A stretch of DNA of 49,648 nucleotides, taken from positions 1 to 49,648 of the forward strand of contig CANQGK010000018.1 in assembly GCA_947623175.1 (NCBI GenBank). Direction: 5' to 3'. Positions 1-49,648 of this stretch are shown piece after piece. Position 1 is the stretch's first letter; every line of letters begins with the position of its first letter. The notes under the pieces are model-generated. The model saw nothing but the letters and a program-made list of their open reading frames with translations, ran no database searches and was not told where the DNA came from. Made by a program: the position numbers and the translations under genes. This stretch comes from an uncultured Clostridia bacterium (GTDB taxonomy: Bacteria > Bacillota > Clostridia > Oscillospirales > Acutalibacteraceae).

Positions 1-39
1 CTCAATCTCTTTTTTCAATTCGTCGTAAATGTTGTTCAT
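1..39 (-). CDS. 5' end of an unidentified gene running off the left edge
   Basis: An ATG at 39 on the minus strand opens a frame that stays open to the window edge and gives MNNIYDELKKEIE. A purine-rich site (CGGAGTG, about 46-52 reverse complement) lies about 8 bases upstream. It starts 21 bases after the stop of the small HTH gene and is probably its operon partner. Only 13 codons are visible, so no function can be assigned. Confidence 0.5.
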   Translation of the reverse strand, partial: MNNIYDELKKEIE

Positions 40-59
40 AATAAAATCACTCCGTTTTA

Positions 60-314
60 TTATTGCTCCGCCGTAGCGGGTTTTCTTTTACCTCTGTGTT
101 TGAGGCTTGCTGTGAAATTTTCTTGCGCGAGCGCGGCGTTATAACCGCTCCGCCCGTTCCTGTCAAGCTCGCCCGTGCCGCCCCTCGTTAATTCGCGGTA
201 AATCGTTGCGAGGTGCACGCCGAGCTTTGCGGCAATTTCGGGTAAAGCCGCTCCCGCCGTATAGAGAGCCTCAAAGCTCTTTCTGTCCTCAAAGGTGAGG
301 TATCGGCAAGTCAT
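60..314 (-). CDS. small HTH protein, IS30-transposase N-terminal type
   Basis: An 84-residue protein. Residues 5-45 form a helix-turn-helix of the IS30/HTH_38 kind: LTFEDRKSFEALY, then EIAAKLGVHLATIYRELTRG, in which the turn and the recognition helix are plain. The C-terminus is basic (LKHRGKRKPA). An IS30 transposase would continue for about 250 residues with a DDE domain; that is absent, so this is a stand-alone DNA-binding protein. Such small proteins are common on conjugative and integrative elements of gut Clostridia, which is family knowledge and not proof here. The ATG at 314 was chosen over a longer frame to 377 because AAGGAGTT lies just upstream at 321-328. The longer form would also have to read through a strong GC hairpin at 350-375. 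It probably acts as a local regulator. Confidence 0.7.
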   Translation of the reverse strand: MTCRYLTFEDRKSFEALYTAGAALPEIAAKLGVHLATIYRELTRGGTGELDRNGRSGYNAALAQENFTASLKHRGKRKPATAEQ

Positions 315-349
315 ACGCTTAACTCCTTTCTTCCGTAATAATGGAAAGT

Positions 350-375
350 GAGGAGCGGGGCGAGCCCCGCTCCTC
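350..375. repeat. GC-rich perfect inverted repeat upstream of the HTH gene
   Basis: Arms GAGGAGCGGGGC (350-361) and GCCCCGCTCCTC (364-375) are perfect with a 2-base spacer. It sits about 22 bases upstream of the ribosome binding site of the HTH gene. It has no T-tract on either side, so it is not a typical terminator. It could be a cruciform, a protein site or a 5'-UTR structure. Confidence 0.6.
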
Positions 376-458
376 ATTCCCTTATGCTAAAATCCCATAA
401 CGCGCTCGAGTCGCACCTCTGCGTTGCTCTATCCTCGTTAAGGGCAAAAGCCATAAAA

Positions 459-499
459 AATAAGTGCGATAGGCTCTAAAAAAACCTTTCGCACTTATT
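459..499 (-). terminator. probable second terminator after the recombinase
   Basis: Inverted repeat AATAAGTGCGA (459-469) and TCGCACTTATT (489-499), 11 bp perfect with a 19-base loop. On the minus strand the hairpin is followed by TTTTTTATGG, a good U-tract, so it would stop transcripts coming from the recombinase gene. Confidence 0.6.
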
Positions 500-537
500 C
501 TAAAACTTTTTATTCTGTTAATAAACGGCGAAATATG

Positions 538-566
538 TTGATTTTTCACTATTTATATGATATAAT
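538..566 (+). promoter_or_regulatory. sigma-A-like promoter pointing at the recombinase 3' end
   Basis: TTGATT (538-543), a 17-base spacer and TATAAT (561-566) on the plus strand. No plus-strand gene follows. The predicted start is about 573, just before the hairpin at 579-612, so any transcript would be very short or run antisense into the recombinase gene. Confidence 0.45.
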
Positions 567-578
567 CCAATTTATATA

Positions 579-610
579 AGAGCTATCAAAAAGTACACCT
601 TTTGATAGCT

Positions 611-612
<2 letters not shown>
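579..612. terminator. hairpin terminator at the recombinase 3' end
   Basis: AGAGCTATCAAAA (579-591) pairs perfectly with TTTTGATAGCTCT (600-612). It overlaps the recombinase stop codon. On the plus strand it is followed by ATTTTCT. On the minus strand it is followed by TATATAA, so termination could work in both directions. Confidence 0.65.
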
Positions 613-1246
<634 letters not shown>

Positions 1247-1300
1247 TTACTGTAAACCTTTCGAAGACGGTGAAACAGCCGGTTTTATGACAATATTAAA

Positions 1301-1337
1301 AGCGCCCGCCCGACAAAAGCCAAGTCGGGCAGGCGCT
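1301..1337. terminator. intrinsic terminator, bidirectional
   Basis: AGCGCCCGCCCGAC (1301-1314) pairs with GTCGGGCAGGCGCT (1324-1337) with one mismatch. On the minus strand it is followed by TTTTAATATT and lies 18 bases past the stop of the PD-(D/E)XK gene, which it terminates. On the plus strand TTTATTAAATTATTTTT follows. Confidence 0.8.
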
Positions 1338-1354
1338 TTATTAAATTATTTTTC

Positions 1355-1990
1355 TTAATTCTGCTTTTTATGTGTCAGCGTTAGATCTCCCAGCTTAATT
1401 TCACCGAAAAATGGAAGCAAAATCGATATTATAAAAATACCGACCATAATCAATCTCTCGGTGTTCAATTCATAAACGCCTATTGCGTCAAGTATTGCAA
1501 CGGCAAGCGTAACAAGCGGGATAATCCCCCAACACACAATTCGCAATCCGTTGATGTATCGCTTTTTGCGTTTTTTCTGAGCGGTGATCAACTTGCTTTT
1601 AACACCGGTTTTAATTAGATCGTATGATGGGATATCCGTAGGCCCGCATTCGGAAATCGGCAAGTCCGAATTCTTTATTTTTTCGGTAAAATCGTAAAAG
1701 TCAAACTTGCTTTCGCCCGTGCTTACGGCAGCACAAGTTCTTACGGGATAATCTAAACTGTCGCTATATCTGCGCAGCTGATTAGCAACCGCATCCAAAC
1801 TGTGTTGGTTGTTAACGTGTTTGCATTCGATTATCATTAGCGGAACGTCTGTCGTTTTATCGATTATGACAAAGTCAAAGATATTGTTGCGATAACGCCA
1901 ATCCGTAACGATAGATTCTTCTGGGTAGCCTGCTTTTTTCAATTCTTGTAATACGAGAAGCTCTAATTGCCGTTCTGTGTATCTTGTCAT
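1355..1990 (-). CDS. membrane-anchored PD-(D/E)XK nuclease-like protein
   Basis: A 211-residue protein. Residues 1-85 resemble the N-terminal nuclease domain of type I restriction HsdR proteins (HSDR_N type). Visible residues are an early acidic helix (TERQLELLVLQEL), D39 in NNIFDFVII and E55-x-K57 in MIIECKH, which together fit the PD-(D/E)XK core. Residues about 100-140 are a charged linker ending in KKRKKR. Two hydrophobic helices follow (about 147-168 and 178-196), so the enzyme domain would be tethered to the membrane, probably facing the cytoplasm by the positive-inside rule. No helicase or specificity subunit is next to it, so it is not a normal type I enzyme. Its start is supported by AGGTG seven bases upstream. 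The role is unknown; defence is an inference from the neighbours. Confidence 0.6.
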   Translation of the reverse strand: MTRYTERQLELLVLQELKKAGYPEESIVTDWRYRNNIFDFVIIDKTTDVPLMIIECKHVNNQHSLDAVANQLRRYSDSLDYPVRTCAAVSTGESKFDFYDFTEKIKNSDLPISECGPTDIPSYDLIKTGVKSKLITAQKKRKKRYINGLRIVCWGIIPLVTLAVAILDAIGVYELNTERLIMVGIFIISILLPFFGEIKLGDLTLTHKKQN

Positions 1991-1993
1991 TGG

Positions 1994-2167
1994 TTATTTC
2001 ACCTCTTTTGTCATTGAATAATTGCCGTTTTGGAAATATTTATTTTTGTCATCGGTTACGCCAAAACACTTTGCTGAAATATATTCGCATATATCATTAA
2101 CGCTTTTGAAAAAATAAACCGACTTGATCAATGCCGCTGTAGTTTCGGCACAGCCGTTTACTTTCAT
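1994..2167 (-). CDS. possible 57-residue protein upstream of the nuclease
   Basis: An open frame of 57 codons, MKVNGCAETTAALIKSVYFF and onward, ends in TAA four bases before the ATG of the downstream nuclease gene, and the ribosome binding site of that gene lies inside its last codons. This would allow translational coupling. Its own start is weak (GGAAG five bases upstream). A much better site, AAGGAGG at 2196-2202, is too far away and faces no good in-frame start, so this may be a decayed or mis-started gene. No family is recognised. Confidence 0.3.
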   Translation of the reverse strand: MKVNGCAETTAALIKSVYFFKSVNDICEYISAKCFGVTDDKNKYFQNGNYSMTKEVK

Positions 2168-2297
2168 AATTTCTTCCGGATTTGCTTAATTACTTCCTCC
2201 TTAAATTTAAATGAATTATTTTTCCTAATTATATTCCCTTTTTACAGATTTTTCAAGTAGTTTACAATATATCATTTTTGCAAAATCCGTCGTTTAT

Positions 2298-2304
2298 TGT
2301 CGAA
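2298..2304 (+). promoter_or_regulatory. candidate Spo0A box
   Basis: TGTCGAA at 2298-2304 (in the context ATTGTCGAAAAA) equals the published 0A-box core. It lies about 90 bases upstream of the -35 of the spo0A promoter. Autoregulation of spo0A through such boxes is known in Bacillus. A 7-base match can occur by chance. Confidence 0.4.
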
Positions 2305-2391
2305 AAAGGAAATATTAGCGGTGCGAAAAATGTAAAACGCGGTTTATTTTTGTAAAATTATAATTTTTAAGCACTTTTTTCGTTATTTCTC

Positions 2392-2420
2392 TTGCATTTT
2401 ATTTGTTACTGTGGTAATAT
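2392..2420 (+). promoter_or_regulatory. spo0A promoter, sigma-A type
   Basis: TTGCAT (2392-2397), a 17-base spacer ending in GTGG, and TAATAT (2415-2420). The gene starts 33 bases downstream with AAAGGAGG at 2437-2444. Confidence 0.65.
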
Positions 2421-2452
2421 ATGTATAACGAAATACAAAGGAGGAATATTTT

Positions 2453-3223
2453 ATGGAAAAAAGACTTAAAATTGTCATTGCTGACGATTCAGAGGAATTT
2501 GGTCAAAGCTGTGCTAAAGCTTTTAAAGCTTACGGTATGCAGGTTGTTTTATGCGAAAAGGACGGTAAAAAGGTTATAGAGTACATAAAAAAAGAAAAGC
2601 CCGACGTTGTATTGGCGGACGTTTTTATGCACAATCTTGATGTTTTAGGTGTTCTTGAAGTATTGAAGGATATGGATGATAAACCTATGATAACGGTTAT
2701 GTCAAGCTTTGATAATCAAAGGCTCGAAAAAGAAACCCTCGAAGCCGGAGCGGCGTATTATTTTTTAAAACCCTTCGATATCAACACCTTAGCCGAACGT
2801 ATAATCCGACTTTCCGGTTGGAAAAACGATAAAGCGCCGTTGATTGTAAAGAATAACGTTGTAACAGATACTAAGTTAGAAGTTATGGTTACAGATATTA
2901 TCCATCAAATCGGTGTACCTGCACATATAAAGGGTTATCACTATTTAAGAGAAGCGATTATTCTTTCTGTAAAGAACAGTGAAATAGTAAATTCCGTAAC
3001 AAAGCTCCTTTATCCTACTATCGCAAAGATGTACTCTACCACGGCTTCACGTGTTGAAAGAGCAATCCGTCACGCAATAGAAGTCGCCTGGGATCGAGGC
3101 GACATTGACGTACTAAATTCCTATTTCGGCTACACCATCCAAACCGACCGCGGCAAACCCACAAATTCGGAATTTATCGCCATGATAAGCGACAATCTTA
3201 GATTGCAGATTAAAATGATGTGA
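2453..3223 (+). CDS. spo0A: sporulation master regulator Spo0A
   Basis: A 256-residue response regulator that, when phosphorylated, switches on entry into sporulation. The receiver domain spans residues 5-123 with the acidic pair D11-D12, the phospho-acceptor D56 (VVLADVF), S84/S85 and K106 (FLKPFD). The DNA-binding domain spans about 145-253 and is very close to the Bacillus protein: [36 protein letters not shown] (the recognition helix region) and [17 protein letters not shown]. All key residues are present, so it should be functional. In most spore formers spoIVB lies directly upstream; here it is absent and the gene stands alone with its own promoter and terminator between a recombinase and restriction genes. 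It may be the only copy, moved by rearrangement, or a second one. Confidence 0.95.
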
Positions 3224-3264
3224 AATTTTATTTTATAACTTGTGCAAAATGTACTATTTAAAAC

Positions 3265-3295
3265 GGCTGCGGCGAAACAAAATTTCGCCGCAGCC
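3265..3295 (+). terminator. hairpin after spo0A
   Basis: GGCTGCGGCGAAA (3265-3277) and TTTCGCCGCAGCC (3283-3295) form a perfect 13-bp stem with a 5-base loop. The following TGTTCTCTTG is only a weak U-tract. The rest of 3300-3465 holds nothing else that can be supported. Confidence 0.6.
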
Positions 3296-3469
3296 TGTTC
3301 TCTTGAAATTGCAATTGAGTTTTGGTAAACCTTCAGTCAATCAGCTTAATATCGCCGCATTTGGCGGAATATAATTGTTCGGTTGATGCAAACGATATTA
3401 CAACTGCAGATTTTTAAATTGATTGTCGGTTATTGCACTGATTGTACGGTATAAATTTTTAGTTTTATA

Positions 3470-3498
3470 TTGTGGGAAACGACAAAATATGCTATAAT
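3470..3498 (+). promoter_or_regulatory. promoter of the restriction-modification locus
   Basis: TTGTGG (3470-3475), 17 bases, TATAAT (3493-3498). It lies inside the longest open frame of the nuclease gene, which rules out starts upstream of about 3505 and supports the ATG at 3526, with AAGGAG at 3513-3518. Confidence 0.55.
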
Positions 3499-3525
3499 AT
3501 TTCAAATATCAAAAGGAGAATGGCT

Positions 3526-4953
3526 ATGACACACGTATTCATTGTTAATGATACGACCTTGAAATATCATTTAGAGTATATGTTTGCCGGTATCGGTGCT
3601 AATTGTGACGCGCCTTTTTTAGAGGATTCGAATTATCAAAATCCTAAAAGAAAAGAAGATGGTCTTACTGCGGCCGCCGAGCGGAATTTAGCGGCAATGG
3701 TAGCGGATATTTCGAGGATTCATGTCGGAGATAAAGTTATTTTTTATCTTAGGGCAGGCAATCATGAAGGAAAGTTTTACGGCGTGTTTAAAGCTGTAGG
3801 CGAACCGTTTTATGATTCGAACCATGACAATTATCTTTCGTCGGAAATGGGGAAAAATTTAAATCTGCGTATTAGGATTGAACCGGATGAAGTTTATGCA
3901 AACGGGGTTTCCGAGCACAAAGCTTTGGACCTTTTGGATGGAATTGATCACCCGAGTCAAATGTGTTGGAGTCTTATTTACAGAAAGCTTAAAGGCAATC
4001 GCGGCTGCACTATGATTACCGATTATGAAGCCGAAAATCTAATTCAAAAAATAAGAGCGGAAAATTCAAATACTGCTTTGGAAGGAATTTCGTTTACTTA
4101 TGATACGGATCAAAAGAAAATAATTCCGATAGGCGCAACCGCTTTATATGAAGGTGAAACAAAATCCGTTTCAATTAAGGACAGACTTCTTGTAAAATAT
4201 CGTCGCAGAAATGCCTTTGAATCACATTTACAAGCATACGTCGTTCAAAATTGTTTGGCGGAACCGTTGTGCGATCTTCTGCATATTGACACCGAAAAAT
4301 CCACTTGGATCGGCAATGAAGTTTCCTGCGGTGTGGGAATGCAAAGAATTGACGCTGTTACGGTTCAAGAAGACGATCGTTCCGTAAAAATCAATATAAT
4401 CGAGCTAAAAGACGAAGAACCATACGACAGCATAATTACATATCAGTTGCCTTGGTATATTGATTGGGTAAAGAATTATTGGTGTCCTTTATATAGTCAA
4501 TGCAATTAGATTACAATGCGTTTTGCGTGGAACGACGTCCGCGCCCGCTTTGTCGCACGGTCTTACCATACGACAGTATGCTCTCAACCGTGCTTCGTGC
4601 GGAACACGAACGGCGTTCTCATGCAAAATCTTCGACCCGAGTCGGAGCGGATTTTTTCGTCCGGCAAGGAAGAGGACGCAGGAATACTGTCGTATTTCAA
4701 GGACGATGACACAGACGGCGGAGAAATCCGTCCGCCTCGGGCGCATTGTAATCTGATTGCATTGACTATCGGAAAAGAAATAACAATTAATCCTATTGTT
4801 ACGGCAAAGAAAGCCAATGACAGAAATAGCGAAAGATTTTGTAATTTGGCTAATGATCTTGCATATCCGGCAAGCGGTAATATTTCCGTATCTGCGGCAG
4901 AGTATATAGCGTTTGATATCGATAGCGATATTACCTTTGAAAAAGTTTTTTGA
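3526..4953 (+). pseudogene. EVE-like/PD-(D/E)XK restriction nuclease, split by a MITE
   Basis: Residues 1-135 resemble an EVE/PUA-like module (HVFIVNDTTL at the start, then HVGDKVIFYLR and GKFYGVFKAVGEPF), a fold that often reads modified bases. Residues about 220-325 look like a PD-(D/E)XK nuclease with E232 (FESHLQAYVV), D276 (QRIDAV) and E293-x-K295 (IIELKDE). A 271-bp element inserted after codon 323 brings a TAG stop 5 codons later, so the present product ends at 4509. The original C-terminal 61 codons survive at 4769-4953, in frame. Deleting element plus one TA (273 bp) restores a 384-residue protein reading PLY-IGKEITINPI. Two methyltransferase genes follow at once, so this was probably the restriction enzyme of that locus. 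The truncated protein keeps all nuclease residues and might still act. Confidence 0.75.
4496..4766. mobile_element. 271-bp MITE with 25-bp inverted ends and TA duplication
   Basis: The left end GTCAATGCAATTAGATTACA (continuing to 4520) and the right end (4742-4766, reverse complement) match over 25 bp with one mismatch. TA flanks both sides (4494-4495 and 4767-4768), the target duplication of the IS630/Tc1/mariner group. No transposase is encoded, and the interior is a long imperfect inverted repeat, for example ATACGACAGTAT (4567) against ATACTGTCGTAT (4684). It is thus a non-autonomous miniature element. Several short open frames cross it but none looks like a gene. A 20-bp copy of its end recurs at 47,443-47,462. 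Confidence 0.85.
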
Positions 4954-5014
4954 AAATGCCGGCTATATAAAACGCCGGCGCGGTACAATCAAAGATGAAA
5001 GTGAGTCTGAGAAC

Positions 5015-6013
5015 ATGAATTATATAGGTTCAAAATATTCGCTTATGGACTTTCTTACCGAAACAATACGGGCTGTTGCGGGAGCCGATACGAACAAAGT
5101 GTTCGCCGACCTGTTTGCGGGAACCGGTGTGGTAGGGAAGACGTTCAAGGAAAAGGGCTACCGAGTTTTATCAAACGATATTCAATACTACAGTTATGTT
5201 TTAAATAAGCATTTGATTGAAAACGTTCCGCCGCTCGAGGTTAAAATTCTTGATAAGCTTAACAATTTGTCGGGTACGGAAGGCTTTATCTACAACAATT
5301 ATTGTGCCGGCTCCGGCAGCGGAAGGAATTACTTCACCGATGAAAACGGCAAGAAATGCGATTCGATTAGAATAGAGCTCGAAAGGCTTAAAAATTGCGG
5401 AGAAATTGATGAATCGCAATATTATTATCTTCTTGCAAGTCTTATTAACTCAATTGACAAATACGCTAACACGGCGTCGGTTTACGGCGCGTTTTTAAAA
5501 CAGATTAAAAAATCCGCGGCTAAAGAGTTCAAATTGGAATTACTGCCGGTAATCGACGGCAATAAATCCGGTAAAGCTTATAATGAGAATATATCCGATT
5601 TGATAAAAAAAATAAGCGGCGATATTTTATACCTTGATCCGCCGTATAACGCAAGACAATATTGCACTAATTACCATGTTCTCGAAACAATAGCAAGATA
5701 CGATTCGCCCGAGCTTAAAGGCAAAACCGGACTTCGTGATTACAGCGCGCAAAAAAGCGATTTCTGTTCGCCGAAAACGGTTGTTGCCGCTTTTGACGAC
5801 ATAATAAAAAACGCAAATTTCAAGTACATATTCTTAAGCTACAATAACGAAGGCTTAATGCCTTTTGAAACCATCCGAAATACAATGCAAAAATACGGCA
5901 AATATGAAATGTTCTCAACCGACTACCGCAGGTTCAAGGCGGACACCGATGAAAACCGAAACCACAAAAGCGATAAAACCGTGGAATATTTACATTGCCT
6001 GATAAAAAAGTGA
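5015..6013 (+). CDS. D12-class DNA adenine-N6 methyltransferase
   Basis: A 332-residue enzyme that transfers a methyl group from S-adenosylmethionine to adenine N6 in a specific DNA site. The fold order is that of the Dam/D12 class: an N-terminal YIGSKYSLMDFL, the cofactor loop ADLFAGTGVVG (31-41), SNDIQYYSY (53-61) binding the cofactor ribose, and the catalytic LYLDPPYNARQY with DPPY at 208-211. The ATG at 5015 is preferred to an upstream in-frame start at 4913, because MNYIGSKYS is the usual N-terminus of this class and the upstream codons overlap the end of the nuclease gene. The ribosome binding site is weak (AAAGTGAG). It probably protects the host from the adjacent, now split, nuclease. 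Confidence 0.9.
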   Translation: MNYIGSKYSLMDFLTETIRAVAGADTNKVFADLFAGTGVVGKTFKEKGYRVLSNDIQYYSYVLNKHLIENVPPLEVKILDKLNNLSGTEGFIYNNYCAGSGSGRNYFTDENGKKCDSIRIELERLKNCGEIDESQYYYLLASLINSIDKYANTASVYGAFLKQIKKSAAKEFKLELLPVIDGNKSGKAYNENISDLIKKISGDILYLDPPYNARQYCTNYHVLETIARYDSPELKGKTGLRDYSAQKSDFCSPKTVVAAFDDIIKNANFKYIFLSYNNEGLMPFETIRNTMQKYGKYEMFSTDYRRFKADTDENRNHKSDKTVEYLHCLIKK

Positions 6014-6019
6014 CTTCTT

Positions 6020-6811
6020 ATGGCTCGTTATAATGATATAGATATGAACAAATGGAAAGAATATGAGGACATTCTTACCGATTCTCTTTGGATTTTTGAT
6101 AAAAGGGATAAATCCGGTGTTCATAATGCTTCCTATCACGGAAATTTTATTCCTCAAATTCCAAATCAATTATTCAGAAGATATACCAAGAAAGGCGATT
6201 GGATTCTTGATCCTTTCGTCGGCGGCGGTACGTCGTTAATAGAAGCTCAAAGATTGGGCAGAAACGCCATCGGAATTGAACTTAAAGAAGATGTCGCCAA
6301 AGCAGCCTGCAATTTGGCAGAGCAAGAGAAAACAAAAGATTTCAAAGGAACCGTTATTGTCGGCGACAGCAGAACGGCAGATATCGAAGATTGCTTAAAG
6401 CGCTTCGGCATTAACGAGGTGCAGTTTGTAATATATCATCCGCCGTATTGGGATATTATCAAGTTCAGCGACGACGAAAGGGATTTGTCAAACTGCAACT
6501 CTCTCGAAGAATTTAATCAATCCTTTGGTGAGGTTATAGACAACACGTCAAAATATTTGGAAAAAAACAGATATTGCGCTTGTGTTATCGGCGATAAATA
6601 CGCCAATAGCGAGATCGTACCGTTAGGTTTTTACTGTATGAACTTATTTCTGTCGCGAGGGTTTAAATTAAAAGCTATATTGGTTAAAAATTTTGAAGAT
6701 ACGAAAGGAAAATCAAATCAAAAAGCAATTTGGCGTTATCGCGCGTTAGCAAGTGATTTCTATCTCTTCAAGCATGAATATATATTTGTATTTAAAAAGG
6801 TAAAGAAGTAG
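6020..6811 (+). CDS. DNA methyltransferase, N4/N6 amino type with HPPY motif
   Basis: A 263-residue protein of the DNA methylase N-4/N-6 family. LDPFVGGGTSL (cofactor loop, 64-71) comes before the catalytic motif, and GIELKEDVAKAA follows it. The catalytic tetrapeptide reads HPPY at 140-143 (VIYHPPYWDI); the first residue is His where most relatives have Asp, Ser or Asn. The variant is known in some family members, and the rest of the protein is well kept. It starts 6 bases after the first methylase stop, so the two are translated together. The substrate base (adenine N6 or cytosine N4) cannot be told by eye. Having two methylases suggests an asymmetric target with one enzyme per strand; that is inference. 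Confidence 0.85.
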   Translation: MARYNDIDMNKWKEYEDILTDSLWIFDKRDKSGVHNASYHGNFIPQIPNQLFRRYTKKGDWILDPFVGGGTSLIEAQRLGRNAIGIELKEDVAKAACNLAEQEKTKDFKGTVIVGDSRTADIEDCLKRFGINEVQFVIYHPPYWDIIKFSDDERDLSNCNSLEEFNQSFGEVIDNTSKYLEKNRYCACVIGDKYANSEIVPLGFYCMNLFLSRGFKLKAILVKNFEDTKGKSNQKAIWRYRALASDFYLFKHEYIFVFKKVKK

Positions 6812-6857
6812 TTGCTTATAAATCACTGCGTTATACGTTGAAACCTTCAAAAAAGAT

Positions 6858-6896
6858 AATCCGAGACTTCTGCTTCCGGTAAGTCTCGGATTTTTT
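6858..6896 (+). terminator. intrinsic terminator of the restriction-modification operon
   Basis: AATCCGAGACTT (6858-6869) and AAGTCTCGGATT (6881-6892) form a perfect 12-bp stem followed by TTTTGAAT. It also separates this operon from the convergent DUF262 gene. Confidence 0.85.
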
Positions 6897-6947
6897 GAAT
6901 GCTTTTTACAGCCTTTAATACCTATACATTCGTTCTGATTTTGAGCG

Positions 6948-8054
6948 CTATTCTTTGCCTGATTTTTTTAAATTGCAGTCTCGACAAAGCATTTGCAGGT
7001 TTTCGGGTACTGTTTTGCCTCCGGCGTGCCAGGGGGTGATATGGTCTGCATGCATTTTATCGTAATCAAAATGCTTTTTGCATATCGGGCAGACGCCTTG
7101 CTGTTGTTCGTATGCCGCGCGCTTGTCTTCATCCTCAAATTGGCGCAAGCTGAGGTACTTTTCCTCGCCGCTTAAAATATACGCATAAACGCCGCTTCTC
7201 TTGGTGACTTCATGGTCCGCCATTAAAGCGGCGGTTCTTTTTTCTATCTCGGCAGGATCGAGCCGATCACCGGCGTAGCGATTGTAGAATATTCCCCACT
7301 CAAGTCCTTTCATCTCTTTGCGATAGAACGTGAAAATAGTCTTAACCCACGTTATCACGCTGTTGAAATACAGCCAGAGCGCGGAGGCGCTGCTGTCATG
7401 CTGGTGGGCGGACATATATTCTTCAATGCTCTTGCCCTCATCGGCGGCTATCCACTTTATCGCCGTTTCGAGATATTTTTGGCGGTTCATTTCGCCGTTT
7501 AAGTACTTGTTTGCAATCTTGTACGCCGGGCAGCCGCTCTTGCTGAAATACTTCTTGGCATCGGTAAGCCACGGACCTGTATAGATGGCGTTTCTCAGCT
7601 CCTGATCCGTAAGCACCGCGCCCGCGATATTTATCGTTTTGAACCAATCGAGCTTTTCCTTATCGTCGCCCTTGCAGACGTATATCATCAGCTTATAATT
7701 CAAAAAGGTCTCTTTTTCTTTATTTGTTAAGTTGTTGAAGGTTTTAGGCGTGCCGTCTTTAATTATCGAAAAATCGCCGCTGCAATAACGGCAAATACTG
7801 ACCGTGCGCTGTTGGCCGTCCAAAAGCTCATAATTTCCTTCATCGTTCACAACCCAATACATCACGTTAAGCGGAAAACCCTTGAAAACGGTGTCGATAA
7901 CGGCGTTGCGCTCCTTTTCATCATAGACAAACTCCCGCTGAAACGCAGGGCGGATATTGAGTTTGCCGCCGAAACCTATCACGCCGCTCTCGTCGTTGTC
8001 TTCATATTTCTCAACAATTTCTCCGATGGTGTGTTCTTCAAGCCTGATGTCCAT
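6948..8054 (-). CDS. DUF262 (ParB/GmrSD-like) protein with C-terminal HNH nuclease
   Basis: A 368-residue protein. Residues about 10-90 carry the DUF262 signature: FQREFVYDEKERNAVI (38-53) and LLDGQQRTVSI with DGQQR at 79-83, the nucleotide-binding motif shared with GmrS and SspE. Residues 320-366 are an HNH nuclease: CPIC (322-325), ADHITPWHAGG with H338 and NLQMLCRDCNLKK, the two Cys pairs holding a metal. In GmrSD and SspE these domains restrict DNA according to its chemical modification. The ATG at 8054 was chosen over one at 8111 because it has AGAAGG upstream and falls 2 bases after the stop of the methylase gene; the two are one operon. It probably uses the partner methylation as the self mark. 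Confidence 0.85.
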   Translation of the reverse strand: MDIRLEEHTIGEIVEKYEDNDESGVIGFGGKLNIRPAFQREFVYDEKERNAVIDTVFKGFPLNVMYWVVNDEGNYELLDGQQRTVSICRYCSGDFSIIKDGTPKTFNNLTNKEKETFLNYKLMIYVCKGDDKEKLDWFKTINIAGAVLTDQELRNAIYTGPWLTDAKKYFSKSGCPAYKIANKYLNGEMNRQKYLETAIKWIAADEGKSIEEYMSAHQHDSSASALWLYFNSVITWVKTIFTFYRKEMKGLEWGIFYNRYAGDRLDPAEIEKRTAALMADHEVTKRSGVYAYILSGEEKYLSLRQFEDEDKRAAYEQQQGVCPICKKHFDYDKMHADHITPWHAGGKTVPENLQMLCRDCNLKKSGKE

Positions 8055-8056
8055 GC

Positions 8057-9094
8057 TTAAGCCTTCTTTCTTATAATAATTCTGAAGTATGGGCATTTGC
8101 CTTTTATGCACAAATCTTTATCGTCGTCGCCTTTGCGGAATTTGATGATTTCAAATTGGTCGGGATTGTATTTATCCATAAAAGTAATAGGCACACCCAT
8201 AGCGCCGTCGTAATCAGAAGGAATATCGGCGGTTTTACTTACCTCAATCGCATCATAATTATCATATTTTGGATATTCTTCGGGAGTATAATTTTTATAT
8301 AAAATTAAATTTTCATGACGCTTAGAATGATCAACATTTGTAAACCAGATTGACTGTGACCTGCCTTTTAATACTCCGTCAATAATTTTATATTTGCTGC
8401 CCATTTTGCCGCTTTTTATCATTTCGTCAGCATATTCCCGCGGCACATCAAATAATAAATCTATACTCATCGGAGTATAACCGATCCACATTTTGTTTGC
8501 TTGAATCATCGGGAAAATTTCTTTATATGTAATAGCATTTTTATTACCGATAATTATAAACTTTTTATCATATTCGATAAGCTGCGCCACATACTCTCGA
8601 AAAAGCGAAAAGGGCGGGTTTGTCACCACAACGTCTGCCTCTTTCAGCAGTTCGACACATTCCTTTGAGCGGAAATCGCCGTCTCCTTTTAAAAGCTCCG
8701 GCGGGTTCGCGCGCAGCATCGCCTCAAAATCCTCAAGGTCAATAGCGCCGTCACCGTTTTGGTCGACGACCTCGGTTATCTCTATTTTGTACGGCTTTCT
8801 GCCCTCGGAAGCCGCGAAATCAAGTTCGTCGCCGAAAAACGACAGCTGCGTGTACATCACCGGCGAGGTCGCGTAGCAGGTCGCCGTCAGCTTTTTCAGA
8901 CCGAGCGCGGCGAAGTTCATCGCAAAATATTTCACAAAATTGCTTTCAAACGGGTCGTCACAGTTGCAGAAGACCGTTTTGCCTGCAAAAAATGTTCGAT
9001 AATGCCGCAGCTCGTTTTCAATGTCGGTCAGCTGTGTGTAAAATTCGTCCTTTTTCGCTTTGTTCGCCGCGCTGAGATTCTTGTTGCTTGCCAT
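8057..9094 (-). CDS. EcoRI-family adenine-specific DNA methyltransferase
   Basis: A 345-residue protein of the M.EcoRI family. The N-terminus AKKDEFYTQLTDIENELRHY and FCNCDDPFESNFVKYF, KGDGDFRSKECVELL and the catalytic VVVTNPPFSLFREYV (NPPF at 159-162) are family hallmarks, followed by FIIIGNKNAITYKEIF. It methylates adenine N6 in its target. An unusual loop at 111-124, DQNGDGAIDLEDFE, has the spacing of an EF-hand calcium loop. Members of the family often have an Asn/Asp-rich insert here, so a structural ion site is possible. ACGGAGG lies before the ATG. The downstream DUF262-HNH gene starts 2 bases after its stop. The pair has its own sigma-A promoter. Confidence 0.9.
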   Translation of the reverse strand: MASNKNLSAANKAKKDEFYTQLTDIENELRHYRTFFAGKTVFCNCDDPFESNFVKYFAMNFAALGLKKLTATCYATSPVMYTQLSFFGDELDFAASEGRKPYKIEITEVVDQNGDGAIDLEDFEAMLRANPPELLKGDGDFRSKECVELLKEADVVVTNPPFSLFREYVAQLIEYDKKFIIIGNKNAITYKEIFPMIQANKMWIGYTPMSIDLLFDVPREYADEMIKSGKMGSKYKIIDGVLKGRSQSIWFTNVDHSKRHENLILYKNYTPEEYPKYDNYDAIEVSKTADIPSDYDGAMGVPITFMDKYNPDQFEIIKFRKGDDDKDLCIKGKCPYFRIIIRKKA

Positions 9095-9158
9095 AATATA
9101 CCTCCGTAACTTGCCTCAAACGAGAATTTTGTGGATATAATTCTAATGTAATAAGAAT

Positions 9159-9187
9159 ACTATACCATAATATCTAATTTCTTTCAA
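9159..9187 (-). promoter_or_regulatory. promoter of the EcoRI-type methylase operon
   Basis: Minus strand TTGAAA (9187-9182), 17-base spacer, TATAGT (9164-9159), about 65 bases upstream of the ATG. It overlaps the region just upstream of the XRE gene, so the two genes are divergent and the XRE protein could regulate both. Confidence 0.65.
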
Positions 9188-9234
9188 GTAATTTGGAGTA
9201 TAATTTTACAATAAAGAAACTCAGAGGTGAAAAT

Positions 9235-9600
9235 GTGGAACCGTTTGACTTTGGCGCAAATCTATGTACGCTTCGCAAACAACGCAAAATGTCACAGCAG
9301 CAGCTTGCAGATCTTTTGCATATAACAGACGGAATGGTCAGCAAATATGAAACAAACTTTTCCGAACCGCCATATGAAACTCTCCGCTCAATTGCAAGCA
9401 TTTTTAACGTTTCAATGGACGACCTTTGCGGTATGAAACGGCAGGGAACGGTTTCAACGCACGGGCTGTCCGAGAGCCAGACCGAAACGCTGAAGGCGCT
9501 GATCGAAGCTTATCGCCTGAAAAACACGCAGACCGGCAAGGCGCTCACAGAGGGGCAATTCGCAATTTTGGGGCGCATTGTCGCAGAGCTTTTAAAATAA
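9235..9600 (+). CDS. XRE-family transcription regulator
   Basis: A 121-residue protein. Residues 5-62 are a Cro/CI-type helix-turn-helix: GANLCTLRKQRKMSQQQLADLLHIT, then DGMVSKYETNFSEPPYETLRSIA. The C-terminal 50 residues (LSESQTETLKALIEAYRLK and onward) are amphipathic and probably dimerise. The GTG at 9235 was chosen because AGAGGTG lies eight bases upstream; the in-frame ATG at 9193 is unlikely because a TATAAT box at 9199-9204 sits inside it. It lies between the divergent methylase operon and the ATPase gene and is a candidate controller of either, similar to C-proteins of restriction systems, although no C-box was recognised. Confidence 0.85.
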   Translation: MEPFDFGANLCTLRKQRKMSQQQLADLLHITDGMVSKYETNFSEPPYETLRSIASIFNVSMDDLCGMKRQGTVSTHGLSESQTETLKALIEAYRLKNTQTGKALTEGQFAILGRIVAELLK

Positions 9601-9638
9601 CCGCCGAGGTGACCAAAGAGCCGCCTCGGCGGTTATTT
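9596..9638 (+). terminator. intrinsic terminator after the XRE gene
   Basis: AATAACCGCCGAGG (about 9596-9609) pairs with CCTCGGCGGTTATT (9624-9637). The stem begins inside the stop codon. The tail is short (TTATTTAT). Confidence 0.75.
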
Positions 9639-9642
9639 ATAG

Positions 9643-9734
9643 GTAAATCATAATTAAGTAAATCGTAATTAAGTAAATTTACAAAAAGTTATTGACTGTT
9701 TTGCTATTGTGAGGTATAATTAAGTAAATCGTAA
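9643..9734 (+). promoter_or_regulatory. 15-bp repeats around the ATPase promoter
   Basis: GTAAATCATAATTAA (9643-9657) and GTAAATCGTAATTAA (9658-9672) are direct repeats, followed by the palindrome GTAAATTTAC (9673-9682) and another GTAAATCGTAA at 9724-9734. Between them is a very good promoter, TTGACT (9692-9697), 17 bases, TATAAT (9715-9720). The arrangement looks like an operator array for a regulator, perhaps the XRE protein. Confidence 0.7.
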
Positions 9735-9762
9735 AGCACGAATTTTTGTGGGAGGTACGCTT

Positions 9763-11151
9763 ATGTTCATAGGAAGAGAAACCGAGCTTGCAGCATTAGA
9801 AAAGCTTTATCATTCCGATAAATTTGAGTTCGCAGTTATTTACGGTCGCCGCCGTGTAGGTAAGACCGCTCTCATCAGCGAATTTACAAAAGATAAAGGC
9901 ACTATTTTCTTTACCGGCGTTGAAACCAATGCAAAACAAAATCTCGATAACTTTTCAAGATGTATTATGGAGTACAATACGGGAATTGCAGTGAATACTT
10001 CTTTTCAGAATTTTCAGGCTGCTTTGGAACACGTTTTTGAACTTGCCAAGACGAAACGAATTGTCCTTGTTATTGACGAGTACCCATACGTCGCCCGTGC
10101 ATCCAAAAGCCTCGCCTCCACGCTTCAGTTTTTGATTGATAAGAACAAGGATACTTCAAAATTGTTTTTAATTCTCTGCGGTTCTTCTATGTCTTATATG
10201 GAAGATCACGTTTTGGCATACAAGGCTCCGCTTTACGGAAGAAGAACGGCACAGCTCAAGATACAGCCTTTTGAGTTTTTTGAAGCTTGCCGTTATTTTG
10301 AAAAACTGCCCTCCGAGGATAAGGCGTTGGCATACGGTATTGTGGGCGGAACTCCCCAATATCTGATGCAGCTTAACGATAAGCTTTCTATCGAGGATAA
10401 TATTAAAAATACCCATTTGAATCCCGCTTCTTCTATTTTTGAAGAACCGAATAACCTCTTAAAACAAGAGGTGCGTGAGCCTGCCATTTACAATGCGGTG
10501 ATTACGGCTATCGCCACCGGCTCAACCAAGATGAACGAGATTTCCAATAAGATTGATGAAGATACAAGCGTATGTGCCACCTATATTAAAAACCTGATGG
10601 CACTTGGTATTGTAAAAAAAGAATTGCCCTACGGTGAAAAATCCACTCGCAAGACAATTTACTCGATCGAAGATAATATGTTCCGCTTTTGGTATCGCTT
10701 TGTACCCGAAAACACTTCGCTTATTTCAAGGGGCGCCGTTGATTTGGCATACAGCCGCATTGCTCCCGAAATACCCGCTTATATGGGCGGCGTCTTTGAA
10801 GAAATTTGCAAACAATATTTGTGGAAACTGCTTCTTGAAGGCAAATGTGCGGTGAACTTCACCGATCTCGGTCGCTGGTGGGGAGCAAATCCCAATACCA
10901 AATCGCAGGAAGAAATCGACATTATGGGAACAGACAAAGATACCGCCCTTTTTGCCGAGTGCAAATGGACAAATGAAAAGGTTGACCTCGGAGTTCTTGA
11001 AACCCTTGCAGAACGCAGTAATCTCTTCGGTTACAAGAAAACGCATTTTTATCTCTTTGCAAAAACAGGCTTTACCAAAGGCTGTATCGACAAAGCAAAC
11101 AAGATGGGTAACGTAACACTCGTTTCCTATGAAGATATGCTGAAAGCGTAA
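9763..11151 (+). CDS. AAA ATPase with C-terminal DUF234 nuclease-like domain
   Basis: A 462-residue protein of the archaeal-type ATPase/DUF234 family. Walker A is GRRRVGKTAL (28-37) and Walker B VLVIDEYPYV with D105-E106; CGSSMSYM is the sensor region. A winged-helix part follows (about 235-310, TGSTKMNEISNKI). The C-terminus has the PD-(D/E)XK-like pattern of DUF234: EEIDIMG (D386) and FAECKW (E399-x-K401). The biochemical role of the family is unsettled; members sit often near mobile elements and defence genes. ATG 9763 was chosen for GGGAGG eight bases upstream. The gene is alone between a strong promoter and a strong terminator. Confidence 0.85.
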   Translation: MFIGRETELAALEKLYHSDKFEFAVIYGRRRVGKTALISEFTKDKGTIFFTGVETNAKQNLDNFSRCIMEYNTGIAVNTSFQNFQAALEHVFELAKTKRIVLVIDEYPYVARASKSLASTLQFLIDKNKDTSKLFLILCGSSMSYMEDHVLAYKAPLYGRRTAQLKIQPFEFFEACRYFEKLPSEDKALAYGIVGGTPQYLMQLNDKLSIEDNIKNTHLNPASSIFEEPNNLLKQEVREPAIYNAVITAIATGSTKMNEISNKIDEDTSVCATYIKNLMALGIVKKELPYGEKSTRKTIYSIEDNMFRFWYRFVPENTSLISRGAVDLAYSRIAPEIPAYMGGVFEEICKQYLWKLLLEGKCAVNFTDLGRWWGANPNTKSQEEIDIMGTDKDTALFAECKWTNEKVDLGVLETLAERSNLFGYKKTHFYLFAKTGFTKGCIDKANKMGNVTLVSYEDMLKA

Positions 11152-11189
11152 AACGAACGAAATCGTACTAAAATTCCACTCATAAAAGC

Positions 11190-11232
11190 AACAACTCCCC
11201 GACTGCATTTTTGCAATCGGGGAGTTGTTTTC
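11190..11232 (+). terminator. intrinsic terminator after the ATPase gene
   Basis: AACAACTCCCCGA (11190-11202) and TCGGGGAGTTGTT (11217-11229) form a perfect 13-bp stem followed by TTC. The first arm is preceded by A-rich sequence. 11233-11350 holds nothing further that can be supported and marks the end of the accessory region. Confidence 0.8.
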
Positions 11233-11350
11233 GGATATATGGTTGACTTTTAATATCTTTCCGAGCAAGCGCTTTTTTCGCTTTGAGAATGAGCGCGGAT
11301 ATTTCCGTGCATCCTAACGGGTTAAAGTGAAGCTTGCAAGGTGCCGATAT

Positions 11351-13984
11351 TTAGTTATTGCCGTCCTTTATAGCTGCCTGTGCGGCGGCAAGGCGGGCGA
11401 TCGGAACGCGGAAGGGGGAGCATGATACATAATCGAGGCCGATCTTATGGCAGAACTCAACGGATACGGGATCACCGCCATGCTCGCCGCAGATACCGCA
11501 GTGCATTGTCGGGCGAACCTTCTTGCCTTCGGTAACGGCAAACTGCATAAGCTTACCTACGCCGTTCTGGTCGAGCTTGGCGAAGGGATCGTTCTCGTAA
11601 ATCTTGCTGTCATAATAAGCGGTAAGGAATTTACCGGCGTCGTCACGGCTGAAGCCGAAGGTCATCTGAGTAAGGTCGTTTGTACCGAAGCAGAAGAATT
11701 CGGCTTCCTTAGCTATTTCGTCTGCGGTGAGGCATGCTCTCGGAATTTCCATCATCGTACCTACTTCATACTTAAGGTCGGCGCCTGCGGCGGCGATTTC
11801 GGCATCGGCGGTAGCAACAACTATATTCTTAACAAACTTTAACTCCTTAACCTCGCCCGTAAGCGGAATCATGATCTCGGGAACGATGTTCCAATCGGGA
11901 TGATTTTTCTTAACGGCGATAGCCGCGCGTATAACGGCTGAGGTCTGCATCTTTGCGATTTCCGGATAGGTAACCGCAAGACGGCAGCCGCGGTGGCCCA
12001 TCATCGGGTTAAATTCATGCAGAGAGGAGATAATATTCTTTATATCTTCAACCGACTTGTTCTGAGCCTTAGCCAAAGCCGCAATGTCGGCTTCCTCGGT
12101 AGGAACGAACTCGTGAAGCGGAGGATCGAGGAAACGGATGGTAACCGGACATCCCTCGAGCGCTTCGTAAAGCTTTTCAAAGTCGCCCTGCTGATAGGGA
12201 AGTATCTTAGCGAGAGCCGCTTCTCTTTCTTCTGCGGTATCCGAGCAAATCATCTCACGGAAAGCGGCAATTCTCTCGGGCTCAAAGAACATATGCTCCG
12301 TACGGCAAAGTCCGATGCCTTCGGCACCGAGCTCGCGAGCCTTTTTGGCGTCCGCGGGAGTATCGGCATTGGTGCGAACCTTAAGGGTTCTGAACTCGTC
12401 CGCCCATTCCATAATTCTGCCGAATTCGCCGGCGATTTCGGCGTCAACCGTCGGAATTATACCGTCGTATATGTTACCGGTAGAACCGTCGATGGAAATA
12501 TAGTCGCCCTCGTTGTAGGTTTTGCCGGCAAGGGTAAATTTCTTGTTTTCTTCGTCCATAATAATGTCGCCGCAGCCGGAAACACAGCAGGTACCCATAC
12601 CGCGGGCAACAACCGCCGCGTGTGAGGTCATACCGCCGCGAACGGTAAGAATACCCTGAGAAGCCTTCATACCGGTAATATCCTCCGGAGAGGTTTCGAG
12701 ACGAACGAGTATAACCTTTTCGCCGCGGGCATGCCATTCTTCGGCGTCCTCGGCGGTGAATACAACCTTACCGCAAGCCGCGCCGGGAGACGCGCCCAAG
12801 CCCTTGCCTGCGGGAACGGCGGCTTTAAGCGCCTTAGCGTCGAACTGCGGGTGAAGGAGGGTGTCAAGGTTACGGGGGTCGATCATGGCAACGGCCTGTT
12901 TTTTATCGATCATGCCTTCGTCAACTAAGTCGCAGGCTATTTTGAGAGCTGCCTTAGCGGTTCTCTTGCCGTTACGGGTTTGAAGCATAAAGAGCTTGCC
13001 GTGCTCAACGGTAAATTCCATATCCTGCATATCGCGGTAATGGTCTTCGAGTGTGGCGCAAACTTTTTTGAATTCGCCGAACGCCTCGGGGAACTTCTCT
13101 GCCATTTGAGAAATTGGCATAGGAGTACGAACACCGGCAACAACGTCCTCGCCCTGAGCGTTGGTGAGGAACTCACCCATAAGTCCGCGTTCGCCGGTAG
13201 CGGGATCGCGCGTAAAGGCAACGCCGGTACCGCAATCGTCGCCCATATTGCCGAACGCCATCATCTGTACGTTAACGGCGGTGCCCCATGAATAGGGGAT
13301 ATCGTTATCACGACGGTAAACGTTGGCGCGGGGATTGTCCCATGAACGGAAAACGGCCTCAACGGCGCCCATAAGCTGCTCCTTGGGATCGGTGGGGAAG
13401 TCCTTGCCTATTTTGCTCTTGTATTCGGCTTTGAACTGCTCTGCCAAAACCTTGAGGTCATCGGCGCTGAGATCAACGTCCTGAGTAACGCCCTTTTCCG
13501 CCTTCATTTTGTCGATAAGCTCTTCGAAATATTTCTTGCCGACCTCCATAACAACGTCGGAATACATTTGAATAAATCTTCTGTAGCAGTCGTAAGCCCA
13601 ACGCGCATTGCCCGACTGTTCCGCCATGGTTGCGACAACGTCCTCGTTAAGACCGAGGTTAAGGATGGTATCCATCATACCGGGCATGGAAGCGCGAGCG
13701 CCCGAACGAACCGATACGAGAAGGGGATTTTCCTTATCACCGAACTTCTTACCGGTAATGCCCTCCATTTTATCGATGTATTCCATGATTTGCTCCTGGA
13801 TTTCATCGTTGATTTTTCTGCCGTCCTCGTAATACTTGGTGCAGGCCTCGGTGGTGACCGTAAAGCCCTGCGGAACGGGAAGACCTATATTGGTCATTTC
13901 GGCAAGGTTGGCGCCCTTACCGCCGAGAAGCTCACGCATGCCTGCGTCGCCTTCCGAGAAAAGGTAAACGTACTTGTGACTCAT
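11351..13984 (-). CDS. ppdK: pyruvate, phosphate dikinase
   Basis: An 877-residue enzyme that interconverts pyruvate, ATP and phosphate with phosphoenolpyruvate, AMP and pyrophosphate; anaerobes often run it in the glycolytic direction with pyrophosphate. The order is an N-terminal nucleotide-binding domain (GGKGANLAEM near 21-30, SVRSGARASMPGMMDT at 91-106), the swivelling phosphohistidine domain with catalytic H455 in GGMTSHAAVVARGMG, and a C-terminal TIM barrel for pyruvate with catalytic C832 in HCGICGEHGGDP. The residue numbers agree with the Clostridium symbiosum enzyme almost exactly. T453 two residues before the histidine is the site used by PPDK regulatory proteins elsewhere; no such regulator is nearby. 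AGGAGG precedes the ATG. Several long open frames on the opposite strand are shadows. The 212 bases upstream are AT-rich with only a possible -10 box. Confidence 0.97.
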   Translation of the reverse strand: MSHKYVYLFSEGDAGMRELLGGKGANLAEMTNIGLPVPQGFTVTTEACTKYYEDGRKINDEIQEQIMEYIDKMEGITGKKFGDKENPLLVSVRSGARASMPGMMDTILNLGLNEDVVATMAEQSGNARWAYDCYRRFIQMYSDVVMEVGKKYFEELIDKMKAEKGVTQDVDLSADDLKVLAEQFKAEYKSKIGKDFPTDPKEQLMGAVEAVFRSWDNPRANVYRRDNDIPYSWGTAVNVQMMAFGNMGDDCGTGVAFTRDPATGERGLMGEFLTNAQGEDVVAGVRTPMPISQMAEKFPEAFGEFKKVCATLEDHYRDMQDMEFTVEHGKLFMLQTRNGKRTAKAALKIACDLVDEGMIDKKQAVAMIDPRNLDTLLHPQFDAKALKAAVPAGKGLGASPGAACGKVVFTAEDAEEWHARGEKVILVRLETSPEDITGMKASQGILTVRGGMTSHAAVVARGMGTCCVSGCGDIIMDEENKKFTLAGKTYNEGDYISIDGSTGNIYDGIIPTVDAEIAGEFGRIMEWADEFRTLKVRTNADTPADAKKARELGAEGIGLCRTEHMFFEPERIAAFREMICSDTAEEREAALAKILPYQQGDFEKLYEALEGCPVTIRFLDPPLHEFVPTEEADIAALAKAQNKSVEDIKNIISSLHEFNPMMGHRGCRLAVTYPEIAKMQTSAVIRAAIAVKKNHPDWNIVPEIMIPLTGEVKELKFVKNIVVATADAEIAAAGADLKYEVGTMMEIPRACLTADEIAKEAEFFCFGTNDLTQMTFGFSRDDAGKFLTAYYDSKIYENDPFAKLDQNGVGKLMQFAVTEGKKVRPTMHCGICGEHGGDPVSVEFCHKIGLDYVSCSPFRVPIARLAAAQAAIKDGNN

Positions 13985-14196
13985 TAAGAATCAACCTCCT
14001 AAAAAATTTTTGGATTTACAAAACGGGAATTTATACCCGAAAGCAAATAACTTTCGAAGCATTCAATCTATTATAGCAAAAAAACGGGGAAAAATAAAGG
14101 ATTTTTTTACCGAATATCCGTAATTTTGTAAAAAAAGTTAAAAATAATAGATTAAGCCGCAGTTTTAAATTCATATTTATGCAATTTATGCAAAAA

Positions 14197-15711
14197 TTAC
14201 GGCGCTTTTGCGGGTGCTTTTTTCGGCTTGGGCAGGCGATAGTAGGTTTTGGTACAGTCGTATATTATTTCCGCAAGCCAATCGTTAATACAGCCCTCGG
14301 CTATGCGCCATTGCCAATTGCCGCCCAAGGTTGACGGCTTATTTATGCGGGCGGAGTTATCAAGCCCCAAAAAGTCCTGCATTTGCAAAATCACCGTTTC
14401 GGCGGGGGTTGCCATCGCGGCCTTTATAAGCGACCAATTAAAGCTGTCGTCGGCGTCGATTCGCAAATATTCACGCATAAATTCGACCTCTTTTTTATCC
14501 GCGTCCTGCATAAAGCCTATGGCGGTATCGTTATCGTGGGTACCGGTATATACGACGCAGTCGGCGCCTATGTTGTGGGGAAGATAACTGCTCTCGGTGT
14601 CGGGATTAAAGGCGAACTGCATAACCTTCATGCCGGGGTATTCGGTAAACTTGAGAAGCTCTCGCACCTCTTCGTCGATCGTACCCAAATCCTCGGCTAT
14701 AATGTTGAGCCTGCCGAGCCTTCGGTTAATTGCTTCAAAAAGGGCTTTTCCGGGGCCCTTTTCCCATGTGCCTTCGGCGGCGGTCTTTGCATTATACGGA
14801 ATGCTGTAATAAGCCGAAAACGCTCTGAAATGGTCTATTCTTACAACGTCGTAAACGCCGGCGGCGAAGCCGATGCGCTTTATCCACCAATCGTAGTCGT
14901 CTTTTTTTAAGAAATCCCAATTATAAAGCGGGTTTCCCCAAAGCTGTCCGCTGCTTGAAAAAGCGTCGGGCGGACAGCCCGCGACCGAAACGGGTTTAAG
15001 ATCTTCATCCAACAAAAACTGTTCGGGAGCGCTCCAAACGTCCGCGCTGTCGTAAGCCGTGTATATCGGAATATCGCCTATAATATAAACACCGTTTTCG
15101 TTGGCATATTTTTTGAGATTTTTCCACTGCTTAAAAAAGGTATATTGAATGAATTTGTAAAAATTGATTTCTTCGGCAAGCGAAGTATCCGCCTTTTTCA
15201 AAAACGCGGGATCCCTTCTCTTATACCCGTCCTACCAAAGGTCAAACGACGCTCCGCCGTGCAGATTTTTAAGGGCGCAAAACCGCGCGTAATCGTCAAG
15301 CCAATAATCGTTTTCCTTTAAAAACGATTTGTAATCGGCTTCGTTTTCACCCTTTTCCTTAAACCGTCCGAAGGCGATTTTGAGTACGCGATAGCGCGAA
15401 TTGTAAAGCTTTTCGTAATCTACTCGGTCTTCGCTTTCTCCCCAATCGAAGGCTTCGATTTCATTTGTTTTAAGATATCCGTCGCTGCAGAGCAATTCCA
15501 AATCGATAAAATAGGGATTTCCCGCAAAGGAGGAGAAGGACTGATAGGGCGAGTCGCCGAAGCTCGTAGTGCCTATCGGCAGTATCTGCCAATAGGTTTG
15601 CCCCGCTTTTTTAAGAAAATCGACAAAATTGTAAGCCTCTTTCCCGAAGGTTCCTATACCGTATTTGCCGGGCAGGGAAAATACGGGCATAAGTATACCG
15701 CTTGTTCGCAT
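14197..15711 (-). pseudogene. malQ: 4-alpha-glucanotransferase MalQ with an in-frame amber codon
   Basis: Amylomaltase of GH77 transfers alpha-1,4-glucan chains in maltodextrin and glycogen metabolism. The frame 15711 to 14197 would encode 504 residues, the normal MalQ length, but codon 160 is TAG (bases 15234-15232). Before it lies the N-terminus (MRTSGILMPVFSLPGKYGIG to HGGASFDLW) and after it, in the same frame, DGYKRRDPAFLKKADTSLAE. Active-site blocks are intact: DVVRIDHFRAF (nucleophile Asp), NIIAEDLGTI (acid/base Glu) and YTGTHDNDTA. A TTG at 15201 could restart the second part, but it lacks a good site. Other genes in the window end in TAG, so general recoding is unlikely. This is either a fresh nonsense mutation (for example from GAG or CAG), a read error, or read-through. 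Confidence 0.85.
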
Positions 15712-15746
15712 TGTAAGATTATCACTTCCGAAAAAATATCAAAATA

Positions 15747-16787
15747 TCACAGCTTGTTTCTGCCGCGAAATACGTTAAAACCGTCGGGATGCCACTCCGG
15801 ACGGATATTTGCCACCGCTTCTTCGGCGGTTATTTCCTTGTCGTTGTTGTCGATATCCGTAAGAATATAGCGGTCGTTGCCCATACCGAGCTCTTTCATA
15901 TACGAAAGCTGTCTTAAACCGTGACGATCCTCGATCCTTTCGATCAAATGCTTACCGCCGCCGTCGGGCAGATTGTAGATGAGGTCTATGCAGGCGTTGT
16001 CCGCCGCCAAAATGTCATAAGAAGCGATTATGCCTATATCCGGAGTGACTACCGGCTCCGCGTCGGTTCCTTCGCAGTCGCAGGAAACCGACATGTTTCT
16101 CATGACGTTAATAAAGGAAATATGCCCGCGAAAGCGGTCGACGGTGGCTTTGGCGGATTCGGTCATGCGCTCCATAAATTCTTCTTTTGCGATGCTCCAA
16201 AGGTCGGGATTGCCCGGAACGGTGTGAATTTCCTTTTTGCCTATTCTGCCGTCTGCGCAGCCTATACCCAGATTTTTATTTGAACCGCCGAAGCCGCCCA
16301 TGGTATGCCCCTTAAAGTGGGTGAGGGCAAGCAGGGAATCGTAATTGAGCAGATTTTTACCCACGTGGATTTCGTCGAACCATTTGCCGCCCTTTACGGG
16401 AAGCGCGGCGGCGCCGTCCTCGTCCATGATATCGACGGGGCAGAAGCTCCAACTGTTTATTTCGAGGGTTTTGCGGTGATCCGCCGTATTGTAACGCGGA
16501 CCCTCGTAATAGGTATTTGTTTCGATAATCGAAGCGTTGTTAAGCTTTTTTTCGTAAAGACCGCGCACCCAAGGGCGTGGGATAATGTTAGGCCCCTCCG
16601 GCTCGCCGGTATGAAGCTTTATGCCGATTTTGCCCTCCAAACCTTCGGACACGCGCTCAAAAATCCTTATAAGTCCGTTTTCTGACAGGTCGCGGGTAAA
16701 ATATACTGTCGAAAGCTCGCCCTCTCTTTTATCGTAGGGCAGATAAATGTTACCGCCCTTTGCGGCGACGGCGTTTTTTTGTTTCAT
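15747..16787 (-). CDS. DUF362 domain protein
   Basis: A 346-residue member of the DUF362 family. The family block GHTMGGFGGSNKNLGIGCADG is close to residues 160-180 and IGIKLHTGEPEGPNIIPRPW near 54-73. Many relatives carry ferredoxin-type 4Fe-4S sites at the C-terminus with four spaced cysteines; this protein shows no such pattern, and its scattered cysteines (CDCEGTD) do not replace it. The biochemical function of the family is not known; some members were linked to iron-sulfur or redox chemistry. AAGGAGG is placed ideally before the ATG. It lies 35 bases upstream of malQ and 33 bases downstream of the acyltransferase gene, all co-directional, so one transcript is possible. Confidence 0.8.
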   Translation of the reverse strand: MKQKNAVAAKGGNIYLPYDKREGELSTVYFTRDLSENGLIRIFERVSEGLEGKIGIKLHTGEPEGPNIIPRPWVRGLYEKKLNNASIIETNTYYEGPRYNTADHRKTLEINSWSFCPVDIMDEDGAAALPVKGGKWFDEIHVGKNLLNYDSLLALTHFKGHTMGGFGGSNKNLGIGCADGRIGKKEIHTVPGNPDLWSIAKEEFMERMTESAKATVDRFRGHISFINVMRNMSVSCDCEGTDAEPVVTPDIGIIASYDILAADNACIDLIYNLPDGGGKHLIERIEDRHGLRQLSYMKELGMGNDRYILTDIDNNDKEITAEEAVANIRPEWHPDGFNVFRGRNKL

Positions 16788-16820
16788 AAATATTCCTCCT
16801 TAAAGCTTGGGGTTAAAATT

Positions 16821-17918
16821 TTATTTTAAATATCGGTTCAATCCGAATATTTTATTTTTTAAATTTTGAATTGCTTTTATTCCGAAGCTTAAAATATAAG
16901 CCGGAATAAAGCAGAGTATCAATCCCCATACGGTAACAAGAACGGGATTATGCGGGTAATATAACAGGGGTTGAAAAACGGATTTGCAATTACCGAAAAA
17001 AATACACGAAACAAACCACATCGGCAGCGAATATTTTCCTAATTTTTTAAAAATAAATTTTACGGCTTTAAAATCAATTAATTTACAAAGATTTACGACG
17101 GCATATATGAAAACGGGCGTGTAAAGCGCGTCCGTATTTATTTTGAAATCCGGCAGTCTGTCGAAGGAAAGCGCTATTTCGGGCTCCGCCCATCTGCCCA
17201 TGGGAGAAGCAAAAGCGAGCAGGAGATAAAGCGTTATATTTAAAGCCTTGTTCTTTGTAATTTTGGTATTAAGGTTATAAGTCTTTTCAAATAAATCGTA
17301 ACCGGCAAAAATACAGCCCGTAAGAACTATGGGCAGCCATTCTTCAAAATAAGAGAGCAGATGACCGATTATATCGTTGTGAACGCAGCGCTCAATATAT
17401 TTTAAGGTCAAAGGGATAAGCAAAAAGGTAATTATCAAGTCGATATGTATGTTTTTCAACATGAATTTCTTAATCAAAGGAAGGAGCGCCATAAGCGGGA
17501 TATAAAACATTACATACCAGCAAAAATACATGGTCGGCCTATAGAGCGCGAAGCATTCTTTGACGAAATTTGTCGGAGTATATTTATAATCGACGAGCAC
17601 CGCCGCAATAATCGCAAAGATAAAAAATACGGACCAATAAGCGATAAGAATATCCGTAATCTTTTTAAAGGAGTATTTGAAGGATTTGTTTTTACCGAAA
17701 AAATAAAGATAGCCCGTTAAAAAGCAAAAGACGGGAACACACAGCTTAAGAGGCGAACGAAAATAGGGAATCAGCTTTTCGATCGACGGATAGGAAATCC
17801 CGTCTGTCCACCACTCGGGAAAGGTGAAAAAATGATGCAGAAACATCATAATGAGCGCAATTCCCTTTAATATGTTCGTGGTATCTTTATCGAAATAAGG
17901 TGAGCCGCAATTTTCCAT
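16821..17918 (-). CDS. membrane acyltransferase (acyltransferase_3/OafA type)
   Basis: A 365-residue integral membrane protein with about ten hydrophobic segments. The N-terminal motif ILKGIALIMMFLHHFF, with the His pair at about 27-28, is the signature of acyltransferase family 3, in which a membrane His takes part in acyl transfer to cell-surface sugars. FLTGYLYFFGK and CWYVMFYIPLMALLPL are further typical helices. The target is probably an exopolysaccharide or wall glycan, which would suit the polysaccharide pyruvyl transferase encoded upstream on the same strand. The base composition is more AT-rich than its neighbours, mostly from the membrane codons. The start is supported by AGAAGTGAT upstream. 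Confidence 0.8.
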   Translation of the reverse strand: MENCGSPYFDKDTTNILKGIALIMMFLHHFFTFPEWWTDGISYPSIEKLIPYFRSPLKLCVPVFCFLTGYLYFFGKNKSFKYSFKKITDILIAYWSVFFIFAIIAAVLVDYKYTPTNFVKECFALYRPTMYFCWYVMFYIPLMALLPLIKKFMLKNIHIDLIITFLLIPLTLKYIERCVHNDIIGHLLSYFEEWLPIVLTGCIFAGYDLFEKTYNLNTKITKNKALNITLYLLLAFASPMGRWAEPEIALSFDRLPDFKINTDALYTPVFIYAVVNLCKLIDFKAVKFIFKKLGKYSLPMWFVSCIFFGNCKSVFQPLLYYPHNPVLVTVWGLILCFIPAYILSFGIKAIQNLKNKIFGLNRYLK

Positions 17919-18008
17919 TATATCACTTCTTACCGTTTATTCCTTTTTAAGCAAAAGAGCGCCGCGGCGGATTAAACCCTTGTCGGCACAATGCACCGAT
18001 TTTAGGCT

Positions 18009-18206
18009 TTAATCATCCCATTCGTCCAAAATTTCGTCGTACAGCATCATTTCTTCGACGCTGTAGGGGCGGTTTTTTCGGGCGCGTTTGATTTTTTTAT
18101 AGGTCTTGCCGTCGACGGTAAGCTTGCGGGTTTCCGACACTGTTTTTTTAATTCCGAAAAGCCCGCGCTTTTCGACGGGAACGGTAACTTTAACCTTGTG
18201 CTTCAT
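18009..18206 (-). CDS. small basic protein of unknown function
   Basis: A 65-residue protein, MKHKVKVTVPVEKRGLFGIK and onward. The first half is basic and predicted beta-rich with the repeat-like KVTVPVEK and KKTVSETRKLTVDGKTY; the last 20 residues are acidic (VEEMMLYDEILDEWDD). The ATG at 18206 has GTGAGG about nine bases upstream; an in-frame TTG at 18239 is less likely. No family is recognised. It sits between the pyruvyl transferase and acyltransferase genes on the same strand. Confidence 0.55.
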   Translation of the reverse strand: MKHKVKVTVPVEKRGLFGIKKTVSETRKLTVDGKTYKKIKRARKNRPYSVEEMMLYDEILDEWDD

Positions 18207-18266
18207 TACTTGAAACCTCACTTTATAACCGTTTTTCAATACGAAAAACTGTCGGCAATGCCGAAA

Positions 18267-19757
18267 TTACGGCGTTCGGCTTTTAGTCGACGGCTGTTTT
18301 TTTAATCCTCGAAGGCCCGCGGTTAAGCGGCGCAGCTTTTTATAAACTCGCACCGGAAATTTTTTGTTTATGGCGTCTAAGCGCTGCTGTAATTTTTCTG
18401 CGGCTGCCTGCGCTTCTTTTCGCTCTTGCTCGGCGGATCTTACGTTTTGGCGCAATTCGGCGATTTCCCGCTTTTGTTCGTCGGCTTTCTTTTTAAGGGC
18501 TCCCGTCTCGGCTTTGAGGGCTTTTATCTGCGCCTGTGCCGCCTTGCTTTCCGAAAAGAGGGTTATGTACCGCTTTTCGCTTTTTTGCAATTTGGTACGA
18601 TAATCAATGATATCCTCCTTTGGCGGCACACTGTCGTTTGAAAGCTCCGCCGCCACCCGCTCGAATGAAAAAATCGGGTGAGGGGGGGTGGCGTCCGGGT
18701 ACAGTTGCTTGCAAAGCGTTTCATACAAAAAGCGGTACAAGCTCATCATATACTCCGGATCGGCGGCGTAATTTGTATCGCCGAGCAGGGATTTCGCCTT
18801 TTCGGCAATAAGCTCCGGCGTCGCCGAATCCAAGGGGATCGCCCTTTCCGGATAGCCTATATTTTGGTAGAAAAGAGGAATTTTTGCATTCCAGACGATA
18901 TTTATCGAGGGAACGTCCAGAGCGTAGGAAATGATCGAGGCGTGCATTCTGAAAGCGACCACGGCGTCAAAGCCGGCGATAGCCTCGACAAGCTCCCGCG
19001 TGGTATCCGGCGAGATAAGCCGGGTTTCGGGTATCGCATAATTTTCGGCAAAATATCCCATGGCATTGTGATCGAGCGTATTTCCGTTTATGAAAAAGCG
19101 AACGGTGTATCCCGCTTCTTCCAACAGCGTTTTAAGCTCGGACAAATAGGCTTCTTCCTTTTTTAATGACCATGCGCAGTCGTTATCTCGAAACAGACCG
19201 CCGCGCACGACGTTTACGCCTATCGTTTTTCCGGGAGAGCGCATTTTTTCGTCGCGTACCTTTTGAATTTCATGGCTGTATACATACTTTGTCCAAACGG
19301 CGGGATCGCAGACCGGACGGATTTCCAAATCCGAACCTTTCGCATATTCGCGGAACAGCTCCGGATTTTCCCTGACGGAAAAAGCCCGGATACAGCTTCG
19401 CCGCAACAGATCGATATTGCGGTGGCGGTTTTCGTCCGAGACGCTCATGTCGTTGACTCCCGTAGAGGAAAAAACGACGGGAATGCGGTTTGCCTCGGCA
19501 ATTCGGGTTATCGGATCGATGTAGTCGAAAAGCTTCAAATAGCTTTGACCGAAGATACCGCCTCCGGCAAAGAAAAGAAGATTTGCCGACTTGATTTTTT
19601 CTTCATCGATTTCTTTAAGCGACATCCGGTCGATTTCGTAATCGGTTTGCGCCATACCGAGATTTTTAAGCGCGGCGCGAAGCAATTTTTCAAAGCATAT
19701 GCGAATCAGCATATCTCCGAAATTGTCGTCAAAAAAGGCTGCAATTAAAATTTTCAT
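18267..19757 (-). CDS. polysaccharide pyruvyl transferase family protein with coiled-coil tail
   Basis: A 496-residue protein. Residues 1-345 match the polysaccharide pyruvyl transferase (CsaB/WcaK) family, which adds pyruvate ketals from phosphoenolpyruvate to glycans or shares that fold: MKILIAAFFDDNFGDMLIR at the start, LLFFAGGGIFGQSYL (about 60-74), and VVAFRMHASIISYALDVPSI (about 266-285) with the conserved R-x-H. Residues about 385-470 are a long charged heptad-type coiled coil (KSEKRYITLFSESKAAQAQI, then KKKADEQKREIAELRQ), ending in a basic tail. The tail is not part of the core enzyme and may be for oligomerisation or attachment to a synthesis complex. GGGAG precedes the ATG. Its neighbours suggest surface glycan decoration. 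Confidence 0.8.
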   Translation of the reverse strand: MKILIAAFFDDNFGDMLIRICFEKLLRAALKNLGMAQTDYEIDRMSLKEIDEEKIKSANLLFFAGGGIFGQSYLKLFDYIDPITRIAEANRIPVVFSSTGVNDMSVSDENRHRNIDLLRRSCIRAFSVRENPELFREYAKGSDLEIRPVCDPAVWTKYVYSHEIQKVRDEKMRSPGKTIGVNVVRGGLFRDNDCAWSLKKEEAYLSELKTLLEEAGYTVRFFINGNTLDHNAMGYFAENYAIPETRLISPDTTRELVEAIAGFDAVVAFRMHASIISYALDVPSINIVWNAKIPLFYQNIGYPERAIPLDSATPELIAEKAKSLLGDTNYAADPEYMMSLYRFLYETLCKQLYPDATPPHPIFSFERVAAELSNDSVPPKEDIIDYRTKLQKSEKRYITLFSESKAAQAQIKALKAETGALKKKADEQKREIAELRQNVRSAEQERKEAQAAAEKLQQRLDAINKKFPVRVYKKLRRLTAGLRGLKKQPSTKSRTP

Positions 19758-19811
19758 ATAAATCTCCCGGTTTCAAAAAGTTTATCCGCAGGTGAATTTG
19801 TCAGGCGGCGC

Positions 19812-21149
19812 TCATTTGGTAAGCAAACAGACCGTCTCTACATGCGCGGTTCGCGGAAATAGGTCTACGGGGGTGTATTCCGAAAGGGTATATCCTTTTT
19901 TTGACAGAATGGCTATATCTCTTGCCAAAGTCGCGCAGTCGCATGAGACGTAAACTATTCTTTCGGGTACGAAACTGTCGGCAATAATATCGAGCAGCTC
20001 TGCGGAACAGCCCTTTCGCGGCGGGTCGACGATCACCGTGTCGATACGTATTTTTTCTTCCGCCAATTTGTAAGCCGCGCTCGCCGCGTCCGCGCATATA
20101 AACCGCGCGTTTTTTATGCCGTTAAGCTTTGCGTTAAATTCGGCGTCCTTGACCGCTTCGGGAACAATTTCCACACCGATTATCTCTTTTGCCATTTTTG
20201 CCAGGGATAATCCGATGGTTCCCGCGCCGCAATAAAGATCGAGCACGGTTTTATTTTCGGGATTTGCGTATTCCGCCGCTTTTTCGTAGAGCTTTTCCGC
20301 CATGCCGCGGTTCACCTGATAAAACGACATCGCGGAGAGTCTTACCTTTATTCCGCAAAGAATATCGGTTATATAGTCGTTTCCGTAAAGCGTAACGCAT
20401 TTGTCGCCCAATATGACGTTGGTGTTCGCCTTATTTATATTAAGCATAACGCTTTTTAAAGCGTCGGAACATTTGGATTTTAAAAGCGAAAAAAGAGAGT
20501 CGGCAAAGGGAACAAAATCGCCGTTTATTACAAGCGTAACCATAATTTCGCCGGTTTTCTCGGCAAGGCGTATGTAAATGTGCCGAAGCAAGCCCTTATG
20601 TAAGGCTTCGTCGTAAACGCTTATGCCGTTTTCCTTTATCCAGATTTCGGCGGCCTCGACAACGTCGGCAAAAATCGTCGGTTGAAGCAGACAGTCGCCG
20701 CAGGGGATTATCCGGTGCGAATGAAAGGCGTAAAAGCCCGCTTTGCCGGTCTGCGAAACAGGGTATTGGGCTTTGTTTCGGTAACGCTCGGGCAAGCCGT
20801 AAAGCAAAGCTTCGGGCTGCATATCGATTCCGCCTATGCGCTTTACCGTTTCGTAAACCGTCGACGCCTTAAGCTTTCGCTCGGCGGCGTAGTCGATATG
20901 TCTGAATACACAGCCGCCGCACAAATTAAAAACGGGGCAGTCGGGCTTTATTCTGTCGCCCGACGGGGTTAAAATTTCCAGAGCTTTTGCATAAGCGCAG
21001 CTTTTTTTAACCTTAAGAATCTTAACCCTCAGAGTATCGCCTACGGCGGCAAGTGGCACAAATACCGCCATACCGTTATATTTGCCTATACCGCTGCCGT
21101 CCTTGGAAATATCGGTTATATTTAAAATCAATTCGTCGTTTTTCTGCAT
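19812..21149 (-). CDS. rlmD: 23S rRNA (uracil-C5) methyltransferase, RlmD/RumA type
   Basis: A 445-residue TrmA-family enzyme that makes 5-methyluridine in 23S rRNA (U1939 by homology; some Gram-positive members also do U747). Residues 1-60 are a TRAM RNA-binding domain (DGSGIGKYNGMAVFVPLA). A 4Fe-4S cluster is held by C71, C77 and C80 (CPVFNLCGGC) and a later Cys in IPCGDC. The cofactor site is VLDLYCGAGTIGLSLA, then VIVDPPRKG, and the nucleophile is C403 in VSCDCATLARDI. The ATG at 21149 was chosen over one at 21212 because it has AAGGATAT upstream and begins at the TRAM domain. Transcribed towards the pyruvyl transferase gene with a 54-base gap. Confidence 0.93.
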   Translation of the reverse strand: MQKNDELILNITDISKDGSGIGKYNGMAVFVPLAAVGDTLRVKILKVKKSCAYAKALEILTPSGDRIKPDCPVFNLCGGCVFRHIDYAAERKLKASTVYETVKRIGGIDMQPEALLYGLPERYRNKAQYPVSQTGKAGFYAFHSHRIIPCGDCLLQPTIFADVVEAAEIWIKENGISVYDEALHKGLLRHIYIRLAEKTGEIMVTLVINGDFVPFADSLFSLLKSKCSDALKSVMLNINKANTNVILGDKCVTLYGNDYITDILCGIKVRLSAMSFYQVNRGMAEKLYEKAAEYANPENKTVLDLYCGAGTIGLSLAKMAKEIIGVEIVPEAVKDAEFNAKLNGIKNARFICADAASAAYKLAEEKIRIDTVIVDPPRKGCSAELLDIIADSFVPERIVYVSCDCATLARDIAILSKKGYTLSEYTPVDLFPRTAHVETVCLLTK

Positions 21150-21292
21150 TTGTATATCCTTATTTTGTGAATATCTCGTCTGAATTTTATCATATTTTAA
21201 AGATTTAGTCAATAAACGGTTTAAAGTTTTATTTATATGTATTAAATCGGTTTTTTATCCTAATAATAATTGATATAAACGGAGGGAAACAT

Positions 21293-21988
21293 ATGGGTGA
21301 CAATAAAGAAGAAAATAAAAATTCAAATAACGAAAAAACGGAAGAGATAAAGGAATTGGGCGCGCTTTCGGCTTTTGACGGAAAGCACAGAATTTACTGC
21401 CTTACGATTATAGGCGAAATAGAAGGGCACAACGTACTGCCCGAACAAAGCAAAACCACCAAATACGAGCACGTCATACCTCAGCTTGTGGCTATTGAGG
21501 AAAGCGAGGAAATCGAGGGCTTGCTCGTAATACTCAATACCGTGGGCGGCGACGTCGAAGCGGGGCTCGCTTTGGCGGAATTGATTTCGGGGATGAAAAA
21601 GCCGACGGTATCTTTCGTCTTGGGCGGCGGACATTCCATAGGCGTACCGTTGGCGGTGGCGGCAAAAAGGTCGTACATTGCGCCGTCCGCCACTATGACG
21701 GTGCACCCGGTACGCACCAACGGCCTTGTGATAGGCGTTCCGCAAATGATGAATCATTTTGCGCGTATGCAAAGCCGTATTACGGATTTTGTGGTACGCA
21801 ATTCCGATATTACGGCGGAACGCTTTACACAGCTTATGATGAATACCGAGGAATTGGTCACCGACGTCGGCTCGGTACTCACGGGAGAAGCCGCCGTAAA
21901 AGAGGGCTTAATAAACGAAGTTGGAAGCCTCAGTACAGTCATAGAGGGCCTTTACGGACTTATAGACGAGAATACCGCTGCAAAATAA
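21293..21988 (+). CDS. ClpP-like serine protease (TepA/YmfB type)
   Basis: A 231-residue protein of the ClpP/crotonase fold close to Bacillus TepA. The oxyanion and nucleophile block is VLGGGHSIGVPLAVAAKRS with S115; the catalytic His is H138 in SATMTVHPVRT; ILNTVGGDVEAGLALAELI (80-98) is the family beta-alpha unit. The first 25 residues are charged and of low complexity. TepA was linked to protein secretion or spore formation in Bacillus and has no Clp ATPase partner of its own; in many Firmicutes the gene lies next to ftsK/spoIIIE, which is not the case here. GGAGG precedes the ATG. It is divergent from rlmD. Confidence 0.88.
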   Translation: MGDNKEENKNSNNEKTEEIKELGALSAFDGKHRIYCLTIIGEIEGHNVLPEQSKTTKYEHVIPQLVAIEESEEIEGLLVILNTVGGDVEAGLALAELISGMKKPTVSFVLGGGHSIGVPLAVAAKRSYIAPSATMTVHPVRTNGLVIGVPQMMNHFARMQSRITDFVVRNSDITAERFTQLMMNTEELVTDVGSVLTGEAAVKEGLINEVGSLSTVIEGLYGLIDENTAAK

Positions 21989-22021
21989 AATCCGCAAAAA
22001 ATAAAATCCGCACAGAATAAC

Positions 22022-22058
22022 AAAATCCGCCGATGTGATTTGCGCATCGGCGGATTTT
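22022..22058 (+). terminator. intrinsic terminator after the ClpP-like gene
   Basis: AAAATCCGCCGATG (22022-22035) and CATCGGCGGATTTT (22045-22058) pair over 14 bp. AAAATCCGC also occurs twice more as direct repeats just before it (21,980s and 22,000s). The stem has A/T ends and can work in both directions, also for rpsI. Confidence 0.85.
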
Positions 22059-22097
22059 AAACCTTTATTAAGTGTTTTAAGAAATAAAAATATAATT

Positions 22098-22496
22098 TTA
22101 TCTCTTTGAGAACTGCGGTGCGCGACGTGCGCCCTTGAGTCCGTACTTCTTTCTTTCCTTCATACGCGGATCACGCGTTAAGAGGCCTGCCTTTTTAAGC
22201 TCGGCACGAAGCTCCTCGTCATATTGAAGAAGGGCGCGTGAAATACCGTGGCGAATAGCGCCCGCCTGACCGGTAACACCGCCGCCCGCAACGCGGCAAA
22301 CGATGTCAAACTTGTCCAAATTGCCCGTAAGGTTAAGGGGCTGACGAACTATAAGCTTTAAGGTTTCGAGACCGAAGTAATCGTCGATATCTCTGTCGTT
22401 AACGGTGATTTTGCCTGTACCGTTGTAAAGGCGAACGCGCGCTACAGAGCTTTTTCTTCTGCCTGTTCCGTAAAAATAAGGTTTTGCTTCAAACAT
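22098..22496 (-). CDS. rpsI: 30S ribosomal protein S9
   Basis: A 132-residue protein of the small subunit head that reaches the P site through its C-terminal tail. [20 protein letters not shown] at the N-terminus, [21 protein letters not shown] in the middle and the C-terminal [17 protein letters not shown] are all typical, with the last Arg touching P-site tRNA. It follows rplM by 17 bases, the conserved order rplM-rpsI. AAGGAGCG precedes the ATG. Length is normal. Confidence 0.97.
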
Positions 22497-22513
22497 TATT
22501 ACACGCTCCTTTC

Positions 22514-22942
22514 TTAAAATTCATACTTTTCGGGCTTCTGAGATACCTGCGCGTACTCGGCGCCCTTGTATACGTGAAGTCTGGTAAGTGCTTTGCGTCC
22601 TATGGTAGTATCGGGAACCATACCCTTGACCGCAAGCTCCATAGCAAGCTCCGGACGGGTGCTCATAAGGGTTGAATACTGAACCTCTTTAAGTCCTCCG
22701 ATATAACCGGTGTGACGTCTGTAATACTTCTTTTCAAGCTTTTTGCCTGTTAAAACCGCTTTTTCGGCATTGATGACAATAACATGGTCGCCGCAATCGA
22801 CATGGGGGGTAAACTCGGGCTTTATTTTTCCTCTGAGAATATCCGCAACCTTTGAGGCGGTACGACCGAGCGGTCTGTCGGCCGCGTCAATTATATACCA
22901 TTTACGCTGAATTTCGGCAGGCTTTGCCATAAACGTTGACAT
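22514..22942 (-). CDS. rplM: 50S ribosomal protein L13
   Basis: A 142-residue protein. [59 protein letters not shown] and [12 protein letters not shown] are standard L13 blocks. The ATG at 22942 has GGAGG nine bases upstream; an in-frame ATG at 22957 would overlap that site. It is an early-assembling 50S protein. The promoter and a short hairpin leader lie upstream, and L13 is known to bind its own leader in Firmicutes. Confidence 0.97.
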
Positions 22943-22972
22943 AATTCGATCCTCCATATATTTTTAAGTACC

Positions 22973-22995
22973 ATACGGACAGGTTAATTCCGTAT
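22973..22995 (-). promoter_or_regulatory. leader hairpin of rplM, candidate L13 autoregulatory leader
   Basis: ATACGGA (22995-22989 on the minus strand) pairs with TCCGTAT (22979-22973), a perfect 7-bp stem with a 9-base loop, about 10 bases after the predicted transcription start and about 30 bases before the rplM start codon. Its place fits the L13 leader of Firmicutes; the full leader model was not tested. Confidence 0.5.
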
Positions 22996-23008
22996 AATCA
23001 GCTTGAAT

Positions 23009-23038
23009 ATAATACCATAAACGCATCGGGTTTGTCAA
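23009..23038 (-). promoter_or_regulatory. promoter of the rplM-rpsI operon
   Basis: Minus strand TTGACA (23038-23033), an 18-base spacer and TATTAT (23014-23009). The -35 is consensus. Confidence 0.7.
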
Positions 23039-23116
23039 CACAAAATTCTCAAAATTTTAATTTAAATATTTAAAACTCCCGTTTTCTTTTATTATCTCCG
23101 TTTTTCTCTCGTTTGC

Positions 23117-24463
23117 TCATTTATTATTTTTAATTTTTTGTGAATCAAGCTCGTTTATGCTTATTGATGCGTTGTGCGGTATGGGTTTCCATTCAACCTT
23201 TTTGAAAAGCGCGATAACCATGGAAATTTTGCCTATTTGGTCGAATATGGGGAAGGTGAGGCAGAACCAGATCTTTTTATACCACTTTATCGGCATAATG
23301 CGCTTGTGCTCTATTATATATATGTAAGCGGCAGTTACGATACCGCTCAAGTATCCCGATATTACCCAGCACACCGTAAAAAACAAAAGCCAAAGGGCCG
23401 CCGCCGCTGCGGAGCTCGGCATAACCGTAATGTTAAAGAGCTTTAATATCGTTTTTATAAAATCGGGGCCGTAATTTTCGGTGATTTTAAGACTGCCGCC
23501 TATAATAAGCGCAACCCTTAAAAAATATATAAGCCAGCGCTTTATAACCGAGCCCAACGAGCGGGGAAATACGACGGTAAGCATATCGAAGCTCATAAAC
23601 CGTAGGCGAATATTGTTAAAAAGGCGCCGAAGTTTTGAACGCTTTTCGCCCGTTTTTGGATTTGCCTTTCCGCCGGTTACGAAAATATGCTTTAAAAGCG
23701 TGGGTCCGGTTTCCGCCAAAGCCTGCAAATGCCCCTTGGCCCAGCGGATTCTCTGCCGCATGGCGATTTTGATATCCACCGGCTGTTCGTCATAAAATTC
23801 GGCGGCGTTGTTGTAGGATATTTTGTAACCCTTAGCCACGGCGTCGGCGCAAAATGCCCTGTCCTCGGTAAGACCGGTATAGTTCCAGCTGTCCTCTATA
23901 AGCTCGTTTGCAAATAAAAAGCCGGTTCCCTGTATTCTCGTAGCCAAATGGAAAACCGAGCGTGCGCGGTGCTCGGTGCGTATGGTTCTGAGCCAATGTA
24001 TGCCGTAAGAGGCGGAAATCCAATTGTCGGAAAAATTCTTGGTATTCCGATAGGAGGTTATTATTTTTTCGCCCGCGTCGAAGGAATCGTTCATATTGCG
24101 CACATAGTCGCGCTTTAAGAGATTGTCGGCGTCAAAAATAAAATAACCTTCGTAAGAATCTATGCCGTAGTCACGCTTTATGCACCTTGTGAGAAATTGC
24201 AGGGCAAAACCCTTTGTACGGTGCTCGTTGTCAAACCTTTCGTAACAAACCGCGCCCAAATCGCGCGCCGCCTTCGCGGTGGAATCGGTACAATTATCCG
24301 CCACGACGAAGACGTCCAATAAATCCGACGGGTAGTCCTGCTGCTTTATGCTGTCGATAAGCTGACCTATCACGGCTTCCTCGTTACGCGCCGCCACGAG
24401 TATCGCATATTTGTGAAGCTTTTTCGCTTTTTTGAATTTGCGTGTAAAAAAGATACCCGTCAC
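23117..24463 (-). CDS. GT2 glycosyltransferase, membrane type, start uncertain
   Basis: A processive-type family 2 glycosyltransferase with the catalytic domain at the N-terminus and three or four C-terminal membrane helices (about 300-410). Visible are YAILVAARNEEAVIGQLIDS (nucleotide-sugar site), FVVADNCTDST, FIFDADN (metal-binding acids), LTEDRAFCADA and QRIRWAKGHLQ (the Q-x-x-R-W-like motif). The first ordinary start is GTG 24463, without a ribosome binding site. The frame continues upstream to about 24550 and reads INKIWGFINYLYEYRTVYA, which looks like the normal N-terminal membrane segment, but offers no ATG, GTG or TTG; an ATA at 24523 follows AGGA at the right distance. A mutated start codon or an out-of-frame ATG at 24557 are possible explanations. 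The substrate is unknown. Confidence 0.8.
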   Translation of the reverse strand: MTGIFFTRKFKKAKKLHKYAILVAARNEEAVIGQLIDSIKQQDYPSDLLDVFVVADNCTDSTAKAARDLGAVCYERFDNEHRTKGFALQFLTRCIKRDYGIDSYEGYFIFDADNLLKRDYVRNMNDSFDAGEKIITSYRNTKNFSDNWISASYGIHWLRTIRTEHRARSVFHLATRIQGTGFLFANELIEDSWNYTGLTEDRAFCADAVAKGYKISYNNAAEFYDEQPVDIKIAMRQRIRWAKGHLQALAETGPTLLKHIFVTGGKANPKTGEKRSKLRRLFNNIRLRFMSFDMLTVVFPRSLGSVIKRWLIYFLRVALIIGGSLKITENYGPDFIKTILKLFNITVMPSSAAAAALWLLFFTVCWVISGYLSGIVTAAYIYIIEHKRIMPIKWYKKIWFCLTFPIFDQIGKISMVIALFKKVEWKPIPHNASISINELDSQKIKNNK

Positions 24464-24569
24464 AGCGTAAACGGTACGATATTCATAAAGGTAATTTATA
24501 AATCCCCAGATTTTATTTATTATGTTTGTGATTATCCTAATTATGTACGTTTGCCATCACCCGATTGAG

Positions 24570-24598
24570 ATTATATCACCATTCCGGCAAAATTACAA
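24570..24598 (-). promoter_or_regulatory. promoter of the glycosyltransferase gene
   Basis: Minus strand TTGTAA (24598-24593), 17 bases, TATAAT (24575-24570). Transcription would begin at about 24562, so that an ATG at 24557 would have almost no leader. This supports a true start near 24523. Confidence 0.55.
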
Positions 24599-24716
24599 TA
24601 ATATAATGCTTAAGATTTTTTTAAGAAACCATAACAAATCCGCCTCAAGAATTTTAAACCAATACGCAGGGTAAGAAGCTGTAAGAGGAAATTGCGGAGA
24701 TTCGGACAGCTTTTTA

Positions 24717-25604
24717 TTATTTCGTAGGCATGTTGCTGTTGCGTTTTCGGTATTCTTGTAAATTAAGTCCGCTGTATTTTTTGAAGAGGCGGCAAAAATA
24801 GAGAGGATCTTCTATTCCGATATATTGCGCCGTTTCGGCGGCGCCGGCGTTGTATTTCTTTATATATTGCATTGCCAAGAGGATTTTTAGGCGGTTTATA
24901 TACTGTACAAGCGTCTGTCCGGTGGCGGACTTGAAAACCGAATGCAGATAATTGGTGGAAATACCCAATTGCTCGGCTATATCACCGGCGTGTATTTGTT
25001 CACAGTAATGCTCTTGAACGTATTGCTTTGCGCGATCGGCATAGCGAAAGACCGAGGCCGGCAGGACAAGCTTTTCCTGCCGTATGCGGCTGAGACAGCA
25101 TTTGGTTAAAAAGGCGGTGAGTTCAAACCACCCGGCAAGGCAAAGCTGTATACGCCCCGGATCGGTGCCCGCATATCGTGCGGCAATTGTTCGAAGCCGC
25201 TGTAAAACTGAGCTGTAATCCGCTCCGAGCGGCAAAATATGCGGCAAAACGATAAGATCGTTTTCCGTGATCTCGTTTTCCAATCCGTCAAGGTCGCAAG
25301 GCTTTAAATCACAGCTGTCAAACTGCTCTGAAACGTAGTCGGCGTAGATTCCGACCGTGGTATGTGCTTGAGGTCCGACGCAGCTTGTACTGCAAACCGT
25401 TTTTTCGGTTATTATCATAAGCTCTTCGGGGGATATTGTCTCCGTCCTGTCGCTGTACTTTGCCTGTATGGTTCCCTGTTCAACAAGGGAAATTTCCAAA
25501 AACCGGCTTTTTTCGGCAAAGCTGTTACTGTAATTTTCCGCCTCTACATGGCATGAAAATACGAATTTAGGCAAATTCAACAAGCGTATTTTATAAAACA
25601 GCAT
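24717..25604 (-). CDS. AraC-family regulator, divergent from GH127
   Basis: A 295-residue regulator. Residues 15-110 are a cupin-like sensing domain (SRFLEISLVEQGTIQAKY). Residues 190-290 hold the two AraC helix-turn-helix motifs: AGDIAEQLGISTNYLHSVFKSATG and AAETAQYIGIEDPLYFCRLFKKYSG. It is divergent from the GH127 gene with 116 bases between the starts, the classic layout for a sugar-responsive activator of that glycosidase. The ligand is probably an arabinose-containing sugar, an inference from the target gene. Confidence 0.9.
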   Translation of the reverse strand: MLFYKIRLLNLPKFVFSCHVEAENYSNSFAEKSRFLEISLVEQGTIQAKYSDRTETISPEELMIITEKTVCSTSCVGPQAHTTVGIYADYVSEQFDSCDLKPCDLDGLENEITENDLIVLPHILPLGADYSSVLQRLRTIAARYAGTDPGRIQLCLAGWFELTAFLTKCCLSRIRQEKLVLPASVFRYADRAKQYVQEHYCEQIHAGDIAEQLGISTNYLHSVFKSATGQTLVQYINRLKILLAMQYIKKYNAGAAETAQYIGIEDPLYFCRLFKKYSGLNLQEYRKRNSNMPTK

Positions 25605-25675
25605 AATTTACACCGCCAATCATGCCAATTTTATCACATAATCTGAGAATTGTCCATATATTTTTAAATAATCTC

Positions 25676-25703
25676 TTGTGCCGCCCTGGCAAAATGCTAT
25701 AAT
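25676..25703 (+). promoter_or_regulatory. promoter of the GH127 gene
   Basis: TTGTGC (25676-25681), 16 bases, TATAAT (25698-25703). The -35 is weak, as expected for an activator-dependent promoter. GAGGTGAT lies just before the ATG. Confidence 0.55.
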
Positions 25704-25720
25704 GATTTCGAGGTGATATT

Positions 25721-27667
25721 ATGTATCAAAAATTGTATCGTTTTCCGCTCGGTTCGATTAGGCCGGCGGGATTTTTGGCAGACCAATGTCTGCGCAGCAA
25801 AGACGGAATGGGCGGTCATTTAAACGAGCTTGAGCCCGAAATGATCGATCTGCCGTATGTGAAAAACGTCCGTGTCGAGGCTTGGTCGGCAGGCGAGCAA
25901 TGCGGCTGGGGCGCGGAAATTTCCGGCAGCTATTGGTCGGGCTTAATACAGCTGGCTTTTACCATGCACGACAGCGAGCTTATAGCCAAGGCGGAAAAAT
26001 GGGTCAACGCCGTACTTAAGCGTCAGCGCGAGGACGGATATCTCGGCACATATGACGTTCCCGGCGTAGATATGCTGGATGACTACAATGCCTGGGGCAC
26101 TTCCCGCGGTATGAAAGCGCTGCTTTCTTTTTACGATGCGACCGGACGGGAGGACGTGCTCGAAGCGGTGCACAGATGCCTGCTCTGGTTCTGCGAAAAT
26201 TGGGCGGGGGATAAAAAGACCTCATACGCGGCGCCCATTATAACGGAGGTTATGGTGCTTTGTTACGACTGTACCGGCGATAAGCGCCTCATTGACTTTT
26301 GCGAGGAATATGAGCAATGGCTTTGCGAGCATGATATTTTTCATATATCCTACCGCGAAATGCTGAAAAATAAGCTTGAATATAACGCTAATCATACGGC
26401 GGGATACTGTTTGCAAATCCGTCGCCCGGCAATGCTTTATACACTTACCGGAAATAAGGATTATCTGGAGGCTTCCCGCAGGTCGATTCGCATGATGCGG
26501 GAAAAAGCGGTTCAGCTTTCGGGCGGTCCGGTTTCCATCAACGAATATCTCGGTCCGGTAGGCGATGTATCCGAAAGCGAATATTGCGCGTTTGCGTTTT
26601 CAAATTTGTCCTATTCTTATATGAGCTATATTACCGGAGAAGCCGTCTACGGCGATTATATGGAACAGGTATTTTACAACGCGGCGCAGGGCGCCCGCAA
26701 AAAGGATGAACGCGCTATAGCTTACATGTCGGCGCCGAATCAAATTTACGCTACAAAAGATTCTACGTATATGAACAGCGATATGCAGGTTTATGCGCCG
26801 GTTTATCCGGTTTCCTGCTGTCCGGTGAACTCGGTGGCTATTCTGCCCGAGTTTATTCGCGGAATGATGCTTCACGACGGCGAGGGTAACCTTTTTGTGA
26901 CGGCTTACGGCCCGTGCAGGCTGGAAAGCGAAAAGCTCTGCGTAACCGAGGAAACGATGTATCCCTTCCGCGACACGGTGCGGCTTACGGTACATTCCGA
27001 AGGAGAGTTTGCCATAAATCTTAAAATTCCGACATGGTGCAAGAGCTATACCGTAACGGTAAACGGCAAGCCCGCCGAGTGCGGCAAGGTCGAAAACGGA
27101 TACGTGCCGGTAAGCCGCGTATGGAAGCCCGACGACTCTTTGGAAATTAAGTTTGCCATGGAAATCGAAATAGTACATGTCGACGACAGCGACATGGCCA
27201 AAAAACACCCGCTTGCAATACTGCGCGGACCTTTGGTTTATTCGCTGCATATTCCGGAGCGCTGGTCACGAATAGCGGGCAGACCGTACACGCCGCTGCC
27301 CGAGGGATGGAGCTGGTATGATTGCAATCCCGCATTTACCGACGCCGACGTTCCGGATGCGCACGAACGGCTCGGTCTTCGCCGATATCACACCGGCTGG
27401 AACGTGGCGCTCGACGAGCAATTAAAGCCCGAGGATATCACGGTTGAGGAGTGTGACGGCGACGGCTACGTTTGGGAAAACGCTCCCGTGAAGCTTCACC
27501 TGCGCGGATATCGCGCGCCGTTTTTGTGCGCACCCTACCCGCACCGCACCTTCACTCCGTTCGGAGACAAACAGACTGTCGCAGAGGAAATGCAATTGAG
27601 TCTGGAGCCCTACGGCTGTACTAATTTGCGTATCACATATTTTCCCCGAGCCGACCTTAAAAAGTAA
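25721..27667 (+). CDS. GH127 beta-L-arabinofuranosidase-type glycosidase
   Basis: A 648-residue member of glycoside hydrolase family 127 (formerly DUF1680), an (alpha/alpha)6 barrel followed by beta-sandwich domains. Known members release beta-L-arabinofuranose with a cysteine nucleophile held by zinc. Here the matching residues are E287 and C289 in SEYCAFAFSN and the pair C366-C367 in PVSCCPVNSVAILPEFIRG, so the zinc/thiolate site is complete. HTAGYCLQIRRPAMLY and EYLGPVGDVSE line the active site. There is no signal peptide (MYQKLYRFPLGSIRPAGF), so it acts inside the cell on imported arabino-oligosaccharides. Related GH146 enzymes are similar, so the exact family and linkage remain open. Confidence 0.9.
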   Translation: MYQKLYRFPLGSIRPAGFLADQCLRSKDGMGGHLNELEPEMIDLPYVKNVRVEAWSAGEQCGWGAEISGSYWSGLIQLAFTMHDSELIAKAEKWVNAVLKRQREDGYLGTYDVPGVDMLDDYNAWGTSRGMKALLSFYDATGREDVLEAVHRCLLWFCENWAGDKKTSYAAPIITEVMVLCYDCTGDKRLIDFCEEYEQWLCEHDIFHISYREMLKNKLEYNANHTAGYCLQIRRPAMLYTLTGNKDYLEASRRSIRMMREKAVQLSGGPVSINEYLGPVGDVSESEYCAFAFSNLSYSYMSYITGEAVYGDYMEQVFYNAAQGARKKDERAIAYMSAPNQIYATKDSTYMNSDMQVYAPVYPVSCCPVNSVAILPEFIRGMMLHDGEGNLFVTAYGPCRLESEKLCVTEETMYPFRDTVRLTVHSEGEFAINLKIPTWCKSYTVTVNGKPAECGKVENGYVPVSRVWKPDDSLEIKFAMEIEIVHVDDSDMAKKHPLAILRGPLVYSLHIPERWSRIAGRPYTPLPEGWSWYDCNPAFTDADVPDAHERLGLRRYHTGWNVALDEQLKPEDITVEECDGDGYVWENAPVKLHLRGYRAPFLCAPYPHRTFTPFGDKQTVAEEMQLSLEPYGCTNLRITYFPRADLKK

Positions 27668-27718
27668 TTATATACGTCGGTATGCGCTTGTACGGATATT
27701 CGGTCGGTGGTATATATA

Positions 27719-27752
27719 CAAAAAAATTCCCGGGTTTCTCGGGAATTTTTTG
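27719..27752. terminator. intrinsic terminator between convergent GH127 and GH39 genes
   Basis: AAAAAATTCCCG (about 27721-27732) pairs with CGGGAATTTTTT (about 27740-27751); A-tract and T-tract flank the stem so it can work for both genes. Confidence 0.85.
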
Positions 27753-27768
27753 CATAATACAGGTCTAT

Positions 27769-29073
27769 TTAAAGATTTTTCTTTGTTTCAATGTATATAA
27801 CGGCGTTTTCTTTGAGCGTTTGCGGGAGAGGGGAGAGCTCAAATGTTTTTTCTTCATCGATTACTCTGCAAAGAGTGATTTTTTGCCCATTCGTCTGCAG
27901 CGACAAGGGCTTTTCGCCGCCGGTGTTGGCAATCAGCAGACGTCCGTTTTCGCCGTCGGTGGCGGCTGCGGCGTAAACCTCGGGCAAATCGCATAAAACC
28001 CCTACTTGCATACCGAGACGGTACAGCTCGCCGAAGCCTTTAACGGCGTAGTATGCCGGAAACGGCTTTTTGGTAAACGGGTTAAATAAACCGCCGTAAA
28101 CGTTGAGACTTATCGCCGCGTCGTAAAACATCGCGCTGTCAAGCGGAGAATTTTGCATGGCAATCATCATGCCCGCGGTCAAAGCCGCGTGCCTTAAAGT
28201 GCCGCGTGCGGAAGGCATGCAGTTCCATTCGTTGCAGGTAAGCTCGGTATCTCTAAAGCCTGCCTCGTCCAGCCTTCGGCGAGCATATTCGGCGCGGAGC
28301 ATATTAGGCTCGATCTCCGAATAGCTGTGCCAGGAAAAGAAGTCCAGCGGACTGCCATGCGCTTTAATATAATCGATAAAACCGTCAAAAAAGGTAATAA
28401 AATAGTCGTATCTCGGAGAACTGTTGGCTTCCGGATTAAAGCTGCCGTCTATGGCATAAAAGCCGCAGCTGCCGTAACCTCCGATTTTAAGATGAGGGAA
28501 TTTTTCCTTTAAATACGAAGCGGCTGTATCGTAAAATTCGTAGAATTGTTCCTTTGTGCCGCGCCACATTTGATTTTCTTCGATTTCCTCGTAATTGTCC
28601 GGCTCATTCCAGATTTCCCAATAGCGGATAGGGTAGTAAAAGCCGTTTGCCCAGCCTTGCGTATAATGGCGGATCACACCTTCGCAAATCCGAGCCCATT
28701 TTAAATAGTTTTTAGGCGGGTATATCCGGTAAGCTTTTATTTTGGCGTCGTTTTCGATGGTAACGCCCAAACGGAAAAACGGCTCTATGCGGTTTTCGAC
28801 CAACGCCGTAATCAGCATATCCGTAAAAGTAAAATCGTATGATTGCGGATCGCAAGGATCGGCGTCAAAATCACGAAAAAGATTGGGAATGTCCACATAG
28901 CGGTTTTGACCGTAAGGCCCGCCGACGTCATGTAAACGGGAAAAAGGGATATTAGCCTCTTTTAAATAGGAAAACATAGAATAATCGGTACCCGCAAGCG
29001 GCGGCTGCCCCACACCGTTTACCGGCTTTATTTTACCCATTTTTTCATTAAAATCCACTCTTACAATACTCAT
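27769..29073 (-). CDS. GH39-type glycosidase (beta-xylosidase-like)
   Basis: A 434-residue TIM-barrel glycosidase of clan GH-A, best fitted to family 39. The acid/base is E157 in YWEIWNEPDNYEE and the nucleophile E282 in LTCNEWNCMPSARG. FSRLHDVGGPYGQNRYVDIP (44-63) and PFFRLGVTIEN are typical of GH39, whose known members are beta-xylosidases and alpha-iduronidases. The last 80 residues form a small beta domain (LLIANTGGEKPLSL). No signal peptide, so it is intracellular. It is convergent with GH127, and both would help to break down arabinoxylan- or arabinan-like oligosaccharides. Substrate inferred only. Confidence 0.85.
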   Translation of the reverse strand: MSIVRVDFNEKMGKIKPVNGVGQPPLAGTDYSMFSYLKEANIPFSRLHDVGGPYGQNRYVDIPNLFRDFDADPCDPQSYDFTFTDMLITALVENRIEPFFRLGVTIENDAKIKAYRIYPPKNYLKWARICEGVIRHYTQGWANGFYYPIRYWEIWNEPDNYEEIEENQMWRGTKEQFYEFYDTAASYLKEKFPHLKIGGYGSCGFYAIDGSFNPEANSSPRYDYFITFFDGFIDYIKAHGSPLDFFSWHSYSEIEPNMLRAEYARRRLDEAGFRDTELTCNEWNCMPSARGTLRHAALTAGMMIAMQNSPLDSAMFYDAAISLNVYGGLFNPFTKKPFPAYYAVKGFGELYRLGMQVGVLCDLPEVYAAAATDGENGRLLIANTGGEKPLSLQTNGQKITLCRVIDEEKTFELSPLPQTLKENAVIYIETKKNL

Positions 29074-29110
29074 AACGCACCTTCGGTTGAAAATAATTAT
29101 TTAAGCACTT

Positions 29111-31630
29111 TCATTTTCCGGCTTTATCGATAAGCTCGGATATTTTGGAGTCTATGGCGTCGAGTTCTTTTAAGAACTCTGCGGTTGACATTCTTAATAC
29201 GCCTTTTCTTACGGCGGAGAGCTGTATTAAGCCGTCGGAGGTTACCACGCGGACGCGGTCGTTTTGTCCGATTTCGCCTATCAGTCTTTCGATATAGGTG
29301 TCGCATGTCTCGTTTTCTTTGGTATAGACTACCGTGACTCCGTAGAAGTCCTGTTTTTCGCCCTTATTTCCCGCTACCTTATATCCGTCGAAAACGACTA
29401 TGACCTTACAGCCCGTAAAATGCGAATAGTTTGAAAGTATATGGCAAAGCATATCTCTTGCGCTGTAAAGATCGGATGCCGCCTCGGCTTTAAGTAAATC
29501 CCAACCGAAAATCACGTTGTAGCCGTCTATTATAAGATACTTGGTCTTTACTCCCCATATAACGGCGTTTTGATTATCTTCGGGTTCCGTTTTTTGCCTT
29601 TTCGGATAATAATTATATTTTACGCTTCCGAATTCCTTTTGCATTATCTCTTCGAGCAGCTTTTCGTCTATGCTTATATGACGGTGACGGGCAAAGCCTT
29701 CGTCCTTTTTGGAAAAATAGCTTTCGACGTGCATATAATCCTTGACTTTATCCCATTTTACGACAAAGCCCGCTCCGTGAGAGCAAAATACCGAATCGGG
29801 TGAATTTTCGAGATCGTTTTCGGGATTGTACGAAAAATCTTCAATCACCTTTTGCGCGTTGTGGCAAAGGTCATATCCGGCGGGGTCGAGCGAAAGTCTT
29901 CCGAGACCGCCTGTATATGAAGACATTTCCGCCATATATCCGTCCATACAAATAACCGGCACTTTGCCCGTGAGTATGCTGATTTCGCCGTCGTTTACGG
30001 GCGAATCGAAAATTCCGCCCATTAAGCGAATATCGTTTATAGCCCTGCCCGTTTGCTTTACGGGAATTTCCAATCTGAAATTATAATAAGGCTCCAACAA
30101 AACGCTTTGCGCCTGCATCAAGCCCTGTCTTACCGCCCTGTAGGTCGCCTGTCTGAAATCGCCGCCTTCGGTATGCTTCAAATGCGCTTTACCGCCCACC
30201 ACCGATATTTTAACGTCGGTTAAGGGGGATCCGGTCAAAACGCCGAGATGCGTTTTTTCCTTTAAATGCGTGAGTATTAAATTCTGCCAATTTTTTTCGA
30301 GCCGGTTATCGCTGCATTTTGTATCCACACTTATTCCCGAGCCCCGCTTTGCCGGTTCTATAAGCAGATGCACCTCGGCATAATGGCGAAGCGGTTCGTA
30401 ATGTCCTACGCCCTCGACGGTATTTGAAACCGTCTCCTTATATATTACCCTGCCTTCGGTAATTTCAATTTGAACGCCGAAACGCTCAAATACGATATTT
30501 TTAAAAATTTCCGCCTGGATCGTTCCCATAAGCGCACAGTGAAATTCGCCCAACTGTTCGTTGTATCCGATATGAAGCTTAGGCTCCTCTTCTTCCAAAT
30601 TTCTGAATTTCGGGAGCATAACGATCGGATCTATGCCGTCCGGCAAAAGAATTCGGTAGCGCATAACCGGCTCCAAAACCGAAGTTCTGCTTTCGGCTTC
30701 CGCGCCGAGTCCTTGTCCGGAAACGGTTTCGGTGAGCCCCGTAACGGCGCAGACCGTGCCGGCAGGCGCTTCCGGTACGGTTACAAACTTAGCGCCCGTG
30801 TATACCCGTATCTGGTTTATTTTTTCGGTTATGCCCGAATATTCTATACTGTCCTTAACCTTAAGCGTGCCGCCGGTAACGCGAAGTCTTGTAAGCCTTT
30901 CGTTTTTATCGTAGGTTATTTTATAAACCTTAGCGCCGAAGGATGAGGCAAAATCCTTGGCGGAGGTATATTTGTCTATCGCGTCGCAAAATTCCTTGAC
31001 ACCCGTATTTTTTAATCCCGAGCCGAAAAAGCAGGGGAAAAGCTTTCTGCTTTTTATGGCTTTTATTAAGGTGTCGGTTTTAAATTCGCCGTCGGACAGA
31101 TATTCTTCGAGTAAGGCTTCGTCGCCCATGGCGATTTTTTCGGCAGACGAAGCTTTACGATCCTCGGAAAAATCCGCCGTTTGACCGAAATTTTCCTCGA
31201 GTTCTTTTAAAATATCCTCTTTGTCTCTTCGTTCGAGATCGCATTTCGTTACAAAAATAAAGGTGGGTATGCCGTACTCCGCAAGCAATTTCCAGACCGT
31301 TCTTGTATGAGACTGGACGCCGTCCGTGGAGCTTATTACAAGTACGGCGTAATCGATAACCGAAAGTACCCGCTCGGTTTCCGCCGAAAAATCGACGTGA
31401 CCGGGGGTATCTATCAAGGTGATTTCGGTATCGCCCGACATAAAGGAGGCTTCGCCCGCAAATATGGTGATACCGCGCTCTTTTTCCAGCAAATGCGTGT
31501 CAAGGCAGGTATCCTTATGCTCTATTTTCCCACGGTTTCGTATAACTCCCGCGTTATATAATACCGCCTCGGCAAGGGTGGTTTTTCCCGCATCCACATG
31601 AGCCAATATTCCGATTGCAATTTTTTTCAT
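29111..31630 (-). CDS. TetM/EF-G-like GTPase fused to a YacP/Rae1-type NYN nuclease
   Basis: An 839-residue fusion. Residues 1-650 are a translational GTPase of the ribosome-protection branch (TetM/TetO, EF-G relatives): P-loop AHVDAGKT (10-17), switch I RGITI (52-56), DTPGH (74-78) and TKCD (128-131), followed by domains II-V (KRGSGISVDTKCS, HTEGGDFRQATYRAVRQGLM, LMGGIFDSPVNDGEISILTG). The Pro-rich loop III of TetM (PPVSTP) that displaces tetracycline is not kept, so resistance is doubtful. Residues about 698-839 are an NYN/PIN-like domain like YacP/Rae1: IIDGYNVIFGW (D702-N705), VVFDGYK (D748), ENETCDTYIERL (E774-D777) and VVTSDG (D799). Rae1 is a ribosome-associated A-site mRNA endonuclease in Bacillus. 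The fusion could bind stalled ribosomes and cut the mRNA; this is inference. It has its own promoter and no operon partners. Confidence 0.88.
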   Translation of the reverse strand: MKKIAIGILAHVDAGKTTLAEAVLYNAGVIRNRGKIEHKDTCLDTHLLEKERGITIFAGEASFMSGDTEITLIDTPGHVDFSAETERVLSVIDYAVLVISSTDGVQSHTRTVWKLLAEYGIPTFIFVTKCDLERRDKEDILKELEENFGQTADFSEDRKASSAEKIAMGDEALLEEYLSDGEFKTDTLIKAIKSRKLFPCFFGSGLKNTGVKEFCDAIDKYTSAKDFASSFGAKVYKITYDKNERLTRLRVTGGTLKVKDSIEYSGITEKINQIRVYTGAKFVTVPEAPAGTVCAVTGLTETVSGQGLGAEAESRTSVLEPVMRYRILLPDGIDPIVMLPKFRNLEEEEPKLHIGYNEQLGEFHCALMGTIQAEIFKNIVFERFGVQIEITEGRVIYKETVSNTVEGVGHYEPLRHYAEVHLLIEPAKRGSGISVDTKCSDNRLEKNWQNLILTHLKEKTHLGVLTGSPLTDVKISVVGGKAHLKHTEGGDFRQATYRAVRQGLMQAQSVLLEPYYNFRLEIPVKQTGRAINDIRLMGGIFDSPVNDGEISILTGKVPVICMDGYMAEMSSYTGGLGRLSLDPAGYDLCHNAQKVIEDFSYNPENDLENSPDSVFCSHGAGFVVKWDKVKDYMHVESYFSKKDEGFARHRHISIDEKLLEEIMQKEFGSVKYNYYPKRQKTEPEDNQNAVIWGVKTKYLIIDGYNVIFGWDLLKAEAASDLYSARDMLCHILSNYSHFTGCKVIVVFDGYKVAGNKGEKQDFYGVTVVYTKENETCDTYIERLIGEIGQNDRVRVVTSDGLIQLSAVRKGVLRMSTAEFLKELDAIDSKISELIDKAGK

Positions 31631-31672
31631 ATAAAATATTCCCGTTTTCGTCCGATTTGTTAAGTTAATATA

Positions 31673-31701
31673 ATTATATCATTTCTTATCCGAAATCACA
31701 A
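31673..31701 (-). promoter_or_regulatory. promoter of the GTPase-NYN gene
   Basis: Minus strand TTGTGA (31701-31696), 17 bases, TATAAT (31678-31673), about 40 bases before the ATG. No leader peptide or attenuator, as in tetM, was seen. Confidence 0.65.
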
Positions 31702-31740
31702 GACGGTATTACGGAAAAATAACGATTTGGCATAAATTTG

Positions 31741-31769
31741 TTGAATAATCCGATTTAATATAGTATAAT
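31741..31769 (+). promoter_or_regulatory. promoter of the thyX-tmk operon
   Basis: TTGAAT (31741-31746), 17 bases, TATAAT (31764-31769); AAAGGA lies before the thyX ATG. Confidence 0.7.
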
Positions 31770-31801
31770 GAATTTGTATACGATAAGAAAGGACATTAAA
31801 A

Positions 31802-32575
31802 ATGGCAAAAGTAATACTGTTGGCTCACACACCAAATCCCGAATATACCGTAGCTGCCGCGGCAAAGCTTTGTTACAGCAGTTCGACCATTACAAACCTT
31901 ACCGATAACTTAACCGACGAAAAGGCGGCTTTGTTTGTGGAAATGCTTTCGGAAATAGGTCATGAAAGTCCTATCGAGCATGCAAGCTTTACATTCGGTA
32001 TAGAGGGAGTTTCCCGCTCGCTTTTAGCGCAGATAACGCGTCACCGCATGGCGTCCTTTTCGGTAAAAAGTCAGCGTTACGTGCGCGAGGGAAGCTTCGA
32101 ATACGTGACTCCGCCGGAAATAGCGTCCGAGCCCGAGGCTTTGAAAATATACGAAGAAATTATGGCGGAGGATCAAAAAAGATATGACGCTTTGACCGAA
32201 ATATTAAAGGCTAAGCACAAAAAGGCTTTTATGTCGGAGGGCAAGGACGAAAAAGTTGCCGAACGACTCGCCGAAAAGAAGGCTATCGAGGACGCGCGTT
32301 TTGTTCTGCCGAACGCCTGTGAAACGCAAATGGTTATGACCATGAACGCGCGCTCGCTTCATAATTTCTTTAAAGTTCGCTGCTGCAAACGCGCTCAATG
32401 GGAAATACGTGACGTTGCAAATCAAATGTTGGCGCTTGTAAGCCGCGTTGCGCCGAATTTGTTTAAAAACGCGGGGCCCTCATGTCTTTGCGGCAAATGC
32501 CCCGAGGGTAAAATGTCCTGCGGAAAGCCCGACGAGGTGCGCGAATTTTATAAGGAACTGAAGCAAAATGGGTAA
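31802..32575 (+). CDS. thyX: flavin-dependent thymidylate synthase
   Basis: A 257-residue FAD enzyme that makes dTMP from dUMP with methylenetetrahydrofolate and NAD(P)H. The ThyX motif RHR-x7-S is present as RHRMASFSVKS (80-90). HESPIEHASFTFGIEGVSR and the C-terminal FVLPNACETQMVMTMNARSLHNFFKVRCCKRAQWEIRD region (split here as FVLPNACETQ and MNARSLHNFF) are standard. No ThyA gene is in the window. It overlaps tmk by 8 bases, so dTMP synthesis and its phosphorylation are translationally coupled. Confidence 0.96.
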   Translation: MAKVILLAHTPNPEYTVAAAAKLCYSSSTITNLTDNLTDEKAALFVEMLSEIGHESPIEHASFTFGIEGVSRSLLAQITRHRMASFSVKSQRYVREGSFEYVTPPEIASEPEALKIYEEIMAEDQKRYDALTEILKAKHKKAFMSEGKDEKVAERLAEKKAIEDARFVLPNACETQMVMTMNARSLHNFFKVRCCKRAQWEIRDVANQMLALVSRVAPNLFKNAGPSCLCGKCPEGKMSCGKPDEVREFYKELKQNG

Positions 32576-33230
32576 GCTTATAGTAATCGAAGGCCTTGAC
32601 GGAAGCGGAAAATCCACTCAGCTCGAATTGCTGCATAAAAATCTGTCGGCTTTGAATATCGACTGCAAAACGGTATCCTTCCCAGATTACGACAGCCCGT
32701 CAAGCACGCTTGTAAAAATGTATCTGGCGGGGGATTTCGGTAAAAATCCCGAGGACGTAAACGCCTTCGCGGCGTCCGTTTTTTACGCGGCGGACAGGTA
32801 TGCCTCCTTTAAATCAAGCTGGGGCGGCTATTATAACGACGGCGGCACGGTGATTGCCGGCAGATACACCACCTCGAACGCGGTTCATCAGGCGTCGAAG
32901 CTGCCCGAGTGCGAGTGGAAAAGCTTTTTGGATTGGCTTTATGATTTCGAATACGAAAAAATCGGCATCCCGAAGCCCGACTTGGTGATTTTTCTTGATA
33001 TGCCGGTAGCGGTTTCGCAAAAGCTTTTATCGGTAAGATATCAAGGCGACGAAGCCAAAAAGGATATTCACGAAAGCGATATACGCTATCTCGAAAAATG
33101 CCGTAAAGCCGCAAAATTCACCGCCGATTTCTCAGGTTGGAAAACCATACCCTGCGCCGGAAACGGCGAAGCGCGAACGGTCGAAGACATTTCGAAAAAC
33201 GTACTCGAATGCGTACTTAAATTATATTGA
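32568..33230 (+). CDS. tmk: thymidylate kinase
   Basis: A 220-residue P-loop kinase converting dTMP to dTDP with ATP. The P-loop is GLDGSGKST (9-17); FYAADRYASF carries the DR-type motif and VIAGRYTTSNAVHQASKL is the substrate loop; LVIFLDMPVAVSQKLL is the following strand. Its length and order are normal, although the acidic insertion EWKSFLDWLYDFEYEKIGIP is typical of a clostridial subgroup. Start ATG lies within the thyX stop region (8-base overlap). Confidence 0.93.
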   Translation: MGKLIVIEGLDGSGKSTQLELLHKNLSALNIDCKTVSFPDYDSPSSTLVKMYLAGDFGKNPEDVNAFAASVFYAADRYASFKSSWGGYYNDGGTVIAGRYTTSNAVHQASKLPECEWKSFLDWLYDFEYEKIGIPKPDLVIFLDMPVAVSQKLLSVRYQGDEAKKDIHESDIRYLEKCRKAAKFTADFSGWKTIPCAGNGEARTVEDISKNVLECVLKLY

Positions 33231-33241
33231 AGGTGAAAGGT

Positions 33242-33778
33242 ATGATCTATTTATTTTTGGCTCAAGGCTTCGAAGAGTGTGAAGCGCTGGCTCCGCTCGA
33301 CATACTCCGCCGCGCCGGCTGTGATATAAAAACGGTGGGCGTAGGCTCGAAAACGGCGGTAGGTTCGCATAATATACCGGTGGTTTGCGATATAACCGAG
33401 GACCTTGCCGCAACCGAAAATTTAACCGGAATAATCCTTCCCGGCGGGATGCCAGGCACGCTTAATCTCGAAAAAAGCGATACGGTACAGCGCTTTATAG
33501 ATTACGCCGCCGAAAACGATCTGCTTATAGGCGCCATTTGCGCCGCTCCGTCGATACTCGGACATAAGGGACTGTTGGCGGGCAAAAAAGCCACCTGTTT
33601 TACGGGATTTGAAAAGGATCTTGCGGGCGCGCAGGTTATAAACAACCCCTGCGTTCGGGACGGCAACATAATCACCGCTTACGGCGCCGGCGCCGCATTT
33701 CCGTTCGGATTTGCGCTGCTTGAAGCGATAAAGGGATCTGATAAAGCAAACGAGCTTAAAAAACAAATGAGATATTAA
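33242..33778 (+). CDS. DJ-1/PfpI family protein
   Basis: A 178-residue protein of the DJ-1/ThiJ superfamily. FLAQGFEECEALAPLDILRRAG holds the conserved Glu and AICAAPSILGHKGLL the nucleophile-elbow Cys; ILPGGMPGT lies between. It is closest to the YajL/DJ-1 branch, for which a chaperone or deglycase/glyoxalase role is debated. The ATG at 33242 was chosen because AAGGTGAAAGG lies upstream; an in-frame TTG at 33227 overlaps tmk. In operon with tmk and mltG. Confidence 0.88.
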   Translation: MIYLFLAQGFEECEALAPLDILRRAGCDIKTVGVGSKTAVGSHNIPVVCDITEDLAATENLTGIILPGGMPGTLNLEKSDTVQRFIDYAAENDLLIGAICAAPSILGHKGLLAGKKATCFTGFEKDLAGAQVINNPCVRDGNIITAYGAGAAFPFGFALLEAIKGSDKANELKKQMRY

Positions 33779-33797
33779 TTTTTGCGAGGACGCTCAA

Positions 33798-34988
33798 ATG
33801 GAAGAAAACAAAAATGATGTTTTGGGAAATACCGGCGGCGACGATGCTTTTATAATAGGCAAGGGCTTTACCCTTAATGAGGAAACCGACGAAAATCCCG
33901 AAAAGAAAAGCAAAAAGAATCATAAGAAAAAAGGAAATTCGCTAATTAAAAATATTATTTGGATACTTTCGATAATTTTGGTCTCCGTCGGTCTCGCCTT
34001 CGGCATCGTCTACGCGGGAGCCGATTTTATGGGTCTCGGCTTCGGCAGAGGCGACAACTGCGTCGTTGAAATAAAGCCCGGCAGCTCGACTACGGCAATT
34101 GCCGAACAGCTTAACGAATGCGGCGCGGTAAAAATCCCCTTCCTTTTCCGGCTTTACGCCAAGGCCAAGGGTTATGACAGCCAATTCAAATACGGGCTTT
34201 ATACCTTTAACAGCGAATCGGGATATGAGGATCTTTCTCAAATGCTCATAAACGAGGGCGCAAAGGCGGAGTCGGTCGAGGTTAAAATCCCCGAAATGGC
34301 GACGGTTGACGATATCGCAAAGCTTTTGGAGGACGCCGGCGTCTGCACAAAGGGCGATTTTTATGACGTCGTGCAAAACGGCAGCTTCAAAATAGATTTT
34401 GTAAATGATATTCCCAAAGAAATGGTGCACTACCGTTTGGAGGGCTATCTTTTTCCCGATACTTACAGCTTTTATTGTTATGCTTCCGAGGAATGCGCTT
34501 TTCTCGCGGTGGAAAAAATGCTTAAAACCCTGGAAAGCAAGCTGAGCTCCGTCATGCAAAGCGAAATAAAAGCAAGCAAATATTCTTTTCACGAGCTTAT
34601 GACCGTCGCCTCGCTTATCGAATCGGAATCGGCAAACGGCTCCGCGGAAGATCGCGCCAAAGTCGCCGCCGTATTTTATAACCGGCTTGAGGGGGTCAAT
34701 TGGGACGGCCCTAAATTCCTGCAAACCGATCCGTCGACCTACTACCCGTACGGAAACGGAAAATACAACACCTACGAGACCGAAGGGCTCCCTCCGGGAC
34801 CGATAGGCTCGCCGAGCGTAAATTCGCTTAAAGCCGCGCTCGAGCCGCAAAAGGACTTTAAAGCCACCTATTTCGTTACCGATAAAAATGCAAAGTTTTA
34901 TTTTAACGAAACCCTCGCCGCCCACAATAAAACCATAGCCGACCTTAAAAAACAGGGCCTTTGGCTTTATACCGACTTAGGAAATTGA
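33798..34988 (+). CDS. mltG: endolytic peptidoglycan transglycosylase MltG
   Basis: A 396-residue single-pass membrane protein. Residues 1-48 are cytoplasmic and charged (KKSKKNHKKKGN), 50-73 the membrane helix, the rest extracellular. A LysM-like stretch (VEIKPGSSTTAIAEQLNEC) precedes the YceG/MltG catalytic domain: YLFPDTYSFY, LMTVASLIESESANG with catalytic E275, VAAVFYNRLEG, LQTDPSTYYPYG and LPPGPIGSPSVNSLKAAL. It cleaves nascent glycan strands and sets their length. Gap to the DJ-1 gene is 19 bases and to the U32 gene 2 bases. Confidence 0.93.
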   Translation: MEENKNDVLGNTGGDDAFIIGKGFTLNEETDENPEKKSKKNHKKKGNSLIKNIIWILSIILVSVGLAFGIVYAGADFMGLGFGRGDNCVVEIKPGSSTTAIAEQLNECGAVKIPFLFRLYAKAKGYDSQFKYGLYTFNSESGYEDLSQMLINEGAKAESVEVKIPEMATVDDIAKLLEDAGVCTKGDFYDVVQNGSFKIDFVNDIPKEMVHYRLEGYLFPDTYSFYCYASEECAFLAVEKMLKTLESKLSSVMQSEIKASKYSFHELMTVASLIESESANGSAEDRAKVAAVFYNRLEGVNWDGPKFLQTDPSTYYPYGNGKYNTYETEGLPPGPIGSPSVNSLKAALEPQKDFKATYFVTDKNAKFYFNETLAAHNKTIADLKKQGLWLYTDLGN

Positions 34989-34990
34989 GA

Positions 34991-36211
34991 ATGTTATACA
35001 AAAAACCGGAATTGCTCTCCCCGGCGGGAGATTCAGTAAGACTTAAAGCCGCCGTCGACTACGGCGCCGACGCCGTTTACCTTGCGGGCGAAGAATTCGG
35101 TATGCGTACCGCCGCAAGCAATTTCGGCGAAGAAGAGCTTTTGAAAGGTATCGAGTACGCGCACAAAAACGGCGTTAAGGTACACGTTGCCTGCAATACC
35201 ATACCGCACAACGCCGAAATACCGAGATTGCCCGCATTTTTGGAAAAACTTGACGCTATGGGCGCCGACGCGATTATAGCCGCCGATTTGGGCACGGTGG
35301 AAGCGGTTAAAAGGTATGCCCCGCATTGCGATTTGCACATATCGGTGCAATCGGGTATATGCAACTACGAAACTGCCCGCGCTTTTTACAATCTGGGCGC
35401 CAAGCGGGTGGTTTTGGCGCGTGAGTTATCCCTTGAGGAAATAGCCGAAATACGCGCAAAAACTCCGGCTTCGCTCGAAATCGAAGCCTTTGCCCATGGG
35501 GCTATGTGCATATCATTTTCCGCAAGATGCCTGCTTTCGAGCTATATGACCGGCAGAGACGCAAATCGCGGCGACTGCGCGCAGTCCTGCCGTTGGAGCT
35601 ATTCTTTAATGGAAGAAAATCGCCCCGGTCAGTTTTTTGATATTACCGAAACCGATAAAGGAACCTATATTTTAAACGCAAACGACCTTTGTATGGCGGA
35701 AAATCTCGATAAAATGGCAGCCGCCGGTATAGACAGCATTAAGTTAGAGGGCAGAGCAAAATCTCATTACTATACCGCCGTCGTGACCAACGCTTACCGC
35801 GGCGCGCTCGACAGCCTTACAGGCGACGGTAATTGGAAATGTCCGCAATGGGTTACGGACGAGCTCAACAAAATCAGTCATCGCACCTATTCGACCGGAT
35901 TTTATTTCGGTACGCCGCAAAACGAGCAGACCTACAAAAGCGCCGGTTATTTAAGGGATTATTCGGTAGCCGCTATCGTTACCGGATATGAAAACGGACG
36001 TATAACCGCCGTAGTCAAAAACAAATTTTTAAAGGGCAGGACGCTCGACTGTCTGGAGCCCAGATCCGCGCCCGTTTACATTACAGTAAACGAATTATAC
36101 GACGAAGACGATAATCCCATAGACAGCGCTCCTCACCCTATGATGACGGTTAAAATTCCTTTTTCCCGCCCGTTAAAGGTCGGGGCGTTACTCAGAATGA
36201 AAGCGGAATAG
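34991..36211 (+). CDS. peptidase U32 family protein (TrhP/RlhA-like)
   Basis: A 406-residue U32 protein. PELLSPAGDSVRLKAAVDYG at the start, AVYLAGEEFGMR, VSVQSGICNYETARAFY-like block (ISVQSGICNYETARAFYNLG), the Cys-rich segment AMCISFSARCLLSSYMTGRD followed by NRGDCAQSCRW, and GIDSIKLEGRAKS are family marks. Despite the name, well-studied members (TrhP, RlhA) take part in 5-hydroxylation of uridine or cytidine in tRNA and rRNA, with an iron-sulfur cluster on those cysteines. The ATG at 34991 lies two bases after the mltG stop; an in-frame start at 34961 would overlap mltG. In Firmicutes this gene often follows mltG and precedes a methyl transferase or sigma-region gene, as in part here. Confidence 0.9.
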   Translation: MLYKKPELLSPAGDSVRLKAAVDYGADAVYLAGEEFGMRTAASNFGEEELLKGIEYAHKNGVKVHVACNTIPHNAEIPRLPAFLEKLDAMGADAIIAADLGTVEAVKRYAPHCDLHISVQSGICNYETARAFYNLGAKRVVLARELSLEEIAEIRAKTPASLEIEAFAHGAMCISFSARCLLSSYMTGRDANRGDCAQSCRWSYSLMEENRPGQFFDITETDKGTYILNANDLCMAENLDKMAAAGIDSIKLEGRAKSHYYTAVVTNAYRGALDSLTGDGNWKCPQWVTDELNKISHRTYSTGFYFGTPQNEQTYKSAGYLRDYSVAAIVTGYENGRITAVVKNKFLKGRTLDCLEPRSAPVYITVNELYDEDDNPIDSAPHPMMTVKIPFSRPLKVGALLRMKAE

Positions 36212-36223
36212 AGGTGCAAAACG

Positions 36224-36649
36224 GTGGAAGCAAAGCAATTTTACAATACAAAGGCGCGAAAATATATTTTGGAATATCTCTCGCAAAACCGCGATACCAC
36301 CGTAACCGCGGCGGATATTTCCGAATATCTTGACGCTTGCGGGCTTTCGGTAAATCTCACCACCGTTTACCGCTATTTGAGCCGACTTGTAAAAGAGCGA
36401 AAAATCATCAAATTTTCCTCCGAAAAGGGAGCCGGCTGGGTATATCAGCTATCTCCGGATGAAAAAGCATGCGACGAGCATATTCACGTAAAATGTATTA
36501 ATTGCGGCAAGCTTTTACATCTCGACTGCGGCTTTATGAACGATTTAAAAGCCCACCTTGCGCAAAAGCACGGATTTTGCCTTAAATGCAGCGGAAGCAT
36601 TTTGTACGGCTTGTGCGACGAATGCAATAAAAAAGACAGGGCAAAATAA
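36224..36649 (+). CDS. Fur-family metal or peroxide regulator
   Basis: A 141-residue Fur/Zur/PerR-type repressor. The N-terminal winged helix includes TAADISEYL and SVNLTTVYRYLSRLVKERKI. The C-terminal dimer domain has HIHVKCINCGKLLHLDC (the H-x-H-x2-C-x2-C sites) and the second Cys pair CDEC near the end, which hold the structural zinc. The metal it senses cannot be told, although the short length and H-pattern suit Zur or a Fur-like protein. It starts with GTG, with AGAGGTG upstream, 12 bases after the U32 gene. Confidence 0.9.
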   Translation: MEAKQFYNTKARKYILEYLSQNRDTTVTAADISEYLDACGLSVNLTTVYRYLSRLVKERKIIKFSSEKGAGWVYQLSPDEKACDEHIHVKCINCGKLLHLDCGFMNDLKAHLAQKHGFCLKCSGSILYGLCDECNKKDRAK

Positions 36650-36813
36650 TCGAGTCGCACTTTGCATGAATCTACAAGCGCGTCGCCGACTTCGATATGC
36701 TTCGGGCGCGCCGCGACCGATTTTACGGCTTTAAAGCTTTGCACAAAAAATCGGGCTTGCGCTACCGCCTTTTGGGTGAAATCCAAGAAAATAAAATTTT
36801 TTTAAAAAAAGGG

Positions 36814-36842
36814 TTGCATTATTTACTCATACTGTGTATAAT
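36814..36842 (+). promoter_or_regulatory. promoter of the initiator tRNA
   Basis: TTGCAT (36814-36819), 17 bases, TATAAT (36837-36842), about 30 bases before the tRNA. 36650-36813 contains no gene that can be supported. Confidence 0.75.
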
Positions 36843-36872
36843 AGTAATACAGTAAGAAATGCAACCGAATAT

Positions 36873-36943
<71 letters not shown>

Positions 36944-36948
<5 letters not shown>

Positions 36949-36989
36949 AAAAGAAACCAAGCTTTTACGGCTTGGTTTTCTTTTTGGTT
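36944..36989 (+). terminator. terminator overlapping the tRNA 3' end
   Basis: A long stem: AACCAAAAAGAAACCAAGC (36944-36962) against GCTTGGTTTTCTTTTTGGTT (36970-36989). The first arm begins within the ACCA end of the tRNA, so the hairpin and the mature tRNA are mutually exclusive. A similar sequence and loop style appears at 39,397-39,440. Confidence 0.8.
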
Positions 36990-36992
36990 GCA

Positions 36993-37111
36993 ATGAAGCG
37001 CACCTTGCAGTGCAGAAGCGCGAAGTAGCCTGCGGCTATGAAGCGTGCCTTGCGGCACATTAGAAAACGAAAGTGCGCTTCGCTTCATATTTTGCGAAAA
37101 TAGACTGATGA
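36993..37111. repeat. short hairpin repeats between the tRNA and the broken glycyl radical enzyme
   Basis: ATGAAGCG followed by a small hairpin with TTGC loop occurs at 36993-37013 (GCACC-TTGC-AGTGC) and 37038-37058 (GTGCC-TTGC-GGCAC). TAGCC-TGC-GGCTA is a third hairpin at about 37026-37038, and an inverted ATGAAGCG lies at 37081-37088. A third full unit is at 49121-49142. It is non-coding and looks like a dispersed repeat family. Confidence 0.55.
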
Positions 37112-37672
37112 GACCGGCGTTCGCTTGCCGAGGCAGACGCCTATGCAAGGGCGCTCTCCGTTTGGTTCTGCGGAAAAATCAACGACCGCCCCAACAGCAA
37201 GGGCGGCGTTTACAATACGGAACTGCACAGCGCCATGACCTTCATATGGCAGGGGGAAAATACCGAGGCGACTCCGGATGGCAGAAGGTTTGGCGAAGAG
37301 ATCTCGAAAAACGGATCTCCAAGTGTGGGAATGGATCGAAACGGCATAACCGCTCTGATCCGATCGTTTTTGAATATACGTCCGGATACCTATATAATCT
37401 CCGCCTGTCTGGACGTGATGCTTCATCCTTCCGCCGTAGAAGGCGAGGAAGGCTTGGACGTAATGGATGCGCTTGTGCGTACCTATATGCAGCAGGGCGG
37501 ACTTTGTATACAGTTTAACGTCTTCAACACGGAGACCCTTCGAGACGCTCAGACTCATCCGGAAAAGTATAAAAACCTCCAGGTGCGAGTCTGCGGCTGG
37601 AACGTGCTCTGGAACAATTTGAGCAAGGAAGAACAGGACGCCTATATTCTTCGGGCAGAAAACATTGCGTAA
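37112..37672 (+). pseudogene. C-terminal fragment of a glycyl radical enzyme
   Basis: The frame opens after TGA at 37109 and encodes about 186 residues matching only the last quarter of a pyruvate formate-lyase-like glycyl radical enzyme (full length about 790). Present are ADAYARALSVWFCGKIND, EATPDGRRFGEEISKNGSPS, MDRNGITALI and the radical site LQVRVCGWNVLWNNLS, with the radical glycine encoded at 37595-37597, then EEQDAYILRAENI at the C-terminus. The catalytic cysteine and barrel are missing. The 5' break falls in the hairpin repeats after the tRNA, so a deletion or rearrangement removed the front. A C-terminal fragment can in principle be activated like YfiD spare parts, but this one has no start site, so decay is likelier. 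The activase gene follows at 38542. The substrate class is unclear. Confidence 0.8.
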
Positions 37673-37691
37673 CGAACAGGAGAGAGCGGCT

Positions 37692-38538
37692 ATGCGGACA
37701 ATCGGAGGAAAGCGATGTATCATCGGCGAAGGCCCCATATGGAATGAAAAGGAAGGACAGCTTTACTTTGTCAACGGCTTAGAGAATGAAATTTGCAGCT
37801 GGAAGCCCCAAACCGGCGCGCTGACCGTACGCAGTGTGCCGGTCGGCGCGTCGGCAATTGCGTTCGATAAGAAAAATCGGATGATCGTTTCCCGAACGGA
37901 CGGAGTGTTTATTTTAAACCCTGATGACACCACGGAGCCTCTGTATGATACAGGAAAGTATCGGTTCGACTATGCCAACGATATGAAGGTGGGGCCGGAC
38001 GGCCGCATATACGTCGGAACACAGTCCACCGGACGGCTGGGGCTTTCGGATCGGTTTGACGGAAAGCTGTTTTCCATTGACCGGCAAGGTAACGTCAGGA
38101 CGCTTCTGACGGATCTGGCTTTGTCCAACGGCATGGACTGTTCTATGGACGAAACGCGGTTTTACCACACCGACAGCGACAAAAACGTCATTCGGGAATA
38201 TGAATTTGACAAGGATAGCGGAGAGATACGATATACCGGCCGTGAGGTGACCGTACCCGGCGTGGACGGCTTTACCATAGATCGGCGGGATCGGATCATA
38301 TCTGCCGCCGGGGTATGGCTGTCTTTACGTGATCGACACCAAAACTATGGAAATCACCGGGAAGGAAGCCGTTCCGACATCCGCTCCGGCAAGCTGCACT
38401 TTCCTGGGGGAAAATATGGACGTCTTGGCGGTCGTAACAGCCACCTACGGCGTCGATCTTGCCAAAGACGCCGGTGCCGGTCTTACCTATCTGGAAAAAC
38501 AGCGCACAGGCGGCAGGCCGCCGTATTTATTCGGATAA
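37692..38538 (+). pseudogene. SMP-30/gluconolactonase-like protein, frameshifted
   Basis: A beta-propeller sugar-lactonase family gene. The start MRTIGGKRCIIGEGPIWNEK has AGGAG upstream; E in GEGPIW and N/D in ALSNGMDCSMDETRFYHTDS (metal ligands in the family) are present. The frame breaks at a run of four G (about 38309-38312): the first frame reads DRIISAAG then nonsense, the +1-shifted frame reads YGCLYVIDTKTMEITG to the end, TYLEKQRTGG at 38538. Removing one G restores a 281-residue protein of normal size. It is either a real one-base insertion or a homopolymer read error. Its position between the glycyl radical enzyme and the activase suggests a sugar-acid or lactone pathway. Confidence 0.8.
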
Positions 38539-38541
38539 AAC

Positions 38542-39384
38542 GTGGGAATGATAAGATTGATAAAAGGGATGATCACGGACATAAAACGCTTCGCCGTCCA
38601 CGACGGCGCCGGCATACGTACCACGGTGTTTTTTAAGGGCTGTCCGCTTAAATGTGTGTGGTGCCATAATCCGGAAAGTATTTCATTTCGATCGCAAAGA
38701 GCGTTTTATAAAAATAAGTGTATCGGCTGCGGTGAATGCAAAAAACAGAATTTGAAAATCGAAAATTGCCTTGGAGATGCAAGAGTATCGTATGGACGGG
38801 AAATGCAGGTGGATGAGCTTTTATCAATACTTCTCGCAGATAAGGCTTTTTACGAAACGAGCGGCGGCGGCGTTACGCTTTCGGGCGGAGAATGTTTATG
38901 CCAGGCGGATTTTTGTACCGAGCTGTTAAGAACGCTCAAAGCAAAAGGGATCGATACAGCGGTCGATACCTGCGGTTTTGTGCCTAAAGAAAGCATCGAT
39001 AAGGTCTTGCCGTATACAGATATATTTCTTTACGATATAAAAGCGATAGACGAAGATGTGCATATTCGCTGTACCGGGCAATCTAACAAACCGATCTTAG
39101 AAAACATCAAGTATATCGACGCTCTCGGCAAAACGATAGAAGTAAGGATTCCTTATGTACCCGAATACAATTCCGATCAGATCGAAAAGATCGCAGATTT
39201 TTTATCAACGTTTAAACAGGTTAAGGCCGTTAGGCTTTTACCGTATCACAATTATGCCGGATCAAAGTATAAAGCGCTTGATTTTGAAAATACCTTGCCG
39301 AAAATATTGCCGACAAACGAACAGATCAAGAAAGCCGCTGCAATCCTTCACCCCAAGCTCACCATACCGATCACCGGCATCTAA
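38542..39384 (+). CDS. glycyl-radical enzyme activating enzyme (radical SAM)
   Basis: A 280-residue radical SAM activase that makes the glycine radical in its partner. The radical SAM cluster is C34-x3-C38-x2-C41 in KGCPLKCVWCHNPES. An auxiliary ferredoxin-like set follows, C60-x2-C63-x2-C66 and C76 (CIGCGECKKQN, ENC), fewer than the eight cysteines in many activases. SGGGVTLSGGECLCQADF and AVDTCGFVPKE are further family blocks. The start is uncertain: GTG 38542, ATG 38548 or ATG 38569, none with a strong ribosome binding site; coupling to the upstream gene is likely. Its partner upstream is now only a fragment, so it is an orphan in this window. Confidence 0.88.
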   Translation: MGMIRLIKGMITDIKRFAVHDGAGIRTTVFFKGCPLKCVWCHNPESISFRSQRAFYKNKCIGCGECKKQNLKIENCLGDARVSYGREMQVDELLSILLADKAFYETSGGGVTLSGGECLCQADFCTELLRTLKAKGIDTAVDTCGFVPKESIDKVLPYTDIFLYDIKAIDEDVHIRCTGQSNKPILENIKYIDALGKTIEVRIPYVPEYNSDQIEKIADFLSTFKQVKAVRLLPYHNYAGSKYKALDFENTLPKILPTNEQIKKAAAILHPKLTIPITGI

Positions 39385-39396
39385 ATCAGTCGTACT

Positions 39397-39440
39397 CCCC
39401 AAAAAGCAACCAAGCCGAGCGGCTTGGTTGCTTTTTGGGG
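39397..39440. terminator. strong bidirectional terminator
   Basis: CCCCAAAAAGCAACCAAGCC (39397-39416) and GGCTTGGTTGCTTTTTGGGG (39421-39440) form a perfect 20-bp stem with a 4-base loop. It separates the activase from the convergent EamA gene. Confidence 0.85.
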
Positions 39441-39454
39441 AGATGTTGTCTTTT

Positions 39455-40414
39455 TTACTGTGAAATTTTATATTGCGTTTCATCGTTTTTTGTTTTGACG
39501 GAGGATAGAAAAATTCCTCCGGCTGAACATATAATTGCCAAGACGGTATAAGGTGTAAAGGCGGAGATTTCGTCTAAAAATCCCAACATACTCAGGATAT
39601 ATGAAAAAACGGTTCCGAAAACAGGCGTTAAAAAGTTGAACATTCCGACCAAAGCTGCCGAATAATCCCGTAGTAACATTGTCCATAAGGAAAATGCCGC
39701 CGAAGAAACAATCGTTAGATACAACAGTAAAATTATCCCGTTTACGGTTATTATCGGCAGTTTTCCGCCTAAGACGAGACCGAGAGCAAGCAGCATAAGA
39801 CCGCCCATACCCATCTGGATTGCCGTAAGCAAGAACGGATCCGAATTTTTTACGCTGTGTTTGCTGTATAAAAACCCCACCGTGACACATATATTTGATA
39901 TAATTACAAATCCGTCGCCCTTAAATGAAAGTATACCCATCCTCTGTGTGGCAAGGGTGTTGAGCAATATTCCAGAAAACCCGACGATACAACCGATTAG
40001 TTTATATTTCGATAATTTCTCGTCCTTATATATAATCCAAGCAAAAACAATATACAGCAAGGTTCCTATCGCATTGAATACCGAGGCGTTTACGCCGGTG
40101 GTATAGGCAATACCGATATACATAAAGAAGTATTGACCTGACGTCTGGATTAAACCGAGAACCAGAGAATCTGCACACAATTTTTTTGTAAGTCCGATTT
40201 TTTTATGATACAACAAATACGGTATAAGAATAAGAACTCCCGCTCCGAAGAAACGAACTCCCGCAAAAAGCAGCTTATCCGCGGTGGCGGATGCCGAAAT
40301 GCCGAAAAAATCATATCCGAGCTTTATACAGGGAATCGCGCTGCCCCAAAGCATAGTACAAATAACCGCCAAAAAATACAGTCTATACTTTTCTTTATGC
40401 GATTCTTTTTTCAT
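39455..40414 (-). CDS. EamA/DMT-family transporter
   Basis: A 319-residue protein with ten predicted membrane helices in two EamA repeats, the layout of drug/metabolite transporters. YFLAVICTMLWGSAIPCIKL starts the first repeat and VTVGFLYSKHSVKNSDPF the second. The substrate is unknown; export of a small metabolite is the usual role. Its ATG overlaps the stop of the BNR protein gene by four bases (ATGA), so it is translated with that gene and could move a product of sugar release. Confidence 0.87.
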   Translation of the reverse strand: MKKESHKEKYRLYFLAVICTMLWGSAIPCIKLGYDFFGISASATADKLLFAGVRFFGAGVLILIPYLLYHKKIGLTKKLCADSLVLGLIQTSGQYFFMYIGIAYTTGVNASVFNAIGTLLYIVFAWIIYKDEKLSKYKLIGCIVGFSGILLNTLATQRMGILSFKGDGFVIISNICVTVGFLYSKHSVKNSDPFLLTAIQMGMGGLMLLALGLVLGGKLPIITVNGIILLLYLTIVSSAAFSLWTMLLRDYSAALVGMFNFLTPVFGTVFSYILSMLGFLDEISAFTPYTVLAIICSAGGIFLSSVKTKNDETQYKISQ

Positions 40415-41466
40415 TTCAACATCTCGATATCAATAACGGCAAGCTCGGCGCTGTTCCGATTATACCCTTCGGTTGAGGAAGAATATGCCACATAGAGCTT
40501 GCCGTCGGATTCTATTGCATACGGATAGGATAACGTTCTGCCGCTGTCAATAATAAATATTTTGCTGAATTTATCTTCGCCTTTTTCGGTTAAAGCAATT
40601 GTCAGCGGATCGCGTGCTTTAATATCTTTCGCACAGCTGCATATAAGATAATTCCGCCCCGTTGAAAGCGTTCCCGCATACGGTTTGCTGTCTATCATCG
40701 GCAAATTGCTTAAATCAAGCTCGCTCCAGGTCTTGCCGTAATCGAAGCTTTCGGAATACAGCGCCTTTAATTTCGGGGATTGCTCACGGCAATACATTTT
40801 ACAGTGACTTCCGTCAACCGTAATCGTACATTCACCCCACACTCTTACGTCTTCTGCGCGTTTCAGTTTAACCATATCCCAATGAAGGATATCCGAACCG
40901 TGACTTATTGCGACCGCGGCGGTATTATCGGCAGACCAATAATCGGAAGCGACGTACATGCCCGGCATAATGTAATTTCCGTTTTCCAAAAGTGTCGGCT
41001 CACAGGTGGGCCAGAAGCGTTCGTCCGTTGCCACGTCTATGTAACGAAATTTCTCGTTTGCCTCGTCAAAAACATAAACGCTCATTTTCATCATTTCGGC
41101 GCCCAACTGTCCTCTAAACTGCGGAGCGAAAAAATATAATTTTTCATCAAATACCAAAAACGCGCCGTGACTTACGGCTGTGCCGCTTTCGGGGTTCATA
41201 TTTCCGTTTATACATGTCGACCAGGTTTTACCGTTATCGTCGCTTACGGCGTAATTTACCTCCTCATTGCCCGAATTTTCCCGTACTTTATTATGCGCCC
41301 AGGCGCAATACATTCTGTCTTTGAATTTTGCGAGAGCGACGCCGTGCAGGAAAATATATCCGTCCTTTTCGGGTTCAAAGGGTTTAATCGTTATTCGCTT
41401 TGCATCCACCTTTTTTAACTCGGACGTCTCGGGTAAATCCACTCCGTTTTTCCATACATTATACAT
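40411..41466 (-). CDS. BNR-repeat glycosidase (sialidase-like), intracellular
   Basis: A 351-residue beta-propeller protein with two clear Asp-boxes, SDDNGKTW (75-82) and SFDYGKTWSELDL near 240, the repeats of sialidases and related families. FLHGVALAKFKDRMYCAWAH and SGTAVSHGAFLVFDEKLYFF are further blades. The Arg triad and Tyr/Glu of true GH33 sialidases could not be assigned with certainty, so another BNR family is possible. No signal peptide. The start at 41466 has AGGAG upstream; an in-frame ATG at 41565 lies in the promoter. It is divergent from an AraC regulator and coupled to the transporter gene. Confidence 0.75.
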   Translation of the reverse strand: MYNVWKNGVDLPETSELKKVDAKRITIKPFEPEKDGYIFLHGVALAKFKDRMYCAWAHNKVRENSGNEEVNYAVSDDNGKTWSTCINGNMNPESGTAVSHGAFLVFDEKLYFFAPQFRGQLGAEMMKMSVYVFDEANEKFRYIDVATDERFWPTCEPTLLENGNYIMPGMYVASDYWSADNTAAVAISHGSDILHWDMVKLKRAEDVRVWGECTITVDGSHCKMYCREQSPKLKALYSESFDYGKTWSELDLSNLPMIDSKPYAGTLSTGRNYLICSCAKDIKARDPLTIALTEKGEDKFSKIFIIDSGRTLSYPYAIESDGKLYVAYSSSTEGYNRNSAELAVIDIEMLK

Positions 41467-41505
41467 TGACAAAATCGACTCCTCTTTTTTGATTTTCTTT
41501 TTCGA

Positions 41506-41565
41506 TTGACAATAAAGCCGCGCTGTGGTATGCTCATTATATGGTGATTTAATCGGTTTTGTCAA
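41506..41565. promoter_or_regulatory. overlapping divergent promoters, BNR operon and AraC gene
   Basis: Plus strand: TTGACA (41506-41511), 17 bases, TATGCT (41529-41534), for the AraC gene. Minus strand: TTGACA (41565-41560), 18 bases, TATAAT (41541-41536), for the BNR operon. The -10 boxes almost touch, so RNA polymerase can occupy only one at a time. Confidence 0.7.
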
Positions 41566-41615
41566 TATGCAGGATAGACAACCGAAAAATAAAATGTCTT
41601 TTGAGTAAATGTTTT

Positions 41616-42368
41616 ATGAATAACGAATTTATTATAAATATCGACGGATTTGAAGTGAAAATATATATGCAAACGGGCTTTTTTGATCATAAAGACCTTT
41701 CTTTCCCACTGCACAGACACCTTTTTGCCGAATTGCATATTTTTTTAAGCGGAACCGCCGTTATGCAATGTGATAAAAAGGACGTCCTTTTACAGGCGGG
41801 CGATATATTATTTATTCCTACCAACATATTCCATAAATATATCTCTTTCGGCGAGGACTCCAAACGAATTTCTTTTTTAGTGGATTGCGGCGGCTGTTGT
41901 AAAACGCCGAATAAAACCTCTCTCCCCAAAGCTATGCTGCCGTTGCTTTGCAAAGAAATACAAGACTATGCGCTTACCGGAAGAGACAGCAAATTAAAGG
42001 CTTTGTTATCTTATATATGTTCCGATTTTTTGATTACGGAAACCAAAAAAGCAAAGCTTCCGATTACAAACCGAGAGCTTATTATAGAAGAGTTTTTCAC
42101 GAAAAAATACAATCAAAACGTAACGCTCGACGACTTGGCGCATGAACTCATGTTAAGCCGTAAGCAAACCGAACGGGAAGTAAAGAGAATTACGGGTAAT
42201 ACATTTGTAAGAGAGCTGTCAAAGCGAAAAATCGAAGCCGCTGTGGTATTATCACAAACCACAAATCTGTCTCTTACGGAAATCGGCAAATTGGTGGGCT
42301 ATACGTCATATTGCGGATTTTATAAGGCTTATAAAAACAGATTTAACAATTCTCCGAAAAATCATTGA
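41616..42368 (+). CDS. AraC-family regulator with cupin domain
   Basis: A 250-residue regulator. Residues 20-95 are a cupin sensing domain with LSFPLHRHLFAELHIFLSGTA and QAGDILFIPTNIFHKY. The C-terminal 95 residues carry two helix-turn-helices, TLDDLAHELMLSRKQTEREV and SLTEIGKLVGYTSYCGFYKA. The ATG at 41616 was chosen over a TTG at 41559 because the latter lies within the minus-strand promoter. It is divergent from the BNR-transporter operon and runs towards GH28, and may control both. Confidence 0.88.
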   Translation: MNNEFIINIDGFEVKIYMQTGFFDHKDLSFPLHRHLFAELHIFLSGTAVMQCDKKDVLLQAGDILFIPTNIFHKYISFGEDSKRISFLVDCGGCCKTPNKTSLPKAMLPLLCKEIQDYALTGRDSKLKALLSYICSDFLITETKKAKLPITNRELIIEEFFTKKYNQNVTLDDLAHELMLSRKQTEREVKRITGNTFVRELSKRKIEAAVVLSQTTNLSLTEIGKLVGYTSYCGFYKAYKNRFNNSPKNH

Positions 42369-42393
42369 TTTTTGTGCATCTTATTGGTATAAT
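42365..42393 (+). promoter_or_regulatory. promoter of the GH28 gene
   Basis: TTGATT (42365-42370), 17 bases, TATAAT (42388-42393). The -35 overlaps the stop codon of the AraC gene. GAAAGGACG precedes the ATG. Confidence 0.65.
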
Positions 42394-42458
42394 TAGTCGG
42401 TACTCAATCGGACTTATGCGCCGATTTACTTTTTTACACAGACAGAAAGGACGTTTTT

Positions 42459-43988
42459 ATGAGCATTCAACTTTACCCCGTACAACCGCGAGAGCCGCTT
42501 CCGGAGGAATATTCCGTAAAGATAAACGGTACTCCGGCGCCTACCGACGCCGCGCTTGTCTCCCGCTTTCCGTTCAACCGCCGTTGGCCCGGTCATCAGC
42601 GCACGCTCGACCAGGCGGAGCCGGCGCAATTTCTATCCATGTCCGCGGATGAACCGATTACGGTGGAGCTGACCCTTCCCGATCCGGTTAAGGAGGGTGA
42701 GATTGCCGTCCGCCCCCGTTCGCTGGGAGTAAAGGCGCAAGTTTCCACGGACGGAAAAACCGCTCGCTTTACGCTGCCTTATCCCGCTTATTGCACCGTT
42801 GAGCCCTACGGACGCCGGAATGCGTTCCACCTCTTTGTCGATCCACCGCGCGATTATGACGTTTCGCCCGATGATCCGGACGTGCTGTATTACGGCCCCG
42901 GAGTTCATGAAGTGGGAGATATCAGCCTTCAAAGCGGACAGACTCTGTATCTTGCGGAGGGCGCGGTGGTATACGCCTGCGTCGGCGCTATCGACGCCGA
43001 AAATATCCGTATCTGCGGCAGAGGCATTCTTGACAACAGCCACAACCGTGAAATCATCCGCTATGAGGCGAACGAGGAGAGTAACAAAAGCGCGGTGAAT
43101 AATGCCGTCCGCCGACACACCGTCCAATTTGAATACTGCACCGGGGTGGAAGTAGAAGGAATTACCATCCGTGACTCGCTCTGCTACAATATCCGACCGG
43201 TCGGCTGTCGAGACATTCATATAAGCCATGTGAAAATCATCGGCTGCTGGCGCTACAACTCCGACGGTATCGATATGCACAACTGCGAGGACGTGGTGAT
43301 TGAGGATTGCTTCCTGCGCACATTTGACGACACCATATGCGTTAAGGGCTTCGATTGCTACCATGAAGGCGACGTAGAAAAGGCGGTTCATGACGCTATG
43401 TATCGGGGCGGAAAATCCTACGACGTCTTTCGCAACGTCACGGTTCGCCGCTGCGTGCTCTGGAACGATTGGGGAAAATGTCTGGAAATCGGCGCGGAAA
43501 CCCGGGCGCGGGAAATTTATGACGTCCTCTTTGAGGACTGCGACATCATCCATACCTGCGGGCCGGCGCTGGACTGCTACAACGTTGACTATGCCGACGT
43601 TCATGATGTAATCTATCGCAACATACGGGTAGAGATGGACGAAACGATTCCGGCGCCTCGGATTCAAAACTCCGACAGCGACGCTTACGGTGAAGTGACG
43701 CCCGGATATATGCCGAAGCTTATCGCCGTCAGCGTACAGTTTCACCACGAATACTCCGCAGGAGGGAAAATACGCGGCAAGAACCGAAATTTCCTATTTG
43801 AAGATATCCGGTTTATCGGACCGTCGCGCCCCGCCGTTGCGTTTTCCGGCTATTCGGATGAATTTGGCTGCAGCAATATTTGTCTTCGCGATATACGTTG
43901 GAACGGCGCATTGCTCAAAGTTCCGGAGGACTTTGTGTGGCAGCAAGGTCCGCATTGCTTCGATATCCGCTGTGAAACTTCGGTTTGA
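42459..43988 (+). CDS. GH28-family glycosidase (polygalacturonase-like)
   Basis: A 509-residue right-handed beta-helix enzyme. GH28 marks are YNSDGIDMHNC (NSDGID at 267-272, first Asp) and TFDDTICVKG (DD at 290-291), the inverting Asp triad. IRICGRGILDNS and VEGITIRDSLCYNIRPVGCR are the preceding coils. The first 130 residues are a beta-sandwich-like extension seen in exo-acting members. There is no signal peptide, so the substrate is probably an imported pectin or rhamnogalacturonan oligosaccharide. The final Arg/Lys and Tyr of the active site were not located with confidence. GC content is higher than in the flanking AraC gene, which hints at a different history. Confidence 0.85.
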   Translation: MSIQLYPVQPREPLPEEYSVKINGTPAPTDAALVSRFPFNRRWPGHQRTLDQAEPAQFLSMSADEPITVELTLPDPVKEGEIAVRPRSLGVKAQVSTDGKTARFTLPYPAYCTVEPYGRRNAFHLFVDPPRDYDVSPDDPDVLYYGPGVHEVGDISLQSGQTLYLAEGAVVYACVGAIDAENIRICGRGILDNSHNREIIRYEANEESNKSAVNNAVRRHTVQFEYCTGVEVEGITIRDSLCYNIRPVGCRDIHISHVKIIGCWRYNSDGIDMHNCEDVVIEDCFLRTFDDTICVKGFDCYHEGDVEKAVHDAMYRGGKSYDVFRNVTVRRCVLWNDWGKCLEIGAETRAREIYDVLFEDCDIIHTCGPALDCYNVDYADVHDVIYRNIRVEMDETIPAPRIQNSDSDAYGEVTPGYMPKLIAVSVQFHHEYSAGGKIRGKNRNFLFEDIRFIGPSRPAVAFSGYSDEFGCSNICLRDIRWNGALLKVPEDFVWQQGPHCFDIRCETSV

Positions 43989-44043
43989 GCAACAAAAAGC
44001 CTATTTGACTGAAATTAAGCGTGACTGCGGCAAAACAAACGAA

Positions 44044-44088
44044 AGACTTGCACACCGAGGATATGATATATCCGAAGTATGCAAGTCT
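44044..44088. repeat. compound inverted repeat after GH28
   Basis: AGACTTGCA (44044-44052) and TGCAAGTCT (44080-44088) enclose a second inverted repeat, GGATAT (44059-44064) and ATATCC (44068-44073). No T-tract follows, so it is an uncertain terminator or a protein site. Confidence 0.5.
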
Positions 44089-44137
44089 GTGTACTTAATA
44101 TGATTGAACCGATTTAGCTATATAGGGCCCGTTCGGT

Positions 44138-44563
44138 TTAGACCGACGTTTGCCTTTCAAAAGCTATTTGTTCAACGTCCGAAAACAGTTGTTTTATTTT
44201 TTTGCTGCCCGAATAATAAAAATTTTTATCGTATGTATAGCGTGATGTTGTAAAATTGTAGGATACGGTATGCAAAAAAGAATTTCCGTTAAACAGCATA
44301 TAATCATCACTTTCGAAATCATTTTCGACAAACGCAATAAAGACAAACGAAGCGTTTGAAAATTTCTTTTCGTACAGACCGTCAATGAATTTTGCCGCGT
44401 CGCTCAATTCGCCCGCGCCGGCAGTGTCATTCTTCAATATTATATAATTTTTATCTTTTTCTTTTCCGAAGTAATATAAAGAATATCTGTCATCGTCAAT
44501 TTGAATCGGATTTAAAATATATTTTTCTTTCAGAGAAGATATTAACACATCATTATATATCAT
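44138..44563 (-). CDS. hypothetical protein, AT-rich
   Basis: A 141-residue soluble protein, MIYNDVLISSLKEKYILNPI and onward. Alternating hydrophobic stretches (RYSLYYFGKEKDKNYIILKN and SFVFIAFVEND) suggest an alpha/beta fold; there are no membrane helices or clear catalytic motifs. It looks like a free-standing regulatory or sensing domain. GAGGTGAAA precedes the ATG. Codon use is far more AT-rich than that of GH28 next to it, which suggests a separate origin. No family is recognised. Confidence 0.6.
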   Translation of the reverse strand: MIYNDVLISSLKEKYILNPIQIDDDRYSLYYFGKEKDKNYIILKNDTAGAGELSDAAKFIDGLYEKKFSNASFVFIAFVENDFESDDYMLFNGNSFLHTVSYNFTTSRYTYDKNFYYSGSKKIKQLFSDVEQIAFERQTSV

Positions 44564-44755
44564 ATTTCACCTCATTAGGATCGTTTTGTAGTAAATTTAT
44601 GAATACCGCGGGCTTTTCTTATTTATTGCCCTTTAAACAGTTACCGATCGTTTTCTTTATGTATTTAATTATAGCATATTTTAACCTGATTGTCAAAATA
44701 TAAAAAATACAGATGAAACAGCAAAAAAATCATTATTTGAGGAGGAAATCAAATT

Positions 44756-45487
44756 ATGAAACAAATAATAAACTATGACAATCTGAGGTATTTTGCCTAT
44801 TCAAACGACAAGATCTGCAAAAAGCCTATAAAAGGCGTCGTTCTTTCCTTTTTTGGCTTAGGTACGATGGACACGTATCAGGAAGATATTCCCGACGGCG
44901 TTTTTTATGCGGAAAAGGGCATTTTGTACGTTGTTCCGTATAACAATCCGTGGGCATGGATGAACCGGCAGGCTGTCGATTATACTAACGAAATCGTCGA
45001 GGTTTTGGTAAAGCAATACGACCTGCCCGACAATATCCCAATAGTTTCGTCGGGCGGCAGCATGGGCGGACTGTCGGCGCTTGTTTATATGAAATACGCC
45101 AAAAGAACGCCGATCGCCTGTGTAGCTAACTGCCCCGTTTGCGATTTGGTTTATCATTATGACGAGCGCTTCGATTTGCCGCGCACACTCTACAGCGCCT
45201 TTTATAATTATGACGGCGACTTGGAGCAAGCGCTTAAAACGGCGTCTCCGCTGCATTTGGCTTCGGAATTGCCGAAGGTGAAGTATCACATTTTTCATTG
45301 CGATGAGGATAAAGCCGTAAATCTGCAGGCGCATTCGGAAAAATTTGTGAAAACCATGGAAAATCTCGGATATGATATCACCTTTGATATCGTAAACGGC
45401 AGGGGGCATTGTGACTTGCCAGAAGAAATGTGGCAGCTGTATAAACAATACTGCCTGGATGCAATCGAAAACTGCTATACGGATTAG
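44756..45487 (+). CDS. alpha/beta-hydrolase (esterase or peptidase type)
   Basis: A 243-residue alpha/beta-hydrolase. The nucleophile elbow is SSGGSMGGLSAL with S102; the acid is in HCDEDKAV and the His in GRGHCDLPEEM, completing the triad. YVVPYNNPWAWMNRQAVDYT precedes the elbow. No signal peptide. In a glycan region a carbohydrate esterase is a reasonable guess, but the specificity cannot be read. GAGGAGG is ideally placed before the ATG. It is the only gene between its start and a terminator. Confidence 0.85.
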   Translation: MKQIINYDNLRYFAYSNDKICKKPIKGVVLSFFGLGTMDTYQEDIPDGVFYAEKGILYVVPYNNPWAWMNRQAVDYTNEIVEVLVKQYDLPDNIPIVSSGGSMGGLSALVYMKYAKRTPIACVANCPVCDLVYHYDERFDLPRTLYSAFYNYDGDLEQALKTASPLHLASELPKVKYHIFHCDEDKAVNLQAHSEKFVKTMENLGYDITFDIVNGRGHCDLPEEMWQLYKQYCLDAIENCYTD

Positions 45488-45550
45488 TATTTTTGATTTT
45501 TAATCAAAACCGGCAAAATACGCCGAAAACAGACTTTTTACATACCTATT

Positions 45551-45588
45551 AAAGAAAACGCCATCCCGCGACGGATGACGTTTTCTTT
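45551..45588 (+). terminator. intrinsic terminator after the hydrolase gene
   Basis: AAAGAAAACGCCATCC (45551-45566) and GGATGACGTTTTCTTT (45573-45588) with one mismatch; A-rich and T-rich flanks make it usable from both sides. Confidence 0.8.
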
Positions 45589-45651
45589 AATGGAGTAAAT
45601 CCCGAATTGCGCATAGAGGAAGATATCCTCGTGCGGCAGAAATTAAATTGT

Positions 45652-46752
45652 TTATTTCGTTTTTATATCGCCGATTTTAACGTTCCAATCAAGCGGTACC
45701 TCTTGTGACGGGGTGCTTTCAAGGGTAATTTCCTTACCCTGCTCGGCGCTTTTTACGATGCTTTCCATAATTTCCAATACATGAAGCGCAAGCGCACCCG
45801 AGGCGTTGTTTACGCGCTTTTCCTCAAATGCATGAACGGTTTCGGAAAGTCCGATTCCTCTTTCGTTTTCGGAATAGGGAGAAATAAGAGGCATTTCACT
45901 GTATTCGGTATTTTCGCTTGTCGCCAAAAGCACCGGTCCGCCGAAGCCGTTGGGATCGGGTACCTTGAGACTGCCGGTTGTGCCGTATATTTCAATATTC
46001 GGCATGCTGTGTTTCCAGACGTCAAAGCTCATGATCAAGGTTGCGATAGCGCCGTTTTCGAAGCGTATAAGTCCGGCGATGTGGGTATCCACTTTAACTT
46101 CGATTTCCTGCCCGTTTTTCGGCATGCTTGTTATCGTTCGCTTCTCAAAGCCCTTTGCGCCGTATGCCATAACGCTTTTTGCTCTGCCCAAGAGCCGTAC
46201 GAGCGCCGTAATATAGTAGGGCCCCATATCGAAAAGCGGACCGCCGCCGAAATCGTAATAAAATTCCGGATCCGGATGCCAGCTTTCGTGACCATGGCAC
46301 ATCATAAATGCGGTAGCCGCTATGGGTTTGCCGATTTTGCCGTCCTTTATCAACTGTGAACAGGTCTGTATTCCCGCTCCCAAAAAAGTATCGGGAGCAC
46401 AGCCGACGTAGAGCCCTTTGCTTTGAGCGATTTCAATAAGCTCCTTGCCCTGCGCATAGGTAAGCGCCAGCGGTTTTTCGACGTAAACGTGTTTGCCCTT
46501 CAAAAGCGCCTGTTTCGAAAGCGGATAATGCCCTTGCGGCGTCGTGAGATTTAAGATAACGTCGATATCCGGACATTCCAACATCTCTTCAAAGGTCATA
46601 ATATGAGGAATGTTATATTTTTCCGCCGCATTTTTTGCTTTTTCGGCGTCCAAATCCGCGCAGGCGTAAAAGGACGTATTCGGAAAGACGTTCGTCAGAT
46701 TTTCAAGATATATGCTGCTTATATTGCCGCAGCCGACAAGACCGATTTTCAT
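45652..46752 (-). CDS. Gfo/Idh/MocA-family oxidoreductase
   Basis: A 366-residue NAD(P)-dependent sugar or inositol dehydrogenase. The Rossmann start is MKIGLVGCGNISSIYLENL and the family motif VEKPLA holds E92-K93-P94; HESWHPDPEFYYDFGGGPLFDMGPYYI carries the active-site Asp/His region (given here in two parts: HESWHPDPEFYYD and GGGPLFDMGPYY). It reads from the same operon as the ThuA gene, 18 bases upstream. The two families are often paired in sugar breakdown. The exact sugar is unknown. Confidence 0.9.
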   Translation of the reverse strand: MKIGLVGCGNISSIYLENLTNVFPNTSFYACADLDAEKAKNAAEKYNIPHIMTFEEMLECPDIDVILNLTTPQGHYPLSKQALLKGKHVYVEKPLALTYAQGKELIEIAQSKGLYVGCAPDTFLGAGIQTCSQLIKDGKIGKPIAATAFMMCHGHESWHPDPEFYYDFGGGPLFDMGPYYITALVRLLGRAKSVMAYGAKGFEKRTITSMPKNGQEIEVKVDTHIAGLIRFENGAIATLIMSFDVWKHSMPNIEIYGTTGSLKVPDPNGFGGPVLLATSENTEYSEMPLISPYSENERGIGLSETVHAFEEKRVNNASGALALHVLEIMESIVKSAEQGKEITLESTPSQEVPLDWNVKIGDIKTK

Positions 46753-46770
46753 AATACTCTCACACCTCCG

Positions 46771-47418
46771 TTATCTCGCCGCATAAAGAAATCCGCGGCG
46801 CATAAGCTCTTTTGCTTCGGGAATTTCAAAAATCTTGCTTGTGTGTCCGAGCGAATTGTAATATACCTTTCCCTTGCCCCAGAATTTGGTGTAAACTACC
46901 GGTACGTCTACTTCGCCGTTAGAAGAATGCTCGCCCTCGACGGTGGGAAACTTAGTGGTTGCATAAACCTTTACCGCGGGATCGACATGGATATAATATT
47001 GCTCGCTTGTAACCATAAAGTCGTTTATCCCCGCAACCAGCGGACTGTCCGTGTTTTTGTCTATTTCCACTTTGTAAGTAACTCCGCCGCCGGGGTGCGC
47101 CACCCATTGAGAGCCGGTCATAAATTGCCATTGTGTGCTGTTTCTGAAAGCGTCGCACATGCCGCCATGACAACCCGCAATGCCGGTTCCGTTTGCCACC
47201 GCATTGCATACGTTTTCCTCCAATTTGCCGTCAAGCGTTCCCATCGTCCATATCGGAACGATCAAATCGTATACGCTCAAATCGCCGCCGAAGGCGTCCA
47301 ACGTATCGGACAACGTAACTTCAAAATTTTCCGATTTCAAGATATCCGAAAAAACCTTTGCAACACCTTCGGGATCATGACCTTCCCAACCGCCATAGAC
47401 AATTAATGCTTTTTTCAT
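46771..47418 (-). CDS. ThuA-domain protein
   Basis: A 215-residue ThuA-like (class I glutamine amidotransferase fold) protein. LIVYGGWEGHDPEGVAKVF at the start, GIAGCHGGMCDAF (the elbow Cys-His), VAHPGGGVTYKV and YYNSLGHTSKIFEIPEA are family marks. ThuA was found in trehalose and disaccharide use in rhizobia, and family members act with Gfo/Idh/MocA dehydrogenases. AAGGAGGATA precedes the ATG. The promoter region upstream contains the leftover MITE end. Confidence 0.88.
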   Translation of the reverse strand: MKKALIVYGGWEGHDPEGVAKVFSDILKSENFEVTLSDTLDAFGGDLSVYDLIVPIWTMGTLDGKLEENVCNAVANGTGIAGCHGGMCDAFRNSTQWQFMTGSQWVAHPGGGVTYKVEIDKNTDSPLVAGINDFMVTSEQYYIHVDPAVKVYATTKFPTVEGEHSSNGEVDVPVVYTKFWGKGKVYYNSLGHTSKIFEIPEAKELMRRGFLYAAR

Positions 47419-47442
47419 AAAAAATATCCTCCTTTATTTTTC

Positions 47443-47462
47443 TGTAATCTGATTGCATTGAC
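47443..47462. mobile_element. solo MITE end
   Basis: TGTAATCTGATTGCATTGAC is identical to the right end of the 271-bp element at 4747-4766, and is followed by TA (47463-47464) as there. No second end was found nearby. It lies between the ThuA start and the AraC promoter. Confidence 0.75.
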
Positions 47463-47496
47463 TAATCATTGCATGAACAGTGTATCGCGAACACTC

Positions 47497-47525
47497 TTGA
47501 ATTTAAATACGTATTGTAGTATAAT
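47497..47525 (+). promoter_or_regulatory. promoter of the third AraC gene
   Basis: TTGAAT (47497-47502), 17 bases, TATAAT (47520-47525), about 26 bases before the ATG, with GAGGTGAA as the ribosome binding site. Confidence 0.7.
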
Positions 47526-47550
47526 ATAAGACAAAATTAGTCTTTTTGAG

Positions 47551-48318
47551 GTGAACTTCATGTTCTTTGAAGCCGTTCATTCCATTACGGAAGAAAATTT
47601 TTACGTTTCGTTCGCGGAAGCGATCACTTTTCCACTGCATCTGCATCGCTCGTTTGAGTTTTTTGTTCAAATCGAGGGGGAGACAGAGGTGAGCGTTGAC
47701 GAAAAGGTTTATCGGTTGTCGGCGGGAGAGGCTGTGCTCGTATTTCCGTTTCAGACGCATTCATACGATTGCAAAACCGCGGGAAAATATGAAATCGTCA
47801 TTTTTTCTCCGGATGTTGTGACGGATTATTATATACAGACCAAAAATCTTTTACCCGTAAATAATACGTTGTCGAGCGGCCCCATAGCCGTGGACGACGC
47901 CGATAATATTTTCTTAAAAAAAGCCGCCGCTTACCGAATTTGCGGCTTGTTTGAAAAGGGCAGACAATATCGGAAATCGTCGGAGGAATCCCATCATACC
48001 GTTTTGGTAAGACTGCTTTTGTACACAAACGAAAATTTCCGTACAAAGTGCTTGCTCAAAGACGCATGCGCGACTATCGGTTACGATTACGCGTACGTTT
48101 CAAAGCTTTTCAAACGTATCATCGGAATGCCTTTCAGGAAATACGTAAATATGCTGAGGATCCGGGAAAGTCAAAATCTTTTCGGAAGCGGCTCGAAAAG
48201 CATCACCGAAATAGCCTACGAATGCGGCTTTTGCAACCTCAGAGACTTCGACCGCAATTTCTCCGCCTTCGTCGGCTGCACCCCCACGGAATACAAAAAA
48301 CATATCCAAAGCAGATAA
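47551..48318 (+). CDS. AraC-family regulator, divergent from ThuA-Gfo
   Basis: A 255-residue regulator. Residues 20-75 form a cupin domain (FPLHLHRSFEFFVQIEGETE, SAGEAVLVFPFQTHSYDC). The C-terminus carries LKDACATIGYDYAYVSKLFKR and ITEIAYECGFCNLRDFDRNF, the two AraC helix-turn-helices. It is divergent from the ThuA-oxidoreductase operon, so it is probably its sugar-responsive regulator. Confidence 0.9.
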   Translation: MNFMFFEAVHSITEENFYVSFAEAITFPLHLHRSFEFFVQIEGETEVSVDEKVYRLSAGEAVLVFPFQTHSYDCKTAGKYEIVIFSPDVVTDYYIQTKNLLPVNNTLSSGPIAVDDADNIFLKKAAAYRICGLFEKGRQYRKSSEESHHTVLVRLLLYTNENFRTKCLLKDACATIGYDYAYVSKLFKRIIGMPFRKYVNMLRIRESQNLFGSGSKSITEIAYECGFCNLRDFDRNFSAFVGCTPTEYKKHIQSR

Positions 48319-48365
48319 AATCAAATAACACGTTCACGGGCGGCAAGGAAAGTCAGACAAAAAAG

Positions 48366-48391
48366 AGACAGCCGCACGTGAGCGGCTGTCT
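48366..48391 (-). terminator. terminator of the zinc-ribbon gene
   Basis: AGACAGCCGC (48366-48375) and GCGGCTGTCT (48382-48391), 10 bp perfect. On the minus strand it is followed by CTTTTTTGTC; on the plus strand there is no U-tract. Confidence 0.75.
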
Positions 48392-48494
48392 GAGATGGTT
48401 ATGCGTGTCAAACTTTCAGAGCTCCTTTTAAAGGGTTATGCAGGCCACCGGTTTACCGGCGGTCTTAAATGAATGATTTGATAACGGCTTATCT

Positions 48495-48878
48495 TTAATA
48501 AATAATATCTGCCGAGGCGGCGTCTTTGAAGGCGTCGAAGAAGCCTGCTGCAAATACGATCAGCGCTATAACCAATATAATCGATAATACTATGCCTATA
48601 GCCATCATGATAAGCTGTGCTTTTGCCCAATTGCGGAAGGATTCTTCCTTGGTTGTATCGCCGCCCCATATAAAGAGCATGATTATGTACACAATACCTC
48701 CCACAAAGGGTATAAGCGGGATCAAGGATCTGCCTATAAATCCTCCGATAGATACCGGCTCCGGCTTCGGGGTATTAACGGCATAGGGATTTACGGGCAT
48801 GTTGGTTTGCGCGCCGCAATTGGGGCAATAGATTCTGTCGTCCTCAATTTGTGCTCCGCAATTTTGACAATATTTCAT
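48495..48878 (-). CDS. zinc-ribbon membrane protein
   Basis: A 127-residue protein. Residues 1-24 are a zinc ribbon, MKYCQNCGAQIEDDRIYCPN with C4, C7, C18 and C21. A Pro-rich linker (NMPVNPYAVNTPKPEPVS) leads to two or three hydrophobic helices (about 50-72 and 87-112). Such zinc-ribbon/membrane proteins are common and mostly uncharacterised in Clostridia. AGGAGGAA precedes the ATG. Confidence 0.8.
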   Translation of the reverse strand: MKYCQNCGAQIEDDRIYCPNCGAQTNMPVNPYAVNTPKPEPVSIGGFIGRSLIPLIPFVGGIVYIIMLFIWGGDTTKEESFRNWAKAQLIMMAIGIVLSIILVIALIVFAAGFFDAFKDAASADIIY

Positions 48879-48911
48879 ATAAATTCCTCCTCAAAAAAAT
48901 TTTATGTAAAT

Positions 48912-48940
48912 ATAATAACACATATTGATTTATTTTGCAA
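48912..48940 (-). promoter_or_regulatory. promoter of the zinc-ribbon gene
   Basis: Minus strand TTGCAA (48940-48935), 17 bases, TATTAT (48917-48912). Confidence 0.6.
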
Positions 48941-48957
48941 TTGTTTAATTTAAAAAC

Positions 48958-48978
48958 GAGGGTTCAAGTCCTTCCGCA
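48958..48978 (+). other. possible tRNA 3' remnant
   Basis: GAGGG-TTCAAGT-CCTTC is a valid T-arm with one wobble pair, followed by CGCA. It resembles the 3' end of a tRNA with the rest missing. It may be a scar of an integration or deletion. It is short and could be chance. Confidence 0.35.
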
Positions 48979-48983
48979 TTGTC

Positions 48984-49550
48984 TAAGTTTAGGGCTGTGT
49001 CTTAGATCCGCTTCACTGCGCTTTAGCTCCGTTAATATCTCCGTCGGCTACACCGCCGCCTCCCTTTAGGCAAGGGAGGGGGCGCAATGTGAAATGAAGC
49101 AGCGCGGGGCGCCATGAAGAATGAAGCGCTCGCTTGCGCGAGACGTTTCGGTGCCCGCTTCGCGGACGAATAAAAAACATAAAGGTTTATGGTTTGAGAT
49201 TTTAATACAAGTTGTATTCTCGTGCAGAGGTTCAAAAAGCTTCACCCACCCTTGGGTCAGCTTACGAGGGAGCTGTCAGCGCAGCTGACCGAGGGAGAGA
49301 TTTTTTATTTTTAATTTCCTTTTATTTCTTTGCATTTTTCTTATTCTTACTCTTTTTCTCTCCCTCCGTCTTTTGCTCCGCAAAATCCACCTCCCCCGTC
49401 AGGTGGAGGCAAGGCGCGCCGTGCGCGCAAAGGAATAAATAACCAAAAAAACGTGGGCGAGGCGCTGTCACGCGATGAAAAATGAGGCAGCGGGTGCTGT
49501 TTTTGTGGGGGAAATTCGGGCAAGAAAGAGAAATTCGGCGATTTTTGTGC
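48984..49550. repeat. gene-free, repeat-rich intergenic region
   Basis: No open frame here is supported. It holds several hairpin-forming pieces: CCTCCCTTTAGGCAAGGGAGG (about 49060; given as CCTCCCTT and AAGGGAGG arms), the unit ATGAAGCG plus CTCGC-TTGC-GCGAG (49121-49142), CAGCTGACCGAGGGAG near 49280 and CCACCTCC/GGAGG arms near 49390. A mosaic of dispersed repeats seems most likely. Confidence 0.5.
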
Positions 49551-49592
49551 AGGTTTACGGGGATTTTTTATAGGTTTACGGGGATTTTTTAT
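49551..49592 (+). repeat. 21-bp tandem duplication
   Basis: Two exact 21-bp copies (49551-49571 and 49572-49592), each starting AGGTTTACGGGG and ending in a run of T then AT. They lie directly before a promoter-like sequence. Confidence 0.85.
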
Positions 49593-49601
49593 AAAAAACT
49601 A

Positions 49602-49630
49602 TTGAAAAATCGAAAATGATGTGCTAAGAT
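49602..49630 (+). promoter_or_regulatory. promoter-like site at the right edge
   Basis: TTGAAA (49602-49607), 17 bases, TAAGAT (49625-49630). It would drive a gene beyond the window; the tandem repeats just upstream may be its operators. Confidence 0.5.
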
Positions 49631-49648
49631 TTACTGTGTATATGGTCG

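Follow-up and report, generated by a model that had tools for sequence, protein, structure and literature searches.

A clostridial translational GTPase joined to a Rae1-type nuclease that appears to have replaced separate rae1

The window, the whole 49,648-nucleotide stretch of DNA analysed here, carries a gene in which a translational GTPase resembling EF-G and the Tet proteins is joined to a nuclease of the YacP/Rae1 type. Among its relatives the fusion seems to have supplanted the stand-alone rae1 gene, which was then lost or decayed. The fusion and a separate rae1 almost never occur in the same genome, the usual place of rae1 between rlmB and sigH is empty in most of the fusion genomes checked, and remnants of rae1 persist in some of these empty sites. 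The most likely function of the nuclease half is therefore that of Rae1, the cutting of mRNA in stalled ribosomes, as judged from these genome comparisons.

The fusion protein and its nuclease half

The first-pass annotation had described one 839-residue GTPase-NYN protein with no strand given, and an 839-codon ORF was found on the minus strand. Each of the motifs it had named (AHVDAGKT, DTPGH, TKCD, DGYN, VVFDG, ETCD and TSDG) was present in that ORF, and Pfam and the predicted structural model together placed all five EF-G-type GTPase domains and the C-terminal YacP-like NYN domain in this single frame. Chance or mis-assembly is excluded, as 19 homologues in other genomes aligned with the window fusion over its full length at 44–52% identity. 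The features of the gene are as follows.

29111..31630, minus strand: fusion gene, 839 aa, Tet/EF-G-like translational GTPase plus YacP/Rae1-type NYN nuclease (ORF, Pfam domains, 19 full-length homologues)
30965..31621, minus strand: G domain, residues 4–222, with motifs AHVDAGKTT, DTPGH78, TKCD and GSG (Pfam GTP_EFTU, 3e-51; conservation)
30722..30934, minus strand: domain II (EF-G), residues 233–303 (Pfam)
30458..30670, minus strand: domain III, residues 321–391 (Pfam below cut-off; EF-G fold in the predicted model)
30107..30454, minus strand: domain IV (EFG_IV), residues 393–508 (Pfam)
30152..30187, minus strand: loop III of domain IV, residues 482–493 (AHLKHTEGGDFR), conserved in the family and unlike TetM YYSPVSTPADFR
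29855..30103, minus strand: domain V (EFG_C), residues 510–592 (Pfam)
29708..29854, minus strand: family-specific C-terminal extension, residues 593–641 (DSVFCSHGAGFVVKW), with a predicted hairpin at 613–624 and helix at 626–632
29543..29707, minus strand: tether, residues 642–696, with low-confidence stretches 642–655 and 668–693 flanking a helix at 656–667 (model)
29114..29542, minus strand: NYN_YacP nuclease domain, residues 697–839 (Pfam match 699–836, 7e-42)
29525..29527, minus strand: D702 (Rae1 D7), invariant in 65 aligned proteins
29387..29389, minus strand: D748 (VVFDG), invariant in 65 aligned proteins
29300..29302, minus strand: D777 (Rae1 D81), invariant in 65 aligned proteins
29234..29236, minus strand: D799 (TSD; Rae1 D104), invariant in 65 aligned proteins

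In the predicted model the nuclease was well folded and the linkers preceding it were of low confidence, and these linkers are probably flexible. The VIA rows cover residues 1–613, and the fold of the nuclease was assigned from sequence.

The NYN_YacP Pfam score of the window fusion was 143.7 bits against a cut-off of 24.6, and its NYN part matched the Bacillus subtilis YacP/Rae1 structures 5mq8 and 5mq9 with an E-value of 1.4e-23. Correspondence of the acidic NYN residues with the Rae1 active site had been set as a test beforehand, and the alignment holds for D702, D777 and D799, which pair with Rae1 D7, D81 and D104. We take D7 and D81 to be catalytic residues of Rae1.

The C-terminus of the nuclease differed from that of separate Rae1 proteins, which have a lysine-rich tail that includes R166. 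The match of the window fusion to a 170-position model of standalone Rae1 stopped at position 142, three residues before the stop, and the basic tail with R166 is missing. In the excerpted text of PMC6613710, R166P is one of the suppressor alleles that were interpreted as loss of function in B. subtilis. The tail was still matched by only 27 of 120 fused proteins; among the 93 others, 48 end no more than 10 residues past the core and the rest finish in partial or unrelated sequence. Those 27 do not count as independent cases, since all 12 that are present in the GTPase tree (described below) fall in one 13-row fork, and the loss, being structured by clade, represents few events. The 36 standalone proteins matched to the tail model were also those from which it had been built (L193 and L194 omitted), so their 36/36 matches are partly by construction. 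With Pfam's own model, among the matches listed, standalone rows over the cut-off ended at positions 159–166 of 166 (the exception, G244, at 146) and many fused rows ended at 138–158. It is plausible that the GTPase now supplies the ribosome contact in place of the lost tail.

Exclusion of separate rae1 and its empty site

Of the 391 genomes examined from the window's class, PF05991 (NYN_YacP) was present in 249 and absent from 142. Members of the GTPase family were identified with a profile of domains IV–V and the C-terminal extension and taken at E ≤ 1e-50; a second group of profile matches, from the 1e-20 cut-off to 4e-34, consisted of other factors and one contig-edge piece (G180). Cross-tabulation of the two signals gave 155 genomes with both, 94 with NYN only, nine with the GTPase only and 133 with neither. 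We counted 140 of the 155 as fused and 15 as having an unfused GTPase and a separate NYN. The fused genomes comprise 128 single frames of 780 aa or more (the NYN placement in some of them being inferred from frame length), seven shorter frames with both parts, and five cases inferred from split or frameshifted pieces (G224, G346, G139, G341 and G051; the apparently separate NYN of G224 runs to a contig end, and we treated it as one piece of a split fusion). The NYN-only genomes held 92 separate rae1 genes, in frames of 160–217 aa apart from one of 342 aa in G332, a fragment (G180) and a match below the cut-off (G248). The nine GTPase-only genomes, two of them represented by fragments, had no NYN match of any kind.

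The first-pass annotation had named restriction of the fusion to one assembly as a finding that would count against its reading; the fusion is instead widespread, in 140 of the 391 genomes. A search for a separate yacP in fusion genomes across Clostridia, also proposed there, found both in one of 140. Overall, the 140 fused and 108 separate-rae1 genomes overlapped in this single genome (G330), where approximately 39 would be expected among 391 if the two were independent, and in G330 the order rlmB-rae1-sigH is still in place. One genome that is 61% complete (G133) has two fusions. Candidate second NYN domains in G136, G201 and G242 were rejected as partial matches under the cut-off, and the N-terminal part of a 1309-aa ORF in L215, which has no Pfam match, looks like a spurious upstream extension.

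Separate rae1 occurred alongside a family GTPase without NYN in 15 of 24 genomes and alongside a fused one in one of 140 (Fisher 3e-14), in a test that ignores relatedness among genomes of which many are draft assemblies. The same held at the level of families, where coexistence was 5/10 vs 1/26 (p 0.0035; family f23, with a fragment only, left out). Unfused GTPases of the family are found together with rae1, so the exclusion tracks the NYN and not the GTPase. Three genera (g33, g38 and g100) each contain both fusion genomes and separate-rae1 genomes. Across the class, 26 families have the joined form; among 60 sampled genomes of the window's own family, six had an NYN, each time in a long frame (780–1355 aa). 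The function is dispensable, as this low count and the 133 genomes with neither signal indicate. The GTPase family was rarer beyond the class (20 of 299 genomes in a sample of the phylum, 14 of those outside the class), and the named relatives of the fusion are clostridial; Monoglobus and Anaerovorax are among the genera with a fusion.

The location of separate rae1 was examined at 38 loci, 25 of them the best-scoring NYN matches. Of these loci, 36 had sigH and 31 had both rlmB and sigH; ten neighbours were checked with Pfam. In fusion-only genomes, rlmB adjoined sigH with no intact rae1 between them in 25 of the 29 checked (10/14 and 15/15). These 29, of 139 such genomes, were a non-random sample: 26 came from six families with both states (f25, f26, f30, f31, f53 and f57), within which all 25 empty sites lie, and the others were G048, G152 and the window's own genome. 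G152, G048, G367 and the window's genome (G000) had no sigH in the 3.2-kb rlmB locus and are uninformative.

Searches of the rlmB–sigH gaps alone, to which the following E-values refer, revealed what is left of rae1 in some of them. The gap of G025 holds a remnant broken in several frames that matched the intact rae1 of G059, of the same genus, at 5e-19. Shorter remnants were found in G112 (1e-9, 40 residues) and G086 (2e-5, 35 residues), and a doubtful one in G081 (0.003). Mutual exclusion, empty sites and remnants together strengthen the Rae1 part of the earlier reading of this gene; its operon part found no support.

That part had proposed a single-gene operon with its own promoter, and two features of the window bear on it.

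31673..31701, minus strand: promoter-like site TTGTGA-17-TATAAT with TG (extended -10), 10 of 12, its end 42 bp upstream of the start codon (identified by consensus match only)
27769..29073, minus strand: downstream gene, GH39-like, beginning 37 bp past the fusion stop

The GH39-like gene is on the same strand and no terminator was called in the 37-bp gap, and promoter-like sites were about equally common in shuffled sequence (nine found vs 6.4 ± 2.6). The window fusion sits between the GH39-like gene and thyX, and a different contig carries the best rlmB match. We observed thyX flanking rae1 in many standalone loci; it was in none of the other fused loci examined (flanks of a few kb), and its position beside the window fusion may be a coincidence or a relic. 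An operon partner was rejected because clustering found no widely shared neighbour across 117 fused loci. The largest neighbour cluster, from 17 of these loci, looks like an ABC transporter, and an rlmB-like gene was nearby in one of 120 fused loci.

Origin of the fusion and identity of the GTPase

The GTPase tree, made by a quick method, had 65 rows and included Tet(M), Tet(O) and Tet(S) as its only Tet classes. The 60 rows of the fusion family formed one clade (support 97, starred) apart from EF-G and from the three Tet(M/O/S) rows (100, starred). Within the family, 14 of 16 unfused rows grouped together outside the main fused fork (support 77), one fused row (L208) also lay outside it, and the two remaining unfused rows (L172 and L176) were placed within the fused rows (88, not starred), a position that we read as probable loss of the nuclease. 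In an NYN tree of 80 rows, whose few columns limit its resolution, 41 of 42 fused domains fell in one 43-row group (96, starred) with two standalone rows (L024 and L196); the other fused domain (L204), on a long branch, lay outside. Since nearly all fused NYN domains share this group, one main origin of the fused nuclease with later losses is likely, and is well supported although not certain.

These distributions also bear on whether the two halves work together. Family GTPases without NYN exist, both in 15 genomes with separate rae1 and in nine with no NYN match, the NYN-less rows L172 and L176 sit among the fused rows, and 92 genomes have separate rae1 without this GTPase. All of this would suit a protein whose nuclease does Rae1's job while the GTPase is not its guide; the union of the two would then be accidental or a matter of dosage, and the GTPase would have a task of its own, perhaps that of a stress-specific EF-G-like factor. 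We consider this rather unlikely, as the joined form has been kept in 26 families with a conserved tether helix, and the Rae1 tail is unmatched in most fusions, which is expected if the GTPase took over part of Rae1's work.

Tet proteins and EF-G were considered as identities for the GTPase half. The best PDB matches of the window fusion were TetM and TetO (3j9y, 4v6v), and the best NCBIfam model was tet_protect, at 385.9 bits, about half of the curated cut-off of 775; three unfused relatives scored 401–442 bits with this model. The NCBIfam EF-G score was 249.6 bits against a curated cut-off of 659. The genome encodes two further proteins with an EF-G domain IV, which makes a role of the fusion as its translocase unlikely. 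In domain IV, loop III aligned gap-free to the TetM loop, with AHLKHTEGGDFR in place of YYSPVSTPADFR; as had been noted at first pass, the TetM residues are not kept, Y506–V510 being replaced by A482 H483 L484 K485 H486. This loop, the domain IV segment GHxEPLRHYAEV and the extension SVFCxHGAGFxVxW were common, with variation, to 44 fused and 16 unfused rows, and none was seen in the three Tet(M/O/S) and two EF-G rows compared. By these alignments and the tree, the GTPase belongs to a subfamily that is distinct from Tet(M/O/S) and has a conserved loop III of its own, and "tetracycline resistance" is probably the wrong label for it.

Doubt about that label, raised in the first-pass annotation, was reasonable, but the argument from loop residues offered for it is weak. 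This is because TetM tolerates changes at three of these positions, the S508A P509A V510A protein being one that can be active (PMC4750697, in excerpt). That tolerance and the gap-free loop favour a protein that protects ribosomes from tetracycline or another antibiotic with the nuclease as an accessory, possibly acting on rRNA, as do the nearest structures, the tet_protect match and the annotation of a fused relative from Agathobacter rectalis as TetM/TetW/TetO/TetS family. Such a role corresponds to the suggestion of Atkinson 2015 (PMC4342817), which in the portion available reports the acquisition of a YacP-like NYN RNase domain by the Tet proteins of ten clostridial species and suggests RNase-based resistance. 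It nevertheless seems improbable given the score of 386 against 775 bits, the separate clade, the family's own loop III and extension, and the replacement of rae1 by the fusion. To our knowledge, rae1 is known only as an mRNA endonuclease.

Proposed mechanism and relation to known systems

On balance, we favour a reading of the fusion as an mRNA endonuclease of the Rae1 type, dependent on the ribosome and carried there by a translational GTPase of its own. In its GTP form, the EF-G/Tet-like part would enter the factor site of ribosomes with an empty or stalled A site, and the family-specific domain IV loop and C-terminal extension may read the state of the ribosome. The NYN domain, on its probably flexible tether, would then reach mRNA exposed within or close to the A site, and, by homology to Rae1, its acidic centre would cut this mRNA. 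GTP hydrolysis would release the factor, and the truncated mRNA would presumably pass to decay and tmRNA rescue; a tmRNA match is present in the window genome. The two halves would have to act in turn, because a TetM-like domain IV filling the decoding centre would compete with the docked nuclease.

The two parts of this proposal stand on different ground. Replacement of rae1 is evidence of a function shared by the nuclease half, and guidance by the GTPase does not follow from it. That the GTPase steers the nuclease to stalled ribosomes would instead be the natural reading of a conserved fusion in which the Rae1 tail has mostly been lost. A bolder version, which we hold only tentatively, is that of a one-protein, GTP-clocked factor for ribosome rescue and mRNA surveillance, in which the GTPase would sense the empty A site and hand the mRNA to the tethered Rae1 nuclease, and which would have spread through Clostridia and repeatedly displaced free Rae1. 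If so, genomes with an unfused GTPase and a separate Rae1 would represent the ancestral two-protein form, and Rae1 would be able to work with a dedicated translational GTPase.

Guidance to the ribosome could also serve a different substrate. Before the characterisation of Rae1, the NYN domain had been suggested to be an RNase for rRNA or tRNA maturation (PMC4342817, in excerpt). We judge such a role quite improbable here since Rae1, to which the domain is closest among relatives of solved structure, is described as an A-site endoribonuclease (PMC6613710, in excerpt) and NYN_YacP is absent from 142 of the 391 genomes. A toxin-like or anti-phage RNase restrained by the GTPase is very improbable: two phage-collection records have matches that span 80% or more of the fusion, and NYN-less relatives are present on two viral contigs, but these records may be prophage flanks, there was no PADLOC match or widely shared neighbour in the 117 fused loci, and the fusion replaces a chromosomal gene kept at one locus.

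An mRNA endonuclease carried by its own GTPase would have consequences beyond this family. On the usual view Rae1, whose known targets include S1025 and bmrCD, needs no help to enter the ribosome, and we know of no GTPase partner of Rae1. A natural protein that ties Rae1 to a GTPase, and that has displaced Rae1 in relatives, makes the way in which Rae1 chooses its ribosomes directly testable. In addition, some genes annotated for tetracycline resistance, such as that of A. rectalis, may encode mRNA quality-control factors, which bears on resistance-gene counts.

Among the matches listed in the open-licence PMC literature, we found no experiment or biochemistry on any fused protein and no further paper on the fusion besides Atkinson 2015. 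The clostridial Tet-NYN proteins of that study have the same combination of an EF-G-like, Tet-type GTPase and a YacP-like NYN domain, in Clostridiales, and the architecture was thus already published in 2015. The rae1 replacement and the status of the GTPase as a subfamily were not found in print among the matches listed in open-licence PMC papers: the excerpted text of Atkinson 2015 gives the architecture, with the suggestion of RNase-based resistance, and the present analysis contributes the connection with Rae1, the mutual exclusion, the emptied rae1 loci and the recognition of a distinct GTPase subfamily. TetM and TetO, the nearest solved sequences, share the domain order and GTPase motifs of the fusion and differ in their domain IV loops and C-terminal extension, their separate clade and the lack of an extra nuclease. 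EF-G and EF-G2 (fusA) are more distant, the fusion falling far below the EF-G model cut-off (250 vs 659 bits). Rae1/YacP of B. subtilis (5mq8, 5mq9) is the counterpart of the nuclease half, an NYN_YacP domain with the same acidic residues; unlike the window fusion, it is a stand-alone protein of ~170 aa that has a basic tail and is encoded in the class by a gene usually found between rlmB and sigH.

Neighbours of the fused gene and the host lineage

Two features of the window bear on its host and on the setting of the fused gene:
2453-3220, + strand, Spo0A-like regulator
31802-32575, + strand, thyX, adjoining the fused gene in divergent orientation

The host is probably from a spore-forming lineage, based on the presence of the Spo0A-like regulator. 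At many standalone rae1 loci, thyX is also among the neighbours of rae1, in the gene order mrnC-thyX-rlmB-rae1-sigH. Among the fused loci examined (flanks of a few kb), no other fused gene was observed to have thyX beside it. The thyX gene adjoining the window's fused gene may be a relic or a coincidence.

Possible fission of the fusion

Two NYN proteins, L024 and L196, are separate proteins that cluster with the fused domains in the NYN tree. Their source genomes (G243 and G262, respectively) each also encode an unfused GTPase of the family. Based on this grouping and the co-occurring GTPases, it is possible that L024 and L196 are products of fission of the fusion.

Unfused GTPases and members filed as viral

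One single-contig genome (G121) was found to have two unfused GTPase copies, L153 and L170, in addition to a separate rae1. Another unfused member, L176, is located on a Ligilactobacillus salivarius plasmid, where its gene is divergent from the adjoining rpsN (ribosomal protein S14) gene and transposase genes are close by. Family members were also observed on two IMG/VR contigs of about 42 kb classed as viral (L172 and L173, both missing the NYN domain), and in the phage-collection records MT835563.1 and MT835514.1. These viral-filed contigs may represent prophage flanks.
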